The notes under the pieces were generated by a model. That model made no database searches. It saw only the letters and a list, made by a program, of their open reading frames with translations, and was not told the DNA's origin. Position numbers and translations under genes: made by a program. From contig JAHDLB010000016.1 of assembly GCA_018432315.1 (NCBI GenBank), positions 1 to 64,000 of the forward strand: a stretch of 64,000 bases of DNA, in the 5' to 3' direction. Numbering within the stretch: the stretch's first letter is position 1; each line of letters opens with the position of its first letter. This stretch comes from Anaerolineae bacterium. Lineage in GTDB: Bacteria > Chloroflexota > Anaerolineae > Aggregatilineales > Aggregatilineaceae. Positions 1 to 64,000 of this stretch are shown here, one piece after another.

Positions 1-117
1 GATGATGGGCAACAGGTCATCAATGACCACATAACTCGTTACAATGTAGGTGGCGTTCATGGCGCTCTCTCGGCAAATGGTGGTGTAGGAACTTCCATTT
101 TACCGAGCGCGGCATGA
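1..117 (+). CDS. possible C-terminal end of an unidentified ORF (partial)
   Basis: An open frame enters from the left edge and stops at a TGA at 115-117, giving 38 residues rich in Gly and Ser. It overlaps the first codon of the TolB-like ORF at 114. It could be the end of an upstream gene, or the upstream part of the TolB-like gene shifted by a frameshift. The fragment is too short to recognise. Confidence 0.25.
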   Translation, partial: DDGQQVINDHITRYNVGGVHGALSANGGVGTSILPSAA

Positions 118-938
118 GCGCCTTCAACTGGCAATCAAGGTATATTTGGATCGTAGATTCTGACGGGAAGAATGCAGTTAATCTGTCGGAAAAACTCGAT
201 TTGGGAGGACGTTTCCTGACTGCCAGTCCTGCCTGGTCGCCCAACGGCGAATTCATCGCTTTTGCGTCAGAGAACCCTGCCGATAATGTCGTTGAAGTAA
301 CTGTTGTAGAGACTCAAGGCTGGAATATTGCCCAAGTTATTCGAACGGGGTATGGCATTGGTTTTACTGTTGTGGACTGGTCCCCAGACAATCGGCACGT
401 TGTGACCTCTCTGGTCGACATACAGGGTGATTTCGAAGTCGTTACGCCGCAAATATGGGTGTTTTCAGTGGATGGAACATGGAAAAGCGAAGTCTCGTAC
501 GGCATACAGTTTCTATTGAGCTACAGAACACGCTTAATAGCAATGCCGCACGTAGACTGGTCCAATAACGGTGACCGAATCGCGTTTTCAGCTTCCCATA
601 GTGGCGACGACGGTATTTTCGTCGTTGATGCGGAAGGTGGAAACCTCACTCGACTAACTAAAGATGTCCACTTCAGTGCCAATCCCGTATGGTCGCCAGA
701 TGATAGCAAGATTGCTTTTTCGTCGCTCCAGGATGGCAGTCTCGATGTGTGGGTAGTTGACTCAGGTGGAACGAATGCCGTGAACTTGACCGAAGGTAGT
801 AGTGCGAGAGATCACCATCCTTCCTGGTCGCCAGACCAAACAAGAATCGCCTTTCAATCCGATCGTGCGGGCGACGAAGATATTTGGATTATGGACGCTG
901 ACGGGGCAAATCTAGCCAATTTGACAGGCACAGAATGA
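114..938 (+). CDS. TolB-like beta-propeller (PD40 repeat) protein, N-terminus uncertain
   Basis: The 274 residues carry repeated propeller blades of the TolB/PD40 kind, with WSPxG-IAF strands alternating with IWIVDSDG-like strands (for example PAWSPNGEFIAFAS near residue 40 and IWIMDADGANLANLT at the C-terminus). Such domains are scaffolds that bind proteins or ligands outside the cytoplasm. No signal peptide is visible. The ORF begins in the middle of a blade, so the true start probably lies further upstream or was lost to a frameshift near 100-117. Base composition (about 45-50% G+C by eye) is clearly lower than in the neighbouring genes, which suggests recent acquisition. The fold is confident; the function is unknown. 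Confidence 0.7.
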   Translation: MSAFNWQSRYIWIVDSDGKNAVNLSEKLDLGGRFLTASPAWSPNGEFIAFASENPADNVVEVTVVETQGWNIAQVIRTGYGIGFTVVDWSPDNRHVVTSLVDIQGDFEVVTPQIWVFSVDGTWKSEVSYGIQFLLSYRTRLIAMPHVDWSNNGDRIAFSASHSGDDGIFVVDAEGGNLTRLTKDVHFSANPVWSPDDSKIAFSSLQDGSLDVWVVDSGGTNAVNLTEGSSARDHHPSWSPDQTRIAFQSDRAGDEDIWIMDADGANLANLTGTE

Positions 939-1041
939 GGAAGCCGGCATTGTAATGCATCGCCTTATGGGCCACTTGCGCGGGGGAAGAGATAAGATTA
1001 GGCTTAAGGCGCGCTTACGTATTAACGAATGGAGGTGCGCC

Positions 1042-1404
1042 ATGCCGATCACCCTCGACTGGCACCCATCCCTGCCGGTGATCCTCGCGGCGTACTCCGG
1101 CGAGATCACGGCGGACGACTTCGCCACCATGTGCGCCCAACGGCGCCAGATGCTCGACGAGCGCGGCGGCCCGGTCGTCCTGGTGGCCGACACGCGGGAG
1201 ATGAGCGCGATCGCCAACGGCAGGGCTCCCCACTGCGACGACGTCCTGCTGGACGAGCGCGTCGCGCGCGTGTTGATCGTGCTCAAGCGCGATCTGTACC
1301 GCACCCTGTCCCGCAATTTCCGGCACGCGCCGCGGCGGGCGCATCACGCCGCGTTCTTCGACAGCCTCGAAGCCGCGCTGCGGGAAGCCGAGTCGCTGGC
1401 CTGA
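1042..1404 (+). CDS. small STAS/SpoIIAA-like protein
   Basis: This 120-residue cytoplasmic protein starts at an ATG preceded by GGAGGTGCGCC; an in-frame ATG at 955 lacks such a site and adds a basic, unlikely N-terminus. The pattern of short beta strands (LDWHPSLPVILAAYSGEI, then VVLVADTRE) followed by amphipathic helices resembles the STAS/SpoIIAA-like fold often found in Chloroflexota as small stand-alone proteins. No catalytic motif is visible. It is not in an obvious operon. The family assignment is tentative. Confidence 0.55.
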   Translation: MPITLDWHPSLPVILAAYSGEITADDFATMCAQRRQMLDERGGPVVLVADTREMSAIANGRAPHCDDVLLDERVARVLIVLKRDLYRTLSRNFRHAPRRAHHAAFFDSLEAALREAESLA

Positions 1405-1471
1405 AAGGCCATTCGAGAAGACCTCTATTCTCGCTGGTCGAGCACCCAATGGGACGAACCTCCGCTTTTCA

Positions 1472-1493
1472 CCCTTCCCTCGTTGGGGAAGGG
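1472..1493. terminator. perfect 8-bp hairpin between convergent genes
   Basis: CCCTTCCC and GGGAAGGG flank a six-base loop (TCGTTG) between convergent genes. There is no clear U tract, so it may be a terminator or a copy of a dispersed intergenic repeat. Confidence 0.45.
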
Positions 1494-1544
1494 AAGCGGG
1501 CCCGAAGGGTGCGCGGGGATGGGGGTTCTCAAACGGTCTCTGAG

Positions 1545-1949
1545 TCACCGGCTCGATCGAATGTCGCACACCTTCCACCCGTTTTGATCCTGCAAGACGA
1601 ACTGCGTGATCCCCATCTCGTCCAGGTTGCGGACCTCGACCTGATCCGCTGCCGAAATGAACGTCACGCTGCCCGACACGGTGACGGCGACCTGGTCGTC
1701 CGTTTCGCTTGCCACCGCGAGCGTCATGCGCGCCACGTCCACCGTCAGCGACGGATCGCCGGTGAAGTTCCAGACCGTGTCCTTGCACGACAGCTTGTCC
1801 ACCCGCTCGGTGTCGCCGGTCCACAGGGCAACGATGAACTGCCGGCTGATGTCGACCGGGTCGCCCTTGTCGCGCCCGCAGGCGGCCAGCGCCGCCGCGA
1901 TCACCAGCGCGGCCAGCGCCCAGCGGGCCGCGCGCTCGATCCCCTGCAT
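1545..1949 (-). CDS. small lipoprotein, tandem relative of the next gene
   Basis: The protein has 134 residues, starting at the ATG preceded by GGAGGTCGGT; an in-frame start 16 codons upstream is less likely. A hydrophobic signal ends in a lipobox (ALAACG), so it should be lipid-anchored and face outward. The mature domain is about 110 residues and resembles DUF4878/NTF2-like lipoproteins. It shares layout with the neighbouring lipoprotein at 2027-2560: one Cys in an early helix (DKLSCKD) and one near the C-terminus (GWKVCDI), suggesting a disulfide. Its function is unknown. Confidence 0.7.
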   Translation of the reverse strand: MQGIERAARWALAALVIAAALAACGRDKGDPVDISRQFIVALWTGDTERVDKLSCKDTVWNFTGDPSLTVDVARMTLAVASETDDQVAVTVSGSVTFISAADQVEVRNLDEMGITQFVLQDQNGWKVCDIRSSR

Positions 1950-2026
1950 ACCGACCTCCGCACAACAAACGCCCGGCAGCGGGCCAGGCGTTTGCACGTT
2001 CGCATGAATGACCGCGCAGAGCAGCG

Positions 2027-2560
2027 CTATTCCGACGCTTCTTCGGTTTCTTCGCCGGCGTCCGGCGCCGCTTCTTCGTCAGCCTCCGCCTCGCCGGCGG
2101 GCGCTGCGGCCAGTTCGATGCCGCGGAACTCGGACGTATCGGTCACACACCAGTCACCGTCCTGCTTTTCCATCCACAGGATGATCAGCGTGCCTTCGCC
2201 CTCGGAAATGACGTATTTGCGCGCGGGGTCGTTCCGCGTCGTGGGGTCGTCTTTGTCGATCCCATAGCTGAACGAGCCGGTGACGATGATCTCTTTGGAG
2301 TTGTTGCCCTTGCCCACGTCGTACTTGAGGTCGATGCTCTTCTCATCGAAGAAAGCGAATCCCTCTCCGAAATGGGCCACCAGCGCGCTCGTCTCGTCCT
2401 TGAACGAGTCGCAGGCCAGTTCCAGCGCCTTGTCCTCGTCGCCCTTCAGCACGGCGTTCATGTAGTCTTCCGCCGTGTCCATCGTTTCTGCGCCACAGGC
2501 GGTCAGCAGCAGCGGCACGACCAGCATGACCACCATGGCAAAACCAAACCGCTTCGACAT
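2027..2560 (-). CDS. lipoprotein with acidic C-terminal tail (DUF4878/NTF2-like)
   Basis: The protein has 177 residues. The N-terminal signal ends in a lipobox (LLLTACG). The mature region starts with a helix (EDYMNAVLKGDEDKALELAC), then beta strands ending in a Trp-Cys pair (GDWCVTD), as in NTF2/SnoaL-like DUF4878 lipoproteins. The last 30 residues are an Ala/Glu-rich acidic tail (EAEADEEAAPDAGEETEEA) that is probably disordered. A promoter with good spacing lies upstream (2625-2653). The paralogue at 1545-1949 lies just downstream. The substrate or partner is unknown. Confidence 0.75.
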   Translation of the reverse strand: MSKRFGFAMVVMLVVPLLLTACGAETMDTAEDYMNAVLKGDEDKALELACDSFKDETSALVAHFGEGFAFFDEKSIDLKYDVGKGNNSKEIIVTGSFSYGIDKDDPTTRNDPARKYVISEGEGTLIILWMEKQDGDWCVTDTSEFRGIELAAAPAGEAEADEEAAPDAGEETEEASE

Positions 2561-2624
2561 AATCAGTTGTTCTCCCCTCTATCGGCTGTGAAAGCGCGAC
2601 AAACAGCAGCAAAAAATCGGGTTG

Positions 2625-2653
2625 ATCATACTGCTTTGTGGCGGGGTTCGCAA
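2625..2653 (-). promoter_or_regulatory. sigma70-type promoter for the lipoprotein at 2027-2560
   Basis: On the minus strand, TTGCGA (2648-2653) and TATGAT (2625-2630) are separated by exactly 17 bases. The -10 lies about 65 bases before the ATG. Confidence 0.5.
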
Positions 2654-2674
2654 TACAAAAACAACGCTGCCTCG

Positions 2675-3415
2675 CTAATAGACCCCCAGCGCGATCGCCA
2701 GCGGCGCCAGCACGGGGGCAAACAACAGCCCCGGCAGGAAGTTCGCCACGCGCGGTTTTTTCACATCCAACAGCACCAGGCTCAGCCCGATCAGGATCAG
2801 GCCGCCAACCGCCGTCATCTCGTCGATCATGGGATCGGTCATGAACTCGCCGGCCAGCGCGCCCAGGATCGCCAGCCCGCCCTGCACGCCCAGCACCGTG
2901 ATCACGCTGAACATCACGCCGATCCCCAGGCTGGCCGCGAACGCCATCGACGCGAAGCCGTCGAGCACGCTCTTGATCGCCAGTTGGTCGAAGCCGGACG
3001 CCAGCCCCATGCCGTCCTGGATCGAGCCGACGAAGGTCAGCGGCCCCACGCAGAAGACGAGCGACGCCGTCACGAAGCCTTCGATGAACCGCTGGCGGCT
3101 GTCCGGGCCGGTTTCTTCCGCCGCCGGCTCGGACCCGGCGCGGCGGCTGATGCGGCTCTGGAGCCAGCCGGCGAAACGGTCGAGCTGGACGTCCAGCCGC
3201 AGCAGCTCGCCGGTGATGGCGCCCAGCACCAGGCTCAACAGCGGCACAATCACGTTCTGCGTCTCGCCCGCGTTGCTGATGCCGACGAACAGCGTCACCA
3301 GGCCCAGGCCCGTGACCACCGACTCCTGAATGCGCTGCGACAGCCGGTTGCCGATGAGCAGACCCGCCGCGCTGCCGGCCAGCACGGTGATCGCGTTGAG
3401 GATGGTGCCCCACAT
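2675..3415 (-). CDS. DUF554 family integral membrane protein
   Basis: The protein has 246 residues, starting at the ATG preceded by an AGGGGG site. The N-terminus (MWGTILNAITVLAGSAAGLL) and the overall pattern of about seven hydrophobic segments with many Gly match the DUF554 family (YdfK-like), a membrane protein of unknown transport function. A charged cytoplasmic loop (RISRRAGSEPAAEETGPDS) sits between segments 3 and 4, and the segment FCVGPLTFVGSIQDG is typical of the family. The upstream extension of the ORF is Arg/Pro-rich and not credible. No partner genes are nearby. Confidence 0.85.
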   Translation of the reverse strand: MWGTILNAITVLAGSAAGLLIGNRLSQRIQESVVTGLGLVTLFVGISNAGETQNVIVPLLSLVLGAITGELLRLDVQLDRFAGWLQSRISRRAGSEPAAEETGPDSRQRFIEGFVTASLVFCVGPLTFVGSIQDGMGLASGFDQLAIKSVLDGFASMAFAASLGIGVMFSVITVLGVQGGLAILGALAGEFMTDPMIDEMTAVGGLILIGLSLVLLDVKKPRVANFLPGLLFAPVLAPLAIALGVY

Positions 3416-3491
3416 GATACGCCCCCTATGAACGGAGCGCAGCCGTGCGCCGCGCTCCCAAAATGCGCTTGCTGCGAACCAGCCGCGTCGA

Positions 3492-4895
3492 TCAGGGCAG
3501 GGCGACCGGCGTCGGCGTGGCCGGGACCGCGCTCGGCGTGATGAACGGCGCGATGGCGGTGGCTGTCTGCGCGACGGACTGCGTCTGCGTGGCGTAGATG
3601 GCCTCGGCGGTGGCCTGGGCATCGACCGGCTGCTCGGCGATCTCGACGCCGTACATCACCGGGCGCACCACGTTGAACCACGTCTGGCCGGGCTTCAGGT
3701 GCAGCGACTTCTCGCCGTCCTCGGTGGTCAGCCACAGGCCGGGCCTGCCCTGCGAGTGCCACCACACGCCCTCGTACCACAGCCCATCGCGGAACAGCCA
3801 CGCCGTGCCGCTGCCCCACAGGATCGTCTCGATGACGACCCCGCTCACCTCGCTGTCGAGGATGTCGGGCCGGTCGACGTGCTGTGCTTCGAGGATCACG
3901 ATGTTGTCGGCGGCGAGCTGCTCGCCGGTGATGGCGTCGACGTGAGGCAGGCCGGTGTTCCAGCGATAATACCGCCCGTCCGCCGGGTTGTACTGCCAGC
4001 GCGTGTCCTGGCGCGGGCTCCAGTAGTTGATGAAGATGTCGCGCGCCGGGACGCCGCCCGGATCGGGCTCGTCGGTGAAGGCAAAGCCGCGCATCCCCGC
4101 CGGATCGTTGACCAGGCGGGCGGTGGCGGCGTTCCACATTTCGTAGGTGTTGCCGAACATGGTGTGCTCGTAGGCGCGGCCCTCTTCGGGATAGCGGTCG
4201 AAGGCCGGCTCGTTGACGCCATGCTGCGGCGAGAGCGCGCGCCATTTCCAGTCCGCGTTCAGGATGTAATCATCGATCCACGCGTTGGCCCCGCTGTAGG
4301 CCAGCAGCGCCTGGAACATGTCCACCAGCTCCAGGTCAAGCAGGCGGGCGCTGCGGATGCTGCCCACTTTCTCCGCGCCCTGGCTCCGGTAGATCGCGGC
4401 GAAGCGGGTCACCGCGCCCTCGACCTCGTACTCGAACACGATGTCGGCTTTGTCCAGCCCGCTCTGGGGCCGCACGATCTCCGGGAAGTTGGAGACTTTG
4501 ACGATCAGCGTGCGGCGGTCGCGGGCTTCGTCGCTAGGCCAGGGCAGGCCGGTCAGCGGGTTGATGTCGTCCGGGAACTCGTTCGGGCCGACGATGGTCG
4601 GCGTTGGGCTGGGGGTGGCGGTCGGCGTGTTGGTGGGCGTGTTCGTCGGCGAGCTGGTCGGCGAAGGCGTGGCCGAGGGCGTCGTAGTGGCGGTCGGCGT
4701 CGCGCTGGGCCGGGGCGTGTTGGTGGGCGGCGGCGTGTTGGTGAAGGTCGCGCTGGGCCGCGGCGTGTTGGTGGGCGGGCTGGTCGGCGGGACGTCCTGC
4801 CGGGCTTCGGACAGGGACGGCGGCGCCCACACGCTGGCGGCCAACAGGGCGATACAGGCTCCGGACAAAAACACTACGAGCGCGGTTCGTCGCAT
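3492..4895 (-). CDS. secreted DUF3048 (YerB-like) protein with Thr/Pro stalk
   Basis: The 467-residue protein starts at an ATG seven bases after GGAAGAGG; a TTG six codons upstream is less likely. Residues 1-35 are a signal or anchor sequence. A Thr/Pro/Ser-rich stalk of roughly 70 residues follows (repeats of the type PTNTPRPSAT). The globular part has DUF3048 hallmarks: NPLTGLPWPSDEARDRRTLIVKVSN, a Gly-Leu-Asp pair preceding DIVFEYEVEGAVTRF, and GSIRSARLLDLELV. The family is extracellular and of unknown biochemical role. A TATACT -10 lies 41 bases upstream, and the gene is probably monocistronic. Confidence 0.85.
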   Translation of the reverse strand: MRRTALVVFLSGACIALLAASVWAPPSLSEARQDVPPTSPPTNTPRPSATFTNTPPPTNTPRPSATPTATTTPSATPSPTSSPTNTPTNTPTATPSPTPTIVGPNEFPDDINPLTGLPWPSDEARDRRTLIVKVSNFPEIVRPQSGLDKADIVFEYEVEGAVTRFAAIYRSQGAEKVGSIRSARLLDLELVDMFQALLAYSGANAWIDDYILNADWKWRALSPQHGVNEPAFDRYPEEGRAYEHTMFGNTYEMWNAATARLVNDPAGMRGFAFTDEPDPGGVPARDIFINYWSPRQDTRWQYNPADGRYYRWNTGLPHVDAITGEQLAADNIVILEAQHVDRPDILDSEVSGVVIETILWGSGTAWLFRDGLWYEGVWWHSQGRPGLWLTTEDGEKSLHLKPGQTWFNVVRPVMYGVEIAEQPVDAQATAEAIYATQTQSVAQTATAIAPFITPSAVPATPTPVALP

Positions 4896-4935
4896 AAACC
4901 AAACCTCTTCCAATCCAACTGGGTGACGGTCGGAC

Positions 4936-4941
4936 AGTATA
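4936..4941 (-). promoter_or_regulatory. -10 element (TATACT) of the DUF3048 gene
   Basis: TATACT on the minus strand, about 41 bases upstream of the ATG, in the form GTTATACTG. No convincing -35 is seen. Confidence 0.4.
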
Positions 4942-5017
4942 ACGCCCCGGCCCGCGCCTGCCTACCCCGTTTTTGGGCGCGAATCCCACGCCTGGCCGAC
5001 GCGCGCCAAAAAGGCCC

Positions 5018-5044
5018 CTCTCCAACGCGCGCCGGAGAGGGGCG
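5018..5044. terminator. hairpin upstream of the DUF3048 gene, after the Ig-like/propeller gene
   Basis: CCCCTCTCC and GGAGAGGGG form a perfect 9-bp stem around AACGCGCGCC, preceded by an A-rich stretch. It lies 43 bases past the stop of the minus-strand gene at 5087-6472 and probably ends its transcript. Confidence 0.5.
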
Positions 5045-5086
5045 ATAGGGCGCCCTGAAAAACAGCCGGAAGCCCGGCGGCGAGGT

Positions 5087-6472
5087 TTACGGCGTGACGC
5101 CGCAGCCGGGGACCACCGGGGTCGGACTGCCGCCCCCATCGGCGGGCACGCTGTAAAGCTGGTAGTCGCCCACTTCCGCCCCGGAGCCGGTGCCGGAAGA
5201 CACGCCGCTGGTGAAGTAGATTTGCGTGCCGTCCGGCGACCAGCTCAGCGCGTCATAGTAGCCGGTGTAGGCGGCGAGCTGCTGGAGGCCGGTGCCGTCG
5301 GCGTTGATCACGTAGACGTAGCCGCCGCCCGGCTGCGACAGGATGATGTTCGAGAAGGCCAAGCGCGTCCCGTCCGGCGACCACTGCGGATCGGTGCCGA
5401 GCGGCAGCGCGGCGTTGGGTGACGCGATCTCGACCGGCGCTCCATCTTCAGCCGGGGCGATGGTGAGCTGTGCGTCGCCCTCGGTATTGGTCACCGCGAC
5501 GGTGTAGCGGCCATCCGCCGATGGCACCGCCGGGACGTCGATCCAGTCGCGGACCGTGCCCGCCGGGGGCTGCTCGCACGCCGTCTCGACGATCAGCCGG
5601 CCATAGGTCGGGACGGCGGGCGTCTCTTCGACTGGCGGGGCCGACGGCGTCATCGTGACGACCGGGACCGCGGGCGTCTCCTGGGCGGACGGCGTGAAGG
5701 TGGGCGGCGACACGACCGGCGAGCCATCGACAACCGGCAGCGTGAGGCGCGCTTCGTCGAGCACTTCCGCGCTGATGGCGTCCACCACGACCAGTTGCAG
5801 CTCGATCTCCTCGGCGCCTTCCGGCGCGACCGGCGCGACCGCGCCCTGGCCGCTCGACGGCACCCACAGGTTATCACGCGGCAGCTCGACGTTGGCGCTG
5901 CTGCCATCCGGCAGCACCTGGACGAAGCCGATGTGCATCAGCGGCTGGCGGCCCGTCACTTCCCACGCCACCGGGACGCGCACCGTTCCGGCTTGCAGGC
6001 CCGGCAGGTCCACCGATTCGACCGTGCTGGTGAACGACTCGATGACCAGCGGCTCGGACGCCTCCGGCTCGGCGAAGGGCACGACCAACACGCTTTCATC
6101 CACGATCTGGCCCGCCGCGTCGATCACGATCAGCCGGTAGGTCAGCGGGCCGAAGCTGTTCGGGTGCGCCGCGGTGACGGTGGCGCTGCCCACCGCCGGC
6201 AGGGCTTCTTCGTCGCCCGCCAGCGTGACCCACGCCCGCGATTGGTACGCCTGCACCAGCAGCCGGTACGGGTCCGCCACGTGGGCGACGTGCCATTCCA
6301 GGGTGGTTTCCAGCTCGCCGGATTCAAGCTCGGCCAGGGTCACGGCTTCGAGATCCGTCGTGAAGCGGAAAATGGTGGGGAGAAACGAGCCGCCTTCCTG
6401 GGCCGCGGCGGGCAGCGCCCACACGCAGGCAGCGGCGATGATGACGATCAATCCGAGCAGTCGCGTTTTCAT
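5087..6472 (-). CDS. secreted protein with two Ig-like repeats and a C-terminal TolB-type propeller segment
   Basis: The protein has 461 residues, starting at an ATG directly after AGGAGGCTCC. It has a signal peptide (residues 1-24, ending LPAAAQ). Two similar beta-sandwich-like units follow (around 30-140 and 145-265); each opens with a sentence such as AVTLAELESGELETTLEW or SVDLPGLQAGTVRVPVAWEV. A Thr/Pro/Val-rich linker leads to a C-terminal region with two PD40 blades (DPQWSPDGTRLAFSN and SWSPDGTQIYFTSG). It is likely exported and binds something at the surface; no catalytic residues are visible. The function is unknown. Confidence 0.65.
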   Translation of the reverse strand: MKTRLLGLIVIIAAACVWALPAAAQEGGSFLPTIFRFTTDLEAVTLAELESGELETTLEWHVAHVADPYRLLVQAYQSRAWVTLAGDEEALPAVGSATVTAAHPNSFGPLTYRLIVIDAAGQIVDESVLVVPFAEPEASEPLVIESFTSTVESVDLPGLQAGTVRVPVAWEVTGRQPLMHIGFVQVLPDGSSANVELPRDNLWVPSSGQGAVAPVAPEGAEEIELQLVVVDAISAEVLDEARLTLPVVDGSPVVSPPTFTPSAQETPAVPVVTMTPSAPPVEETPAVPTYGRLIVETACEQPPAGTVRDWIDVPAVPSADGRYTVAVTNTEGDAQLTIAPAEDGAPVEIASPNAALPLGTDPQWSPDGTRLAFSNIILSQPGGGYVYVINADGTGLQQLAAYTGYYDALSWSPDGTQIYFTSGVSSGTGSGAEVGDYQLYSVPADGGGSPTPVVPGCGVTP

Positions 6473-6536
6473 GGAGCCTCCTAAGTAGTGGCGCCGGGCG
6501 GTGGCGCGGCGCTGATGCGGGTTTGGGAGTGCCGGG

Positions 6537-7430
6537 CTAGGCCAGGCCGGCGAACAGGTCGCGTTCCAGCCGCTCGCCGGGCTGTGGCTCCGGCCAGGCG
6601 CGGGTGAAATCCTGGTGGCGGAACACGAACCGCTGCGCGCGGTCGAACAGGCTGTTCGTCCTGCGCGGGTTCTGCTGGCTGGCGTGACACTCGGCGGCGG
6701 CATCCCAAACGGCCTGGAACGCCCCGACGTTGATCCGCGCGTGGGTGTCGAGCGTGTTGTCGAGCGCGGCCTGGAGATCGAGATCGTGATTCTTCCCCAT
6801 GTGGCGCGGGTCTTCGCCGTGCAGCCGGGCCAGCAGCAGCATGATCCGCAGCGGCAGCTTGGGGAACGCCGAATAATACAGCTTGGCCGGCTGGTACGCC
6901 TCCAGTTCACCGGCCAGGTGTTCGGGGTACTGGGCCGGGTCGCCCGCCGCGTGAAAGGCGCGCGTCGTGGCCCGGTGCATGTAGATGTGGTCGGGGTGGC
7001 CGTAGCCGCCGAACGGGTCGAACGTGACGACGACCTGGGGCCGGATGCGCCGGATCTCGCGCACGATGCGCCCGGTCACGTAGTCGGGATCGGCCTGCCA
7101 CAGGCAGTCGGGATGCTCGTTGTCGGGCGTGCCCATCATGCCGCTGTCGCGGTAGCCGAACGTGATCAGCTCTTTGATGCCCAGCGTCTCGGCGGCGCAG
7201 GCCAGCTCGTGCAGGCGCAGCTCGCCGATCGTGTCGAACCCTTCCATGAATTCGGCGTCCACCGTGCCGACGTCGCCGTTCGTCGAGCAGATCAGCGAGA
7301 TCGCCACGCCGCGCTGCGCGTACAGCGCGATCGCCCCGCCCATGCCGAACGATTCGTCGTCCGGGTGCGCGAAGGAGATCAGCATCCGGCGGTCGGAGTG
7401 CGTACGCGGGTTGTCATTCGCCAACTTCAT
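6537..7430 (-). CDS. PIG-L family zinc deacetylase/amidase (LmbE/Mca-like)
   Basis: The 297-residue cytoplasmic enzyme carries the PIG-L zinc site: AHPDDE near residue 20 and GYGHPDH near residue 140. The family hydrolyses N-acetyl-glucosaminyl groups or mycothiol S-conjugate amides. The spacing and length are close to MshB/Mca-type enzymes, but the natural substrate cannot be read from sequence. The start overlaps the end of cutA by 17 bases, so the two are probably co-transcribed. An alternative start at MLISFAHPDDE (15 codons in) is possible because the first ATG has only a weak ribosome site. Confidence 0.85.
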   Translation of the reverse strand: MKLANDNPRTHSDRRMLISFAHPDDESFGMGGAIALYAQRGVAISLICSTNGDVGTVDAEFMEGFDTIGELRLHELACAAETLGIKELITFGYRDSGMMGTPDNEHPDCLWQADPDYVTGRIVREIRRIRPQVVVTFDPFGGYGHPDHIYMHRATTRAFHAAGDPAQYPEHLAGELEAYQPAKLYYSAFPKLPLRIMLLLARLHGEDPRHMGKNHDLDLQAALDNTLDTHARINVGAFQAVWDAAAECHASQQNPRRTNSLFDRAQRFVFRHQDFTRAWPEPQPGERLERDLFAGLA

Positions 7431-7731
7431 CGGTAATCCACTTGAGATAATCGGTCGCGCCCATCACGATGGGCATGCCGATGATTTCGGGGGTGTCGTA
7501 GGTGTGGACGGATTTAACCGCCGATATCAGCTCGTCGAACATCTCGGTGGTCGTCTTGATGATCATCAGGACCTCGTCCTCTTCCTGGATCATGCTCTTC
7601 CACAGAAACATGGATTCGACGGGCACGAAGTTCACGCAGGCTGCCAGTTTTCGCTGTAACAGCTTCCGAGCGATCCGCCGCGCTTGAGTTTCCGACGAAG
7701 CAGTGACGAGGATCACAAGGTGTTCGTTCAT
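7414..7731 (-). CDS. cutA: CutA1 divalent-ion tolerance protein
   Basis: The 105-residue protein matches the CutA1 family in length and motifs: an N-terminal VILVTASSETQARRIARKLL helix, then ACVNFVPVESMFLWKSMIQEE followed by EVLMIIKTT, and the C-terminal YLKWI segment. CutA1 forms a trimeric ferredoxin-like assembly linked to tolerance of copper and other divalent metals. It is the first gene of a two-gene unit with the PIG-L enzyme. A GATAAT hexamer 54 bases upstream may be its -10. Confidence 0.92.
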   Translation of the reverse strand: MNEHLVILVTASSETQARRIARKLLQRKLAACVNFVPVESMFLWKSMIQEEDEVLMIIKTTTEMFDELISAVKSVHTYDTPEIIGMPIVMGATDYLKWITDEVGE

Positions 7732-7785
7732 GCTGTCTTCTGACCTTTCGCAGTGGGTTTGCCGTGTGTGCGCTCAACGCAACTA

Positions 7786-10302
7786 TTATCGCACGTGATC
7801 ATACGCTCGCAACTGCGCCTTTGTCCAGAGCAAAATCCGGTCGTCGGGCGCGCGCTCGCCGTCGATCACCGCCGGCAGGCGGGCCAGCGACGGGTAGCTG
7901 TACAGGCCCGCGTACAGCGCGTCGGGCGGCTCGTCGAGCCGGAGCGTGTGCGTCGTGCGCACCCCGTAGCCCGGCCACCACGACCAGGTGGGCGTCTGGC
8001 CGTCGTTGGGCGGGCCGTCCCACTGCACGGGGATCGCGTCGCCCTGGGTCGCGTGGATGAAGATCAGCAGGTCGTCCTGGGGCAGCGCCGTCGTGTGCCA
8101 GTACAGGCTCACCGTCCACGCGTCGCCGTCCCGGTCGATCGTGTAACCGTCCAGCACGATGTCTTCGCCCAGCGCCGCGCCCAGCGGGGTGGCGTCGTCC
8201 GGCATGGGGACGTCCGGCGGCGGCGCGCTGCGCCCCGCGCCCCAGCGCCAGATGCCGAGATCGGCCAGGGCATTCGCCGCGCTGGCGTGGATCGGCAGCC
8301 GGTCGATGCGCGGCGGGACGTACGCCCCGGTGCCGATGCGGTACAGGCCGTCGCTGGGCTGGTCGGGCAGGCGCAGCCGGTGCGGGTCCGGCACGACGTC
8401 ACCGGGCCGCCAGCGCGCCGAGGGGTAGAGGTACTGCCACACGTGATGGTCGCTGCTGGCGACGGCGTTGTGCTGGCTGTCGATGATCTGCGCGAACGAG
8501 AACACGTCGGCTTTTTGCGGCGCGCTGACCTCCCATTCCAGGATCACGGTCATCTCGGCGCCGGGCTCCATCTCGAACGCCTGCGCGCGGTTGACCAGCC
8601 GCAGGCCGTCGCCAAACTCCGGCGCGGTGTCCGGCGCGGGCGGGCGCGGGGGCAGGGGCCGGGCGGGCACGTCCTGCACGGCGGCCAGCTCCCAGCCGCG
8701 CGCGTTGGTGATCACCGTGACGCCGTCGCCGGCGGGCTTGCGGATCACCGGGCGGCCCTCGTCGCCGGGCAGGATCACGATCGTGTCCTCGTCCGGCAGC
8801 AGCAGCGCCTGGAGCGGGTAGGCGTCCAGCGTGGGATCGTGGAAATACTCGCGCAGCGGGTAGAAGACCTGGCCCGCCGGAAGCTCGTCCAGCCCGTAGC
8901 GCGCCCAGGTGGTCACGTGCGGGAAGGCGTCGCGCTGGAGCATGAAGGCGGCCATCGGCGTGTCGAGCAGGGCCAGCGGCACGTAAGAGGGCCGGTCCAG
9001 CTCGATCATCAGTTCGAGCGTCTCGTGGATCGCCATCGCGTAATTGTGCGGGATGCCGAGCCAGTATTCCGGCGGGTCGTACAGGTCCGGGTCGTCGAAC
9101 ATGGCGTGATAGGTGCGGTGGGTGGACGCCAGCGACACGGCCAGCAGCGCCGCCACGCCGATCTGGGCCGCGTCGCTCGCCAGCCGGGGCACGCGCGCCG
9201 ACCGGGCGCGCCGCTCGACCAGCCGCAGCCCACCATCCACCAGCCAGATGACGCCCCAGCCCGCCAGCAGCGACAGCAGCGACCACGTCCCGATCAGGCG
9301 CAGCGGCATGGTCGCGTTCTCGGAGAGCGCGCCGGGCAGGGTGAACGTCACGACCCCGCCCAGCAGCAGCGCGCCGTCCGCGTGGCGCCAGCGCCGCAGC
9401 GCGGGCACGACGCCCGCGATCACCAGGGCGGCCAGCGCGGGATTGAAGAACGGCGAGTCCGGCGTGTTGTACAGCAGGCGGAAATAGCCCGTGCTGAAGA
9501 AGGCGCGCAGCGAGTCGTGCAGGCCGGTCGCCAGCCGCTCGGCCAGCGGCAGCGACGTCTCCGGCGACGCTTCGCCCACGCGCAGAAAGTAGTCCGGCAC
9601 GACGGTGATCACCACGAGCCACAGCGCCAGCGGGACCGCGGCCCCGGCCCCCAGCGCGGCCAGGTTCCGCCAGCGCGGGCGCGGCGCGCGCTGCACGATC
9701 GCCTGGTGTACCACGAACCCGGCCAGCCACGGCAGCGCCGCGATCCCGGCCAGGTAGGTGAACACGCAGCCCGCCGTGACGATCCCGGCCAGCATCCACG
9801 CGCCGGGGCGGTCGGTGCCGCGCGCGCGCAGCAGCAGGATCAGCGAGAGCGTGACTCCCGGCGCGGTGAGCATGGCCCGGTAGGGTGTGTGGCTCAGGAA
9901 CAGGTGCGGGGTGATGGCGGCCATGGCGCCCGCCGCCGCCAGCGCGCCCAGCCGCGCCCAGGGCTTGCCCTGAAAGACGCGCAGCCCGGCGTGATACGTC
10001 AGCCCGACGGTCGTCACGCTCACGAACGCCTGGAACAGCCGGGCGGTGAAGATCGACGGGCCGAGCAGGGCGAACCAGCCGACCAGCAGGAAGCGGTTGA
10101 ACGTCTCGGGGCTTTCGCCCACCAGCAGCGGGAAGGGAATCCCCTTGCTGATGCGCAGCGCTTCAGCCAGGTCCCACATGACGTCGAAGGCTTCGCCCGG
10201 CGGGGTGTGTGCCAGGTCGTACAGCCGGGTGAACGCCGTGCCCAGCAGGAGCAGGGTGGCCCATGCCAGCGCGCGGCGAGGTGATAGATCGGGTCGTTTC
10301 AT
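7786..10302 (-). CDS. large membrane glycosyltransferase-like protein (GT39/ArnT type)
   Basis: The 838 residues start with a membrane segment (ALAWATLLLLGTAFTRLYDL). About ten to twelve hydrophobic segments extend to around residue 370, then a long soluble C-terminal half (about 430 residues) follows. The architecture and the early extracellular loop (HTPPGEAFDVMWDL) are those of PMT/ArnT-like GT-C enzymes, which move sugars from polyprenyl-phosphate donors. The C-terminal half contains beta-rich segments such as VILEWEVSAPQKADVFSFAQI and resembles domains attached to such enzymes in Chloroflexota. The acceptor is unknown. A GGTATAATGG promoter lies 36 bases upstream. Confidence 0.7.
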   Translation of the reverse strand: MKRPDLSPRRALAWATLLLLGTAFTRLYDLAHTPPGEAFDVMWDLAEALRISKGIPFPLLVGESPETFNRFLLVGWFALLGPSIFTARLFQAFVSVTTVGLTYHAGLRVFQGKPWARLGALAAAGAMAAITPHLFLSHTPYRAMLTAPGVTLSLILLLRARGTDRPGAWMLAGIVTAGCVFTYLAGIAALPWLAGFVVHQAIVQRAPRPRWRNLAALGAGAAVPLALWLVVITVVPDYFLRVGEASPETSLPLAERLATGLHDSLRAFFSTGYFRLLYNTPDSPFFNPALAALVIAGVVPALRRWRHADGALLLGGVVTFTLPGALSENATMPLRLIGTWSLLSLLAGWGVIWLVDGGLRLVERRARSARVPRLASDAAQIGVAALLAVSLASTHRTYHAMFDDPDLYDPPEYWLGIPHNYAMAIHETLELMIELDRPSYVPLALLDTPMAAFMLQRDAFPHVTTWARYGLDELPAGQVFYPLREYFHDPTLDAYPLQALLLPDEDTIVILPGDEGRPVIRKPAGDGVTVITNARGWELAAVQDVPARPLPPRPPAPDTAPEFGDGLRLVNRAQAFEMEPGAEMTVILEWEVSAPQKADVFSFAQIIDSQHNAVASSDHHVWQYLYPSARWRPGDVVPDPHRLRLPDQPSDGLYRIGTGAYVPPRIDRLPIHASAANALADLGIWRWGAGRSAPPPDVPMPDDATPLGAALGEDIVLDGYTIDRDGDAWTVSLYWHTTALPQDDLLIFIHATQGDAIPVQWDGPPNDGQTPTWSWWPGYGVRTTHTLRLDEPPDALYAGLYSYPSLARLPAVIDGERAPDDRILLWTKAQLRAYDHVR

Positions 10303-10337
10303 AACGTCTCAGCTTCTCGCGGTCCGGCGCGGCGGCC

Positions 10338-10343
10338 ATTATA
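10338..10343 (-). promoter_or_regulatory. -10 element TATAAT (GGTATAATGG)
   Basis: A perfect consensus -10 with GG upstream, 36 bases before the ATG of the gene at 7786-10302. No good -35 is visible. Confidence 0.55.
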
Positions 10344-10360
10344 CCATGCGGGCCGGGGCA

Positions 10361-10381
10361 ATCCCCCAAAAAGTGGGGGAT
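10361..10381. other. 7-bp inverted repeat in the divergent promoter region
   Basis: ATCCCCC and GGGGGAT flank AAAAAGT. It lies upstream of the TATAAT of the leftward gene and could be a regulator site or an attenuating hairpin. Confidence 0.35.
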
Positions 10382-10818
10382 CAAAACGTGGAAAAAAATT
10401 CAGAGGACTGATAAGATCAAAATGAAATGATGAGTCTCGCCAGCTATCCCGGCCCGCCTGCGCTCCCGCCGCCCGCCTGCCCGCGGGCATTCACTCGCCG
10501 CCCCGGCACGATTAATCAGGCTGGTAAGATAACGCAAAACTGGCAAAGTCACGCGAAGAGAGGAGAAAAAGACCGTTTGACGCGCAACGTATCCCGCCGC
10601 CGTGCGTAATGATGGACGGAGGATACAACCTTCTGGTGGGCCCGGCCTGCTGTCCGGTTTCATCGCCGGTTTCCCGCGTCCGATCCGGGGGACGGCACAG
10701 CACTTTCATGCGATGGCACGGGCGGGCGAAACATACCCTGGACGTTTGGTGGCAGTCTGCTAGACTTGTCCGGTTTCATTGGCATTATCACAGCAGTTCG
10801 CTGGTGAATGGGGGAATC

Positions 10819-12402
10819 ATGGAGCGAGTACGTCACCTCGGGGTGGGGGGTACGGTCGCCAGTCCACGCGCGATCTGTGACGCGAGCTCTCAGGCTCGCG
10901 CCGCGCGTGTCGCCACTATCGGGCCTCGCTACTTCCTGACGGGGGCTATCGTCATCCTCCTGGTGGGCTTCCTGGTGCGCGTCTGGGACCTGGGCGGCCC
11001 CAGCCTGTGGACCGACGAAGTCCTGACCGCCATGCGCGCTCAAACCTCGCTGAGCACCTCGATCGAGTCGATCCTGGATGCGGGCAACCAGACGCCGCTC
11101 TATTTCTTCTCGCTGCGCCTGATGCCCAACTTCACCGAGGCGCTGCTGCGGCTGCCGTCGGTGCTGTGGGGCGTGCTCGGCATCGCGCTGTTCATGTTCG
11201 TCGCCGTGCGCTTCTCCGGCAGCTACGAGCTGGGGCTGTGGGCGGGGGCGCTGCTGGCCGTCAACCCGTATCACGTCTGGCTGTCGCGCACGGCGCGGCA
11301 GTACGCGATGATCTTCGTGCTGGCGCTGCTGGTGTCGACCTGTTTCCTGCTGCTGATCCGCGGGCACCGCACGCGCAGCGTGTGGATCACGTTCACGCTG
11401 GCGAGCCTGGTCGCCTACTTCACGCACTACACGACCGCCGCGCTGCTGGTGGCACAGGGCGCGGTGCTGGTGCTCACCCCGCGCGTCCGGCGCGATCTGC
11501 TGCTGCCGTGGAGCAAGGCCCAAACCGTCGCCGCGATCCCGACGCTGGCGTGGCTCTACATCGTGTCCCAACAGCCGCTGGAGGTCAAATCCGAGTGGAT
11601 CCCCGCGCCCGTGCTGCGCGACATCCCGCTGACGCTCTGGAATATGGCGCTGGGCTACGACGGCATCTTCAAGTGGCACATGGTCGCCGGCCTGATGGTG
11701 GTGTCGTTCGGCCTGGTGACCGGCATGTGGTACGCGGCCCGCGAGTGGCGCACCGACAAGGACAACCTGTACTGGTTCTGGCTGATCGTGGTGCCGCTGG
11801 GGCCGGTGTTCATGCTGTCCACGCTCATCGTGTCGATCTACGTGGACCGCTATTTCATGGTGTTCCTGCCCGCGCTGATCCTGCTGATGGTTGGCGGCTG
11901 GATGCGCTCCGCGCCGCGCTTCGTGTGGCAGGTGGCGCTGGTGATCGTGCTGCTGACCAGCGCGCACACTATCATCTTCTCGTTCTACGACGGCAGCTAC
12001 CAGCGCGCCGACTGGCGCGGGGCGGCGGCTTACGTTGCGGAAGAATACCGGCCCGGCGACGACATCCTGATCGAGCGCTCGAACGTCGAGCAGGCGTTTC
12101 TGCGCTACTTCGATCCGGCGCTGGCCCCGGCGTCCGAGCGCGTGATCCTGGCCGACAACCCGAACGCGGACTTCACGCCCCACACGGCGCCGCGCGTGTG
12201 GGTGATCTACCGCAACCCGAACGAGGACGTGCACCGGGTGGGTGTGATGCCGGACTTCGACCCGTTCGACCCGGCACTGTCGAGCATGGGCGAGTGGCTC
12301 AGCGAGCGCCGCGCCCAGGTCGTCGCCCAGCGCAAGTTCAACGGCGTGCGCGTCCTGCTGCTGGACCCCAGCCAGCCGCTAGTGGCCAACGCGGACCGGT
12401 AA
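10819..12402 (+). CDS. PMT/GT39-type membrane glycosyltransferase
   Basis: The protein has 527 residues from the ATG after GGGGGA (an in-frame ATG at 10609 gives an improbable Cys/Arg-rich extension). Residues around 35-60 form the first membrane segment (YFLTGAIVILLVGFLVRVWDL). The first periplasmic loop GGPSLWTDEVLTAM carries the Asp-Glu pair typical of GT39/ArnT catalytic loops. About ten more membrane segments follow up to residue 395, then a short soluble C-terminal domain. It should transfer a sugar from a lipid-linked donor outside the membrane. The acceptor is unknown. Confidence 0.8.
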   Translation: MERVRHLGVGGTVASPRAICDASSQARAARVATIGPRYFLTGAIVILLVGFLVRVWDLGGPSLWTDEVLTAMRAQTSLSTSIESILDAGNQTPLYFFSLRLMPNFTEALLRLPSVLWGVLGIALFMFVAVRFSGSYELGLWAGALLAVNPYHVWLSRTARQYAMIFVLALLVSTCFLLLIRGHRTRSVWITFTLASLVAYFTHYTTAALLVAQGAVLVLTPRVRRDLLLPWSKAQTVAAIPTLAWLYIVSQQPLEVKSEWIPAPVLRDIPLTLWNMALGYDGIFKWHMVAGLMVVSFGLVTGMWYAAREWRTDKDNLYWFWLIVVPLGPVFMLSTLIVSIYVDRYFMVFLPALILLMVGGWMRSAPRFVWQVALVIVLLTSAHTIIFSFYDGSYQRADWRGAAAYVAEEYRPGDDILIERSNVEQAFLRYFDPALAPASERVILADNPNADFTPHTAPRVWVIYRNPNEDVHRVGVMPDFDPFDPALSSMGEWLSERRAQVVAQRKFNGVRVLLLDPSQPLVANADR

Positions 12403-12421
12403 TTTCCCCCGATCCGATCGT

Positions 12422-12454
12422 GCGGGGCGTATCGCTGGCGGTGCGCCCCGCTTT
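12422..12454. terminator. bidirectional terminator between convergent genes
   Basis: GCGGGGCG and CGCCCCGC form an 8-bp stem, followed by TTT on the plus strand. It sits in the 51-base gap between convergent genes. Confidence 0.55.
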
Positions 12455-13497
12455 CATTCCCAGATGCGCAGCCCAAAGCGGCTGAGGTACACCGGCAGGC
12501 TGTTGAACGCCGGGTTGGCCGCCTCGATGGCCTGGATCATGGCGCGCTTTTCGCTGGACGTCGGGCCGCACAGCAGCGTCACCGAGCCGCCGTCGCCACC
12601 CGCCCCGTTGACCTTCCAGCCGATGGCGCCGAATTCTTTGGCGATCTCGATGATCCGGTGCGCATCGGGGCTGATCAGGTCCGGGTGCAGCTCGCCCTGC
12701 GCCTCGGTGTTGGCGGTCATCGACCGGCCCAGCGTCTTGAAATCGCCCGCGTAGACGGCGTCGCGCGCCATCTCCGCCGTCAGCCGCAGCTTGTCGAGCG
12801 CCGCGCTGGAGGGGCCGCCTTGCTCCAGTTTCTTGATTACCTGCTCGTGGACGGCGGACGACTGGTGGGCTTTGCCCAGGAAGAACAGGACCAGCCGCCG
12901 CTCCAGCTCCCACCACACCGAGTTGGACACCTGAATCTGCGAGACGGTGGCGTGCGGGTACTGGAACATCTCGATGAAGTTGACGCCGCCATACGCGGCG
13001 CAAAGCTGGTCTTGAATCCCGCTTTGCAGGTGCAGCATCTCGGTTTCGACGCGGTGCGCGGCATACGCGACCTCGTGCGGCGTCATGGTGCCGGGCGTCA
13101 GCCGGTCGAGCGCGCCGATCAGCGCGACGGTGATCGAGGCCGACGTACCGGTTGAGCAGCCGGCGGGCACCTCGGAATACACCGTGATGTGCAGCGCGAT
13201 GTCGTCCGGCACGCGCATGTAGTCGATGGCCGCTTCGAGTAGGGGATGCTTGTCCCAGTCGGTATGGTGATCGGTGATCGGGTAGATGTCGCCGTAGTTC
13301 TCGGCGTAGAGCGTGATCCGATGTTGGCGCGCCTGGACCGGAAAGACCTTGATCTGCACCTCGACGTAGGGATACACGCCGATGTTGAACACCTCACCGT
13401 GGCCGGCGAACCAGGTATCGGTCCAGCCGCCGTTGTCGCAGATGCGGATCGGCGCCACGCTGTTGAGCACGCGGATTGGCTGGGCTTCTTTGGTCAC
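12454..13497 (-). CDS. GHMP-family sugar kinase (HddA/fucokinase-like)
   Basis: The protein has 347 residues. The N-terminus (APIRICDNGGWTDTWFA) resembles the substrate loop of D-glycero-D-manno-heptose 7-phosphate kinase and L-fucokinase. The ATP-binding loop is PAGCSTGTSASITVAL (a GSSAS variant with GTSAS), and the C-terminal GHMP motif is KVNGAGGDGGSVTLL. The enzyme should phosphorylate a sugar at a hydroxyl using ATP, but the exact sugar is not deducible. The gene is preceded by a TATACT -10 at 13546-13551 and shares a divergent promoter region with the gene at 13673. Confidence 0.8.
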   Translation of the reverse strand: MTKEAQPIRVLNSVAPIRICDNGGWTDTWFAGHGEVFNIGVYPYVEVQIKVFPVQARQHRITLYAENYGDIYPITDHHTDWDKHPLLEAAIDYMRVPDDIALHITVYSEVPAGCSTGTSASITVALIGALDRLTPGTMTPHEVAYAAHRVETEMLHLQSGIQDQLCAAYGGVNFIEMFQYPHATVSQIQVSNSVWWELERRLVLFFLGKAHQSSAVHEQVIKKLEQGGPSSAALDKLRLTAEMARDAVYAGDFKTLGRSMTANTEAQGELHPDLISPDAHRIIEIAKEFGAIGWKVNGAGGDGGSVTLLCGPTSSEKRAMIQAIEAANPAFNSLPVYLSRFGLRIWE

Positions 13498-13545
13498 ACG
13501 CTGCCTCCCTCTCTGGGCCTCGGAACGCGAAACAGGTCTGCGCCA

Positions 13546-13551
13546 AGTATA
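13546..13551 (-). promoter_or_regulatory. -10 element (TATACT) of the GHMP kinase gene
   Basis: TATACT on the minus strand, 49 bases before the ATG; no clear -35. Confidence 0.4.
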
Positions 13552-13630
13552 CTGTGATGCGGATCGCGTGGCGAACGATTTCCGGCGCGGCGGCGGGCCT
13601 CGACGATCTGCGCACAGCCCTTAATCGCGG

Positions 13631-13636
13631 TATGAT
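13631..13636 (+). promoter_or_regulatory. -10 element (TATGAT) of the gene at 13673
   Basis: GGTATGATTAAG, 37 bases before the ATG; it matches the GGTATAAT-type elements seen elsewhere in the window. Confidence 0.4.
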
Positions 13637-13672
13637 TAAGCTGTGTGTGGCATTTGATAGACAGGACGAAGC

Positions 13673-14230
13673 ATGGCGCAGGCGCTCTCATCGGATCAGG
13701 TCGATCAGATCACCAACAACACCCTGCTGGTTCTGCTGGCGCGCCCCGATCTGCTCGACGAGTGGCAGGAGAACCTGCTGACGTTGATGCAGCAGGCGCA
13801 GGAGGCCGGCATGGAGGGCGAAGCGATCTTCGCCGCCGCGGTCGCCTCGCTGCTCCACTTCCCGGACGACAGCCTGCCGACCGGCACGGATTACGATTAC
13901 GCCTGGGAGGCCATCCTCACCGGCCTGCAAACGGGCGCCATCCAGCCGGAAGACCAGGCGATCTCCCTGGAGCAGTTGCTCGCCACGGTGGCCGAGCTGG
14001 CCGTCGCCGTGATGACCGGCGCGTCGGACCAGAAAACCGTCATCGCCCGGCACATCCGCGAGATCCGGGCCAGCGCCGTCGCCGCCGAAGCGCGCGAGCT
14101 GGCCGTCTGGCTGGATGACGTGCTGGCGCTGCTCGACGGCGTCCCGGTCGACAGGCTGGGCGCCGCTCACCAGGACGTTTACGCGGCCTACTGGCAGGCG
14201 ATGGTCCAGCTTCTGCCGCGTGGCGACTGA
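13673..14230 (+). CDS. uncharacterised helical protein
   Basis: The 185-residue, soluble, acidic, mostly helical protein has no signal peptide and no recognised motif. Its N-terminal part (DQITNNTLLVLLARPDLLDEW) and long Leu/Ala/Glu helices suggest a helical-repeat or adaptor fold. It is first in a run of four plus-strand genes of unknown function leading to ppc, with gaps of 41, 8 and 54 bases between the next members, so an operon is plausible. Confidence 0.6.
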   Translation: MAQALSSDQVDQITNNTLLVLLARPDLLDEWQENLLTLMQQAQEAGMEGEAIFAAAVASLLHFPDDSLPTGTDYDYAWEAILTGLQTGAIQPEDQAISLEQLLATVAELAVAVMTGASDQKTVIARHIREIRASAVAAEARELAVWLDDVLALLDGVPVDRLGAAHQDVYAAYWQAMVQLLPRGD

Positions 14231-14271
14231 TTCCCCCGGACCCGTGACCGCACATCACAGGAGGATCACCT

Positions 14272-15300
14272 ATGCGTAAGTTCTTCATCGTGTTACTCGG
14301 ACTCGCGTTGTTGGCGGCGGGGGCGGTCGTGTTGTGGGTGGCACGCGGTCCCCAGTCCACCGAGACGCGCACGACCGGCGGCGTGCTGACCACCCAGGCG
14401 GAGATCGCCCAGCAGGGCCTGGCCCCCGGCCTGGAGCCGGACCTGGGCGTGACGACCGACGAAGGCCCCTTGAGCACGAACATCGTCGGCGCGCCCCAGA
14501 TTCAGGCCCAGGCGCTGAGCGAGGCTACCACGTTTGGGGCCCGCGAGGACGCCGCGCAGCCCGAAACCGTGCCCATGCAGCCGGGCATGACAACCGACGT
14601 TGTGCTCGACCAGGACACGGGCGTCGCCGTCGCGCCGCTGAGCCTGTCCACCGAATCCGCGCCCGCGCCGGGACAGGGCGGGGCGTTGTTCAGCGGCGCC
14701 TACGAGCAGCGCGTGGTCGAGCTGGAGTGGCCGGCCACGTTCCGCGTCGGCGGGTCGGGATCGATCCGCGTCAAGTTCAAGCGGCTGGCCGATGGCTCGC
14801 TCCAGCCGGTGGCCGAGATCGCCGATCACGAGGTGATCGCCACACCGATCCTGATCGCCGACCGGTACGACAGCTATGACGGCACGGTGACCGCGATGCT
14901 CTCCGCGCCCAACTTCGACGTCGAGTCCGTCAGCAACGCGACCCAGCCGCTGACGCGCGGCGCCGAGCCGGAATGGCGCTGGACGCTCAAGGCGAACGAC
15001 TCCGGCACGCACGCGATCGCGCTGGGGCTGAGCATCGCCTGGACGCCCAAGCCCGGCGTTGGTGGCACGCCGATCAACACGTCGATCTGGGGCCAGACGC
15101 TGCAGGTGGAAGCCAACTACGTGTTCGGCTCGATCACGGTCCCGCAGGCGAGCATCGCCGGGACGGCGCTGGCGGTGGTCGGCTTCGTGATGCAGATTCC
15201 GCTGCTGGACATGCTGCTGGGCACGTTCTGGAAGATTCTCTTCGGCGGGCGGCGGCGCCGGCGTGCCACGTCGGACCGGCGCTCGCGCCGCGGGCGGTAG
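14272..15300 (+). CDS. uncharacterised bitopic membrane protein
   Basis: The protein has 342 residues; the ATG follows AGGAGGATCACCT. An N-terminal membrane segment (FFIVLLGLALLAAGAVVLWV) is followed by a Gln/Ala/Thr-rich region (residues 30-140) and a beta-rich extracytoplasmic domain (VVELEWPATFRVGGSGSIRV onward). A second hydrophobic segment (IAGTALAVVGFVMQIPLLDML) and a very basic C-terminal tail end the protein. It therefore probably spans the membrane twice with a large outside domain. No family was recognised. It shares a likely operon with the next gene (8-base gap). Confidence 0.65.
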   Translation: MRKFFIVLLGLALLAAGAVVLWVARGPQSTETRTTGGVLTTQAEIAQQGLAPGLEPDLGVTTDEGPLSTNIVGAPQIQAQALSEATTFGAREDAAQPETVPMQPGMTTDVVLDQDTGVAVAPLSLSTESAPAPGQGGALFSGAYEQRVVELEWPATFRVGGSGSIRVKFKRLADGSLQPVAEIADHEVIATPILIADRYDSYDGTVTAMLSAPNFDVESVSNATQPLTRGAEPEWRWTLKANDSGTHAIALGLSIAWTPKPGVGGTPINTSIWGQTLQVEANYVFGSITVPQASIAGTALAVVGFVMQIPLLDMLLGTFWKILFGGRRRRRATSDRRSRRGR

Positions 15301-15308
15301 GGCCGGCG

Positions 15309-16223
15309 ATGGCATCCAAACGCGATGCCCACCGTCAGGACGTGCGCCCGCTGCTGCTCGCGGCGCTGGTGAGTGCCCCCCTGGCGGCGCTCGACGCGGC
15401 AGCCCTGCCGCCGCGCCACGACGATCCCGATCTGCGGGCGCGGCTGATGAGTCCTGAGTCTTCCGCGTTGGTTGATTATCTGATCGAACACAGCGCTCTA
15501 CCCGGCCCGCGCGGCAACCTGGAACTGGCGGCGGCGTTCGCTGACGAAATGCGCGACGCGTGCGCGGGGACCGGTGCCCGCGGCGACGTGCCCGCATGGC
15601 TGCTGTGGCTGCTGGCGAATCATCACCCGCCGGAATCGTTTGGATTCGATCCCGCCTCGCCGCAGCAGATGCCGCAGTTCTGTGCCGCCGTCGCGGCGGG
15701 GGAATGGGCGCTCGCGGGCGGGCAGATTGACGCCGGCGTGAGTGTCCTGCTGGATTTGGCGAACAGCCCGTTGTGGCGCATCCGCGAGGCGGTAGCGATG
15801 GGGTTGCAGCGAATGCTGGCCGGCGCGTGGGGCGCTACGCTGGCCTGCCTGGAGCAGCGCGCACCGGACGCAACGCCGTACCAGTGGCGGGCGCTGGTTG
15901 CCGGGGTGGCGGAACCGGCTCTGCTGACCGAGGCAGAACGAGCCGCCGGGGCGCTGGACGTGCACGAGCGGGCGCTGGCGTTCTTCCGCCGCGCATCGCC
16001 GGATGTTCGCCGCGCTGAGGACATGCGAACGCTGCGACAGGCGCTCGGCTATTCCATCAGCGTGGTCGTGGCGGCGGCGCCCGATCCGGGTTTCGAGCGG
16101 ATGGTCGCCTGGGCCGGCTGGCGCGATGCGGATGTTGCGTGGATGCTGCGTGAGAATCTCAAGAAGAAGCGCCTCAGCCTGTGGGCCGACCGGTGCGAAC
16201 AGGTGCGCGGCATGCTGTCATGA
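15309..16223 (+). CDS. uncharacterised HEAT-like helical-repeat protein
   Basis: The protein has 304 residues, starting 8 bases after the preceding stop. Pairs of helices with patterns like LLDLANSPLWRIREAVAMGLQ and AWAGWRDADVAWMLRENLKK resemble HEAT/ARM repeats and DNA-alkylation-repair-like scaffolds. There are no catalytic residues, signal or membrane segments. The context (after a membrane protein, before a DUF6504 protein) gives no role. Whether it binds a partner cannot be judged. Confidence 0.6.
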   Translation: MASKRDAHRQDVRPLLLAALVSAPLAALDAAALPPRHDDPDLRARLMSPESSALVDYLIEHSALPGPRGNLELAAAFADEMRDACAGTGARGDVPAWLLWLLANHHPPESFGFDPASPQQMPQFCAAVAAGEWALAGGQIDAGVSVLLDLANSPLWRIREAVAMGLQRMLAGAWGATLACLEQRAPDATPYQWRALVAGVAEPALLTEAERAAGALDVHERALAFFRRASPDVRRAEDMRTLRQALGYSISVVVAAAPDPGFERMVAWAGWRDADVAWMLRENLKKKRLSLWADRCEQVRGMLS

Positions 16224-16277
16224 CGCGCCCGATTTGTTAACATCGAATTGATCGCCCCGATACGAGGATCGGTACGT

Positions 16278-16652
16278 ATGGATGCCAGGCCGCTCCGGTT
16301 CATCGGTGAGCCGGTTGACGTTGAGTTCGACACGCCGCCCCTGCTCGAAAAACAGCCGGGCTGTCCGGACCGGTTCGTGTGGCGCGAGCACACCTACCGG
16401 ATCGCCGAGGTGCTCGGCGAGTGGCGCGACTTCGGGCGGCGCGGGCGCATGGCCCGCAACATGACTCCCGCCCACGCGGCGGTAGCGTCGCAGCGCGGAT
16501 CGTGGGGCGTGGGGCGCTTCTACTTCCGCGTGCGGACCGCTTCCGGGCGCGTGTTCGACCTGTATTACGACCGCGCGCCCAAAGACGCCGGTGCCCGCAA
16601 GGGCGCGTGGTTTCTCTACCGCGAGCTGGCGCTCGACGACGACCAGGATTGA
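16278..16652 (+). CDS. DUF6504-like small protein
   Basis: The 124-residue protein starts at the ATG at 16278; an alternative ATG at 16248 adds 10 residues. The sequence (RPLRFIGEPVDVEFDTPPLLEK, then FVWREHTYRIAEVLGEWRD, and a C-terminal VFDLYYDR) matches the pattern of DUF6504 proteins, a beta-rich family of unknown function that often lies near DNA polymerase IV or ImuA/B-like genes. No such gene is adjacent here. The stop lies 8 bases before ppc. Confidence 0.65.
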   Translation: MDARPLRFIGEPVDVEFDTPPLLEKQPGCPDRFVWREHTYRIAEVLGEWRDFGRRGRMARNMTPAHAAVASQRGSWGVGRFYFRVRTASGRVFDLYYDRAPKDAGARKGAWFLYRELALDDDQD

Positions 16653-16660
16653 CTCAGCCT

Positions 16661-19357
16661 ATGCCTTCCATCACCGACACGTCCAACGGAATCTTCAATC
16701 CCCTCAGCGCCGACATCAAGCTGTTGGGCAGTCTGCTCGGCGTGGTGATCCGCGAGCAGCACGGCGACGCCGCCTTCGAGACGGTCGAGCGCGTCCGGCT
16801 GAGCGCCAAAGCCCGGCGCGGCGGCGACCTGATGGCCCACACCGAGCTGACCAACATCATCGGCGGGCTGGACCTGGACCAGAAGCGGGTGTTGATCAAA
16901 GCCTTCAGCAACTACTTCCAGTTGATCAACATCGCGGAGGACCGGCAGCGCATCCGCGTGCTGCGCCAGCGCGAGGAGGACGACCGGCTCACCGAGTCGA
17001 TCGAGGAGGCGGTCGCCGCGCTGCACGAGGCGGGCGTCACGGCGGAGGACATGCGCGCGCTGCTGGGCCGGATTCGCGTTCGGCTGGTGATGACCGCCCA
17101 CCCGACCGAGGCCAAGCGCAAGGAGCTGCTCGTCAAGCTGATGCACATCGCGCAGATGATGGAACAGCGCGAGCACCCGGCCCTGCTCCCGCGCGAAAAC
17201 CGCGCCCTGGAGGCGGCGCTGGCCGAAGAGATCGAGGAGCTGTGGCAGACGCGCCCGACGCGCGCGGCGCGCACCACCGTCGAGGACGAGGTCGATTTTG
17301 GACTGTACTTCATCACGTCGGTGATCATGGACAACCTGCTCGACGTCACCGGCGACCTGCGCGCCAGCCTGGAGGCGCATTACCCGGACGCGGACTGGAC
17401 CGACCTGCCGCCGCTGTTGTGTTACGCCTCGTGGATCGGCGGCGACCGCGACGGGCATCCGGGCGTCACGCCGGAGGTCACGCTGGCGACGCTGCGCACC
17501 CTGCGCGACGCGGCCCGCCGGGTGTACCTCGACGAGATCGCCTTCCTGCGCGAGCACCTCACGCAGTCCACCGCCGAGTTTCCGCCGTCCGAGGCGCTGC
17601 AAGCCTGGGCCGCCGCGCACCCCGACGACGCCGCGCGCTATCCCGGCGAGCTGTACCGCGCCCGGCTGGATGCCATCTGGCGCCAGCTTGCCGCCGACGC
17701 GTACCACACCGGCGACGACCTGCTGGCCGACCTGGACACCATCGCCGCCAGCCTGCACGCCCACCGCGGCCAGCGCGTGGCGGGCGGGGTGCTGCGCCGC
17801 CTGCTGGAGAAGGTCCGCCAGTTCGGGTTGGTGCTCGTGCCGCTGGAAGTGCGCCAGGATGCCCGGCTGCACGCGGCGGCGGTGGCCGAGATCCTGGGCC
17901 GTTACGAGATCTGCGACAACTACCTGGAGCTGTCCGAAGAAGACAAGCAGCGCGAGCTGTTGTGCGAGATCGTCAACCCGCGCCCGCTGTTCCCCGTCGA
18001 GCCGGATTTCTCGGACGCGACCAACACCGTGATCGCCACCTGGCGCATGATCGCCGGGGCGCACGCCGCCTATGGCCCGCGCGTGATCGACACCGCCATC
18101 GCCAGCATGAGCACCGCGCCCAGCGACGTGCTGACCATGCTGCTGTTCGCCACCGAAACCGGCGTCTCCGACCGGCTCGATCTCGTGCCGCTGTTCGAGA
18201 CGGTCGACGACCTGGAACGCGCGCCGGGCGTGATGGCGGCCCTGTTCGACACGCCGGAATACCGCGCCCACCTGTCGCGGCGCGGCGACGTGCAGCAGAT
18301 CATGCTGGGCTATTCCGACAGCAGCAAGGACGGCGGCTATCTGGCGTCGAACTGGGGGCTGTACTGCGCGCAGCAGCGGCTGGCGGAGCTGTGCGCGGCG
18401 CACGGCGTCGAGCTGGAGTTGTTCCACGGGCGCGGCGGCAGCATCGGGCGCGGCGGCGGCCCGACCAACCGCGCGATCCTCGCCCAGCCGCCGTCCGCCA
18501 TGCGGGGCCGGATCAAGATCACGGAGCAGGGCGAGGTCATCGCCTACCGCTACAGCAACGCGGCCATCGCCCGGCGGCACGTTCAGCAGGTGATGCACGC
18601 CGTCCTGCTGGCTGCGGGAAGCCCGCCCGCCGCCCCGATTCCCGCCGAGTGGCGCGAGGCGATGGAGCGGCTGGCCGAGGCCGGGCGCGAGGCGTACAAC
18701 CGCTTCGTCTACGAGACGCCCGGCTTCCTCGACTACTGGCAGGGAGCCACCCCGATCCGCGAGCTGTCGCTGATGCCGATCGGGTCGCGCCCGGCGCGGC
18801 GTGGGGCGGGCGGTTTCACCGACATCCGGGCGATCCCCTGGGTGTTCTCGTGGATGCAGAGCCGCGCCATCATCCCAAGCTGGTACGGCATCGGCCACGC
18901 GTTCGAGGCGTACTGCCAGATCGACGACTGCGCCGGGGAAGGCATGGACCGGCTGCGCACAATGGTCGAGCGGTGGCCGTTCTTCCGCGCGCTGGTGCAG
19001 AACGTGGAGCTGGACCTCGCCAAGGCCGACATCGGCATCGCGGAGCTGTACGCGTCTCTGGTCGGCGACCGCGACCTGCGCGACGCGATCTTCACCGCCA
19101 TCGCCGAGGAGCACGCCCGCGCCTGCCGCTGGATCTGCGCCATCACCGGGCAGGACGCGCTGCTGAGCGGCACGCCCGTCATGCAGCGTTCCATCGAGCG
19201 GCGCAATCCCTACGTCGACCCGCTGAACTTCATCCAGGTGGCGCTGCTGCGCGACCTGCGCGCCCTGTCGCCCGACTCGCCGGACTACGAGGCGGCCCTC
19301 GAAGCCGTCATGCTGACCGTCAACGGCATCGCCGCCGGCATGAAGACGACCGGCTAG
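16661..19357 (+). CDS. ppc: phosphoenolpyruvate carboxylase
   Basis: The 898-residue enzyme carboxylates PEP with bicarbonate to oxaloacetate, feeding the TCA cycle. Visible signatures: the catalytic His in VMTAHPTEAKRK (H147), the SWIGGDRDGHPGVT segment, GYSDSSKDGG, the FHGRGGSIGRGGGP loop, and the invariant C-terminal Gly (GMKTTG). Length is close to the usual 880-930. No clear Shine-Dalgarno precedes the ATG; the 8-base gap from the preceding gene suggests translational coupling. Allosteric site residues were not checked. Confidence 0.96.
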   Translation: MPSITDTSNGIFNPLSADIKLLGSLLGVVIREQHGDAAFETVERVRLSAKARRGGDLMAHTELTNIIGGLDLDQKRVLIKAFSNYFQLINIAEDRQRIRVLRQREEDDRLTESIEEAVAALHEAGVTAEDMRALLGRIRVRLVMTAHPTEAKRKELLVKLMHIAQMMEQREHPALLPRENRALEAALAEEIEELWQTRPTRAARTTVEDEVDFGLYFITSVIMDNLLDVTGDLRASLEAHYPDADWTDLPPLLCYASWIGGDRDGHPGVTPEVTLATLRTLRDAARRVYLDEIAFLREHLTQSTAEFPPSEALQAWAAAHPDDAARYPGELYRARLDAIWRQLAADAYHTGDDLLADLDTIAASLHAHRGQRVAGGVLRRLLEKVRQFGLVLVPLEVRQDARLHAAAVAEILGRYEICDNYLELSEEDKQRELLCEIVNPRPLFPVEPDFSDATNTVIATWRMIAGAHAAYGPRVIDTAIASMSTAPSDVLTMLLFATETGVSDRLDLVPLFETVDDLERAPGVMAALFDTPEYRAHLSRRGDVQQIMLGYSDSSKDGGYLASNWGLYCAQQRLAELCAAHGVELELFHGRGGSIGRGGGPTNRAILAQPPSAMRGRIKITEQGEVIAYRYSNAAIARRHVQQVMHAVLLAAGSPPAAPIPAEWREAMERLAEAGREAYNRFVYETPGFLDYWQGATPIRELSLMPIGSRPARRGAGGFTDIRAIPWVFSWMQSRAIIPSWYGIGHAFEAYCQIDDCAGEGMDRLRTMVERWPFFRALVQNVELDLAKADIGIAELYASLVGDRDLRDAIFTAIAEEHARACRWICAITGQDALLSGTPVMQRSIERRNPYVDPLNFIQVALLRDLRALSPDSPDYEAALEAVMLTVNGIAAGMKTTG

Positions 19358-19369
19358 CCGGTCCCGCGC

Positions 19370-20923
19370 TCAGTCCGCCGTCCCCCGGTCCGTCTCCAGC
19401 ACCAGCGTGTACCAGCCGCCCGTCTGGTTGCCCCAGGTGCGCGCCTCGATCCGGTAGGTGCCGTCCTCCGGCAGCGCCACGCCGCGCAGCAGTGAGTCGG
19501 TGGTGGCGCCGATGTCGTCGTTGGCGGCCAGCAGGCTCCCGTCCGGCGCGCGGATCACCAGCAGCGTGTCCATCAGGTCGAAGGCGGCGCGCTGGCTCTG
19601 GTCCGCCTGGCCCGCGGGGCGGTCGGCCATCAGCCACAGGTCGAGGACCTCGCCCGCCCGGCCTTCGTACAGCCACACGTCCGCCGTGCCCACGGACAGC
19701 TCGCCGCGATTGTCCCCGCCCGGCGCCGCGACGCGCGGCTCGGCGCCCATCGTCGGCGGCGCGATCGGCCCGGTGCGGTTCAGGAAGAACACCTCCGGGT
19801 AATCAGGCGAAGGGCCGTCCAGCAGCGGGGTGTCGCGGCCCATGACGTACCGCTCCATGAAGGCCGATACGTACACCCGGTAGTCCAGCAGCGCCACCTG
19901 GGCCACGATCAGGCTCTGGGCGGGCGGGTCGATCACCAGCGGCTGCCAGAACGCCGCATCGACGAAGTGCATGTGCTGCGTGTGCGGGATCATCAGCACG
20001 TAATAATCGGCAGCCAGCGCCTCCAGGCTGTGCTCGAAGTTGGCGACGAACGCGTCGATCCCCCTGTCGGCCAGGATGCGCATGTACGGCTTGTCGAACT
20101 CAAGCTCGACTTCGGCGGAGTGCGCCCCGTCGAGATTGATCGCGCCCCGGCAGCGGCTGTCGAGCAGGCACACCTGGGCGGCGGTCCGCGCCCCCTGCGA
20201 GTGGCCGATCAGCCCCAGGCGGTCCAGGTCGAGCCGCCCGGCGAACATCCCGCCGATCACCGGGCGGTTGAGCGCGGCGATCTGGTCGAGCGCGAACTGC
20301 ACGTCCGGCAGCCACATCCCGCGAAACTCGCCTTCGTAGATGTCGCGCGGGGCCCACAACCGCGAGAGCTGCGTGTGCGTCAGCGGCTCGATGATCGCGC
20401 CGTCGGGGAATTCGACCACGCCGGTCACGTAGGGGTGCGACAGGGCGAAGACGACGAATCCCCGACTGGCGAGGTCCTCGATCAGGATCGCGTAATGGCG
20501 CGGCGATTCGCTAAAGCCCGGATCGAAGACGACGACCGGGTAGGGCGCCCCGGCGCTGGCGATCGGCGCGCCGGGGATGGCGTTCGCCCGGACCGCCGCG
20601 ACCGGGTTGTCCTCCAGGCCGAGCATCTGGCTGTACAGCCCCGCCAGCGCCGGCCCGAACAGCGGCACCGGCGCGGCGCCGGGCGCGGGATCGGCGGGAT
20701 ACCACACGTCGACCAGCACCGCCCGCGCGTCGTCCGGGTCCTCGGTGTGCAGCTCGGGGCGCGCGCCGTCCGTCCAGCGAAACGCCGTGTGGCCGACCGC
20801 GTGGGGGCCGGTCGGGGGAATGATCTGGGCGGGGCCCTGGGCCGCTGCCGGCGCGGCGAGGCCGATCAGGGCGGCGATTGCCAGCGCCCGCCGGAATAAC
20901 TTCGTCACGCTTGCCATCATCAC
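19370..20923 (-). CDS. secreted alpha/beta hydrolase, PAF-acetylhydrolase-like, with C-terminal beta domain
   Basis: The 517 residues begin with a signal peptide (ALAIAALIGLAAPAAAQ). The catalytic domain (about 30-385) has VVFDPGFSESPRHYAILIED, the nucleophile elbow LIGHSQGART, and a C-terminal His in IPHTQHMHF, as in platelet-activating-factor acetylhydrolase/chlorophyllase-type esterases. The last 110 residues form a PPC-like beta domain (GRAGEVLDLWLMADRPAG and ASLLAANDDIGATT-like strands) often found on secreted hydrolases. The lipid or ester substrate is unknown. It ends 13 bases from ppc, convergent. Confidence 0.8.
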   Translation of the reverse strand: MMMASVTKLFRRALAIAALIGLAAPAAAQGPAQIIPPTGPHAVGHTAFRWTDGARPELHTEDPDDARAVLVDVWYPADPAPGAAPVPLFGPALAGLYSQMLGLEDNPVAAVRANAIPGAPIASAGAPYPVVVFDPGFSESPRHYAILIEDLASRGFVVFALSHPYVTGVVEFPDGAIIEPLTHTQLSRLWAPRDIYEGEFRGMWLPDVQFALDQIAALNRPVIGGMFAGRLDLDRLGLIGHSQGARTAAQVCLLDSRCRGAINLDGAHSAEVELEFDKPYMRILADRGIDAFVANFEHSLEALAADYYVLMIPHTQHMHFVDAAFWQPLVIDPPAQSLIVAQVALLDYRVYVSAFMERYVMGRDTPLLDGPSPDYPEVFFLNRTGPIAPPTMGAEPRVAAPGGDNRGELSVGTADVWLYEGRAGEVLDLWLMADRPAGQADQSQRAAFDLMDTLLVIRAPDGSLLAANDDIGATTDSLLRGVALPEDGTYRIEARTWGNQTGGWYTLVLETDRGTAD

Positions 20924-21043
20924 ACTCTCCTGTTGGGAATCGCGGCCCGGTGTGTCTAAAATCTTATACGTAGCCGCTTCAATTCGGTACCATTCTATCC
21001 TGGCGATCCCCCAAAAGAGCTATTGCCCTGGCGCGGCTTCGGC

Positions 21044-21049
21044 TATACT
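21044..21049 (+). promoter_or_regulatory. -10 element (TATACT) of the FecR/SH3 gene
   Basis: GGCTATACT 66 bases before the ATG. TTGCCC lies 15 bases upstream as a possible weak -35. Confidence 0.35.
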
Positions 21050-21114
21050 CTCCATCATGGGGGACTTAGTGGGGGGATTTCAGTGGGTCGACGCACACGA
21101 GGGGAGCATCCCAA

Positions 21115-22098
21115 ATGAGAGCAACGATCAACCGACTGAGCATCATATTGGCGCTGGCGGCTGTCTTGCTGGCGGGGACTCCGGCCCTGGCCCAGGATGG
21201 CGAGCCGGACCGGTCGTTGTCGGGCGCTGTGAACATCATCGCGCCGGACATCTACATGACGGAAGCGGGCGCCGCCGAGGAAATCCGCATCATCGCGCCG
21301 ACCGGGTTCGAGCCGGGCGAGATTCTGCGGACGGACGAGTTCGGCGTGGCGCTCGTGACGTGGTTTTTCGACGGCACCGAAACGGTGTTGGACGCGGGGT
21401 CCGAGCTGACGCTCAACACGTTCAGCGGCACGTCGCCCGCCGATTTCGAACTCGATATGGAACTGAGCCGGGGGCATCTGGTCGCCGGGCTGGGCGCGAT
21501 GGACGATCTCGAAGCGAACCGGTCGATGGTGGTTCACACGCCCGCCTACACGGTGCGGGTGCTGCGCGGCCAGTTCGAGATCGACCTCGATCACAACGGC
21601 GAGCCGCTGCTGGTCGTCACTGAGGGCCGGGTCGAGGTCGCGGTGGGCGACGAGGACCCGGTGACCGTGGACGCGAACGAGTACCTGGTCGGCGCGCCCG
21701 GCGAGCCGGAGACGCTCTCGGATGACGGCGTGACGCCCAACCTGAACGGCGTGTGCACGGTCACCGCCGACACCAATCTCAACGTGCGCCAGGCGGCCAG
21801 CGAAGAGAGCCGCCGCCTGGGCGGCGTGAGCGAGGGCCAGGTGATGTGGGTCCGCGCCGCGACCGAGGGGCGCCTGTGGCTCCAGGTCTACTACCAGACC
21901 GATCCCAACGACATCACCGCGCACAACTTCGGCTGGATCTACGGCCCGGCGGGCACGCTCGACGAGGCGGCCTGCGGGGAAATCATGCGCGCCCCGCTCG
22001 ACGCCCAGCTTTACGGCGGGCCGGGCATCAGCCTGGGGACGGACGAAGAAGGTGAAACCGAGCCGACGGACGCCGCAGCCGAAGAACCCGCCGGGTAA
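21115..22098 (+). CDS. secreted FecR-like / SH3-domain protein
   Basis: The protein has 327 residues. A signal peptide (residues 1-26, ending TPALAQ) is followed by a FecR-like beta domain (about 60-195; VLDAGSELTLNTFSG, then VVHTPAYTVRVLRGQFEIDL and VVTEGRVEVAV). An SH3b-like region comes next (about 210-290; TADTNLNVRQAASEESRRLG, later NFGWIYGPAGTL), then an acidic Glu/Ala-rich tail. It is probably a surface protein that binds cell wall or polymers. There is no sigma/anti-sigma partner nearby, so a FecR-type signalling role is unlikely. The ribosome site is GAGGGG. Confidence 0.7.
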   Translation: MRATINRLSIILALAAVLLAGTPALAQDGEPDRSLSGAVNIIAPDIYMTEAGAAEEIRIIAPTGFEPGEILRTDEFGVALVTWFFDGTETVLDAGSELTLNTFSGTSPADFELDMELSRGHLVAGLGAMDDLEANRSMVVHTPAYTVRVLRGQFEIDLDHNGEPLLVVTEGRVEVAVGDEDPVTVDANEYLVGAPGEPETLSDDGVTPNLNGVCTVTADTNLNVRQAASEESRRLGGVSEGQVMWVRAATEGRLWLQVYYQTDPNDITAHNFGWIYGPAGTLDEAACGEIMRAPLDAQLYGGPGISLGTDEEGETEPTDAAAEEPAG

Positions 22099-22121
22099 GC
22101 CGCCGGCAGTCTGGCACTTTC

Positions 22122-22150
22122 GCGGGCCGGGCGAGCGATCCCCGGCCCGC
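22122..22150 (+). terminator. GC-rich hairpin after the FecR/SH3 gene
   Basis: GCGGGCCGGG and CCCGGCCCGC form a perfect 10-bp stem around CGAGCGATC, 24 bases past the stop and just before the pheS promoter. A U tract is lacking. Confidence 0.55.
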
Positions 22151-22178
22151 CGCGTTTGCCGGCGCGCGAAATAGGTGG

Positions 22179-22207
22179 TTGACAGCCGGGGGCGCGTTTG
22201 ATACTAT
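22179..22207 (+). promoter_or_regulatory. sigma70 promoter of the pheS T-box transcript
   Basis: A perfect TTGACA (22179-22184) is followed after exactly 17 bases by TACTAT (22202-22207), with TG just upstream. It should start transcription near 22214, at the 5' end of the T-box leader. Confidence 0.75.
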
Positions 22208-22213
22208 GTTCGT

Positions 22214-22522
22214 CAGCAAAGGCTGTGACGGAGAAAAGTACGCGCGGCAGCCGCTCCCAGGGAGTCCGGGCCACTGACTGCAAGCCCGGATGAGATGGTC
22301 CGTGCGGAAGTTCGCTCCCGAGCCGACGGGGGAACGCCGGGCATCGATCCGGCCAGTAGTCCGCTCCGCAGGCCCAGCGTTAACGGGGCAGCCCATCTCG
22401 CCGCAGGCGCGACGTGGGCACGAGCGAGCCGCGCCGGGCGAGTCCGGCGGGCTAAGCAGGGTGGTACCGCGGGAGTCGATCTCGTCCCTGATCCGGAAGG
22501 ATTAGCGGCGAGTTTTTGTTTT
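22214..22522 (+). ncRNA. T-box riboswitch, Phe (UUC) specific, transcriptional attenuator of pheS
   Basis: The leader senses uncharged tRNA-Phe. Directly visible elements: the T-box sequence AGGGTGGTACCGCGG (22458-22472); a terminator from CTCG (22481-22484) to CGAG (22509-22512) with an inner ATCC-GGAA-GGAT hairpin, followed by TTTTTGTTTT; and stem I, where GGAG (22230-22233) pairs with CTCC (22315-22318) and CGCGCGG (22241-22247) pairs with CCGTGCG (22300-22306). These helices enclose a specifier loop with AGTA (22237-22240) on one side and TTC (22311-22313) on the other, so the specifier codon reads UUC. When tRNA-Phe is uncharged, the antiterminator forms and pheS is expressed. Confidence 0.93.
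22481..22522 (+). terminator. intrinsic terminator of the T-box leader
   Basis: The stem is CTCG/CGAG with largely paired interior and an ATCC-GGAA-GGAT tip, then a long T tract. Its 5' half overlaps the region that pairs in the antiterminator. Confidence 0.85.
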
Positions 22523-22554
22523 ATAGGCCAGGCAGCATACACCGGAGAGGGGCT

Positions 22555-23589
22555 ATGCTCGAACAACTCGAATCGACGTACACGCAGGCGCTCGCAGAAC
22601 TCGAGACGATCACCCACAGCGACGCGCTCCACGACTGGGAGCGCCGCTACCTGGGCAAGAAGGGCGCGGTCACGCTGGCGCTGCGCGCGACCGGCCAGCT
22701 TCCCAAAGACGAGCGCGCCGCGTTCGGCAAGCGGGCCAACGAGATCAAGAACGCGCTGGCCGATGCCTTCACCGGGCGCGAAGAGATGATCCGGCAGCAC
22801 GAACTGGCCCAGTCGCTGGAAGAGGGCGAGATCGACGTGACGCTGCCGGGGCGGCGCGTGCCGACCGGCGGGCTGCACCCCGCCACCCAGACGCTGCGCC
22901 GCATCTACGCGATCTGGGCGGAGATGGGCTTCCAGGTTTACCGCAGCCGCGACGTGGAGGACGACGACACCAACTTCACGCTGCTCAACATCCCGCCGCA
23001 CCATCCCGCGCGCGATATGTGGGACACGTTCCACACCACCACGCCCGGCGTGATCCTGCGGACGCACACCAGCCCCGGCCAGATCCGCGCCATGCACGAC
23101 TACGGCGAGAACGGCACCGCGCCGATCCGCGTCATCCTGCCGGGGATGTGCTACCGCTACGAGCAGCTCTCGGCGCGCAGCGAGATCCAGTTCAACCAGG
23201 TCGAGGGGCTGGCGGTGGGCCGCCACATTCACATGACGGACCTGAAGGGCACCATCGCCGAATTCGCGCGGCGCATGTTCGGCGCCGAGAAGCGCGTGCG
23301 CTTCCGCGGGTCGTATTTCCCCTTCACGGAGCCGAGCATCGAGGTCGACGTCGAGTGCATGATCTGCGGCGGGGATGGCTGCCCGGTGTGCAAGTACACC
23401 GGCTGGGTCGAGATCGCCGGGGCGGGCATGGTGCACCCGGTCGTGCTGCAAAACGGCGGCTACGATCCGACCGAGTGGAGCGGGTTCGCGTTCGGCATGG
23501 GGCCGGAGCGCATGGCGATGAACGTGAACGGGATCAAGGACATTCGCTATTTCTGGCAGAACGACCTGCGCTTCCTGGAGCAGTTCTAG
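22555..23589 (+). CDS. pheS: phenylalanine-tRNA ligase alpha subunit
   Basis: The 344-residue catalytic subunit charges tRNA-Phe as an alpha2-beta2 enzyme with PheT. The start at 22555 follows GGAGAGGGG. An N-terminal coiled-coil helical arm (1-85) leads to the class II aaRS core: motif 2 region YRYEQLSARSEIQFNQVEGL, motif 3 GFAFGMGPERMAM, and HPARDMWDTFH. A Cys cluster (CMICGGDGCPVC) near residue 265 matches forms that bind zinc at this point. Expression is controlled by the T-box leader upstream. Unusually, pheT is not next but lies 2.7 kb downstream. Confidence 0.96.
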   Translation: MLEQLESTYTQALAELETITHSDALHDWERRYLGKKGAVTLALRATGQLPKDERAAFGKRANEIKNALADAFTGREEMIRQHELAQSLEEGEIDVTLPGRRVPTGGLHPATQTLRRIYAIWAEMGFQVYRSRDVEDDDTNFTLLNIPPHHPARDMWDTFHTTTPGVILRTHTSPGQIRAMHDYGENGTAPIRVILPGMCYRYEQLSARSEIQFNQVEGLAVGRHIHMTDLKGTIAEFARRMFGAEKRVRFRGSYFPFTEPSIEVDVECMICGGDGCPVCKYTGWVEIAGAGMVHPVVLQNGGYDPTEWSGFAFGMGPERMAMNVNGIKDIRYFWQNDLRFLEQF

Positions 23590-23616
23590 CGCGGGCGCGG
23601 TTGGCGGCCCGCCGGG

Positions 23617-23622
23617 TATAAT
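23617..23622 (+). promoter_or_regulatory. -10 element TATAAT (GGGTATAATG)
   Basis: A perfect TATAAT, 37 bases before the next ATG and after the pheS stop, suggests a second promoter for the genes following pheS. No good -35 at 17 bases. Confidence 0.45.
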
Positions 23623-23658
23623 GTCCGGTGAGGTTTGCGCACACAGGAGAGGCGAAGC

Positions 23659-24483
23659 ATGTTGATCAACCTGAAGACCGTTCACAAGCCCGCGGCGCTG
23701 GCCGACGCGGTGAAGCTGCTCGCGGCGCCGGGCGTGTACCCGCTGTACGGCGGCGTGGCGCTCCAACGGCGCAGCAGCCCGGCGGTCGAGGAAGCCGTGA
23801 GCCTGGGGCAATTGGGGCTCGACACGGCGCAGGACGGCGATAACGCCCTGGTGCTGGGCACGATGCTCACGCTGGAGAAGGCGCGGCAGGCGTGCCTGGC
23901 GCGGGCCGATGCGCACCCCGAGGCGCGGGCGCTGGCCGCGCTGTTGGCGGCGGAACAGCCGGAGACGCTGCGCAACACCATGACGCTCGGCGATCTGCTG
24001 GTCGAGCGCGATCCGCAGTCGCTGGTGCTGACGCTGCTGCTGGCGCTGGGCGCGGTGATCGAGCGGGCGGACGTGGCCGTGCTGCTGACCATGTCCTCGT
24101 TCCTCAGCGTGAACGAAGACGTCGCCCGCTACCTGCTCACCGGGCTGCGCGTGCCGTATGGCTCGCCGGGCGGCGCGATCGCGTGGGAGAAAGTCGCCCG
24201 CACGCCTGCCGACGCGCCGATCGTGGGCGCGGTGGCCCGCGTGCAGGCCGGCGCGGACGGGGGGCGGTTCAGCGCGCTGGCGCTGTGCGGCGTGGCGCCG
24301 GTCCCGGTCGGCCAGCCGGAAGTCGTGCGCGCCTATGACGAAACCGGCGATGTGGACGCGGCGCTGGCCCACCTGGAACTCGACCCGCCGGACGATCACT
24401 GGGGCAGCCGCGCATACCGGGCCGAGATGGCCCGCGTGACGGCGCGCCGGGCGCTGCTGCGCGCCACGAATGACGCCCGCTGA
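23659..24483 (+). CDS. diverged FAD-binding domain protein (CoxM/XdhB-like), orphan
   Basis: The 274-residue protein starts at an ATG after AGGAGAGGCGAAGC. The order of segments follows the FAD-binding subunit of molybdenum hydroxylases (CoxM/CutM/XdhB): an N-terminal PAALADAVKLLAAPGVYPLYGG, then NALVLGTMLTLEKA, RNTMTLGDLL and SSFLSVNEDVARYLLTGLRVP. However the FAD-contacting motifs are degenerate (YGGVA where AGGTD is usual, TLGD where VGGN is usual), and no molybdopterin or 2Fe-2S partner is in the window. It may have lost FAD binding. It lies between pheS and map and is possibly co-transcribed. Confidence 0.7.
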   Translation: MLINLKTVHKPAALADAVKLLAAPGVYPLYGGVALQRRSSPAVEEAVSLGQLGLDTAQDGDNALVLGTMLTLEKARQACLARADAHPEARALAALLAAEQPETLRNTMTLGDLLVERDPQSLVLTLLLALGAVIERADVAVLLTMSSFLSVNEDVARYLLTGLRVPYGSPGGAIAWEKVARTPADAPIVGAVARVQAGADGGRFSALALCGVAPVPVGQPEVVRAYDETGDVDAALAHLELDPPDDHWGSRAYRAEMARVTARRALLRATNDAR

Positions 24484-24512
24484 GGTCCGGCGGGCGAAGA
24501 CGGAGCAACCAC

Positions 24513-25256
24513 ATGACGATTGAGAACGAGACCGATCTGCAGGGCATCCTGCGCATCGGGCAGATCTGCGGCGCGGCGCTGCAGCACATGCTGGCGCATG
24601 TCCAGCCGGGCATGACCACCGCCGCGCTGGACGCCATCGGCGCGGCCTTCCTCAAAGAGCAGGGCGCGCGCTCGGCCCCGATTCTGGCGTACCGCTTCCC
24701 CGGCTGGACGTGCATCAGCATCAACGAGGAAGCGGCGCACGGCATCCCCGGCGAGCGCGTGATCCGGCCCGGCGACGTGGTCAACGTGGACGTGTCCGCC
24801 GAGCTGGAAGGCTATTGGGCCGACACGGCGGCGACGGTGATCGTCCCGCCCGCCGATCCGGAGGACGAGCGGCTGTGCGCGTTCACCCGGCGGGCGCTGG
24901 AGAAGGGCATCGACGCGGCGCGGGCGGGCCGCCCGATGAACGCGATCGGCAGGGCGGTCGAGAACGTGGCGCGGCGCGGCGGCTACCGCATCATCCCGGA
25001 GCTGCCGGGGCACGGCGTGGGGCGGCACATCCACGAGAAGCCGTCCGTCTACAACTTCTATCACAAGCGCGACCGCACCCGCATCGAGGAGGGGATGGTC
25101 TTCACCATCGAGCCGTTCCTCAGCCGGGGCAGTGGGCGCATCGTCACCGAGTCCGACGGCTGGACGCTGACGACGGTCGATCGCAGCATCTGCGCGCAGT
25201 ACGAGCACACGATCGTGATCAGCGGCGGCAAACCCATCCTTGCCACGGCGGTGTGA
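24513..25256 (+). CDS. map: methionine aminopeptidase, type I
   Basis: This 247-residue dimetal enzyme removes the N-terminal Met from new proteins. The five metal ligands are visible in order: Asp in VVNVDVSAEL, Asp in YWADTAATV, His in LPGHGVGRHIHE, Glu in VFTIEPFL and Glu in YEHTIVI. Another conserved His lies in EAAHGIPGERV. Length and the absence of the type II insert fit type I. It starts 29 bases after the preceding stop, so probably in the same transcript. Confidence 0.95.
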   Translation: MTIENETDLQGILRIGQICGAALQHMLAHVQPGMTTAALDAIGAAFLKEQGARSAPILAYRFPGWTCISINEEAAHGIPGERVIRPGDVVNVDVSAELEGYWADTAATVIVPPADPEDERLCAFTRRALEKGIDAARAGRPMNAIGRAVENVARRGGYRIIPELPGHGVGRHIHEKPSVYNFYHKRDRTRIEEGMVFTIEPFLSRGSGRIVTESDGWTLTTVDRSICAQYEHTIVISGGKPILATAV

Positions 25257-25334
25257 CAAGGGTTATCATAGCCAGTCTGTTAATGTCGAATCTCCGACAC
25301 TATCTCAATCATTGTACAAGGAGGGACAACAGAC

Positions 25335-26216
25335 ATGGGTAAGGTATTGAAATGGCTCGGTATCCTGATAGGCGTGCTGTTGCTCGTGATCATCATCGCG
25401 GGCGGGGTGTTGTACGTGATGGGGCGCAACAAGCTGGATGAGACGTTCGACGTGGCCGTCGCTGCCGTGGAGGTCCCCCGCGGGGACGAAGCGGCCATCG
25501 CGCGCGGGCAGCACCTGTCCGAGGCTGTCACGCTCTGCTCGGAATGCCACGGGATGGACCTGGGCGGCGACGAGCTGCTGGACACCGCCATGATCGGGTC
25601 GATCTACGCGCCGAACCTGACCGCCGGAGCCGGTGGCTTCGGGGCGGATGCGACGGTCGAAGATTGGGTGCGCGCCATCCGCCACGGCATCGATCCGGAC
25701 GGCAAGCAGTTGCTCGGCATGCCGTCGGGCAATCTGTACCACCTGAGCGATGCGGACCTGGGCGCGCTGCTGGCCTACATCGAGTCGGTGCCGCCCGTCG
25801 ACCGCGACTCGCCGGAAACCAGCATGGCGATCCCCGGTACGATCCTGGTGGCGGCGGGCATGATGGGCGACCTGCCCGGCGATTCCATCGATCACGATGC
25901 CGAGCGGCCCGTGCCGCCGGAGCCGGGTGTCACCGTCGAATACGGTGAGTACCTGGTCACCATCGCGGATTGCTCCGGCTGTCACGGCGACGACCTGACC
26001 GGCGGCCCGTCGATGGGCCCGCCGCCCGGCCCGGACCTGACGCAGAGCGGCGACCTGGGCGGCTGGACCGAGCAGGACTTCATCAACACAATCCGCCAGG
26101 GCATCACGCCGGACGGCGAGGTGCTGGACAACGAGGAAATGCCCTGGGACAGCTACACCCGGATGACCGACGAGGAATTGCAGGCCATCTGGATGTACCT
26201 GCAGACCGTAGAGTAA
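25335..26216 (+). CDS. membrane-anchored dihaem cytochrome c
   Basis: The protein has 293 residues; the ATG follows AAGGAGGGACAACAGAC. An N-terminal membrane anchor (LGILIGVLLLVIIIAGGVLYV) holds two c-type domains outside the cell membrane. The haem sites are CSECH (C68-H72) and CSGCH (C213-H217), each followed by a Met-containing axial-ligand region (LLGMPSGNLYHLSD and EEMPWDSYTRMTDEE). It should carry electrons to a terminal oxidase or other acceptor. It lies between map and pheT with no respiratory genes beside it. Confidence 0.92.
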   Translation: MGKVLKWLGILIGVLLLVIIIAGGVLYVMGRNKLDETFDVAVAAVEVPRGDEAAIARGQHLSEAVTLCSECHGMDLGGDELLDTAMIGSIYAPNLTAGAGGFGADATVEDWVRAIRHGIDPDGKQLLGMPSGNLYHLSDADLGALLAYIESVPPVDRDSPETSMAIPGTILVAAGMMGDLPGDSIDHDAERPVPPEPGVTVEYGEYLVTIADCSGCHGDDLTGGPSMGPPPGPDLTQSGDLGGWTEQDFINTIRQGITPDGEVLDNEEMPWDSYTRMTDEELQAIWMYLQTVE

Positions 26217-26225
26217 GACACGCGC

Positions 26226-26264
26226 ACGGTCCGCCCTGGCCGGTCGTTCGCCCGGGCGGGCCGT
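26226..26264 (+). terminator. hairpin between cytochrome c gene and pheT
   Basis: ACGGTCCGCCC and GGGCGGGCCGT pair over 11 bp (one wobble) around a 17-base loop. There is no U tract, so it may only pause or partly end transcripts before pheT. Confidence 0.4.
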
Positions 26265-26292
26265 CCACCCACTGAGGAGACGTTCGCACACG

Positions 26293-28956
26293 ATGAAAGT
26301 ACCGATTTCCTGGCTCAAGGATTACGTCGATATCGACATCTCGATCGAAGAGCTGGCCGAGCGCCTGACGCTGGCCGGGCTGGAAGTGACCGGCGTCGAG
26401 TATTTCGGCATCCCCCAGGGCGAGCCGCCGGAGGGGATCAACCTGCCGCCGTCGGATCACCTGGTCTGGGACCGCGACAAGATCGTGCTGGGTGCGATCC
26501 GCGAGGTGAAGGCGCACCCCAACGCCGACCGGCTGGTGCTGGCGATGGTCGATTATGGCGGCGACGCGCTCGAACAGTGCGTGACCGGCGCGCCGAACCT
26601 GTTCGCGTATAAGGACCAGGGGCCCATCGACCCGCCGCTGCTCTCGCCGTTCGCGCACGAGGGCGCCGAGGTCTACGACGGTCACGCCAGCGACGGCAGC
26701 CGCATGATCCTCAAGGAGCGCGCGCTGCGCGGCATTCCCAACCGCAGCATGGTCTGCTCGGAAAAAGAGCTGGGCCTCTCCGACGAGCACGAGGGGATCC
26801 TGCTGCTGCCGTGGGACGAATTCGGCCATTTCCCGCCGGGCACCCCGTTCCAGGACGTGCTGGGCGACGCCGTGCTCGACATCGACATGCTGCCCAACAT
26901 CGCTCGCGCCTACAACATCGTGGGCGTGGCGCGCGAAGTGGCCGCGCTCACCGGCCAGCGGCTGCGCCTCCCGCCGCTGGACGTGGTGGCCGAGGGCGCG
27001 CCGATCGCGGGCGAAGTCTCGCTCGACATCCGCGAGCCGGAGCTCAACCCGCGCTTCACCCTGGCGCTGATCCGCGACATCGAGCTGAAGCCGTCGCCGG
27101 GGTGGATGCAGCGCCGCCTGCGGCTGGCCGGGATGCGCCCGATCAACAACATCGTGGACGCGACGAATTACGTCATGCTGGAGCTAGGCCAGCCGCTGCA
27201 CGCCTTCGACTTCGACACGCTCAAGGAGCGCGCGGGCGGCCAGCCGCCGGTGATCATCACGCGCTTGCCGGAACCGGGCGAGCACCTGATCACGCTCGAC
27301 GGCGAGGATCACGCGCTGGACGAGTACAACATCCTCGTGGCGGACACTGCCGGATCGCTGAGCATCGGCGGCATCATGGGCGGCCTGGAGAGCGAAGTCA
27401 ACGATCCCTCGGTGGACATGCTCGACGCGATGGGCGTGGAGCTGGACGAGGACGCCGAGCGCCTGCTGCACGGCAAGGCCAGCGCCCGCCGCCCGGCCAC
27501 ACGCAACGTGCTGCTCGAAGCGGCGGCCTGGAACTTCATCAACATCCGGCGCACGATGCAGAGCCAGAAGATGTCCAGCGAGGCCGGGCTGCGCTTCAGC
27601 CGTGGCGTGCACCCGGCGATGGCCCTGCGCGGCCTGCTGCGCTGCATCGAGCTGATGCGCCAGACCAGCGGCGGCGTGGTCGCGGCGGGCCACATCGACG
27701 AATACCCGCTGCCCGCGCCCGAAGTGCAGGTCGATCTGCCGGTGAGCGAGGTCGACCGGCTGCTCGGCTTCCACATTCCCCAGGACGAGATCGTGCGGAT
27801 TCTGCGCGCGCTCGAATTCGACGTCGTTGAGGAAGGCGATCACGTGCGCGTGACGGTGCCCGATCACCGCCTGGACATTGGCACCGGGATCACCGGGCAG
27901 GCCGACCTGGTCGAGGAGATCGCGCGCATCTACGGCTACGACCGCATCCCCGACACGGTGATCGGCGACACGCTGCCCAGGCAGCGCGCCAACACGGCGC
28001 TCGAGCGCGAGGAGATGGTCCGCGATGCGCTGGCGCGCACCGGCCTGCGCGAGATCGTGGCCTATCGCCTGACGACGCCGGAGCGCGAGGCCATGCTGAC
28101 GCCGCCGGGCCAGCCGTCGAGCTGGCCGCAGTCCGGCTACGTGACGCTCGCCAACCCGATCTCCGCCGACAAGACGGTGATGCGCCACACGCTGCTGGCC
28201 GGGATGCTCGACATCGCGGCGGCCAACGCGCGCCACACCGACCGCCAACTGCTGTTCGAGATCGGGTCGGTGTACTGGCAGACGGGCCAGGCGCTGCCCG
28301 AGGAGCCGGTTCACCTGGGGATTCTGATGACCGGCCCGCGCGAGGTCCCGCAGTGGCAGGACGGGCGCCGGGCGCGGGCGCGGATGGACTTCTTCGACCT
28401 CAAGGGCGTGATCGAGGCGCTGCTGCGCGAGCTGCGGGTGGCGGGTGCCGTGACGTTCGCGCCGGTCGAGCACAGCAGCTTCCACCCGGGCCGCACCGCC
28501 GAGCTGCGCATCGATGGCCGGGCGGTGGGCGTCTTCGGCGAGGTGCACCCGTTGGTCCGCGACGCGTTCGGCCTGGGGCTGGACCTGGAGCGGCCCGTCG
28601 TCGCGGCGGAGTTCGACCTGGGCGCGCTGGTGGCCGATCTGACCGTCCTGCGCGACATCGAGCCCGTGCCCACCCAGCCCGCCGTGTACCAGGATATCGC
28701 GCTGGTCGTCGACGAGAGCGTGCCGGCGGCGGACGTCCTGGCCGCGATCCTGGCGGCGGGCGGCGACCTGCTGGAAGATGCGCGGCTGTTCGACGTCTAT
28801 CGCGGCGACCCGATCCCGGCGGGCAAGAAGTCGCTGGCCTATGCGCTGACCTACCGCGCGCCGGATCGCACGCTGGAGGACAAAGAGGTCGCCAAAGTCC
28901 ACGCGCGGATCGTGAAGGCGGCGAGCCGCCGCCTGGGCGCTACGCTGCGCGCCTGA
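26293..28956 (+). CDS. pheT: phenylalanine-tRNA ligase beta subunit
   Basis: This 887-residue subunit is longer than the usual 800 or so. Domains in order: N-terminal MKVPISWLKDYVDI, an EMAP-like tRNA-binding domain (about 55-185), B3/B4 editing domain (about 215-500), B5 DNA-binding-like region (VSEVDRLLGFHIP), the core (GYDRIPDTVIGD), and the C-terminal anticodon-binding ferredoxin-like domain from about residue 790 (PVYQDIALVV-like, here PAVYQDIALVVDESV). Between IMGGLESEV and ATRNVLLEAAAW an extra block of about 30 acidic residues (roughly 370-402) is inserted. No T-box precedes it. It is separated from pheS by three genes. Confidence 0.95.
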   Translation: MKVPISWLKDYVDIDISIEELAERLTLAGLEVTGVEYFGIPQGEPPEGINLPPSDHLVWDRDKIVLGAIREVKAHPNADRLVLAMVDYGGDALEQCVTGAPNLFAYKDQGPIDPPLLSPFAHEGAEVYDGHASDGSRMILKERALRGIPNRSMVCSEKELGLSDEHEGILLLPWDEFGHFPPGTPFQDVLGDAVLDIDMLPNIARAYNIVGVAREVAALTGQRLRLPPLDVVAEGAPIAGEVSLDIREPELNPRFTLALIRDIELKPSPGWMQRRLRLAGMRPINNIVDATNYVMLELGQPLHAFDFDTLKERAGGQPPVIITRLPEPGEHLITLDGEDHALDEYNILVADTAGSLSIGGIMGGLESEVNDPSVDMLDAMGVELDEDAERLLHGKASARRPATRNVLLEAAAWNFINIRRTMQSQKMSSEAGLRFSRGVHPAMALRGLLRCIELMRQTSGGVVAAGHIDEYPLPAPEVQVDLPVSEVDRLLGFHIPQDEIVRILRALEFDVVEEGDHVRVTVPDHRLDIGTGITGQADLVEEIARIYGYDRIPDTVIGDTLPRQRANTALEREEMVRDALARTGLREIVAYRLTTPEREAMLTPPGQPSSWPQSGYVTLANPISADKTVMRHTLLAGMLDIAAANARHTDRQLLFEIGSVYWQTGQALPEEPVHLGILMTGPREVPQWQDGRRARARMDFFDLKGVIEALLRELRVAGAVTFAPVEHSSFHPGRTAELRIDGRAVGVFGEVHPLVRDAFGLGLDLERPVVAAEFDLGALVADLTVLRDIEPVPTQPAVYQDIALVVDESVPAADVLAAILAAGGDLLEDARLFDVYRGDPIPAGKKSLAYALTYRAPDRTLEDKEVAKVHARIVKAASRRLGATLRA

Positions 28957-28975
28957 CGCAGCCCGGCGCGTGCCG

Positions 28976-29021
28976 GTGACTCATCACGGGGCGGCCATCC
29001 GCGCGGGTGCGCCGCCCCGTT
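28976..29021. repeat. 46-bp direct repeat, copy 1 (hairpin after pheT)
   Basis: This copy matches 29690-29735 at 42 of 46 positions. It contains a perfect 10-bp stem, ACGGGGCGGC with GCCGCCCCGT, around a 15-base loop, so it is also the likely pheT terminator. The two copies bracket the toxin-antitoxin pair. Confidence 0.85.
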
Positions 29022-29032
29022 GCGTGATCGGG

Positions 29033-29038
29033 TATAAT
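29033..29038 (+). promoter_or_regulatory. -10 element TATAAT (GGGTATAATGG) of the toxin-antitoxin pair
   Basis: A perfect TATAAT, 29 bases before the antitoxin ATG. No -35 at normal spacing. Confidence 0.5.
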
Positions 29039-29066
29039 GGGAACACGTGAGCGTGGAGATAGCGCG

Positions 29067-29369
29067 ATGGTAACCGTACTCAGCATGGATTTCATCACGT
29101 CCGATCCGGCGGTGCGCGGCGGGCGACCCTGCATCGCTGGGACGGGGATCCGCGTGTTGGACATCGCCGCAGCGCGAGTCTTCCACGATCAGTCGCCGGA
29201 CGAGATCGCCGCAGCGTATGATCTGTCTCTGGCCCAGGTGTATGCCGCGCTGGCGTACTACTACGAGCACAAACCGGCGCTGGACGAGGACCTACGCGCC
29301 GAGCTTGCCAGGGCAAGGGCGCTGAAGGAACAACGCGTTGGCAGCAAGCCCCCGTTTCTATTTGGATGA
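29067..29369 (+). CDS. DUF433 antitoxin
   Basis: The 100-residue protein has the DUF433 pattern: a short strand region (MDFITSDPAVRGGRPCIAGT), then GIRVLDIAAARVFHDQSPDEIAAAYDLSLAQVYAALAYYYEH, a winged-helix-like fold. DUF433 proteins are usually antitoxins paired with DUF5615 PIN-like toxins, and such a gene overlaps its 3' end by 32 bases. It probably binds its own promoter. The G+C content is lower than in the flanking genes, which suggests the pair was acquired. Confidence 0.88.
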   Translation: MVTVLSMDFITSDPAVRGGRPCIAGTGIRVLDIAAARVFHDQSPDEIAAAYDLSLAQVYAALAYYYEHKPALDEDLRAELARARALKEQRVGSKPPFLFG

Positions 29370-29673
29370 AAACGTGCCGGTAGTCGTCGCCGAGCAGTTA
29401 CGGACGCGCGGCATTGAGGCGGTGACCGTTCGCGGTTTGGGATTACGCGGGGATTCGGACGTCAATCATCTGCGCCGTGCCACTGAGATGGGATATGTGC
29501 TCTGCACGCATGACGCTGACTTCGTCGAACTGGCGGCACAGGGAGTTGAGCACGCAGGGATTGTGTTTGGACAACAGGATCAACACGGTATTGGTGATTG
29601 GGTGAAGAGCCTCGAGCTTATCCACGCTGTCTACACAGCCGAAGAACTCAGGAATCGTGTCGAATACCTGTAA
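29338..29673 (+). CDS. DUF5615 PIN-like toxin
   Basis: The 111-residue protein starts at a TTG inside the antitoxin gene (32-base overlap). Acidic residues of a PIN-like RNase site are visible: the N-terminal RFYLDENVP, an Asp in RGDSDVNHLRR, and CTHDADFVELA. DUF5615 toxins are predicted to be Mut7-C/PIN-type RNases neutralised by the DUF433 partner. The catalytic acids look intact, so the toxin may be active. Confidence 0.88.
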   Translation: MAASPRFYLDENVPVVVAEQLRTRGIEAVTVRGLGLRGDSDVNHLRRATEMGYVLCTHDADFVELAAQGVEHAGIVFGQQDQHGIGDWVKSLELIHAVYTAEELRNRVEYL

Positions 29674-29689
29674 GCAGCATCAATGTGTT

Positions 29690-29735
29690 GTGAATCAGTA
29701 CGGGGCGGCCATCCGCGCGGGTGCGCCGTCCCGTT
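29690..29735. repeat. 46-bp direct repeat, copy 2 (hairpin after the toxin gene)
   Basis: This copy matches 28976-29021 with four mismatches; one of them turns a stem G-C into G-U and so keeps the hairpin. It lies 16 bases past the toxin stop and may act as its terminator. Confidence 0.85.
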
Positions 29736-29771
29736 CTTCTGTGCCCGATTCACTCTGACCGTGCGGAACGC

Positions 29772-31208
29772 TTACCGCCGCCGCTTGATCACGTAGCCCG
29801 CCAGCCCGACTCCCCCCACCAGCACCCACACCGCGCCCAGGATGCCCAGGCCCAGGATCATCATCTGGCCGTCGTCATCGTCGCCCGGATCGACTTCGAC
29901 CGGCTGCGCGGACGCGGAACCAGGCGGCGTGGCCGACGCCGCGCGCGTGGGCGGCGGATCGGTGGGCGTGCCCGTCGGGGCCATCGCCAGCACCTCGACC
30001 GGAATGGGCGTCACCGTGGGCAGCGCGGGCGGCGGCTCGGAAGGCGCGGGGGCCGCTTCGGTGGGCGGCTCGGTGTCAGCCGGGGGCGCTTCTTCCGGCT
30101 GGGGCACGCTGTCCGCCGGAGCCGCATCCTCCGGTGGAGCCTCCTCCGGCGGCGCTGCGGCGAGCGCTGCATCCGGCTGGGGCACGGTTTCGGCGGGCGG
30201 CGCTTCCTCTGGTGGCGCTTCGTCCGGTGGAATATCTTCCGGCGGCGCGCCTTCGGGGAGTGCTTCGTCGGGCGGGACGTCGCCCGGCTCCGGCGGGATC
30301 AGCCGCAGGACCATGCCCGGCACGATCACGTCTTCACGCGTCAGGCCATTGTAGCCGAGCAGCTCGTCGACGGTCAGCCCGTGCGTCACGGCGACTTCCC
30401 AGACGGTCTGACCCTCGCCGATGGCGTATTCCGCGATGGGGGTGGGGGTGGGCGGCGGCGCTTCGCCGGGGCCCAGCTTGACGATGATCGTGTCGTCCGG
30501 CTTCAGCACGACCGGGCGCTGCAAATTGTTGATGTGCAGCATCTCGTCGAGGTCCACGCCGTACACGGCGGCGATGGCCCAGGCGGTCTGGCCGGGCTGG
30601 ACGACGTGCGTGACGCGCCCGTTGGCGTCCGGCTCGGCGCGCGTGATCGGCACGACGAGCGGGGCGTCGTCCTCATCTTCGTCGGCGCTGCTGTTCGAGT
30701 TCGACCGGCGCGGTGGCGACGGGCGGCCCGCGACCAGCACGTAGACGACGCCGCGCCCGCCCCGCACGACGCCCACGCCGACATGCTGGGCCGACGAGGT
30801 GAGCGTGGCATAGTGGATCGCGCTGTTGCGCCACCACTCGACCGCGCCCGCCGGGGACATGTTGCCGCCGGATACCCAGTTCTCGGCGACGCTGCCCGCG
30901 TACCCCGCCGCCAGGGCGCGATCCTGGGGCGTGGAGCCGCCTTCGCCGGTGTGGCCGTACTGCCCGGTGGCGACCATCCAGTTGGCGTGAGCCTGCGCGA
31001 CGTAGGCCAGGGTGGGGTGAACCGTCCACGGGTCGAGGCCGAGTTCGGCTCGCAGCGCGTTGACCAGCGCGACAACCTGGTCGGCGCTGCCCTGGGCTTC
31101 AGCCGCCTGGGGCGCGCCCCAGGGCGCGACCAGCAGCATCAGCCCGGCGAGGAACAGGGCGCACGTGCGGCGGCGCGCCCGCGAATGTGTCACTATCGTC
31201 GGCAACAA
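29772..31208 (-). CDS. CAP/SCP domain protein with two LysM domains and C-terminal membrane anchor
   Basis: The 478 residues start at a TTG preceded by GAGG. Order: signal peptide (to about 39), CAP/SCP domain (45-165; HANWMVATGQYGHTGEGG and AENWVSGG with the usual His/Glu residues), two LysM-type repeats (about 205-255, THVVQPGQTAWAIAAVYGV; and about 268-315, YAIGEGQTVWEVAVTHGL), a long Pro/Glu/Ala-rich stalk (320-440), and a C-terminal membrane segment (MMILGLGILGAVWVLVGGVG) with a KRRR tail. It should be anchored at its C-terminus and contact the cell wall or glycan through LysM. The CAP domain's role is unknown. Confidence 0.85.
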   Translation of the reverse strand: MLPTIVTHSRARRRTCALFLAGLMLLVAPWGAPQAAEAQGSADQVVALVNALRAELGLDPWTVHPTLAYVAQAHANWMVATGQYGHTGEGGSTPQDRALAAGYAGSVAENWVSGGNMSPAGAVEWWRNSAIHYATLTSSAQHVGVGVVRGGRGVVYVLVAGRPSPPRRSNSNSSADEDEDDAPLVVPITRAEPDANGRVTHVVQPGQTAWAIAAVYGVDLDEMLHINNLQRPVVLKPDDTIIVKLGPGEAPPPTPTPIAEYAIGEGQTVWEVAVTHGLTVDELLGYNGLTREDVIVPGMVLRLIPPEPGDVPPDEALPEGAPPEDIPPDEAPPEEAPPAETVPQPDAALAAAPPEEAPPEDAAPADSVPQPEEAPPADTEPPTEAAPAPSEPPPALPTVTPIPVEVLAMAPTGTPTDPPPTRAASATPPGSASAQPVEVDPGDDDDGQMMILGLGILGAVWVLVGGVGLAGYVIKRRR

Positions 31209-31300
31209 CCAATAATCCTCAATCCTACCAACACTGGCCCGATCCTACCGCAAACCGCCACCCAGCTCCAAATGTGGCACGCGGCACCGGATCGCAACGA

Positions 31301-32317
31301 TCACGGGCAGCACGCCAGCAGCGCCAGCGCCTCGGCCACCAGCGCCGTCCGGTCCAGGCGCGACACCCACCCGTTGCGCGCGATGCGCAGCGTGCTCGAG
31401 GCGCGGTGAAAGCGCAGCCGGTCCGTGAAGCCGGCCTCGCAGGCCCGCGCCGCGCAGTATGCGGCGACCAGGTGATCCACCAGCGGCACGGCCTCGGCCA
31501 CGTCGCCGCCGTGATTGTGGACACTGTGCGAGACTTCGGCCATCAGCCGCCCCAGGTCCGCGGCGGGATCGCTCACTTTCAGCCGCTCCCAGTCGATGCC
31601 GACCACGCCGCCATCCCAGGGGAACACGAAGTTGGTGGTCGTGGCGTCGCCATGAAGCAGCGTGGGGGCGTACTCCGCCAGCGTGCCGCTCGCCGCCCAT
31701 CGCGCGATCAGGTTGTCCAGGCCATCACAGACGATCTGGTTGCCTTCCAGCACGCCCCACCGCGCCAACTGTTCGACCAGCTTGCGCGCGTAGCCGGTGC
31801 TCTGCGCGGGGTTGGGCGCTGCGTCCGCCTGGGCGCCGTGAGCGTGCAGCGTCGCCAGCAGGCGCGCCGCGCGTTCCAGGGCGGGCAGCAGCTCGCCGGG
31901 ACGGTGGCGGCGCACCGCGATCACGTCTTCGAGCGTCAGGCCGTCCACGTATTCCAGGATCAGCACCCCGCGCCACACGGCCAGCGGCTCGAGTGCGCGG
32001 TAGTCTCCCTGGGCGAGACCCGCCGCGCGGGCCTGCTGCGTGACCTCGAACTCGTGCCGGGCGTGCCGGTCGGCGTTGTCCCCGGTCTTGACCGTGTAGA
32101 ACTTGGCGACCACCGCCCAGCCGGAGACGCGCTCGCGGTAAATCGCCGCCGCGTGCGACAGCCGGGCGGCTTCCCACGTCTGCCGCGATCCCAGTTGCCC
32201 CGCGTACCGGGCCGCGAGGTACGCCGCCAGCGGGTCACCGGCGGGCAGCGGCGTCCAACTGCCGCGCTGGAGTTCTCCGTTGGTGGGCGGTTCGATCGGG
32301 GGCAGGTCGGTTATCAT
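31301..32317 (-). CDS. aminoglycoside phosphotransferase-like (APH/choline kinase fold) kinase
   Basis: The protein has 338 residues from the ATG after AAGGAGCCCTGG. It has the protein-kinase-like APH fold: an ATP-binding N-lobe (about 60-115), then LVEYV-like hinge (ILEYVDGLTLED), the catalytic loop LLHGDATTTNFVF and the metal site GIDWERLK. The substrate could be a small alcohol, sugar or nucleoside; nothing points to antibiotic resistance. The gene stops 92 bases upstream of the CAP-LysM gene and starts 11 bases from the end of the hydrolase gene, which suggests an operon. Confidence 0.8.
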   Translation of the reverse strand: MITDLPPIEPPTNGELQRGSWTPLPAGDPLAAYLAARYAGQLGSRQTWEAARLSHAAAIYRERVSGWAVVAKFYTVKTGDNADRHARHEFEVTQQARAAGLAQGDYRALEPLAVWRGVLILEYVDGLTLEDVIAVRRHRPGELLPALERAARLLATLHAHGAQADAAPNPAQSTGYARKLVEQLARWGVLEGNQIVCDGLDNLIARWAASGTLAEYAPTLLHGDATTTNFVFPWDGGVVGIDWERLKVSDPAADLGRLMAEVSHSVHNHGGDVAEAVPLVDHLVAAYCAARACEAGFTDRLRFHRASSTLRIARNGWVSRLDRTALVAEALALLACCP

Positions 32318-32327
32318 CCAGGGCTCC

Positions 32328-33254
32328 TTAGGGTCCCGGCGGCGGGAGGCGCGCCAGCAGCCACTGCGCGATCCGGTCGGGCAGGTCCGGCTGGGCGGCG
32401 AGGATGTCGGTGCCATGCCCGGCGTTGGGGTAGATTTCCAACCGGTGATCGCCCGTCGCCATGCCGTCGAGCGCGACGCTGTCGGCGGGGTTGTTGTCGT
32501 CGTTTTCGCTCGCAACGATCAGCACCGCCCGCTGGCCCATCCGCGCCATCGCGCCGGCGGTGGTGATGCCGCGGTAGTCCAGGCCGGGGCTCAGCAGCAC
32601 GGCGGCGTTACAGCCCGCGAAGTCGGCGCAGGTGTTCAGCGCGATGTTGGCGCCGGTGCTCGCGCCGACGACGGCAAGCTGCCCGCGGTTCACACCCGGC
32701 AGGTCGGCCATCATGTCCAGCGCGTCGCGCGTGTCCGCCTGGGCGAGCGTCCAGTCCGGCGCGCCCCCGGTGTCGCCATAGCCGCGCAGGTCCACCGCCA
32801 GCACGGCGTACCCCGCCGCCTGCAGGCGCTCGGCCAGGGCCGCGTAGACCTCGCGCCCGGTGCCCTCCATCGGCACCAGCAGCACGCCCGGCGCGGGCCG
32901 GACCGGCGCGCTGTAGTACGTCGCCTGGATGACCAGCCCATCGCTCGCGCTGATCGTCATGGGGAGCAGCGCCTGGGTGGGTTGGGGCGTGATCGTGGGC
33001 AGGTCCTGGTCGGGCTGGCCCTCGGCGGCCAGGCCGGCATGGGTGGGATCGCTGGCGCCGACGAACGCGCCGCCTGCACCATCGCCGGAAGGCAGCACCG
33101 GGTCGACCGTCGCGCTGGGGGCCAGCGACGGGGCGGGGGATGGCCCGGCGGCGGTGGGCGTCGGGTCGGGCCCGTCGTCGCCGCACGCGGCCAGGATCAG
33201 CGCCAGCCCGACCGCCACGATCCCGGCGGCGCGCCGCCTGTGCCGCGCGCTCAT
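32328..33254 (-). CDS. lipoprotein alpha/beta hydrolase
   Basis: The 308-residue protein has a lipobox (ALILAACG), then a Pro/Ser/Thr-rich linker (to about 95) and an alpha/beta hydrolase domain. Motifs: PGVLLVPMEGTG oxyanion region, VDLRGYGDTGG, the nucleophile elbow VVGASTGAN (Ser), an Asp/Glu region in VLIVASENDDNN, and the final His in NAGHGTD. It is a dienelactone-hydrolase-like esterase anchored outside the membrane. It overlaps the methyltransferase gene by 4 bases (ATGA), so the two are coupled. Confidence 0.83.
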   Translation of the reverse strand: MSARHRRRAAGIVAVGLALILAACGDDGPDPTPTAAGPSPAPSLAPSATVDPVLPSGDGAGGAFVGASDPTHAGLAAEGQPDQDLPTITPQPTQALLPMTISASDGLVIQATYYSAPVRPAPGVLLVPMEGTGREVYAALAERLQAAGYAVLAVDLRGYGDTGGAPDWTLAQADTRDALDMMADLPGVNRGQLAVVGASTGANIALNTCADFAGCNAAVLLSPGLDYRGITTAGAMARMGQRAVLIVASENDDNNPADSVALDGMATGDHRLEIYPNAGHGTDILAAQPDLPDRIAQWLLARLPPPGP

Positions 33255-34042
33255 GACGGAGACTCCCCGGCGGGCCGGGCGATCACGATCATGCGCGGGC
33301 TGCCTTCGCCGAACGGCTCGCGCCCGTAATCGCCGTACACGTCAAGCCGCGCCCAGCCGGTCGCCGCCAGCAGCAGGTCCATCTCGCCGGGGAACACGTA
33401 GCGCAGCTTGAGCGGGGCGAGCGTGCGGTGCACCGCGCCGCCATCGCCGATCTCGTCGTAGACCCACGTGACGTGCAGGTGCTGCGCCGTCCGGTCGAGC
33501 GCGCTCACCGACTGCTGCATGACGAGGTGCCCGGTTTCCGGCTCGGTGAACATGCGCTCCAGCACCAGCGCGCCGTCGTCCTGGGTGGCGAACGCCTCCC
33601 CGGCGTTGGGCAGGTCCAGCGCCAGCCGGCCATCCGGCGCGATCCACTCGCGGAAACGGCGCAGCGCGGCGAGCTGCTCGGCCTGTTCGCTGAAGTGCAT
33701 GAAACCGTTGTAGGGCACCACGATCAGCTTGAAGACGTCGGCCAGGCGGGCGTCGAGCACGTCGCCATGCACGAAGCGGACCCGCGCGCGCAGGTCGCCC
33801 AGCATGTCCAGCTTGCGCGATCCGCGCGCCAGCATTGCCTCGGCGTGGTCCAGCCCGGCGACGCGGTGCCCGGCCTGCGCCAGGTGGAGCATCACCCGCC
33901 CGGTGCCGCAGCCGATATCGAGGATCGGGCCGCCGGTTTCATCCGCCAGCTCGTCGTAGAGACCCAGGTCGTCGGTCATATCGGCGTTTTCGGCGTCGTA
34001 AAAGCGCGCGATGGTCTCGTAAAACTGCACGTTCATCTTCAT
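33251..34042 (-). CDS. class I SAM-dependent methyltransferase
   Basis: The 263-residue cytosolic protein has the SAM motif I ILDIGCGTGRVMLHLAQAG, an acidic motif II (VAGLDHAEAML), and VRFVHGDVLDARL for motif III. The segment IVVPYNGFMHFS follows the pattern of small-molecule methyltransferases of the Methyltransf_25 type. The acceptor is unknown. It is first gene of a three-gene minus-strand unit with the hydrolase and the APH-like kinase, and is divergent from the selenoprotein candidate. Confidence 0.85.
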   Translation of the reverse strand: MKMNVQFYETIARFYDAENADMTDDLGLYDELADETGGPILDIGCGTGRVMLHLAQAGHRVAGLDHAEAMLARGSRKLDMLGDLRARVRFVHGDVLDARLADVFKLIVVPYNGFMHFSEQAEQLAALRRFREWIAPDGRLALDLPNAGEAFATQDDGALVLERMFTEPETGHLVMQQSVSALDRTAQHLHVTWVYDEIGDGGAVHRTLAPLKLRYVFPGEMDLLLAATGWARLDVYGDYGREPFGEGSPRMIVIARPAGESPS

Positions 34043-34146
34043 GGGCGCCGTCCCTCATGTGCTTGATTCGCCGGGCAGTGTAGCCCAAAACGCCTGCCGC
34101 GCCCAAAAGACGGACCGGTCGATCTGGCGCGGGCCACCCTGCACGG

Positions 34147-34152
34147 TATAAT
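34147..34152 (+). promoter_or_regulatory. -10 element TATAAT of the selenoprotein candidate
   Basis: A perfect TATAAT in CGGTATAATTT, about 40-50 bases before the candidate start codons. The -35 region is poor. Confidence 0.5.
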
Positions 34153-34190
34153 TTCGAAGATATGGTTTACTTTAATGAGGCTTAACCGGG

Positions 34191-34844
34191 ATGGGAGGAA
34201 TGATGCACCACCAACGTCTCTTTACCGCCGCGCCCTTCCGCGTGATGGCCGCGCTGATGGCCGCCGCGCTGCTGGGCCTGATCCTGGCCGCGTGCGGCGA
34301 GGACGAGTCGCCGGACGAGCCAATGCCCGCCGCGCCCACGTCCGCCGCCGGGCAGGACGCGCCTGCTTCGTCGGTGGCGGTCGGCGGGGCCGCGCCGGAT
34401 TTCACGCTGGCCGCGTCGGACGGCAGCCGCGTCTCGCTCGCCAGCTACCAGGGCCAGCCGGTGCTGCTGTTCTTCCACATGGCCGGCGGTTGACCGCCGT
34501 GCCTGCAACAGATCGTCGATCTGGAAAATGACCCCGCCTTTCAGGCGTTGGACGTCGCCATTCTGAGCATCGCCCTCGACCCGGCGGACCAGCAGGCCGC
34601 GGTCAAGCAGGAGTACGGCATTGCCGCGCCGATGCTGACCGATCCCGATGCGACCGTCTCCACCGCGTACGACGTCATGCAGTGGGCGGTGGGCACCGGT
34701 GAACCGGGCCACACGTTCATCCTGGTGGACGCAGCGGGCGAGATCGCGTGGATTCGCGACTACGGCGCGCCGGAGAACGGCGGCCTGATGTACGTGCCCA
34801 TCGAGGAACTGACGCAGCACATCGGGGCGGCGCTCGATGCCTGA
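34191..34844 (+). CDS. thioredoxin-like (TlpA/AhpC-TSA) lipoprotein with in-frame UGA at the CxxC site: candidate selenoprotein
   Basis: Two open segments (34191-34490 and 34494-34844) lie in the same frame, separated only by UGA at 34491-34493. Reading through gives 217 residues. A signal ends in a lipobox (GLILAACG), so it is lipid-anchored. An Ala/Pro linker leads to a redoxin domain: PDFTLAASDGSRVSLASYQG, VLLFFHMAGG, then U-PPC, LQQIVDLENDPAFQ, VAILSIALDP, GHTFILVDAAGEIAWI. TlpA-type enzymes have WCPPC here, so the UGA falls exactly on the nucleophilic Cys (position 101), with the partner Cys kept at 104. A hairpin 16-31 bases downstream could act as a SECIS. Start choice (34191, 34200 or 34203) is uncertain. 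A C-to-A error turning TGC into TGA is the main alternative. Confidence 0.82.
34509..34523 (+). promoter_or_regulatory. SECIS-like hairpin downstream of the UGA codon
   Basis: CAGATC and GATCTG form a perfect 6-bp stem with loop GTC; the loop starts with G, 24 bases after the first base of the UGA (34491). Bacterial SECIS elements lie inside the coding region shortly after the UGA with a small apical loop that has G in its first positions, so this fits. The lower stem is weak. Confidence 0.5.
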
Positions 34845-34972
34845 CGGCGAGCGTGACGCTTGCGTCAATCGACCATGCTGTACCGGGCGGACCTTTGGGT
34901 CCGCCTTTCGATCCCGCCCCCGGCATCCCACCCAAAAATACGGGCGTTTCACGGTTGGAGCGTAGACTATTA

Positions 34973-34978
34973 TATAAT
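34973..34978 (+). promoter_or_regulatory. -10 element TATAAT upstream of the small ORF and sensor kinase
   Basis: TATAAT within the AT-rich run ACTATTATATAATCA, about 43 bases before the small ORF. No -35 at normal spacing. Confidence 0.4.
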
Positions 34979-35020
34979 CAAGACACATGGCACGGTGTTC
35001 AGCACGGTCGAGGAGGGGGG

Positions 35021-35167
35021 ATGAGCAGACTCACGGCGATGATCGCGCGGCCCGGTTTGCGGTTCGATCGCCATTGGCGGCAAGGTCCCTCCGCATCGCT
35101 TCGAAACATCGCTCTGGCGCGCGCCGCGATGGACCTGCCGGACCACAGACTCCAGCGGGCGTGGTGA
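35021..35167 (+). CDS. 48-residue ORF coupled to the sensor kinase
   Basis: The ATG is preceded by a very strong ribosome site (GAGGAGGGGGG). The encoded basic peptide (SRLTAMIARPGLRFDRHWRQ at its start) matches nothing I know. Its TGA (35165-35167) overlaps the GTG (35164-35166) of the kinase as GTGA, a typical coupling arrangement. It could be a leader peptide, a small regulator, or the original N-terminus of the kinase shifted by a frameshift. Confidence 0.45.
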   Translation: MSRLTAMIARPGLRFDRHWRQGPSASLRNIALARAAMDLPDHRLQRAW

Positions 35168-36531
35168 TCATGCTATTCGGTAGACTCACATCCCGGCTCC
35201 GCGGCAGGCTAGGCGTGCTGTTCCGGCGCACCGGCAGCGGGGGCCCGGCTCACGCCGCGGTCGACGCACAGCTCGCCCAATACCAACAGATGCAGCGCGA
35301 GCGGAGCTACCTGGCGGCGGTCATCGAGGGATCGCAGGATGTCGCCGTGGTCAAGGACCTCGACCTGCGGATCGTCAGCGCGAATCATTCGTTCCTGGCG
35401 ATGGTCGGCAAGGCGTCGCTCGGTGACGTCGTGGGCCGGACCGATGCCGACCTGTTCGAGCCGGACGTGGCCGAGCGGCTCATGGCCGACGAGCGCCGCG
35501 CGCAGGCGCTCGCGCGCGGCGAAGCCCTCACCAGCGAGCAGACGCTGGCGTTCGCCAATGGCAAGACGCGCACGCTGTTCGTCCGGCGGTTCCCCGTGTT
35601 CGACGATCGCCAGAACCTGATCGCCACGGCGATGATCGCCAGCGACGTCACCCAGCGCACGCGGGCCGAGGCCGCCCTGCGCGAGGCGTACGACCTGCTC
35701 GAACTGCGCGTGCGCGAGCGGACGTACGATCTGTCGGTGGCGAATGCCCAGCTTCAGCAGGAAGTCGCCGAGCGCAAGCAGATGGAAGAGGCGCTGCGCC
35801 AGTACACGCTGGAACTGGAAGCCCGCAACGAAGAGCTGGACGCCTTCGCCCACACGGTCGCCCACGATCTCCAGAACCCGCTCGGCGTCGTCATGGGCTA
35901 CGCGGCGCTGCTGCTCGACGATCTCGAGGACATGCCCGCCGAGCAGGTCCGTTTCGGCCTGAGCGCGATCAACCAGTCGGCTGAGAAGATGAAGCGGATC
36001 ATCGAGGAACTGCTGCTGCTGGCGGGCGTGCGCAAGGCGGACGTCCAGTTGGAGCCGCTCGACATGGGCAGCATCGTCCGCGAGGCCCAGCAGCGCCTGA
36101 TGACCATGATCGAGCAGCACGAGGCGCAGATCATCGTGCCGGACGAATGGCCCCTCGCCGTGGGGTACGGCCCGTGGATCGAAGAGGTGTGGGCCAACTA
36201 CATCAACAACGCGATCAAATACGGTGGCGAGCCGCCCTGCGTCCGGCTGGGGGCCACCGCCCAGCCCGACGGCACGATCCGGTTCTGGGTGAGCGACAAC
36301 GGCGCCGGGCTGAGCGAGGAAGAACAGGCCCGGCTGTTCACGCCGTTCACCCGGCTGGACCAGGTGCGGGCGCGCGGGTACGGCCTGGGCCTGTCGATCG
36401 TGCGGCGCATCATGGACCGGCTGGGCGGCGAGGTGGGCGTCGAGAGCCGGGACGGCGAGGGCAGCGTCTTCTCGTTCGTGCTGCCCGCCGCCGGCGCGTG
36501 GAACGGCCACGCCGGGGACGGGCCGGCCTGA
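35164..36531 (+). CDS. PAS-domain sensor histidine kinase
   Basis: The soluble kinase has 455 residues from the coupled GTG at 35164, or 453 from the ATG at 35170. No membrane segments are seen. A PAS domain (about 45-165; VIEGSQDVAVVKDLDLRIVS, GRTDADLFEPD) is followed by a coiled coil (165-235, LRERTYDLSVANAQLQQEVAER-like), and the H-box FAHTVAHDLQNPLG. The ATPase domain has NYINNAIKYGG, DNGAGLSEEE and GYGLGLSIVRRI. The HDLQNPL form is that of phytochrome-like/hybrid kinases. No response regulator gene is adjacent. A longer in-frame start at 34987 gives an Arg-rich, unlikely extension. Confidence 0.9.
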   Translation: MIMLFGRLTSRLRGRLGVLFRRTGSGGPAHAAVDAQLAQYQQMQRERSYLAAVIEGSQDVAVVKDLDLRIVSANHSFLAMVGKASLGDVVGRTDADLFEPDVAERLMADERRAQALARGEALTSEQTLAFANGKTRTLFVRRFPVFDDRQNLIATAMIASDVTQRTRAEAALREAYDLLELRVRERTYDLSVANAQLQQEVAERKQMEEALRQYTLELEARNEELDAFAHTVAHDLQNPLGVVMGYAALLLDDLEDMPAEQVRFGLSAINQSAEKMKRIIEELLLLAGVRKADVQLEPLDMGSIVREAQQRLMTMIEQHEAQIIVPDEWPLAVGYGPWIEEVWANYINNAIKYGGEPPCVRLGATAQPDGTIRFWVSDNGAGLSEEEQARLFTPFTRLDQVRARGYGLGLSIVRRIMDRLGGEVGVESRDGEGSVFSFVLPAAGAWNGHAGDGPA

Positions 36532-36562
36532 GCGCGGCCCTCGCCCCAGCGATCTCCCCAGC

Positions 36563-37729
36563 CTAGCGCACGCCGAGCAGCAGCTCGATGGTGAGCTGGT
36601 CCAGGTGTTCGTAGCGCAGATCGCGCTCGCCGAGCGCGGCGCGGTCGAATGTTTCGCCCTTCAGCCGGGCGGCCTTGCCGGCGCTGTAGCCCCCGGCCAG
36701 CCAGCTATACGTCCCGTCGTCGGCGTTGATCTCGGCCAGCAGCGCCTGAATCTCCGCGTCCTGGTTGAAGCGCTGCGCCTTCTCCTTGAGGATCAGGTAG
36801 GTGCGCATGCAGCCGCGCGCGAACGCCTTGACGCCCTCCGGCCCTTCGGTGCGGTAGGCGTGGGCGTCGAAGTGGCGCGCGCCGTCGTAGCCCACGTCCT
36901 CCAGGAACTTGACCAGGTAAAACGCCTGCTTGATCATCTCCGCGCCAAAGCGGAAGTCCTGGTCGTAGCGCCCGAATTTCTGATCGTTCAGGTCGATGTG
37001 AAACAGCTTCCCGGCGTCCCACGCCTGGGCCACGGCGTGCATGAAGTTGAGGCCCGCCATGTGCTCGTGGGCCACTTCGGGATTCACGCCGACCATCTCC
37101 GGGTGATCGAGCGTGGCGATGAAGCCGAGCATGGCGCCCGTTGTCGGCAGGTAGATGTCGCTGCGCGGCTCGTTGGGCTTGGCTTCCAGCGCGAATTTCA
37201 GGTCGTAGCCCTGGTCGAGCGCGTAGTCGCACAGGAAGTTGAGCGCCTCGCGGAAGCGCTTGCCCGCGTCGAGCGCGCTCTTGCTGGAGTCGGTTTCGGT
37301 GCCCTCGCGCCCGCCCCAAAAGACGTACACCTTCGCGCCCAGTTCCGCGCCCAGGTCGATCGCGCGCATGGTCTTTTGCAGCGCGTAGGCGCGTACCGTC
37401 GGATCGTTGGACGTGAACGCGCCGTCCTTGAAGGCCGGGTCGGTGAACAGGTTGGTCGTCGCCATCGGCGCGACGATGCCCGTGTCGTCCAGCGCCCGCT
37501 TGAAGTCCGCGACGATCCGGTCGCGCTCGGCGGATGTCGCGTCGATGGGCACCAGGTCGTTGTCGTGGAAGTTCACGCCCCACGCGCCGACCTCGGCCAG
37601 CAGGTGCACGATCTCGACGGGCGACAGGGCGCGCCGCACCTCGACGCCGAACGGGTCGCGCCCGACGTTGCCGACCGTCCACAGGCCGAACGTAAACTTA
37701 TGTTCTGGTTTAGGCTCGTAATTGCTCAT
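36563..37729 (-). CDS. xylA: xylose isomerase
   Basis: The 388-residue enzyme interconverts D-xylose and D-xylulose (also glucose/fructose). It is of the shorter actinomycete-like class. Visible active-site parts: catalytic His in NFHDNDLVP, the WGGREGTET segment, metal ligands in [11 protein letters not shown] (Glu, Lys), [14 protein letters not shown] (Glu, His), FHIDLNDQ (Asp) and FDAHAYR (Asp). The ATG follows AAGGAGCTGATTTC. It is the last gene of the sugar locus and lies 178 bases after the preceding stop, with a hairpin between, so it may have its own promoter. No xylulokinase is in the window. Confidence 0.96.
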
Positions 37730-37864
37730 GAAATCAGCTCCTTGCTATAGCGACACCCCAGAGCTTACCAAAGGGATGCAGGCATCCGCTAGAAAAACGC
37801 GAAACGCGCGTGTGCGGTTGGTGGGGTGCGGTCGGTATTTTTTCGGGCGGCGGTCGGGCGCGGG

Positions 37865-37891
37865 GTAGGGGCGCGGCGAAGGCGCCCCTAC
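37865..37891. terminator. perfect 9-bp hairpin between the Gfo/Idh gene and xylA
   Basis: GTAGGGGCG and CGCCCCTAC flank CGGCGAAGG. It lies 17 bases past the stop at 37908 and may end the upstream operon. The TAGGGGCG-type palindrome also looks like a dispersed intergenic repeat. Confidence 0.55.
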
Positions 37892-37907
37892 GTGCTGTTG
37901 GCCGCGA

Positions 37908-39104
37908 TTAGTAGGTGATGTCCACCATGCGCCCGGACCGGGCCGACTCGACGATCGCGTCGCAGATCACCGCGTTGCGGTAGCCGTCGACGAAGGTGGC
38001 GCCATAGGGCGCGACGTCCTTCTCGTTCACGATGGCGTCGAAGAAGTGGTGGAACTCGTGCACGAAGCTGTGCTCCCAGCCGATCATGTGGCCGTGGGGC
38101 CACCAGTTGCTCCAGTAGGGATGGAATCCCTCGCTGATCAGCGCGTTGTGGAAGCCGCGCGTCTCCTTCGGGTCGTCCCCGGCCCAGAACACGTTCAGCT
38201 CGTTGAGACGCTCCAGGTTGAAGACGATCGAGCCGTGCTCACCGTTGATCTCGAAGCTGTTGTAGTTCTTGCGCCCCTGGCAGAAGCGCGACGCCTCGAG
38301 CGTGCCCAGCGCGCCGTTCTCGAACTCGAGCGTGGCGACGAAGCCGTCGTCCACGTCGGACGGCACCATCGTGTTCGGGTCGCTGCCGGACGGGCGCTGG
38401 CTGATCCAGTTCTGGGTCATGCCCATCAGCTTTTTCGGCTCGCCGACCAGGAAGCGGGCCAGGTCGATGATGTGCGCGCCCAGGTCGCCCAGCGCGCCGC
38501 TGCCCGCCACGTCCTTCTGGAAGCGCCAGCTCGTCGGCATCGTCGGGTCCATGCCCCATTCCTGCAGGTACACCGCGCGCCAGTGGTAGATCCGGCCCAG
38601 CTTGCCGCTTTCGATCAGCTTGCGGGCCTGGACCACCGCCGGGACGAAGCGGTAGTTGAAGGCGACCATGTGCTTAACGCCGGCCTTCTCCACCGCGTCG
38701 AGCATGCTCCTGGCTTCCTGGGCGGTGCGGGCCAGCGGTTTTTCGCAGAAGACGTGTTTGCCCGCCTGGGCGGCGGCGATGCTCGGCTCGGCGTGGGCAT
38801 TGTTCGGCCCGCCGTTGTCGAACACCTGGATCGCGTCGTTTTCGAGCATCTTGCGCCAGTCGGTGTAGTAGCCCTCGTAGCCATAGCGCCTTGCCGCCTC
38901 TTTGACCGCGTCCTCGTTGCGGCCACAGATGGCGACCAGCCGCGGAACGGCGACCGGTGGGTACATGATGTACGGGATTTTCTTGAAGGCGTTGGTGTGC
39001 GCCTTGCCCATGAAGGCATAGCCCAGCAGCCCGATCCCGACTTCCGGGGCGTCGTGCTCGGCTTTGGCGCCGGCCATGCTGGTGAATCCGACTTCCTCAG
39101 ACAT
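37908..39104 (-). CDS. Gfo/Idh/MocA-family oxidoreductase (canonical EKP motif)
   Basis: The 398-residue NAD(P)-dependent sugar dehydrogenase starts at an ATG after AGAGGAGGAGCAC. The Rossmann start is GIGLLGYAFMGKAHTNAFKK. The catalytic Lys is in VFCEKPLARTAQEA, and LGDLGAHIIDLARFLVG supplies the His/Asp of the second domain. The family oxidises or reduces sugars and inositols, often at C3. It lies 11 bases downstream of a TIM-barrel isomerase gene and is clearly co-transcribed with it, suggesting paired action on one substrate. Confidence 0.9.
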   Translation of the reverse strand: MSEEVGFTSMAGAKAEHDAPEVGIGLLGYAFMGKAHTNAFKKIPYIMYPPVAVPRLVAICGRNEDAVKEAARRYGYEGYYTDWRKMLENDAIQVFDNGGPNNAHAEPSIAAAQAGKHVFCEKPLARTAQEARSMLDAVEKAGVKHMVAFNYRFVPAVVQARKLIESGKLGRIYHWRAVYLQEWGMDPTMPTSWRFQKDVAGSGALGDLGAHIIDLARFLVGEPKKLMGMTQNWISQRPSGSDPNTMVPSDVDDGFVATLEFENGALGTLEASRFCQGRKNYNSFEINGEHGSIVFNLERLNELNVFWAGDDPKETRGFHNALISEGFHPYWSNWWPHGHMIGWEHSFVHEFHHFFDAIVNEKDVAPYGATFVDGYRNAVICDAIVESARSGRMVDITY

Positions 39105-39115
39105 GTGCTCCTCCT

Positions 39116-40117
39116 CTACCCTTCGCCAAACGCGGCGTCGAACGCGACCTCGGACGGCTTGAACTCCGTCTTGCGGATGAACTCGACGGCATCCTTCGCG
39201 CCGTGCTCGCGGTCCATGCCGCTGTCCTCCCACTCGACCGAGAGCGGGCCGTCATAGCCGATGCGGTTCAGCGCCCGGATGATGCCTTCCAGGTCGATGT
39301 CGCCGTGACCCGGCGAGACGAAGTTCCAGCCCCGGCGGTAGTCGCCGAACTGCAGGTGCGAGCCGAGGATGCTGTTGCGCCCGCTGAGCGTCACCTTCGA
39401 GTCCTTCACGTGGACGTGGAAGATCCGGTCCGGGAACGCGTTGATGAACTCGACCGGGTCGAACAACTGGTGCACGAAATGGCTGGGATCGTAGTTGAAG
39501 CCGAACGCCTTGTGACCGTCCAGCGCCTTGAGCGCGCGCTCGGCGGTCAGGATGTCGTAGGCGATCTCCGCCGGGTGGCATTCGAGGGCGAACTTCACCC
39601 CTTCCTGCTCGAACACGTCGAGGATCGGCTTCCAGCGGGCGGCGAACTCCTCGAAGCCGCGGTCGATCATCGCGTCGGTGGTCGGCGGGAAGAAGTACAG
39701 CAGGTGCCACACCGGGCTGCCGGTGAAGCCGTTGACGACCTCCACGCCGAACTTCTTGGCGGCGCGGGCCGTGTTCTTGATTTCCTCGGCGCAGCGCTGG
39801 CGCACGCCTTCGGGATCGCCGTCGCCCCACAGGCGGTCGGGCAGGATGCTGCGGTGGCGCTCGTCGATGATCGCGTCGGCGACGCACTGGCCGACCAGGT
39901 GCGTGCTGATGGCGAAGCACTTCAGCCCGTGCTTGTTGAGGATATCCCAGCGGCCCTGGACGTAGCTGTCGCTCTCCAGCGCCTTGTCGACCTCGAAGTG
40001 ATCGCCCCAGCAGGCCAGCTCCAGCCCGTCGTAGCCGAAGCTCTTGGCCTTCTGGGCCACCGTGTCCAGCGTCAGGTCGGCCCATTGGCCGGTGAATATT
40101 GTGATTGGACGGGACAT
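39116..40117 (-). CDS. sugar phosphate isomerase/epimerase-like TIM-barrel protein
   Basis: The 333-residue AP_endonuc_2/xylose-isomerase-like barrel has the typical metal ligands: Glu in [13 protein letters not shown], Asp/His in [11 protein letters not shown], His in [10 protein letters not shown], Glu in LSVEWEDSG. Such proteins epimerise or isomerise sugars, or act as hydratases/beta-eliminases on keto-sugars. It pairs with the Gfo/Idh enzyme downstream (11-base gap). The exact substrate is unknown. The start at 40117 was chosen for family fit; its upstream site is weak (AGGAATAAAG). Confidence 0.88.
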
Positions 40118-40205
40118 AATCTTTATTCCTTTCCTCCTGAACGAGTCGTGTCTAAGGCGAAACACGCGGGCGGATCGCCCGCAAAGCTTCCGGTACGGTA
40201 GGGCG

Positions 40206-40952
40206 CTAGCCGCTCAGCCGGACCTCGTCCGCCGGCGGGATCGCCTCGGCGCGGGGCGCGCCCACGTGCGCCGCGATCTCGCGCCCGGCAAAGTAGGCGA
40301 CGGCGCCCGGCAGCAGGCAGCCCAGGACGATCAGCGGGATCGTCACCTGCCGGTAGTCGTCCTCGGCTCCGTCGACGATGGCGGCGCGCTCCTCATCGTT
40401 CTTCATCTGCCACAAGGCAGGGCTCAGCCCGTAAGGTTCGATGGGCTGGTTCGCGCGGCTGATCAGAATGGCGAGCAACGTCCACACGATCACGCCCGCG
40501 ACGATCCCGACGGTGTGCGCGCGGCGCGTCAGCGGCGGCGCGATCGCGCCCGAGCGGGCGGTCTGGGGCGCGATGTGGCTCCAGATCATGAACGCCGCCA
40601 GCGAGATCAGGAGCAGCAGAAAGCCGTACTCGTAGCCGAACAGCGTCCAGCCCTGGAACAGCCCCACCACGCCGATCACGATCCCGGCGATGATGATGCC
40701 TTCGATGGGGCGGTAGGCGCGCGGCGGGATTTTGCCGCTGAACAGCAGCGCGGCGGCGACGATCACGAAGACGAACACCAGCAGAATCGCGATGAAGACC
40801 GCCACGAACGGGATGCCTTTGACCAGCACCTCCTCCTGCTGCGTTTCGGACAGCGCCTGGGTGGTGTAGAGCCGGAACAGACCGCCCACCGCCAGCACGC
40901 AGGCGATCGCGATCGCGAACCGGATGAATGGCCGTTTCAACTTCTTGATCAT
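40206..40952 (-). CDS. small polytopic membrane protein of the sugar locus
   Basis: The protein has 248 residues; the ATG follows AGGAGCAGCAACG. Six hydrophobic segments can be drawn (for example [72 protein letters not shown]). A hydrophilic acidic loop ([20 protein letters not shown]) precedes the last segment. No family was recognised. Its place inside the operon, between sugar-modifying enzymes, suggests an accessory transport or membrane role. Confidence 0.7.
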
Positions 40953-41019
40953 CGTTGCTGCTCCTGTGCGGGCCGGGCGCTCGCCCCGGCCCCGGTGCCA
41001 GTTCCCCACTGCGAAACCA

Positions 41020-42132
41020 TCAGGACGATAGCGTGAACTCCGGCAGCTTGATCGTCTCGCCGCCGCGCATGGCCGACTCGTGCGCCAGGATGCCGACCGC
41101 GGTCCAGTTGGCCGACTGGCGCGCGTTGGGGAACGGGTCGCGATCCTCGACGATGCTCATGATGAACTCGTGCGTCATGTGCGGGTGTGACCCGCCGTGC
41201 CCCGCGCCCTGGATGAACGACAGGTGCTGCTGCTCCTGCCCGTAGACGCCCCGGGTGGTGAAGCGCTGGATCGGCTCGGGCAGCAGGTGCGCGAAGTCGA
41301 GCACGTCCGTCAGGTGCGGCGCCTCGCCGATGTGCACGACCGGGTGATCGTGCTCGATCAGCGGCCACTCGAACGACATCTTGCTGCCGTACACGTCGAA
41401 GCTCTCGCGGTACTGGCGCGCCGTGTTGAACAGCGAGCGCATGACCTCGGCCACCAGGTCGGCCCCCTTCATCTTGATGTGCGCCGTCTCGATGGCGAAC
41501 GGCGAGTTGTACTTGGGGATCAGGTGTTCCTGAATGCGCCCGGAGCCGAAGCACGTCACGCTCTCCGCGTCGAGGCGGGGCAGCGCCAGGCACGGGCTGA
41601 CGACGTGCGTCGCGTAGTGCATGGGCGGCAGCCCTTCCCAGTAGCCCGGCCAGCCGAGCATCTCCTGCTGGTGGGTGGCGCGCAGGTACTGGATGCGCCC
41701 CAGCTTGCCCGTCTGGTACAGCTCTTTGACGTACAGGAATTCGCGGGAGTAGATGACGGTTTCCATCATCATGTACTTCTTCCCGGATTCCCGCTGGGCT
41801 TCCACGATCTGTTCCAGCTCGTCGATGGTCGTGGCGGCGGGCACCGTGCAGGCGACGTGCTTGCCGGCTTTCAGCCCGGCGATGCTCATCCGCGCGTGCT
41901 CGTGGATCGGCGTGTTGATGTGCACCGCGTCGATGGCCGGGTCGGCCAGCACGTCGTCAAAGCTGGTGTAGCGCTTGTCCACACCGAACGCGTCGCCGAC
42001 TTCGTTCAGCCGGTCCTTGTTGCGCTGGCAGATGGCGGCCATGTTCGCGTGCGGGTGGTTCTGGTAGATCGGGATGAATTCCGCGCCGAAGCCCAGCCCG
42101 ATGATCGCGACGTTGATCTTTTTCTCGGCCAT
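41020..42132 (-). CDS. Gfo/Idh/MocA-family protein lacking the EKP lysine
   Basis: The 370-residue protein starts at the ATG after GAGGAGCAACCT. The Rossmann fold is intact (VAIIGLGFGAEFIPIYQNHP), but the usual catalytic EKP stretch reads VACTVPAATTIDELEQ, so the conserved Lys is missing. A His in PPMHYATHVVSPCLAL and the beta-sheet second domain remain. It may belong to a subfamily with different chemistry or a non-enzymatic role. It sits between the membrane protein and a tagatose-epimerase-like gene in the operon, with a 37-base gap upstream. Confidence 0.85.
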   Translation of the reverse strand: MAEKKINVAIIGLGFGAEFIPIYQNHPHANMAAICQRNKDRLNEVGDAFGVDKRYTSFDDVLADPAIDAVHINTPIHEHARMSIAGLKAGKHVACTVPAATTIDELEQIVEAQRESGKKYMMMETVIYSREFLYVKELYQTGKLGRIQYLRATHQQEMLGWPGYWEGLPPMHYATHVVSPCLALPRLDAESVTCFGSGRIQEHLIPKYNSPFAIETAHIKMKGADLVAEVMRSLFNTARQYRESFDVYGSKMSFEWPLIEHDHPVVHIGEAPHLTDVLDFAHLLPEPIQRFTTRGVYGQEQQHLSFIQGAGHGGSHPHMTHEFIMSIVEDRDPFPNARQSANWTAVGILAHESAMRGGETIKLPEFTLSS

Positions 42133-42169
42133 AGGTTGCTCCTCGTCAAAAGGGTTCAAAATCCAGTTG

Positions 42170-43018
42170 CTAAGCCATCAGTTGCTTCAAAAAGGCCAGG
42201 CCCTCGCTCGCCAGCGCGTCCTGCGTGGGGGCCAGCGGGCGCCAGATCGCCGCCGCCCGCGCGATGCTCTTGACCGCCGCGGTGAACGATTCGATCACGA
42301 CCGGGCCATCGTAGCCCACCGCTTTCAGCGCCGCGGCGACGTCGTCCCACGGCACGTGGCCGGAGCCGGGCGCGCCGCGATCGTTCTCGCACGCGTGGAA
42401 GTGCTTCAGGCGCGGCCCCACGGCGCGGATCGCCTCGCCGAGCTTGCGCTCCTCGACGTTCATGTGAAACGTGTCGAGCATGATCTGGCAGGCCGGGTGA
42501 TCGACGCGGTCGACGACCTCGATCGCCTGCGCGGCCAGGTTGATGAAACTCGTCTCGAAGCGGTTGAGCGGCTCGATGCACAGCACCGCGCCGTGATCGC
42601 CCGCATAACGGGCCAGCTCGCGCAGGTTCTCGACCAGCAGATCGGTGTCGCGGGCGCGCTCGTCGGCGGTCATCTGCCACACGCGGCCCACCGCCGAATA
42701 CAGCGGGCCGGCCACGTTCGTGCCGCCCAGGGTGTGCACCGCCTCGATGCAGTGCTTGAGGTAGTCCATGCCGCTCTTGCGGATGGCCGCGTCCGGGTGG
42801 ATCAGGTCGCGGTCGGCGCCCATCGCCGCGCAGACGCTCACGCCCAGGCCGTTGTCTTTCAGGATGTCCGCGGCGCGCCGGTAGTCGATCGCGGTCGTGT
42901 CTTCCAGCGGCACCTCGAACCACTCGGCGCCCAGCCGTGCGGCGTGCGGCGCCAGCTTCGCGATCTCCTCGGTGGTCAGGGGCGACACCCAGATCCAGGA
43001 ATTTACGCCGAACTTCAT
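42170..43018 (-). CDS. D-tagatose 3-epimerase-like TIM-barrel protein
   Basis: This 282-residue barrel starts after AGGAGAGAACTGC. The four metal ligands of ketose 3-epimerases are visible: Glu in LCIEPLNRFETS, Asp in IMLDTFHMNVEE, His in LKHFHACENDRG and Glu in VVIESFTAAV. The N-terminus MKFGVNSWIWVSPLT and the Arg in NRFET fit D-tagatose/D-psicose 3-epimerases. It probably interconverts C3 epimers of a ketose in the pathway; whether it uses a free or phosphorylated sugar is not clear. Confidence 0.87.
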   Translation of the reverse strand: MKFGVNSWIWVSPLTTEEIAKLAPHAARLGAEWFEVPLEDTTAIDYRRAADILKDNGLGVSVCAAMGADRDLIHPDAAIRKSGMDYLKHCIEAVHTLGGTNVAGPLYSAVGRVWQMTADERARDTDLLVENLRELARYAGDHGAVLCIEPLNRFETSFINLAAQAIEVVDRVDHPACQIMLDTFHMNVEERKLGEAIRAVGPRLKHFHACENDRGAPGSGHVPWDDVAAALKAVGYDGPVVIESFTAAVKSIARAAAIWRPLAPTQDALASEGLAFLKQLMA

Positions 43019-43066
43019 GCAGTTCTCTCCTTCCAAGCCAATCGCCGTCACCATCTTGGCGGCTGG

Positions 43067-44128
43067 TCACTCCCCGACGCGAACGCCGTTCAGGTCGAAG
43101 GTGTGCAGCCGTTCTTGCACGATGCTGAACGCGACCGGGTCCCCGATCTTCAGATCGGTGATGCCCGGCACAATGCTCAGCAGGATATGCTTGCCCGACC
43201 GGATGTGAATCACCGTTTCGACGCCCAGCGGCTCGGTGAGGGCGACCTCGCCCTGCAGCGCGCCGCCGGAGGTCGGGCGCACGTCTTCGGGCCGGATGCC
43301 GAGCAGGAACGTCTCCGGCAGGGTCTTGCCGGGCGGGATATCCAGCCGCACGGTGCTATCGGGGACGTGCAGCGTGCCGTTTTCGCGCGTCGCGCGCAGC
43401 AGGTTGATGCGCGGGATGCCGACCAGTTGGGCGACGAACGTCGTCGCCGGGTGGTCGTAGATGTCGTAAGGCGTGCCGATCTGGACGATGCGCCCGGCGT
43501 TGAGCACGGCGATGCGGTCGGCCATGGTCAGCGCCTCGATCTGGTCGTGCGTCACGAACAGCGTCGTGCTGCCCTCGGTTTTCTGCAGGTGCTGCAGCTC
43601 GACGCGCAGCGCTTCGCGCAGTTTGGCGTCCAGGTTCGACAGCGGCTCGTCCATCAGGTAGATGCGCGGCTGGCGGACGATGGCCCGCCCGATCGACACG
43701 CGCTGCATTTCGCCGCCGGACAGCCGGGCGGTTTTGCGATCCAGCAGGTGCGTGATGCGCAGCTTCTCCGCGACCTCGGTCACGCGGGCCTGGATCTCAT
43801 CGGGGGGCGTCTTGCGCTTGGGCGAGCGCAGCGGGAAAGCCAGGTTGTCGAAGACCGTCATGTTGGGGTACAGCGAATACTGCTGGAACACGAACGCGAT
43901 ATCCCGGTCGGCGGGCGCGAAGGTGTTGACCGGCTCCTCGTCGAACAGCACGTCGCCGCCATCCTGGCGCTCCAGCCCGGCGATGACGCGCAGCGTGGTC
44001 GTCTTGCCGGCGCCGGTGTGGCCGAGCAGCACGAAAAACTCGCCGTCCCTGATGTCGAACGACACATCATCCAGCGCGGTGACATCCTTGAAGCGCTTGG
44101 TGATATGGCGCAGCGTTACGTTGCTCAT
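43067..44128 (-). CDS. ABC transporter ATPase B of the sugar locus (TOBE domain)
   Basis: The protein has 353 residues. It has Walker A GHTGAGKTTTLR, Q-loop FVFQQYSLYPNM, signature LSGGEMQRVSIGRA, Walker B IYLMDEPLSNLD and the H-loop FVTHDQIEA. A C-terminal MalK-type OB/TOBE domain (from about residue 235; FLLGIRPEDVRP) follows. The gene overlaps the ATPase A gene by 4 bases (ATGA). It powers uptake by the neighbouring permeases. Presence of two different ATPases suggests a heterodimer, as in glycerol GlpST-type systems. Confidence 0.93.
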   Translation of the reverse strand: MSNVTLRHITKRFKDVTALDDVSFDIRDGEFFVLLGHTGAGKTTTLRVIAGLERQDGGDVLFDEEPVNTFAPADRDIAFVFQQYSLYPNMTVFDNLAFPLRSPKRKTPPDEIQARVTEVAEKLRITHLLDRKTARLSGGEMQRVSIGRAIVRQPRIYLMDEPLSNLDAKLREALRVELQHLQKTEGSTTLFVTHDQIEALTMADRIAVLNAGRIVQIGTPYDIYDHPATTFVAQLVGIPRINLLRATRENGTLHVPDSTVRLDIPPGKTLPETFLLGIRPEDVRPTSGGALQGEVALTEPLGVETVIHIRSGKHILLSIVPGITDLKIGDPVAFSIVQERLHTFDLNGVRVGE

Positions 44129-45219
44129 GCGCGCACCTCCGGAATGATGGCCGCCTCGGTTGCGGGATCGAAGAACCGCACCATTGCCGGGTCGAGGTCG
44201 AAGCGAACCGGCGTGTTGATCGCGTACTTGGCTTCGCGCGTGGTCCGCGCGTGGATGATCGTGTTGTTGCCCAGCTCCAGGTGCAGCATGGTATAGCCGC
44301 CGTGCAGGTCGGTGGCGTAGACCGTGGCCGGGATCGCGCTGTCCACGCCGACGGTCGCCGCTTCGGGCCGGAAGCCCAGGATCAGGTCGCCGTCGCCGCG
44401 GGTGGCCGCGTCCAGGCTGGGAGCCCAGGCGTCCGGCACTTTGTAGGTCGCGCCCTCGGCCAGGTGCAGCACGCCCCGCACGTAGCGGCCCGGCACCAGG
44501 TTCATGCCGGGGCTGCCGATGAACCGCGCCACGAACAGGTTCGCCGGGTCGTGATACACCTCGGCGGGCGTGCCCACCTGCTGCACGTCGGCGTCGGACA
44601 TCACGACGATCCGGTCGCCCATCGCCATCGCCTCGATCTGGTCGTGCGTGACGTAGACCGTGGTCGCGTGCTGGTCGATGTGCAGGCGCTTGATCTCGGC
44701 GCGCATCGTCTCGCGGAAGTCGGCGTCCAGCGCGCCGAGCGGCTCGTCCATCAAGAAGGCCGCCGGGTGCCGGACCAGCGCCCGCGCCAGCGCCACGCGC
44801 TGTTGGTCGCCGCCGCTGAGCGCGCCGGGCCGGACGTCGAGCACGTGCTCCATGCGCAGCAGGCGCGACACGTCCTCGACGCGCTGGCGGACCACCTCGC
44901 GCCTCTCGCCCTGCGCTTGCAGCGGAAAGGCGATGTTCTCGCGGGCGGTCATGTGCGAATAGAGCGCGAAGAACTGGAAGACGAAGGCGATGTCGCGGTC
45001 GCTGGGGCGCTCCCAGGTGACGTCGCGCCCGTTCAGCAGAATCTGGCCGCCCGTCACGGCTTCCAGGCCGGAGATCATGCGCAGCGTGGTCGTCTTGCCG
45101 CATCCCGACGGGCCGAGCAGCACCACGAACTCGCCATCGCGAACCGTCAGGTTCATCGGCTTGACGGCGTGCACGTCGCCGAATTTCTTCTCTACGTTGA
45201 TCAGTTCGATTGTCGCCAT
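44125..45219 (-). CDS. ABC transporter ATPase A of the sugar locus (TOBE domain)
   Basis: This 364-residue ATPase shares the CUT1/MalK layout: Walker A GPSGCGKTTTLR, FVFQFFALYSHM, signature LSGGDQQRVALARA, Walker B AFLMDEPLGALD, H-loop YVTHDQIEAMAMG. The C-terminal OB/TOBE region starts near residue 240 (LILGFRPEAATV). The Q-loop has a Phe where Gln-Gln is more usual (FVFQFF). It is the first of two overlapping ATPase genes, 63 bases after the permease stop. Both nucleotide sites look complete. Confidence 0.93.
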   Translation of the reverse strand: MATIELINVEKKFGDVHAVKPMNLTVRDGEFVVLLGPSGCGKTTTLRMISGLEAVTGGQILLNGRDVTWERPSDRDIAFVFQFFALYSHMTARENIAFPLQAQGERREVVRQRVEDVSRLLRMEHVLDVRPGALSGGDQQRVALARALVRHPAAFLMDEPLGALDADFRETMRAEIKRLHIDQHATTVYVTHDQIEAMAMGDRIVVMSDADVQQVGTPAEVYHDPANLFVARFIGSPGMNLVPGRYVRGVLHLAEGATYKVPDAWAPSLDAATRGDGDLILGFRPEAATVGVDSAIPATVYATDLHGGYTMLHLELGNNTIIHARTTREAKYAINTPVRFDLDPAMVRFFDPATEAAIIPEVRA

Positions 45220-45282
45220 AACTTCATCCGGTTAGCGGGCTACAAAAGCCGGTTAAAAACGCGTGTCATCCAGGGCCGATCC

Positions 45283-46605
45283 TCATCCCTGCCGGATGGC
45301 GCCAAACGTGACGCCCCGCAGCAGGTATTTGCGCAGCGCAAACGTCACGATCACAACCGGGATCAGGAAGAACAGCGACCCCGCCGCAATCGCCGCCCAT
45401 TCCACCACCCCGGAGCCGATCATCGACGGGATGTGGGGCGGGGCGGTGCGGGCCTTGTCCGTCGTGAGCATCAGCGCAAACGCGTACTCGTTCCAGGCGA
45501 AGATGAAGCAGAAGACCGTCGTCGCCGCGATGCCCGTCACCGCCTCGGGCATCACGATGCGCCGGAACGCCTGCAGCCGGGTATAGCCATCGACCAGCGC
45601 CGCCTCCTCGTACTCTTTGGGGATCTCGTCGATGAACCCCTTGAGCAGCCAGACCGAGAACGAGAGGTTGAACGCCGTGTAGAGCGCGATCAGCCCGAGG
45701 TGCGTGTCGTACAGCCCCAGCTCCCGGTACATCAGGAAGATCGGGATCGTGACCACCACCGGCGGCAGCATGCGCGTGCTGAGGATGAAAAACAGCAGGT
45801 CCCCCTCGCCCGGCACGCGAAAGCGGCTGAACGCATAGGCCGCCAGCAGGCCCATCGACACCGAGAGCACGGTCGACGTGCCGGCGATGATCAGCGAGTT
45901 GCGCAGGCGCTTGACGTAGTCGCTCTGGCCGATGATGGCCTTGCCGCTCTTGAGCATGATCCGGTCCGCCCAGTTGAGGTCGTCCCTGGCTTCGTATTCG
46001 GCGATCTGGGCCGAATCGAGGTTGCGGCGCTTGGTCATCAGCGTGACGATGCCTTCCAGCGTGGGATCGAAGACGACCTTGGGCGGCGAGGCGACCGCGT
46101 CCGGGTACGATTTGAACGCCGTCATCGCCATCCAGATCACCGGGATGAGCGTCAGCCCGGCCAGCATGATCACCACACTGGCCCGCAGCGCCTGGACGGA
46201 CTGCCAGCCCGGATCGACTTTGTCCACGCGGGCCGAATAGGTGACCGGCGCGCGCGGCCCGCCCGCCGCCTCGACTGCGCGCGGCCCGGCGCCCCCGGAC
46301 TCCGGCACGAAGCGCCGCACGAAGGCCAGCAGCGCCAGGATGATCGCCGCGCTCACGACGATCGAGACGAGAATGCTCGCCAGCGGGTCGTCGAGCAGAT
46401 CGGCGAGCGGTTGCAGCGCCGCCAGCAGCAGCGTGAAGGCGATCCCGCTGAGCGCTCCCACCGCCGCGCCGACCACGATGCCGATCAGCGGGTGATGGCC
46501 TTTGTGGCGGAAAACGACCGGCGCGGCGGTGCTCCCCACCAGCACCCAAAAGATGAAGAAATAGACAACCCAGAAGTCCGGCAGCGGAATGTCGATCCCA
46601 AACAT
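45283..46605 (-). CDS. ABC sugar permease, MalG-type, with N-terminal membrane extension
   Basis: The protein has 440 residues, about 150 more than the usual 280-300. The C-terminal part is a normal CUT1 permease with the EAA loop EYEEAALVDGYTRLQAFRRI and TM segments around it. An extra N-terminal block (about 1-115) holds three membrane segments (VVYFFIFWVLVGSTAAPVVF, LIGIVVGAAVGALSGIAFTLLL, LASILVSIVVSAAIILALLAF). A hydrophilic insert (about 185-235) lies in the first periplasmic loop. The extension may be a fused small subunit. The neighbour gene (MalF type) ends 3 bases upstream. Confidence 0.9.
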   Translation of the reverse strand: MFGIDIPLPDFWVVYFFIFWVLVGSTAAPVVFRHKGHHPLIGIVVGAAVGALSGIAFTLLLAALQPLADLLDDPLASILVSIVVSAAIILALLAFVRRFVPESGGAGPRAVEAAGGPRAPVTYSARVDKVDPGWQSVQALRASVVIMLAGLTLIPVIWMAMTAFKSYPDAVASPPKVVFDPTLEGIVTLMTKRRNLDSAQIAEYEARDDLNWADRIMLKSGKAIIGQSDYVKRLRNSLIIAGTSTVLSVSMGLLAAYAFSRFRVPGEGDLLFFILSTRMLPPVVVTIPIFLMYRELGLYDTHLGLIALYTAFNLSFSVWLLKGFIDEIPKEYEEAALVDGYTRLQAFRRIVMPEAVTGIAATTVFCFIFAWNEYAFALMLTTDKARTAPPHIPSMIGSGVVEWAAIAAGSLFFLIPVVIVTFALRKYLLRGVTFGAIRQG

Positions 46606-46608
46606 TGT

Positions 46609-47556
46609 CTATCCCTCCCTCGCCCGGTTGAGCGCGCGGATGTACAGGTTGCTGATAGCGATGATGATGATCAGCACGATGTAGGCCAGCGCGCTCGATT
46701 CCCCGGTGCGGAACTTGCCCAGGAACGCCTCGCTGTACAGCCGCACCGCCACCGTCTCGGTCGTGTCACCCGGCCCGCCGCCCGTCAGCCCCATCACCAC
46801 GTCGAACGCTTTGAACGCCTCGATCGTGCGGAACAATACCGCGATCAGCAGCAGCGGCATCACCTGGGGCAGCGTGATGCGCCGGAACTGGAACCACGCG
46901 CTGGCCCGGTCGATGGCCGCCGCTTCGTACAGGTAGTCAGGGATCGCGCTCAAACCGGACAGGCACAGCAGCATCACGAACGGGCTCCACATCCACACGT
47001 CCACGATCACGATCGACCACAGGCCGAGCGTCGGATCGGACAGCCACTCGGCGCCCCCCCTGGGGTTGGTGTAAATCAGGTAGTTGAAGAAGCCCTTCGA
47101 AGGGTCGAAGATCAGCTTCCAGAACAGGCCCACCACCACCGGGGAGAGCATCATGGGAATCAGGATCAGCGTCGTGATCAGCCCGCTCCCCCTGAATTTC
47201 TCGCGCAGCAGCATCGCCAGCCCAAAGCCGAGGATGAGCTGCAGCCCGACCGACAGCAGCGCATAGCGCCCCGTGACAGTGAAGTTGTGCCAGTAGCGCT
47301 GGCGCTCGCTGGTGAGGATCTTCTCGTAGTTGTCCAGGGCGACCCACTTGGGCGGCTCGCTGCCGATGACCGAGTAATCGTTGAAGCTCAGGTACAGGCT
47401 GTAAAACAGGGGGAAGATGTTCATCACGACCAGCAGCACGATCGTCGGCGTGATGAACAGCCAGGCAATCGCGCGGTCGCTGGTCTGCCGCCGCTGGCGC
47501 GGGGGGGCAGCCGCGGCGGATTGGGGAGATAGCGCTTGAGCGTTCGCTTGAGACAT
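46609..47556 (-). CDS. ABC sugar permease, MalF-type
   Basis: This 315-residue permease has six membrane segments and the EAA-type loop IPDYLYEAAAIDRASAWFQF near residue 220. The N-terminus is a short cytoplasmic tail followed by IAWLFITPTIVLLVVMNIFPLFYSLYLSF-type first segment. It pairs with the MalG-type permease, 3 bases downstream, to form the channel of a CUT1 importer. It starts 78 bases after the solute-binding protein gene. Confidence 0.93.
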   Translation of the reverse strand: MSQANAQALSPQSAAAAPPRQRRQTSDRAIAWLFITPTIVLLVVMNIFPLFYSLYLSFNDYSVIGSEPPKWVALDNYEKILTSERQRYWHNFTVTGRYALLSVGLQLILGFGLAMLLREKFRGSGLITTLILIPMMLSPVVVGLFWKLIFDPSKGFFNYLIYTNPRGGAEWLSDPTLGLWSIVIVDVWMWSPFVMLLCLSGLSAIPDYLYEAAAIDRASAWFQFRRITLPQVMPLLLIAVLFRTIEAFKAFDVVMGLTGGGPGDTTETVAVRLYSEAFLGKFRTGESSALAYIVLIIIIAISNLYIRALNRAREG

Positions 47557-47634
47557 ACGCCTACCTCTACAGAGTGAGGGCGGGGAGGCGGCTGGTTGCG
47601 CCGCCGCCCCACCGTATTGCAGACGAGCGTGACG

Positions 47635-48984
47635 CTACTCTTCCAGGACTCCGGCTTCCACCAGAATCTCGTGTTGTTCGATTGCCATATTGTCGAGGGC
47701 TTCCTTCGCGGTCCCGACGTTGCCCACCACGTAGCCGTTGATATAGCGCTGCGCGGGTTCCAGCAGCTCGCCGTAAGCCGGGATGTTCCAGAAGTCCTTG
47801 ACGAAGGTCATCGAGTCGGCGAAGGCCGCGTTGTACGGTGTGTTGGTCAGGAATTCCTCGGACTCCAGCACCGCGATGTTGCAGGTGTAGCCGCCGACGT
47901 CGGCCCACTGCTGCTGAACCTCATCCGAGGCGAACCACTTGATGAAGTCCAGCGAAGCCTGCTTGCGCTCGTCGCTGATGTAGTTGAGCACGCTCATGCC
48001 CTGGCCGCCCAGCGCCGTGTAGCGGTCACCATAGGGGCCAGCCGGCCCGGCGAAGTAGCCGGTCACGTCCGCGTAGGGGTTCACTTCCGGGTTGAGCAGG
48101 TCGGGCAGGAAGGCGAAGTAGTTCATGATCATGGTCGCCTGGCCGTTGACGAACACGGAGTTCATCTCGGTGTAGAAGGCGTTGTTGGTGCCGGGCGGGG
48201 CGAACCCGTACAGCTCCTTGTAGAACTCCAGCGCCTCGACGGCCTCCTCGGAGTTCACCACGCCGATCACCTGGTTGCCCTCGCCCCACCAGTCCACGCC
48301 CCAACTGAACATGACGTTCTCATAGCCCATGATCATCCCGTCGTAGTCCTTCTGGGTGTAGACACCGACGCCGTACACGTTCTCGTCGGGACGATAGAAG
48401 AACTCGGCGATGTCACGGAGCTGGTCCCATGTTTCGGGGACGGCCAGCGGATAGCCATATTCGGCTTCGAACGCGGCCATTTCTTCGGGGTCTTCCAGGC
48501 GGTCCTTGCGGTACGCCCAGCCCACCGCGTCACCTTCGGTCGGGTACGCCCAATAGCGGCCCGAGCCCGCTGGGAACTCGCCGTAGAACTGGAGGGTGGC
48601 GGGAGTGACCGTTTCGTGGATGCCATTCTCGACCATGAAGTCGGTCAGCTCCAAGTAGTGGCCCTGCTCCGCGCCCTGGCCCAGCCACTGGCTGTCGCCC
48701 ACCACCATATCGTAGGCATCGCCCTTGGCGGCCCACTCGGCGGCCATCACGTCATAGAAGCTGCCCCACGGCTCCTGCACGACGTTGACTTTGATGCCGG
48801 TTTCGGCTTCGTAGCGGTTGCCGATCTCCTGCAGGTAGTCGGCGGGCGGCCACTGGGCCCAGAAGATGGTCAGCTCCGTCACCTGGGCTTTGGGCGCGGC
48901 TGTCACGCCGCCGGCGCCGATTGCCAGGGTGAGGATCATTGCGACCAGGATGAAAACGCTCCCTGATTTTTTCAACATGTCCAC
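47635..48984 (-). CDS. extracellular sugar-binding protein of the ABC importer
   Basis: This 449-residue family 1 solute-binding protein has a signal peptide (GSVFILVAMILTLAIGAGGV) and no lipobox Cys, unlike the lipoproteins of this window, so it may be released or held by another means. The mature protein begins LTIFWAQWPPADYLQEIGNRYEAETG and contains aromatic residues typical of sugar pockets (YPTEGDAVGWAYRKD, FYRPDENVYGVGVYTQ). The ATG follows AAGGAGGACGTGGAC. The sugar is not deducible; context suggests a pentose, hexose or glycoside. Confidence 0.92.
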   Translation of the reverse strand: MDMLKKSGSVFILVAMILTLAIGAGGVTAAPKAQVTELTIFWAQWPPADYLQEIGNRYEAETGIKVNVVQEPWGSFYDVMAAEWAAKGDAYDMVVGDSQWLGQGAEQGHYLELTDFMVENGIHETVTPATLQFYGEFPAGSGRYWAYPTEGDAVGWAYRKDRLEDPEEMAAFEAEYGYPLAVPETWDQLRDIAEFFYRPDENVYGVGVYTQKDYDGMIMGYENVMFSWGVDWWGEGNQVIGVVNSEEAVEALEFYKELYGFAPPGTNNAFYTEMNSVFVNGQATMIMNYFAFLPDLLNPEVNPYADVTGYFAGPAGPYGDRYTALGGQGMSVLNYISDERKQASLDFIKWFASDEVQQQWADVGGYTCNIAVLESEEFLTNTPYNAAFADSMTFVKDFWNIPAYGELLEPAQRYINGYVVGNVGTAKEALDNMAIEQHEILVEAGVLEE

Positions 48985-48995
48985 GTCCTCCTTGT

Positions 48996-49007
48996 ATTTT
49001 CGAAAAT
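48996..49007. promoter_or_regulatory. 12-bp palindrome upstream of the sugar-binding protein gene
   Basis: ATTTTCGAAAAT is a perfect palindrome 12 bases before the ATG and next to the ribosome site. It may be an operator that blocks the operon, though its sequence differs from the palindrome upstream of the ROK gene. Confidence 0.4.
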
Positions 49008-49137
49008 CTCGTTAGGGTGTGATGGTCTTCTGTTGGAACTATCCGCCTTCGTATAGCGTTCCTCCTTTCCGAAGGAATACCGGCAATGTGGGACCGGTTC
49101 CCAGAACGTGCCAGATCGCCCCGCGTGCGGCGGCGGG

Positions 49138-50379
49138 CTAGCGGTTCCCTGGTTGGGACAGGATCGTCTGGTAGAGCATCGCTACCCCCCCCATGACACA
49201 GGCGTCGGAGCCTTGCTGTGCCAGAATGACCCCGGTCACCTCCAGGCTCCATTTCAGCGCGCGAGCGGCCAGCTCGCGCCGGATGATCGGCAGCAGGAAC
49301 TCACCCGCCAGGCTCATGATCCCGCCGAACACGACCAGGTCGGGATTGAACGCATTGACCAGCGAGGCCACGCCCACCCCTAACGAGCGGCCCACCCGGT
49401 TGAGCGCGTCCCGCGCCACGCGATCGTTGCGGCGGGCGGCGTCGACCACCAGCGGGACGGTCAGCCGGCTGAGGTTGCCGCCGGTCGCCTCGGTGAGCAG
49501 GGTGGCCTTGCCGCGCTCGATGGCGGCGTGAATGAGCCGGAACAGCGCCGGCTGGGTGACCTGCGTTTCCCAACAGCCGCGATTGCCACAGTTGCACAAC
49601 TCGCCGTTGGGGTCCATCGTCATGTGGCCGAACTCGCTGGCGAAGCCGGCGGTGCCCTCGAAGATCGCGCCGTCCAGCACCACCGCGCCGCCCAGGCCCA
49701 CCCCCGCGCTGATGTACAGCACTTCCCGGTAGCCTTTGGCCGCGCCAAAAAAATATTCGCCGAGAGCGGCCATGTTGGCCTCGTTCTCGACGAATACCGG
49801 GACGTGTGGGAAGGCGGCGCCCAGGATGTCGCGCAGGGCGACGTTTTCCCATTTCAGGTTGGGGGCAAACAACAGCGTGCCGGTGGCGCGGTCCACCAGG
49901 CCGGGCGCGCCAACCGCCAATCCCAGCAGCGGCCCGCGGTTGGCGTACGTCCGCTGGCCGGCTTCGACGGCTTCGATCAAAAGAGCCAACATGCGGTCGA
50001 TAATCGCGTGTTGGCTCGTCAGGTCGCGGGTGTCTTCGTGGTATCTCCACACGACGTCCGCCCCGAAGTTGGCACAGATGATCGAGAGGAAATCCACCCC
50101 CAGCTCGCAGCTCACGATGTAACCGGCCTGGGGGTTGATCTCCAGCAGCATGGACGGGCGGCCCACGCCGCTGCTGCTCAGCCCTACCTCGCGCACGAAC
50201 TGCCGGTCGATCAACTCCTGCACGAGGCTCGAAACCGTCGACTTGTTCAGGCCGGTGACTTCGGCCAGGGACGCCCGCGACAGGGCCGAATTGCTCAGCA
50301 GGTGGTTCATGATCAGCGAGAGGTTGATCTCGCGGACCAGGGCCTGGTCGCCGGTGCGGAAGGCGGTGCGTAACGGCAT
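49138..50379 (-). CDS. ROK-family transcriptional regulator (NagC/XylR type)
   Basis: The protein has 413 residues. An N-terminal winged helix (about 15-80; LSRASLAEVTGLNKSTVSSL) binds DNA. The ROK domain follows with the ATP/sugar fold: LLGLAVGAPGLVDRATGTL, sugar-contact VFVENEANMAALGEYFF, the zinc motif CNCGNRGCWE, and a second lobe LGVGVASLVNAFNPDLVVFGG. It probably senses the sugar handled by the downstream operon and represses it. It has a good promoter (50484-50513) with an overlapping inverted repeat. The downstream gap to the binding-protein gene is 153 bases. Confidence 0.93.
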   Translation of the reverse strand: MPLRTAFRTGDQALVREINLSLIMNHLLSNSALSRASLAEVTGLNKSTVSSLVQELIDRQFVREVGLSSSGVGRPSMLLEINPQAGYIVSCELGVDFLSIICANFGADVVWRYHEDTRDLTSQHAIIDRMLALLIEAVEAGQRTYANRGPLLGLAVGAPGLVDRATGTLLFAPNLKWENVALRDILGAAFPHVPVFVENEANMAALGEYFFGAAKGYREVLYISAGVGLGGAVVLDGAIFEGTAGFASEFGHMTMDPNGELCNCGNRGCWETQVTQPALFRLIHAAIERGKATLLTEATGGNLSRLTVPLVVDAARRNDRVARDALNRVGRSLGVGVASLVNAFNPDLVVFGGIMSLAGEFLLPIIRRELAARALKWSLEVTGVILAQQGSDACVMGGVAMLYQTILSQPGNR

Positions 50380-50454
50380 TTGCGTCAGCGCCTCTATAAA
50401 TGGAATCTATATAAAATTACTAATTGAAAAATTAAGGTCGATGGACGCACAAAC

Positions 50455-50479
50455 TTCGTTGGTTGCCGCAACCAACTAA
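50455..50479. promoter_or_regulatory. operator-like inverted repeat upstream of the ROK gene
   Basis: GTTGGTTG and CAACCAAC are perfect 8-bp arms around CCG (50458-50476), with partly matching TT/AA ends. It lies just downstream of the -10 and over the expected start of transcription, the right place for autorepression. The form resembles ROK operators (TTnGTT...AACnAA style). Confidence 0.6.
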
Positions 50480-50483
50480 TCGT

Positions 50484-50513
50484 ATTGTAGAGCGAATCGC
50501 TTTCGCGAGTCAA
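50484..50513 (-). promoter_or_regulatory. sigma70 promoter of the ROK regulator gene
   Basis: On the minus strand TTGACT (50508-50513) and TACAAT (50484-50489) are 18 bases apart; each matches the consensus at 5 of 6 positions. The untranslated leader is about 100 bases and AT-rich. Confidence 0.7.
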
Positions 50514-50665
50514 GCAAGTCGCAGATTCGGTGATCCGAACTGACGAAAGATGCTTACGTTTCGTAAGTGAATAATATCACAACGACAAAAATCCCTGGTG
50601 GGCTGACGCACGCAGGGATCGATCTCTGTAGGTGTGGGACAAATGAGGTTGGCGGCGGCTGCCGG

Positions 50666-51607
50666 TCAGGTCACGGCGATGACGCGCGCGCCGTTCGTAG
50701 AGACGCGCGTATGGCGCGGGACGTTGGCGATGCCCGCCTCGTCGTACAGCACGCCCATCGCCGCGGCCACGCGTTGAGCCGTCGGCGCGGAGTCACACAC
50801 CGCGCACAGCGTCGGCCCCGCGCCGCTGATCACCAGCGCCAGCGCCCCGGCGCGTTTGGCCGCCGCCCGCATCTCGGCCAGCAGCGGCATGAGGTGCGCC
50901 CGCGCCGGCTCGATGATCCGGTCGCTCTCCATCGCCGCCGCGACCGTCTCCAGATCGCCGCGATAGAGCGCGTCGACCAGCCGCGCCACGGCGCCCGTCT
51001 GGGCGACCAGCCGCGTGAGCGGCACCATCTCCGGCAGCACGGCCCGCGCCTCCGACGTGGGGACGGCGATGCAGGGCGTCACCAGCGCGCAGTGCAGGTT
51101 GTCGGGCACGGGCAGGCGGCGGATCTCGTTGATGTTCGTGCCGGTGATCAGCGTGATCCCGCCCAGCAGGCTCGGCCCCACGTTGTCCGGGTGATAGCCG
51201 CTGACCGCGGCCTCGCCGTCCAGGCAGGCAGGCAGCAGTTGGGGCAGGGTGAGCGGCATCCCGAACAGCGCATCGACGGCCACCGCAGCGGCCACGGCGC
51301 TGGCGGCGCTGCTGCCCAGGCCGCTCGCCAGCGGCAGATTCTTGTGCAGGGTGAGGCTCACGCCGTGCGGTGTGCCGAGCAGGTTCAGCACGCTGTTGGC
51401 GGCGACCGCTGCCGAGTTTTTGGCCGGGTCGCGCGGCAGCTTGCCACCGTCCCCCTCGATGGCGGCGATCACCACGCCGGGCTCGTCGCGCGGCTCGACG
51501 ATGACCGTGTCGCCCGGCTCCTCGAAGGCCAAACCCAGGATGTCGAATCCGCAGCCCACGTTGCCCATGCTGGCCGGGGCGAAGGCTTCTGCTCTGGCAT
51601 TAATCAT
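50666..51607 (-). CDS. thrB: homoserine kinase
   Basis: This 313-residue GHMP kinase phosphorylates L-homoserine, the step before threonine synthase. Signatures: N-terminal APASMGNVGCGFDILGLAF, the ATP loop LPLASGLGSSAASAVA and the C-terminal ALVISGAGPTLCAV. Length and motif order are normal. It is divergent from thrC across 81 bases, so the two probably share regulatory DNA. The 286 bases between it and the ROK gene hold the ROK promoter. Confidence 0.95.
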   Translation of the reverse strand: MINARAEAFAPASMGNVGCGFDILGLAFEEPGDTVIVEPRDEPGVVIAAIEGDGGKLPRDPAKNSAAVAANSVLNLLGTPHGVSLTLHKNLPLASGLGSSAASAVAAAVAVDALFGMPLTLPQLLPACLDGEAAVSGYHPDNVGPSLLGGITLITGTNINEIRRLPVPDNLHCALVTPCIAVPTSEARAVLPEMVPLTRLVAQTGAVARLVDALYRGDLETVAAAMESDRIIEPARAHLMPLLAEMRAAAKRAGALALVISGAGPTLCAVCDSAPTAQRVAAAMGVLYDEAGIANVPRHTRVSTNGARVIAVT

Positions 51608-51688
51608 GATCGGTGTTATCCTTAAGCGTCGGTTGTGTACCAGGTCAAAACATCCGGAATCGCGCCGATTCCGTTCCGGGGGTATCCC

Positions 51689-52990
51689 ATGGCAAGCATC
51701 TTACAGTGTATGGCGTGCGCTCGACAATACCCTATTGACGTCATTTTGTACACATGCCCCCACTGCGGCGGCCTGTTGGACGTCCAGCACGATCTGGATG
51801 CGCTGCGCGGCGGCGTGGATCGCGCGCTGTTCGACGCGCGGCTGGGAACGCTCGACGCACCGTACAGCAGCGGCGTGTGGCGCTACAAGGAACTCGTCGG
51901 CCCGGACGTCGACCCGGCGCTGATCGTCAGCCGCAACGAGGGCAACACCAACCTCTACCCGGCTCCCCGGCTGGCGGCGTGGGCGGGCGTGACGTCGCTC
52001 TACCTCAAGCACGAGGGCGAGAACCCGACCGGCTCGTTCAAGGATCGCGGCATGACGACCGGCGTCACCCAGGCGCGCGCGCTGGGTATGTCCCGCGTGG
52101 CCTGCGCCAGCACGGGCAACACCTCGGCCTCGCTGGCGGCCTATGCGGCGCTGGCCGGGATGGAAGGCGTCGTCTTCTTCGAGAACAAGCAGATCGCGCT
52201 GGGCAAGCTGGCCCAGGCCATCGCCTATGGCGGGACGTGCGTGCAGATCAGCGCCGATTTCGACCGCAACCTGGAGCTGGTCCGCGAGATCTCGGAGAAG
52301 CTGGGCATCTACGTCCTCAACTCGGTGAACCCCTTCCGGCTCGAAGGGCAGAAGTCGATCATGTTCGAGACGATCCAACAGCTCGGCTGGCGCGTGCCGG
52401 ACTGGATCGTGTGTCCCGGCGGCAACCTGGGCAACAGCTCGGCGTTCGGCAAGGGCCTGCACGAGCTGCACGCGCTGGGCCTGATCGACCGGCTGCCGCG
52501 CCTGGCGATCGTCCAGGCCGAGGGCGCCAACCCGCTCTATCGCGCCTACCGGGCGAACTTCGCGGAATACGAGCCGGTCCACGCCGAGACGATCGCCACC
52601 GCGATCAAGATCGGCAACCCGGTCAACTATCCGAAGGCGGTCCGGGCGCTGCGCTGGACGGATGGCGTGGTCGAGCAGGTGACCGACCAGGAGATCATGG
52701 ACGCCAAGGCGCTGATCGACGCGCACGGCATCGGCTGCGAACCGGCGTCGGCGTGCTCGCTGGCCGGGGCGCGCAAGCTGGCCGCGGCGGGCGTCATCCG
52801 GCCCGGCGAGACGGTCGTCGGCATCCTGACCGGGCACATCCTCAAAGACCCGGACGCGACCATCCGCTATCACAGCAACACGCTGGACGCCATCGACGCG
52901 CAGCACGCCAACGCGCTCCACCAGGCGGAGCCGTCGATCGAGGCGCTGACGCGCATCCTCAGCCCCGCGCCGGAGCCGGTCGAAGTCTGA
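51689..52990 (+). CDS. thrC: threonine synthase
   Basis: This 433-residue PLP enzyme converts O-phosphohomoserine to threonine. A zinc-ribbon-like start has Cys7, Cys10, Cys23 and Cys26, common in archaeal/plant-like threonine synthases. The PLP Lys is K118 in NPTGSFKDRGMT. The phosphate loop appears as CPGGNLGNSSAFGKG. The start at 51689 was preferred because translation from it begins directly with the Cys domain. It is divergent from thrB. Confidence 0.95.
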   Translation: MASILQCMACARQYPIDVILYTCPHCGGLLDVQHDLDALRGGVDRALFDARLGTLDAPYSSGVWRYKELVGPDVDPALIVSRNEGNTNLYPAPRLAAWAGVTSLYLKHEGENPTGSFKDRGMTTGVTQARALGMSRVACASTGNTSASLAAYAALAGMEGVVFFENKQIALGKLAQAIAYGGTCVQISADFDRNLELVREISEKLGIYVLNSVNPFRLEGQKSIMFETIQQLGWRVPDWIVCPGGNLGNSSAFGKGLHELHALGLIDRLPRLAIVQAEGANPLYRAYRANFAEYEPVHAETIATAIKIGNPVNYPKAVRALRWTDGVVEQVTDQEIMDAKALIDAHGIGCEPASACSLAGARKLAAAGVIRPGETVVGILTGHILKDPDATIRYHSNTLDAIDAQHANALHQAEPSIEALTRILSPAPEPVEV

Positions 52991-52999
52991 CAGCGGTTC

Positions 53000-53028
53000 C
53001 GGCGCCCCGGCGCCGCCCCTCGTTTTTT
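53000..53028 (+). terminator. hairpin and T run after thrC
   Basis: CGGCGCC and GGCGCCG around CC, then TTTTTT after seven bases. The spacing is not ideal, so this is a tentative terminator. Confidence 0.4.
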
Positions 53029-53072
53029 GACCTATGCCCGAATCTTTTTACCGGATTTTAATGTTTCCCTGC

Positions 53073-53101
53073 TTGACATTTTGGCGCACCTAAAATAAAC
53101 T
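53073..53101 (+). promoter_or_regulatory. sigma70 promoter of the feo operon
   Basis: A perfect TTGACA (53073-53078), a 17-base spacer and TAAACT (53096-53101), about 72 bases before the feoA ATG. Confidence 0.72.
53079..53095. promoter_or_regulatory. DtxR-box-like pseudo-palindrome in the feo promoter spacer
   Basis: TTTTGGCGCACCTAAAA fills the -35/-10 spacer exactly. Its outer arms are TTTTGG and CTAAAA (one mismatch). The reverse strand reads TTTTAGGTGCGCCAAAA, similar in style to DtxR/IdeR boxes (TTAGGT...). A DtxR-family gene is in the same locus, so iron-dependent repression is likely. Confidence 0.5.
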
Positions 53102-53172
53102 CTAGATGACATCGAACTCTGATTTTTATGACGATGCGCTTCTGCGCGCTCATCCGAAGCCGAGGACCAACC

Positions 53173-53445
53173 ATGACTCACCGAACGTCACTCGCCGCCC
53201 GCACCCTGGCCGATCTCCAACCCGGCCAGGCGGGCACCATCGCCGCCCTGCACAGCACCGGGCCGGAGCGCCGCCGCCTGATGGACCTGGGCATGGTGCC
53301 CGGCACGCGCGTCGTCGCGGAGATGCACAGCCCGCTCGGCGACCCGGTGGCCTACCGGGTGCGTGGGGCGCTGGTGGCGCTGCGCGCGCAGCAAGCCCGT
53401 CTGATTACCCTGGCCGAGTCAGCAACCGAGGTGGACCCATCATGA
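53173..53445 (+). CDS. feoA: ferrous iron transport protein A
   Basis: The 90-residue FeoA protein has an SH3-like fold: LADLQPGQAGTIAALH, then RRRLMDLGMVPGTRVVAEM and GDPVAYRVRGALVALR. It assists FeoB, probably in complex assembly or GTPase control. The start at 53173 was chosen over the upstream in-frame ATG because the extension is not FeoA-like. It ends by overlapping the next gene as ATGA (53442-53445). Confidence 0.93.
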   Translation: MTHRTSLAARTLADLQPGQAGTIAALHSTGPERRRLMDLGMVPGTRVVAEMHSPLGDPVAYRVRGALVALRAQQARLITLAESATEVDPS

Positions 53446-54281
53446 CCGTAACCGACTCACTCCCGCACCAATCCGCCTGCGCCACCTGCCCGATGAACCG
53501 CCACCTGGAGCGGTTGGGCGTGAACATGGAGGACTGGGATTACGTCGTCGCCCTGGCGGGCAATCCCAACACCGGCAAGAGCACCGTTTTCAACGCGCTG
53601 ACCGGGCTGCGCCAGCACACCGGCAACTGGCCGGGAAAGACCGTGGCGCGCGCCGAGGGCGGCTTCATCTACGGCGACAAACGCTACAAGCTGGTCGATC
53701 TGCCCGGCACGTATTCGCTGCTGGCCGCCAGCGTGGACGAGGAAATCGCCCGCGACTTCATCCTGTTCGGCCAGCCGGATGTGACCGTGGTGGTGGTCGA
53801 TGCCACGCGTCTGGAGCGCAATCTCAACCTGGCGCTGCAAGTGCTGGAGATCACCGACAAAGCTGTGATCTGCCTCAACCTGATGGACGAGGCCAAACGC
53901 CACGGCCTGACCATCGACGACCGGCGGCTGGCCCGCGACCTGGGCGTGCCGGTGATCTCGACGGTGGCCCGGCGCGGCGAGGGCATCCGCGAGCTGATCG
54001 CGATGGTGCACGACGTGGCGACCGGCGAGGTCAAGCCGCGCCCGCACCGGATCCCGGCTACGCAGGACGACGCGCTGAACCGCGCCGTCGAGCGGCTCAC
54101 CGGCCAGATTCAGGCCGCGTTCCCCGGCCTGCCCAACGCGCGCTGGGTGGCGCTGCGCCTGCTGGACGGCGACGCGCAGATCGAGCGCGCCATCCGTGAC
54201 GGCAGCCTGGGCGATCTCTCGCGCGGGGACGAGCCGCAGTCCGTCGTCGACCGGCTGATGGTGGCGGAGGTGCACGCATGA
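53442..54281 (+). CDS. feoB: FeoB N-terminal half: GTPase domain (split feoB, part 1)
   Basis: This 279-residue protein holds only the cytosolic part of FeoB. A short Cys segment ([14 protein letters not shown]) precedes the G domain: G1 GNPNTGKS (40-47), switch region [13 protein letters not shown]3 [11 protein letters not shown]4 NLMD and G5 ISTVA. A GDI-like helical domain follows (about 205-275). It stops cleanly with TGA overlapping the ATG of the membrane half (ATGA), so the usual single polypeptide is made as two. A frameshift in the sequence is the alternative. Confidence 0.9.
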
Positions 54282-55708
54282 GCGCCCAGCCAGCCGCCGC
54301 CGATATCCTGAAGACTGCCGGGAACCTGCGCCGCGAGGTGGGCGACGGTTTCCATGATCACCTCGTCGAGGCGCTGTACACCGACGCGGCCCAGATCGCG
54401 GATCGCGCCGTCGCGCGCCCGGACGCGCCCCCGCGTTTCGATCTGGACCGGGCCATCGACCGGCTCGTGACCAGCCGCACGTGGGGCTTCCCGATCATGG
54501 TCCTGCTGCTGACCGGCGTCTTCTGGCTGACGATCCAGGGCGCCAACGTGCCCTCGCAGATGCTCGCCACGCTGCTGCTGGATACGGTGCATCCCGCGCT
54601 CAAGGACCTGGGCGCGGCACTCGGCTTCCCGTGGTGGCTCAGCGGCGTGCTGTTCGACGGCGCGTACCTGGCGATGGCCTGGGTGGTCAGCGTGATGCTG
54701 CCGCCGATGGCGATCTTCTTCCCGGTGTTCACGCTGTTGGAGGACTTCGGCTACCTGCCGCGCGTGGCCTTCAACCTGGACCGGCTGTTCAGCCGCGCCG
54801 GGGCGCACGGCAAGCAGGCGCTCTCGATGACGATGGGCTTTGGCTGCAACGCGGCGGGCGTGGTCGCCACCCGCGTGATCGACAGCCCGCGCGAGCGGCT
54901 GATCGCCATCATTACCAACAACTTCGCGGTGTGCAACGGGCGCTGGCCGACGCTGATCATGGTCTCGACGATCTTCATCGGCAGCGCCGTCCCCGCCGCG
55001 CTGGCCGGGTTGGTCTCGGCGCTGGCCGTGGTCGGGATCGCCGTGCTGGGCGTGCTGCTGACCTTCGCCGTGTCGTGGTTCCTCTCGCGGACCATGCTCA
55101 AGGGCGAGGCGTCGGTCTTCAGCCTGGAGCTGCCGCCCTATCGCCCGCCGCGCATCCTGCAGACGCTTTACACGTCCTTGATCGACCGCACCATCATCGT
55201 GCTGTGGCGCGCGGTGACCATGTCGGTGCCCGCCGGGATCGTGATCTGGCTGATCTCCAACGTGACCCTCGGCGGCCAGAGTATCGCCGAGCACCTCGTC
55301 ACCGGGCTGGATGGCGTCGGCTGGCTGCTGGGCCTCAACGGGGTGATCCTGGTGGCGTACATCGTCGCCATCCCCGCCAACGAGATCATCATCCCCACGG
55401 TGCTCATGCTCACCGTGCTGGCGGCGGGCCTGACCGGGGTGGGCGAGGGCGCGGGCGTCATGTTCGAGGCCGAGTCCAACACGACCATTCGCGACATCCT
55501 GAACGCGGGCGGCTGGACGACGCTCACCGCGGTCAACCTGATGCTGTTCAGCCTGATCCACAACCCGTGCAGCACGACGATCCTGACGATCTACAACGAA
55601 ACCAAGAGCAAGAAATGGACCGCCGTGGCGACGCTGCTGCCGCTGCTGCTCGGCTTCGCCGTCACGCTCACGACGGCCACCCTGGCGCGTGCGCTGGGCC
55701 TGGTTTGA
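54278..55708 (+). CDS. feoB: FeoB C-terminal half: membrane transporter domain (split feoB, part 2)
   Basis: The 476-residue membrane half starts with a linker ([15 protein letters not shown], corresponding to the FeoB ARY-type helix). A first segment is [20 protein letters not shown]. The Gate motif [20 protein letters not shown] and its second copy ([14 protein letters not shown]) are present, and about eight to nine membrane segments follow. It should conduct Fe2+ with the GTPase half. The last gene before a strong terminator, it is followed by the DtxR regulator. Confidence 0.92.
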
Positions 55709-55736
55709 GGCCGCCCGCGCCCGCTGCGTGATGGAC

Positions 55737-55765
55737 AGCCGCCCGCAAAATGGGCGGCTTTTTTG
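55737..55765 (+). terminator. intrinsic terminator of the feo operon
   Basis: AGCCGCCC and GGGCGGCT form an 8-bp stem around GCAAAAT, followed by TTTTTT. It separates feoB from the regulator gene. Confidence 0.85.
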
Positions 55766-55789
55766 TCTGCCGGGGCCGGGATAATCGGT

Positions 55790-55795
55790 TACAAT
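55790..55795 (+). promoter_or_regulatory. -10 element (TACAAT) of the DtxR-family gene
   Basis: GGTTACAATGG, 54 bases before the regulator ATG; similar to other GG-TATAAT-GG elements in the window. Confidence 0.4.
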
Positions 55796-55817
55796 GGAAG
55801 GCAGGGGCCGCTTGCTA

Positions 55818-55841
55818 GCGTATCGGACAGCGTATCAGACG
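55818..55841. repeat. tandem 12-bp repeat upstream of the DtxR-family gene
   Basis: GCGTATCGGACA is directly followed by GCGTATCAGACG (10 of 12 identical) between the -10 and the ATG. A regulator site is possible. Confidence 0.45.
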
Positions 55842-55849
55842 AGGTGAGG

Positions 55850-56533
55850 ATGACCGACCAGCCTGAGACCTACAGCGAGGCGATTGAGGATTTTCTCAAA
55901 GCAGTCTATTTGCTCCAGCAGGAATACGACCGCGTGCAAACCTCTATGCTGGCGGACGCGCTGGGGATCACCGCACCATCGACGACCGAAATGGCGAAGA
56001 AGCTGGCGCGGGCCAACCTCGTCGCGCACGAGCCCTACCGGGGCATTCGCCTGACGCCCGCCGGGGAGCGCGTCGCGCTGGAGATCGTGCGCAATCACCG
56101 GCTGGTGGAGTTGTTTCTCGTGCAGGCGCTGGACTATAGCTGGGACGAGGTCCACGAGGAAGCCGAGCGGCTGGAGCACGCCGTCTCGGACCGGCTGGTG
56201 CAGCGCATCGCCGAATACCTGGGCGACCCGCGCTACGATCCGCACGGCGATCCCATCCCCGGTCCGGACGGCGAAATGGCCGCGCGCAGCCTCACGCCGC
56301 TGTCCGAGTGGCCGCTGGACCAGCAGGGCGTCGTGGCGCGCCTGCGCGACCAGTCGCCGGACATGCTGCGCTACCTGACCGATAAGGGGCTGGTTGTGGG
56401 CGCGATGGTCCGCGTCATGGGGCGCGACCCGTTCGACGAGCCGCTGCACCTGGTCGCCGACGACGTCGAGCAGGTGATCGGATCGCACGTCGCTCAGTTC
56501 GTGCTGGTGGCGCCGGTCAAGCCCGGTGAGTGA
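55850..56533 (+). CDS. DtxR/MntR-family metal-dependent transcriptional regulator
   Basis: This 227-residue regulator starts at the ATG after GAGGTGAGG. The winged HTH is at 5-65 (SEAIEDFLKAVYLLQQE, then LGITAPSTTEMAKKLARANL). Metal-site residues lie in the dimerisation helices (HRLVELFLVQAL, EVHEEAERLEHAVSD), and the spacing matches the iron-type subgroup. A C-terminal SH3/FeoA-like domain (about 150-225; ATDKGLVVGAMVRVMGRD-like) follows. It should repress feo genes when metal is plentiful. The box-like site in the feo promoter fits. Confidence 0.92.
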   Translation: MTDQPETYSEAIEDFLKAVYLLQQEYDRVQTSMLADALGITAPSTTEMAKKLARANLVAHEPYRGIRLTPAGERVALEIVRNHRLVELFLVQALDYSWDEVHEEAERLEHAVSDRLVQRIAEYLGDPRYDPHGDPIPGPDGEMAARSLTPLSEWPLDQQGVVARLRDQSPDMLRYLTDKGLVVGAMVRVMGRDPFDEPLHLVADDVEQVIGSHVAQFVLVAPVKPGE

Positions 56534-56656
56534 TCGGCGGGACACCGGAGGGGCGCAGCCCACCAGCGCCCGCCGCCCGCGTTGTACCATTCTCGATAGG
56601 AACGCCGCCACCCCGCCCGCGGGGTGTTTCTTTCCGACACTTTCGAGGAGGCTTGA

Positions 56657-59251
56657 ATGAAACGTTGCTTGATCGTCGTGTTGCTCGTGGCGCTGATCGC
56701 GCCGTTGGCCCTGCCCGCCGTGCCCGCGGCGGCCCAGGATTCGTGTGGCGACGCGCCCGCGCCGCGCCTGACGGTGAACCGGCACGGCGTCCCGCTGCCG
56801 GGCGCCGTGGTGGAGGTCTACGCCAGTCCGGACGCGGGCGGCAGCCTGGCTGGGCAGCTCGCCCCGGACCGCGTGTTCCAGGTGCTGGGCGGGCCGGAAT
56901 GCCGTGACGGCGCCTGGTGGTGGAACGTCACCGACGGCATCGACTATTACGACCACTGGATCCCCGAAACGGTGAACGGCGCCTACGTGGTCGAGCCGTA
57001 CCGCTTCGTCCCGCCGCCGCCGGTGCCGATCGACGTGCCGCTGGCCGAGCCGGTGATCTCCGATCTCGACCTGCCGGTGCCGCCCGTCGCGCCGGGTGAC
57101 ATCCCGCCCGACCTGTCGCCCGCCTTCGCGCCGTGGGACTGGGCCGCGCTGGCGGCAGAAGCCTGGAACCCCGCGTCCGATCCGCTGAACCTGCAACTGC
57201 CGGATGCCTACGCCGGCGATTTTCCCGTGCCGCCGGTGGACCTGAGCGGCGTGCGGTTCGTGCAGGACGCCAACCTGAGCGCCGATCAGCTCGCGCTGCT
57301 GGCGCAGAACGGGTTCGTGGTCGTGCCGGGCGAATTCACGCAGTTCGACGACGCCTACGCGACCGGCTGGGATCACACCGAGGGCAAGGGCGACTTCATC
57401 ACCACCGACGCCGTGCTCCATTCGCTCTTTCTGACGTACCAGAACGCGCTGATGTTCCTGGAGCTCAACGAGCTGTACGCGCAGGTCGTGAACGCGGTGG
57501 CGGGCGGCTATCTGGCTGCCGAGGCGCAGTGGCAGGCGGCGGTCGGCACGCCGCTGGAAACCCCCGCGCGCAGCGCCGCGATCTACTACGCGGTGCCGCT
57601 GATCCTGCTGGCCGACGGCGAGTCGAGCTACGTGGTCGGCTTCAACCAGGTGCCGGGCTTCCGCGAGGGTGACCTGGTCCCGTCCCAGGTGCTGGCCCAG
57701 GCGGACCCGGCGATTCTGGCCGAGGCGCAGCCGCTGATCGACCTGGTCCGGCAGGCCGAGGGCCGCGAGAATGTCCCCTTCCTGGACAACGTCGTCGAGG
57801 ACTTCAGCCAGTACAAGCCGCGCAGCTACTACGCCGGGAATCCCCTGCTAGAGTCGTACTTCCGCGCCATGATGTGGCTGGGCCGGATCACGTTCACCGT
57901 CCGCAGCCCGGCGGACACGCAGGCCGCGCTGCTCGTGCTGCGCGCGTTGGTCAACGGGCAGAACGCCTACCCGAACTGGCAGGCCATGTCCGACACGCTG
58001 ACCTTCCTGGTCGGCCCGGTGGACGATCTGAGCCCGGCGGATTACCTGCCGCTGGCTGAGGCGACCTTCGGGCCGGGGCTGCCGCTGGAGGCGCTCGGCG
58101 ATGCGGGCCGCGTGGACGCCTTCCGCGAAGGGGCGCGCGCGCTGCCGGGGCCGCGCGTCAACAGCATCCCGCTGCCGGTCGGCATCCAGGCCGGGCAGGT
58201 GGACGAATTCACGCGCGGTTTTCGCCTGTTCGGGCAGCGCTTCACCTTTGACGGCTACCTGATGCAGCAGTTGATCTATCCCGAAGTGGGCACCGCCGAC
58301 TATTCGCGCGCGCTGCCGCTGGGCCTGGACATCCCCGCCGTGCTTGGCTCCGACATGGCGTTCGCGCTGGCCGACGAGGCGGGCGCGACGGGCTATGAGG
58401 GCTATACTGAGCACGTGGCGAAGCTGCGCGAGGAGGTCAACGGGCTGGACGCGGACGCCTGGAACGAGAACCTGTACGGCGGCTGGCTGTGGTCGCTCCA
58501 GCCGCTGCTGGTGCGCGACCCGGCGCGGGTGCCGCCGCTGATGCGCACCGACGCCTGGAAGCGCAAGGACATCAACACCGCGCTGGGCAGTTGGACCGAG
58601 CTCAAACACGCGACCATCCTGTACGCCGAGCAGCCGATGGGCGGCCTGGGCGGCGGCGGGATGGTGCCGCCGGTGGTGAGCACCAGCATCGTCGAGCCGA
58701 ATCCGGGTGTCTTCGCGCGGATCGCCGTTGTGTCAGCCACGCTCTATCGCGGCCTGGACGCGCGCGGTTACCTGGACATCGAGCTGCGCGGCAGCACCGG
58801 CCTGACCTCCGTCGGGCAGTCGCTGCTCAACCTGGCGATGCTCTCCGCGCGGCTGGCCGAGATCGCCCGCAAGGAGATCGCCGGCGAGCCGGTAACCTAC
58901 GATGAGCTGTTCTGGATGCAGGAGAACTTCCAGCGGGACCTGTGGTACATCCGCTACCAGATGGAAGAGTGGATCACCGATCCGCCGGACACAGTGGCGC
59001 TCGTCGTCGACGTGGCGAGCAACGCCAGCGCGGGCACCATCCTGCAGGTGGGCATCGGCGACGTGGACACGATCTACGTGGTCGCGAACAGCGAGGACGG
59101 CTTCCACCTGACGCGCGGCGCCGTGTACAGCTACTACGAGTTCGAGCACCCGATCGACGAGCGCATGACCGACGACGAATGGCGCGCCGTGGTCGCCGCC
59201 GGGACGCAGCCGCCGCGCCCGGACTGGATCGACCTGTACTTCAGCGAATAG
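56657..59251 (+). CDS. secreted DUF3160 protein with N-terminal SH3-like domain
   Basis: The 864-residue protein has a signal peptide (residues 1-29). An SH3-like domain follows (about 35-120; VVEVYASPDAGGSLAGQLAP). The DUF3160 domain runs from about 190 to 850: an all-helical alpha-solenoid-like region with GDFITTDAVLHSLFLTYQNAL, then WLGRITFTVRS, EYTEHVAKLREEV-type sections, and a C-terminal ALVVDVASNASAGTILQVGIG. Such proteins are exported, common in Chloroflexota, and of unknown activity. The ATG follows GAGGAGGCTTGA. Confidence 0.85.
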   Translation: MKRCLIVVLLVALIAPLALPAVPAAAQDSCGDAPAPRLTVNRHGVPLPGAVVEVYASPDAGGSLAGQLAPDRVFQVLGGPECRDGAWWWNVTDGIDYYDHWIPETVNGAYVVEPYRFVPPPPVPIDVPLAEPVISDLDLPVPPVAPGDIPPDLSPAFAPWDWAALAAEAWNPASDPLNLQLPDAYAGDFPVPPVDLSGVRFVQDANLSADQLALLAQNGFVVVPGEFTQFDDAYATGWDHTEGKGDFITTDAVLHSLFLTYQNALMFLELNELYAQVVNAVAGGYLAAEAQWQAAVGTPLETPARSAAIYYAVPLILLADGESSYVVGFNQVPGFREGDLVPSQVLAQADPAILAEAQPLIDLVRQAEGRENVPFLDNVVEDFSQYKPRSYYAGNPLLESYFRAMMWLGRITFTVRSPADTQAALLVLRALVNGQNAYPNWQAMSDTLTFLVGPVDDLSPADYLPLAEATFGPGLPLEALGDAGRVDAFREGARALPGPRVNSIPLPVGIQAGQVDEFTRGFRLFGQRFTFDGYLMQQLIYPEVGTADYSRALPLGLDIPAVLGSDMAFALADEAGATGYEGYTEHVAKLREEVNGLDADAWNENLYGGWLWSLQPLLVRDPARVPPLMRTDAWKRKDINTALGSWTELKHATILYAEQPMGGLGGGGMVPPVVSTSIVEPNPGVFARIAVVSATLYRGLDARGYLDIELRGSTGLTSVGQSLLNLAMLSARLAEIARKEIAGEPVTYDELFWMQENFQRDLWYIRYQMEEWITDPPDTVALVVDVASNASAGTILQVGIGDVDTIYVVANSEDGFHLTRGAVYSYYEFEHPIDERMTDDEWRAVVAAGTQPPRPDWIDLYFSE

Positions 59252-59262
59252 ACCCGCTTGCT

Positions 59263-59303
59263 AAAAAACAACGCCCCTCGTCACCTGCGACGGGGGACGT
59301 TTC
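59263..59303. terminator. bidirectional terminator between convergent genes
   Basis: AACGCCCCTCGTC pairs with GACGGGGGACGTT (one mismatch, one wobble) around a short loop. TTT follows, and AAAAAA precedes it for the minus strand. Confidence 0.7.
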
Positions 59304-59327
59304 TGATTCCGGTGGCTGGCGGGCGCG

Positions 59328-60524
59328 TCAGATCACCCGCACCGGCGTCCCGACCTCGGCCCACTCGAAGAACCATTGCGCTTCCTCGGTCGGCAGGTTC
59401 ACGCAGCCGTGGCTCATCGGGCGGCCAAAGCTGTTGTGCCAGTACGTGCCGTGAATGCCGTAGCCCTGGTAGAAGTACATCGTGTAGGGCACCGCCGGCA
59501 GGTAGTAGTCCGGCCCGCTCATGTCGGTGGCGACGTGCTTGACGTAGATCTTGTAGTCGCCTAGGACGGTCGGCGTTTCGGGCCGCCCGGTCGATGTCAG
59601 GTGCGAGCGGACGAGCTGCCCGTTCTCGTAGGCGTAGATCCGCTGCTCGCCGGTCGAGACGACGATCGACTTGCCGCTGGTCGTCGGCGCGGGCGGCGCG
59701 TCTTCCACGCGCGGGCTGTAGAGGCCCGCCGCCGGGATGGTCAGTTCCTGACCGACGTACAGCAGGTTAGGGTCGCTGATGTTGTTGAGCGCCAGGATGT
59801 CCTCGATCGACACGCCGTACTGCCGGGCGATCAGGGCCAGTTCCTGCCCGCGCTCCACAACGTGAACCGTGCGCTCCGTCGCGGACACGTTCGGCGAGTC
59901 CGGCTCCGGTGGCTCGATCTCGATTATGCTCAGCTCGAACACGCCGTCGCCGATCTCCCCGGCCAGGTTCTCGTAGAGCCGGCTGAGCATGACCGGCACG
60001 TCCATCGCGCGCCCGATCTGCGGCGGGTTGCCCGGCACCGCCTCGATGTTGACCTGGTCGGCCAGCGCCACCAGCCCGTTTTGCGTCCGGGACAGGTCGA
60101 TCGTGTACCACGGCTGGACCGTCGCCCCGCGCGCCGCGTCGAACGCTGTGACCGCCGTCGCGGTGGCGTCCACGTCGATCCCCAGGCTGCCCAGCGTGAC
60201 CGTCCATTGGCGCTCGCCGTCGGTCAGCGTCAGGTTCTGGGCGGCGAAGTTGTGCGCGGCCAGCGCGGCGGTCGCCTCTTCCAGCGTTTGCCCGCCCAGC
60301 GGGACGCCCGCTACGCTCACCCCGGCGGCCACTTTGGGGGGCGGCGCGCTGCCGAGTAACAGCATCGCCAGCCCGATCGCGCTCAGCAGGACGATCACCG
60401 CGCCGGTGAGCATGCCCCCGGCCAGCAGCCAGGGCATCCAGCGCCGCCTGGGGCGGCCAGCTCGGCGCGGTGCAGGGGCGGGATGGGGATGGGTGGCGGC
60501 AACGCGTTGAGTTGGGGCGTACAT
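59328..60524 (-). CDS. LysM-containing L,D-transpeptidase (YkuD) with PG-binding-4-like domain
   Basis: The 398 residues have a basic Arg/Pro-rich cytoplasmic head, one membrane segment (LLAGGMLTGAVIVLLSAIGLA) and a peptidoglycan-binding-4-like domain (about 65-190, ATAALAAHNFAAQNLTL). A LysM motif (about 215-262; HVVERGQELALIARQYGV) precedes the YkuD domain (285-398). The catalytic HGTYWHNSFGRP and SHGCVNLPTE with the active Cys are intact. It should form 3-3 cross-links or attach proteins to peptidoglycan. The membrane-anchored form is like those seen in many Gram-positive-type envelopes. Confidence 0.92.
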   Translation of the reverse strand: MYAPTQRVAATHPHPAPAPRRAGRPRRRWMPWLLAGGMLTGAVIVLLSAIGLAMLLLGSAPPPKVAAGVSVAGVPLGGQTLEEATAALAAHNFAAQNLTLTDGERQWTVTLGSLGIDVDATATAVTAFDAARGATVQPWYTIDLSRTQNGLVALADQVNIEAVPGNPPQIGRAMDVPVMLSRLYENLAGEIGDGVFELSIIEIEPPEPDSPNVSATERTVHVVERGQELALIARQYGVSIEDILALNNISDPNLLYVGQELTIPAAGLYSPRVEDAPPAPTTSGKSIVVSTGEQRIYAYENGQLVRSHLTSTGRPETPTVLGDYKIYVKHVATDMSGPDYYLPAVPYTMYFYQGYGIHGTYWHNSFGRPMSHGCVNLPTEEAQWFFEWAEVGTPVRVI

Positions 60525-60622
60525 GGCTTCTCTGTTCCTGGTAAACTAGATACACATCATCTTTATACGCCCTTTTGCCGCGCGGTGATGGACGCCGCCC
60601 ACATGGAAAATCTACGCTTGGC

Positions 60623-61594
60623 CTACTGTGACCATTCGGTTGGCTCGCGGTCCCAGCGATGATCGCGCAGCGCCGTGATCAGCGCGGGCGGCAGCGCCTG
60701 GCCGTCGCTGGTGGCGATGTTCGCTTCCACATGGCGCAGCTTGCGCATGCCGGGGATGATCGTGCTGACCGTCGGATTCGCCAGGATGAACCGCAGCGCC
60801 ATCTGGGCCATCGTCATGTGCTCCGGCACCAGCGGGCGCAGCGCCTCGGCGCGGTCCACCGACTCGTTGAGGTTCTCCGGCACGAAATACGTGTTGCGCC
60901 AGTCGCCTTCGGGCCAGCGCATGTTCTTGGTGAGCGTGCCGGTCAGCGTGCCCTCGTCGAACGGGACGCGCGCGATCACGCCGATGTTCAGCTCGTCGCA
61001 CAGCGGGAACAGCTCGTCTTCCGGCGCCTGGTCGAAGATGTTGTAGATCACCTGCACGGCGTCCATCAGGCCGGTGCGCAGCGTTTGCAGCGCGTTGTTC
61101 GGCTCCCAGCGGTTGACGCTGATCCCGATGGCGCCAATCAGCCCTTCGCGCTTGAGATCGTCGACGGCGCGCTGCCAGCCCTCGTCGCCGGCCCAGCCGT
61201 CCTCCCACACGTGGAACTGCATCAGGTCGATCGCGTCCAGCCCCAGGTTTTCGAGCGAGCTTTCGGTGTACTGGCGAATGTAGTCCGGCGGGAACACGTC
61301 TTCGATCTTGAAGTGCGGCTTGGACGGCCAGATGCGGTTCTTGGGCGGGATCTTGCTGGCCGTGTAGAGTTTCTTGTCCGGATAGGCCCGGACCAGCTCG
61401 CCGAGCAGTTTTTCGCTGTGCCCGTCGCCATAGGCCCACGCCGTGTCGAAGAAGTTGCAGCCAAGCTCAACCGCGCGGTGGAGTGAGGCAAGTGACTCTT
61501 CATCGTCGGAGCCGGTCCAGCCCCCCATGCCCCACATCCCATAGCCGATCTCGCTGACCTGCCAGCCGGTGCGTCCAAAGGTACGGTACTGCAT
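60623..61594 (-). CDS. aldo/keto reductase
   Basis: The 323-residue (beta/alpha)8-barrel NADPH enzyme reduces carbonyls. The catalytic tetrad is visible: Asp/Tyr in FFDTAWAYGDGHSEKLLG, Lys in YTASKIPPK, His in IDLMQFHVWED. The nucleotide site is VSTIIPGMRKLRHVEAN. It fits the large AKR class that reduces small aldehydes and sugars. It starts at an ATG 41 bases after TATAGT on the minus strand. No pathway is evident from its neighbours (L,D-transpeptidase and an orphan corrinoid protein). Confidence 0.93.
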   Translation of the reverse strand: MQYRTFGRTGWQVSEIGYGMWGMGGWTGSDDEESLASLHRAVELGCNFFDTAWAYGDGHSEKLLGELVRAYPDKKLYTASKIPPKNRIWPSKPHFKIEDVFPPDYIRQYTESSLENLGLDAIDLMQFHVWEDGWAGDEGWQRAVDDLKREGLIGAIGISVNRWEPNNALQTLRTGLMDAVQVIYNIFDQAPEDELFPLCDELNIGVIARVPFDEGTLTGTLTKNMRWPEGDWRNTYFVPENLNESVDRAEALRPLVPEHMTMAQMALRFILANPTVSTIIPGMRKLRHVEANIATSDGQALPPALITALRDHRWDREPTEWSQ

Positions 61595-61634
61595 CCTCAC
61601 ATTCCCTCCATGGTGTAGCCGGATAGCACATTCT

Positions 61635-61640
61635 ACTATA
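61635..61640 (-). promoter_or_regulatory. -10 element (TATAGT) of the aldo/keto reductase gene
   Basis: CGGGTATAGTAG on the minus strand, 41 bases before the ATG, matches the GGTATAAT-type elements seen elsewhere. Confidence 0.4.
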
Positions 61641-61826
61641 CCCGAGTTGGGCCCTGCGGGGTAAACGGCGCGCGGGTGTAGGAGCCCTGTCACCCGATAT
61701 GACTGCCGAACCAAACTGGCCCGGCGCGCGGTTGTCGCCTATCATTGAGATCGATCCCCGCCTGTGCGGACGGTGCACGACGGGGTATTATTTGAAGAAC
61801 GGTATGCCCAAGGAGAACGAGACACG

Positions 61827-62462
61827 ATGGCATTGATCGATGAAATTCGTCAGGCAGTGATCGACGGCCAGGCCAAGGTGGTGGTGCCCAAGGTCGAGCA
61901 GGCGCTGAGCGAGGGCCTTGCCCCCGACAAAATCCTGCACGAAGGGCTGATTTCCGCGATGAGCGAAGTGGGCCGGATGTTCGAAGAAGGCGAGTATTTC
62001 GTGCCGGAAATGCTGATCGCGGCGCGCGCGATGGCGGCGGCGCTCGACCTGCTCAAGCCGCACCTCGTCGAGCAGGGCGTCGAGCCGATCGGCAAGGTCG
62101 CCATCGGCACGGTCAAGGGCGACCTGCACGACATCGGCAAGTCGCTGGTGGCGATGATGCTGGAAGGCGCGGGCTTCGAGATCATGGACCTGGGCGTGGA
62201 CGTGGCGCCGGAGAAGTTCGTGAGCGCGCTCAACGACGGGGCGCAGATCGTCGCCATGTCGGCGCTGCTGACGACCACCATGCCCAACATGAAGGCGACC
62301 ATTGCCGCCATCGAGCAGGCCGGGCTGCGCGACCGGACCAAGATTTTGATCGGCGGCGCGCCGGTGACCGAGGCGTACGCCAACGAGATCGGCGCGGATG
62401 GCTACGCGCCGGACGCGTCCTCGGCGGTGCGCAAGGCGCGCGCGCTGATCGGCGCAGCCTGA
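61827..62462 (+). CDS. corrinoid (cobalamin-binding) protein of the methyltransferase type
   Basis: The 211-residue protein binds a corrinoid and carries methyl groups. A helical cap domain (about 1-88; EGLAPDKILHEGLISAMSEVG) precedes a Rossmann-like B12 domain. The Co-ligand motif is GDLHDIGKS (His101), followed by the LDVD-type stretch LGVDVAPEKFV, ALLTTTMPNM and a C-terminal IGGAPVTEAYANEIGADGY. It is like MtbC/MtmC-type proteins that pair with a substrate-specific methyltransferase, but no such partner lies in the window. Confidence 0.93.
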   Translation: MALIDEIRQAVIDGQAKVVVPKVEQALSEGLAPDKILHEGLISAMSEVGRMFEEGEYFVPEMLIAARAMAAALDLLKPHLVEQGVEPIGKVAIGTVKGDLHDIGKSLVAMMLEGAGFEIMDLGVDVAPEKFVSALNDGAQIVAMSALLTTTMPNMKATIAAIEQAGLRDRTKILIGGAPVTEAYANEIGADGYAPDASSAVRKARALIGAA

Positions 62463-62483
62463 TCGAGTGGATCACACCGCGAG

Positions 62484-62512
62484 AAAAACCGCAGGCTGAC
62501 TGCGGTTTTTTG
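62484..62512 (+). terminator. intrinsic terminator of the corrinoid protein gene
   Basis: AACCGCAG and CTGCGGTT form an 8-bp stem around GCTGA, with TTTT following and AAAA before it; GATCAC/GTGATC arms enclose the unit. Confidence 0.8.
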
Positions 62513-62548
62513 TGATCGGGCGCTGGTGCGAAAATGCGCCGGACCCGC

Positions 62549-62554
62549 TACAAT
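62549..62554 (+). promoter_or_regulatory. -10 element (TACAAT) of glgB
   Basis: CGCTACAATCGG, 39 bases before the ATG. No good -35. Confidence 0.35.
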
Positions 62555-62593
62555 CGGCGTGAGGATTACCTGGCACGGAGGGGAGAGCAGCGT

Positions 62594-64000
62594 ATGGCAG
62601 CCGACATTCACCCCGACGCGATCGCGTCGCTGATCGACGGCGATCACGGCGCTCCATTCGACCTGCTGGGGCCGCACCCGGCGGGTGACGGCGCGTGCTC
62701 GATTCGCGTGTTTCGCCCCGGCGCCCGGTCGGCGTCTGTGATGCTCGACGGGTCCGGCGAACAGGTCCCCATGGCGCGCCTGCGCGACGAAGGGTTTTTC
62801 GAGGCGACCGTCCCCGCGCCGGAAGGCACGCCCGGCTACCGGGTGGCGGTCGAGACCTACGAGGGCGAGCGCGAGACGTTCGTCGATCCGTATGCCTTCC
62901 CGCCGGTGCTCACCGATTACGATCTGTACCTGTTCAGCGAGGGCCGCCACCTGGAGAGCTACGAGAAGCTCGGCGCGCACCTCCACACCCAGGATGGCGT
63001 GACGGGCGTGCGGTTCGCCGTGTGGGCGCCCAACGCCTACCGCGTCAGCGTGATCGGCGGCTTCAACCGCTGGGATGCGCGCGTGCACCCGATGCGCTAC
63101 CACGAGGGCAGCGGCGTGTGGGAGTTGTTCGTCCCCGGCGTGGGGGTGGGCGAGGCGTACAAGTACGACCTGCGCTCGCGCAACGGCGGCTATCACACCG
63201 AGAAGGCCGATCCCTACGGGTTCTACGCGGAGCTGCGCCCGCGCACCGCGTCGATCGTGGCCGACCTGGACGGATACGCATGGGGCGACGACGCGTGGAT
63301 GGCCGCGCGCGCGGCGGGCGGTACCCTGGAGCGCCCGATGTCGATCTACGAGGTGCACCTCGGATCGTGGCGGCGCAAGGACGGGAACGGCTTCCTGACC
63401 TACCGCGAGCTGGCGGACGAGCTGGTCGCCTACGCCCAGCAGATGGGCTACACCCACCTGGAGCTGATGCCGGTGGCCGAGCACCCGCTGGATGCCTCGT
63501 GGGGCTACCAGGTGACGGGCTACTTCGCGCCGACCAGCCGCTATGGGGCGCCCGAGGATTTCATGGCGTTCGTCGACGCCTGCCACCAGAACGGGATCGG
63601 CGTGATCCTGGACTGGGTGCCGGCTCACTTTCCCAAAGACGGCCACGCGCTGAGCTACTTCGACGGCACGCACCTCTACGAGCACGCCGACCTGCGCCAG
63701 GGCGAGCATCCCGACTGGGGCACGTACATCTTCAACTATGGCCGCAACGAGGTACGCAACTTCCTGCTGAGCAACGCGCTGTTCTGGCTGAAGAAGTACC
63801 ACATCGACGGGCTGCGCGTCGACGCGGTGTCGTCCATGCTGTACCTCGACTTTGGCCGCAAAGAGGGCGAGTGGATCCCCAACGAGTACGGCGGCAACGA
63901 GAACTTGCCGGCCATCAGCTTTTTGCAGGAAGCCAACGCCGTGATCCATGCCGAGGCGCCCGGCGCGGTGACCATCGCCGAAGAGTCGACCGCGTGGCCG
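62594..64000 (+). CDS. glgB: 1,4-alpha-glucan branching enzyme, 3' end beyond window
   Basis: The open frame runs to the right edge with 469 residues visible and no stop. GlgB cuts alpha-1,4-glucan and makes alpha-1,6 branches in glycogen. An N-terminal region ([20 protein letters not shown]) and a CBM48 domain (about 115-210; [20 protein letters not shown], then [11 protein letters not shown]) lead to the GH13 catalytic domain ([29 protein letters not shown]). The nucleophile Asp lies in DGLRVDAV (D410) and the acid/base Glu in IAEEST (463/464). The ATG follows GGAGGGGAGAGCAGCGT. Confidence 0.95.

Follow-up and report, generated by a model that had tools for sequence, protein, structure and literature searches.

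An in-frame UGA in a peroxiredoxin-like gene of an Anaerolineae bacterium almost certainly encodes an active-site selenocysteine

Does an in-frame stop codon mark a broken gene, or does it encode selenocysteine (Sec)? This question is raised by positions 34191–34844 (+) of the window, the 64,000-nucleotide stretch of an Anaerolineae bacterium contig analysed here. The ORF listing gives two separate ORFs for this region, and routine gene prediction would enter it as a pseudogene or a pair of fragments. The first-pass annotation had proposed a single gene in which UGA is read as Sec at the nucleophilic position of a thioredoxin-like lipoprotein. Sequence and translation agree that two open segments share one frame, that the TGA at 34491–34493 is the sole interruption of this frame and that the closing stop is the TGA at 34842–34844. 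The read-through product comprises 217 residues, with a signal segment that carries a lipobox, a low-complexity linker and then an AhpC-TSA domain, and translation yields the same active site, FFHMAGG-U-PPC-LQQ, as had been claimed. Our analysis leads us to conclude that the apparent broken gene is almost certainly one intact gene, with the UGA encoding Sec in the active site. Taken as a whole, the reading as a Sec-encoding, membrane-anchored, peroxiredoxin-like redox protein is one we hold with high confidence. The features of the locus are as follows.

34191–34844, + strand: almost certain selenoprotein gene, probable start at 34203 or 34200
34194–34198, + strand: GGAGG, a Shine-Dalgarno-like motif, seen directly in the sequence
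34248–34295, + strand: hydrophobic core of the putative signal peptide, ending in the lipobox LILAAC
34380–34751, + strand: AhpC-TSA/peroxiredoxin-fold domain (residues 64–187 of the frame from 34191)
34491–34493, + strand: UGA almost certainly read as Sec, the first residue of U-P-P-C
34500–34502, + strand: resolving Cys of UxxC, codon TGC
34509–34523, + strand: SECIS-like hairpin CAGATC-GTC-GATCTG
34842–34844, + strand: true stop codon, TGA
34885–34906, + strand: 9-bp G+C-rich hairpin with a TTTC tail, a possible terminator

The first ATG of the frame, at 34191, overlaps the GGAGG motif. Because of this overlap the ATG at 34203 (or the start at 34200) is more likely to be the real start, and the starts of homologues agree with this placement. 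The Sec is residue 101 when counted from 34191 and residue 97 when counted from 34203. At the other end of the gene the stop codon is not followed by the SECIS-like hairpin of the internal UGA, and homologues stop at or near the same place with TGA, TAG or TAA. The possible terminator came from folding of 34870–34925; a consensus terminator scan did not call it and gave one weak match, on the opposite strand. A promoter scan found none.

The PF00578 (AhpC-TSA) match covers residues 64–187 and scores 89.2 bits (gathering score 26, E = 2.7e-25). It runs across the UGA, and thus the two halves belong to one domain; a Redoxin profile also matches the joined protein. An AlphaFold2 model, built from an input alignment of 5 rows that drew on proteins of the window and of related loci only, has a pLDDT of 80 overall and mostly above 90 in the domain. 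The predicted fold is that of a peroxiredoxin, with Bcp4 (Z = 21.1) and AhpE (Z = 20.2) and also Bcp1 among the best matches and a Foldseek match of 3.5e-12, while the solved structures nearest by profile are the peroxiredoxin-like 2ywn and ResA. The lipobox, LILAAC after a hydrophobic helix, was judged by eye from the translation, and the full-length Sec homologues likewise have a Cys following a hydrophobic stretch; the product is therefore predicted to be exported and lipidated at the lipobox Cys. The earlier description as a thioredoxin-like, TlpA-type lipoprotein thus holds in part: the (U/C)xxC site is that of ResA/TlpA and the lipobox is present, but the predicted fold is peroxiredoxin-like rather than plain TlpA.

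The region after the UGA is under protein-level selection. Over the 115–117 codons 3′ of the UGA dN was lower than dS in all ten pairwise comparisons (dN/dS of about 0.05–0.5), and hence this part is translated and constrained.

A genome that inserts Sec requires dedicated machinery, and the search for selA, selB, selD and tRNA-Sec with a UCA anticodon that the first-pass annotation had called for recovered all four above curated cut-offs in the genome from which the window comes (5.69 Mb in 66 contigs; completeness 99.4%). The tRNA-Sec (UCA) scores 75 bits against a cut-off of 47. On contig C35 selB (334.7 bits, cut-off 242.25) is directly adjoined by selA (544.7 bits, cut-off 267.9), and selD scores 363.8 bits against a cut-off of 125. 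Every component for Sec insertion is thus present. The selD gene (L015:1399-2457, − strand, contig C61 of genome G000) itself contains an in-frame TGA, reading SACAG-U-ASKLAP, at what we take to be the position of the catalytic Cys17 of E. coli SelD, which makes SelD a second selenoprotein of this genome. Among the homologues, every Sec-form genome searched for selA proved to have it; most Cys-form genomes have it too, and its presence does not separate the two.

There are 18 distinct Sec forms including that of the window, the other 17 being 43–70% identical to it, and they occur in Chloroflexota and Actinomycetota. All 18 carry TGA at the identical codon. Within the same family the gene is present in 9 of 18 genomes, the window's own included, each time with TGA (9/9); further TGA forms were found in another family of the same phylum (G167), in a Chloroflexi MAG (L042), in an Actinomycetota MAG (L041) and in six other genomes from the same phylum as L041. 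The more distant homologues, at about 31–41% identity, have TGC or TGT at this codon (22/22) and all keep the second Cys, which does not vary among the Sec and Cys forms aligned. This bears out the earlier claim that the U falls on the first Cys of a CxxC site while the second Cys is retained, and the alignment at position 101 proposed with it showed Sec or Cys and no other residue among the 18 Sec and 22 Cys forms. Invariant columns across these sequences include both redox positions, the His of a GHTF motif, an Asp and a Trp. In a maximum-likelihood tree of 41 rows, among them 19 Sec rows of which two are identical, the Sec forms lie on one side of a single branch (support 100/98), and the split was present in all 200 bootstrap trees. 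Within the Sec forms a second subclade from the phylum of L041 (L045 and L047–L050) has the site FSMGxxUxxC.

Bacterial Sec insertion is directed by a hairpin downstream of the UGA, for which the bSECIS model specifies a stem of 4–16 bp and a loop of 3–9 nt located 16–37 nt after the UGA, with a G at one of the first two loop positions that is often followed by G or U (PMC13188914). The window contains a 6-bp stem with a 3-nt loop, GUC, that starts with G-U and lies 21 nt after the UGA. Every one of the 18 Sec forms fits the model at the same place with a spacing of 20 or 21 nt; in the L045/L047–L050 subclade the loop is 5 nt (GGUCG or AGUUG) rather than 3 nt and the spacing is 20 nt. The Cys forms lack a hairpin at this place, and candidate hairpins of at least 5 bp occur in 4 of 22, at scattered positions. 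RNAalifold recovered the helix unprompted, and every paired cell in the 18 Sec forms is paired (90/90, 100%). Two of the five pairs show compensatory changes: one sequence has A-U in place of G-C, and five sequences, all from one clade, have G-C in place of A-U, so that about two independent events are represented. No shuffle equalled the real alignment in paired percentage or covariation score, and when the helix is slid along it pairs at 13–41%. Six Watson-Crick pairs are formed by only 8 of the 288 ways of coding QIVDL synonymously. As the same nucleotides specify a conserved peptide, Q-(I/V)-V-D-L, protein-level constraint could account for part of the hairpin's conservation. The 55 nt that follow the UGA do not fold at a lower energy than shuffles (z = +1.19), and the minimum free energy is −7.3 for 55 nt and −18.2 for the best of 45–70 nt against a model limit of −7.5, a comparison that depends on segment length. 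Since folding energy offers no advantage over shuffles, it is conservation, geometry and covariation that carry the argument for a SECIS. Rfam at gathering thresholds gave no match in the window.

These data bear directly on the readings in which no Sec is encoded. That the gene is a pseudogene or two broken genes, with the TGA a plain nonsense mutation, is the ordinary reading of an in-frame stop and agrees with the two listed ORFs, but it is very improbable given the same TGA in 18 distinct forms from two phyla, their separation from Cys forms by one branch, dN/dS below 1 after the TGA and the full Sec machinery. More improbable again is an assembly or sequencing error in which TGC or TGT was misread as TGA; the codon is known here from the assembly alone, but none of the results favours such an error, and many independently assembled genomes have TGA at the same position. 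If UGA were reassigned throughout the genome, for example to Trp or Cys, the frame would likewise be open, and we consider this just as implausible as a misread codon: this gene and its neighbours end at TGA, the aligned residue is always Cys and a tRNA-Sec is present. The ordinary use of TGA as a stop by neighbouring genes indicates that the code is not reassigned. Reading of the UGA as Sec, as the first-pass annotation had proposed, is thus supported by the machinery, the conserved TGA, the Sec/Cys exchange and the SECIS-like hairpin, from which we infer that Sec is inserted.

As to how the selenoprotein may work, SelB and Sec-tRNA(Sec) would recognise the hairpin just 3′ of the UGA, leading to insertion of Sec rather than termination. 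The product would then be exported and lipid-anchored at the lipobox Cys, outside the cytoplasmic membrane. There the selenolate of Sec101 would act as the attacking nucleophile and Cys104 as the resolving thiol, and the domain would cycle between Se-S bonded and reduced states. Redox activity is presumed, and thiol/selenol-disulfide oxidoreductase is, on balance, its probable form.

The main alternative for the activity is that the same selenoprotein is chiefly an extracytoplasmic hydroperoxide reductase of the PrxQ/AhpE kind, with a peroxidatic Sec resolved by Cys104. The PF00578 and Redoxin matches and the closest predicted fold, that of the PrxQ/BCP and AhpE peroxiredoxins (Z of 20–21; Bcp4, Bcp1 and AhpE), favour this alternative. 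In contrast, the PxxxTxx(C/U) motif (PxxxTxxC in PrxQ/BCP and AhpE) is absent, there being no Pro or Thr in F-H-M-A-G-G-U; every peroxiredoxin NCBIfam model scores far below its cut-off; and the second redox residue is three positions from the first, a CxxC-like spacing as in ResA. We therefore regard peroxidase function as a possibility of lesser likelihood. Sco-like copper handling, in which Sec, Cys and the GHTF His would bind metal, is unlikely. It draws on a weak PF02630 (SCO1-SenC) match (23.3, gathering 22.8), on B. subtilis Sco (1xzo, 1on4) among the profile matches (2e-7) and on the invariance of this His in Sec and Cys forms. Sco proteins carry CxxxC, however, where this protein has UxxC; the PF02630 match spans residues 69–141 only and stops short of the His; the peroxiredoxin and ResA matches are much stronger; and there are no copper genes among the neighbours scanned. 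A fragment search intended to align the GHTF His with Sco returned no match. It is also conceivable, though doubtful, that the Chloroflexota/Actinomycetota proteins form a Sec-only extracytoplasmic lipoprotein subfamily of peroxiredoxin fold with a new activity in place of ordinary thiol-disulfide exchange, such as the repair of oxidised proteins by means of Sec, or the use of the invariant GHTF His to handle a metal.

With thiol/selenol-disulfide exchange as the preferred activity, we compared the selenoprotein with described systems. ResA/TlpA thiol-disulfide oxidoreductases are extracytoplasmic and membrane-tethered. The ResA model NF002854 has CxxC at the same site and matches with 3.3e-11, but the score is 43.4 against a cut-off of 170, and the window's protein has one residue more before the motif and a Sec; GHTF stands where TlpA-type proteins carry the cis-Pro motif. 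The SelL-related redox protein model (NF040769), a Redoxin-like Sec-linked family, matches with E = 7.7e-10 but a score of 38.7 against a cut-off of 120. The UGC-containing (WAxxUGC) TlpA-like selenoproteins (NF041054) share the thioredoxin fold and the resemblance to ResA/TlpA but have UGC in place of UxxC, and their model scores 15 against 300. No NCBIfam model claims the joined protein above its cut-off.

Selenoprotein families are named by domain and Sec motif (PMC9312934), and the published list of prokaryotic selenoproteins (PMC13188914) already contains a kind that combines PF00578 with UxxC: the Prx-like thiol:disulfide oxidoreductases, with PF00578, UxxC or UxxU and the representative WP_010940744.1 (PMC13188914 Table 1; PMC9312934; PMC1088965). 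By this naming the protein, which has the PF00578 domain and the UxxC motif U-P-P-C, belongs to this kind. It shares the Pfam domain, the replacement of the peroxiredoxin TxxU by UxxC and the existence of Cys homologues, and departs from the published descriptions in its lipobox, in its (F/Y)F(H/S)M...UxxC site and in belonging to a separate Sec clade, found in Chloroflexota and Actinomycetota. Three selenoproteins were counted in Chloroflexi in 2006 (PMC1794560), and in open-access papers we found no description of this exact lipoprotein subfamily. The protein thus apparently represents an undescribed, unnamed extracytoplasmic branch of the known Prx-like thiol:disulfide oxidoreductase selenoproteins. 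As the kind is already known the interest of the gene is only moderate, and it leaves current understanding of Sec encoding and use unchanged. What it offers is a clear, testable selenoprotein clade in two phyla, a family in which Sec and Cys forms separate cleanly, and a SECIS that is short and covaries.

Gene neighbourhood gave no pointer to an operon partner or substrate. The surroundings of five homologues (13–14 kb) and the flanks of L041 share only the selenoprotein gene with the window, with the exception of distant histidine-kinase-like matches. In G005 a Pyr_redox_2 (pyridine nucleotide-disulfide oxidoreductase) gene (L064:5465-6844, + strand) is convergent, tail to tail, with the selenoprotein gene; it was rejected as a partner, as it has no counterpart beside the other homologues examined.

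Two further regions of the window were observed.

29772–31208, − strand: CAP-domain and LysM protein that includes a long low-complexity stretch rich in Pro and Glu and, at its C-terminus, a hydrophobic segment
36563–40165, − strand: two AP_endonuc_2 (xylose isomerase-like) proteins flanking a GFO/IDH/MocA oxidoreductase, a cluster that probably serves to degrade a sugar or inositol
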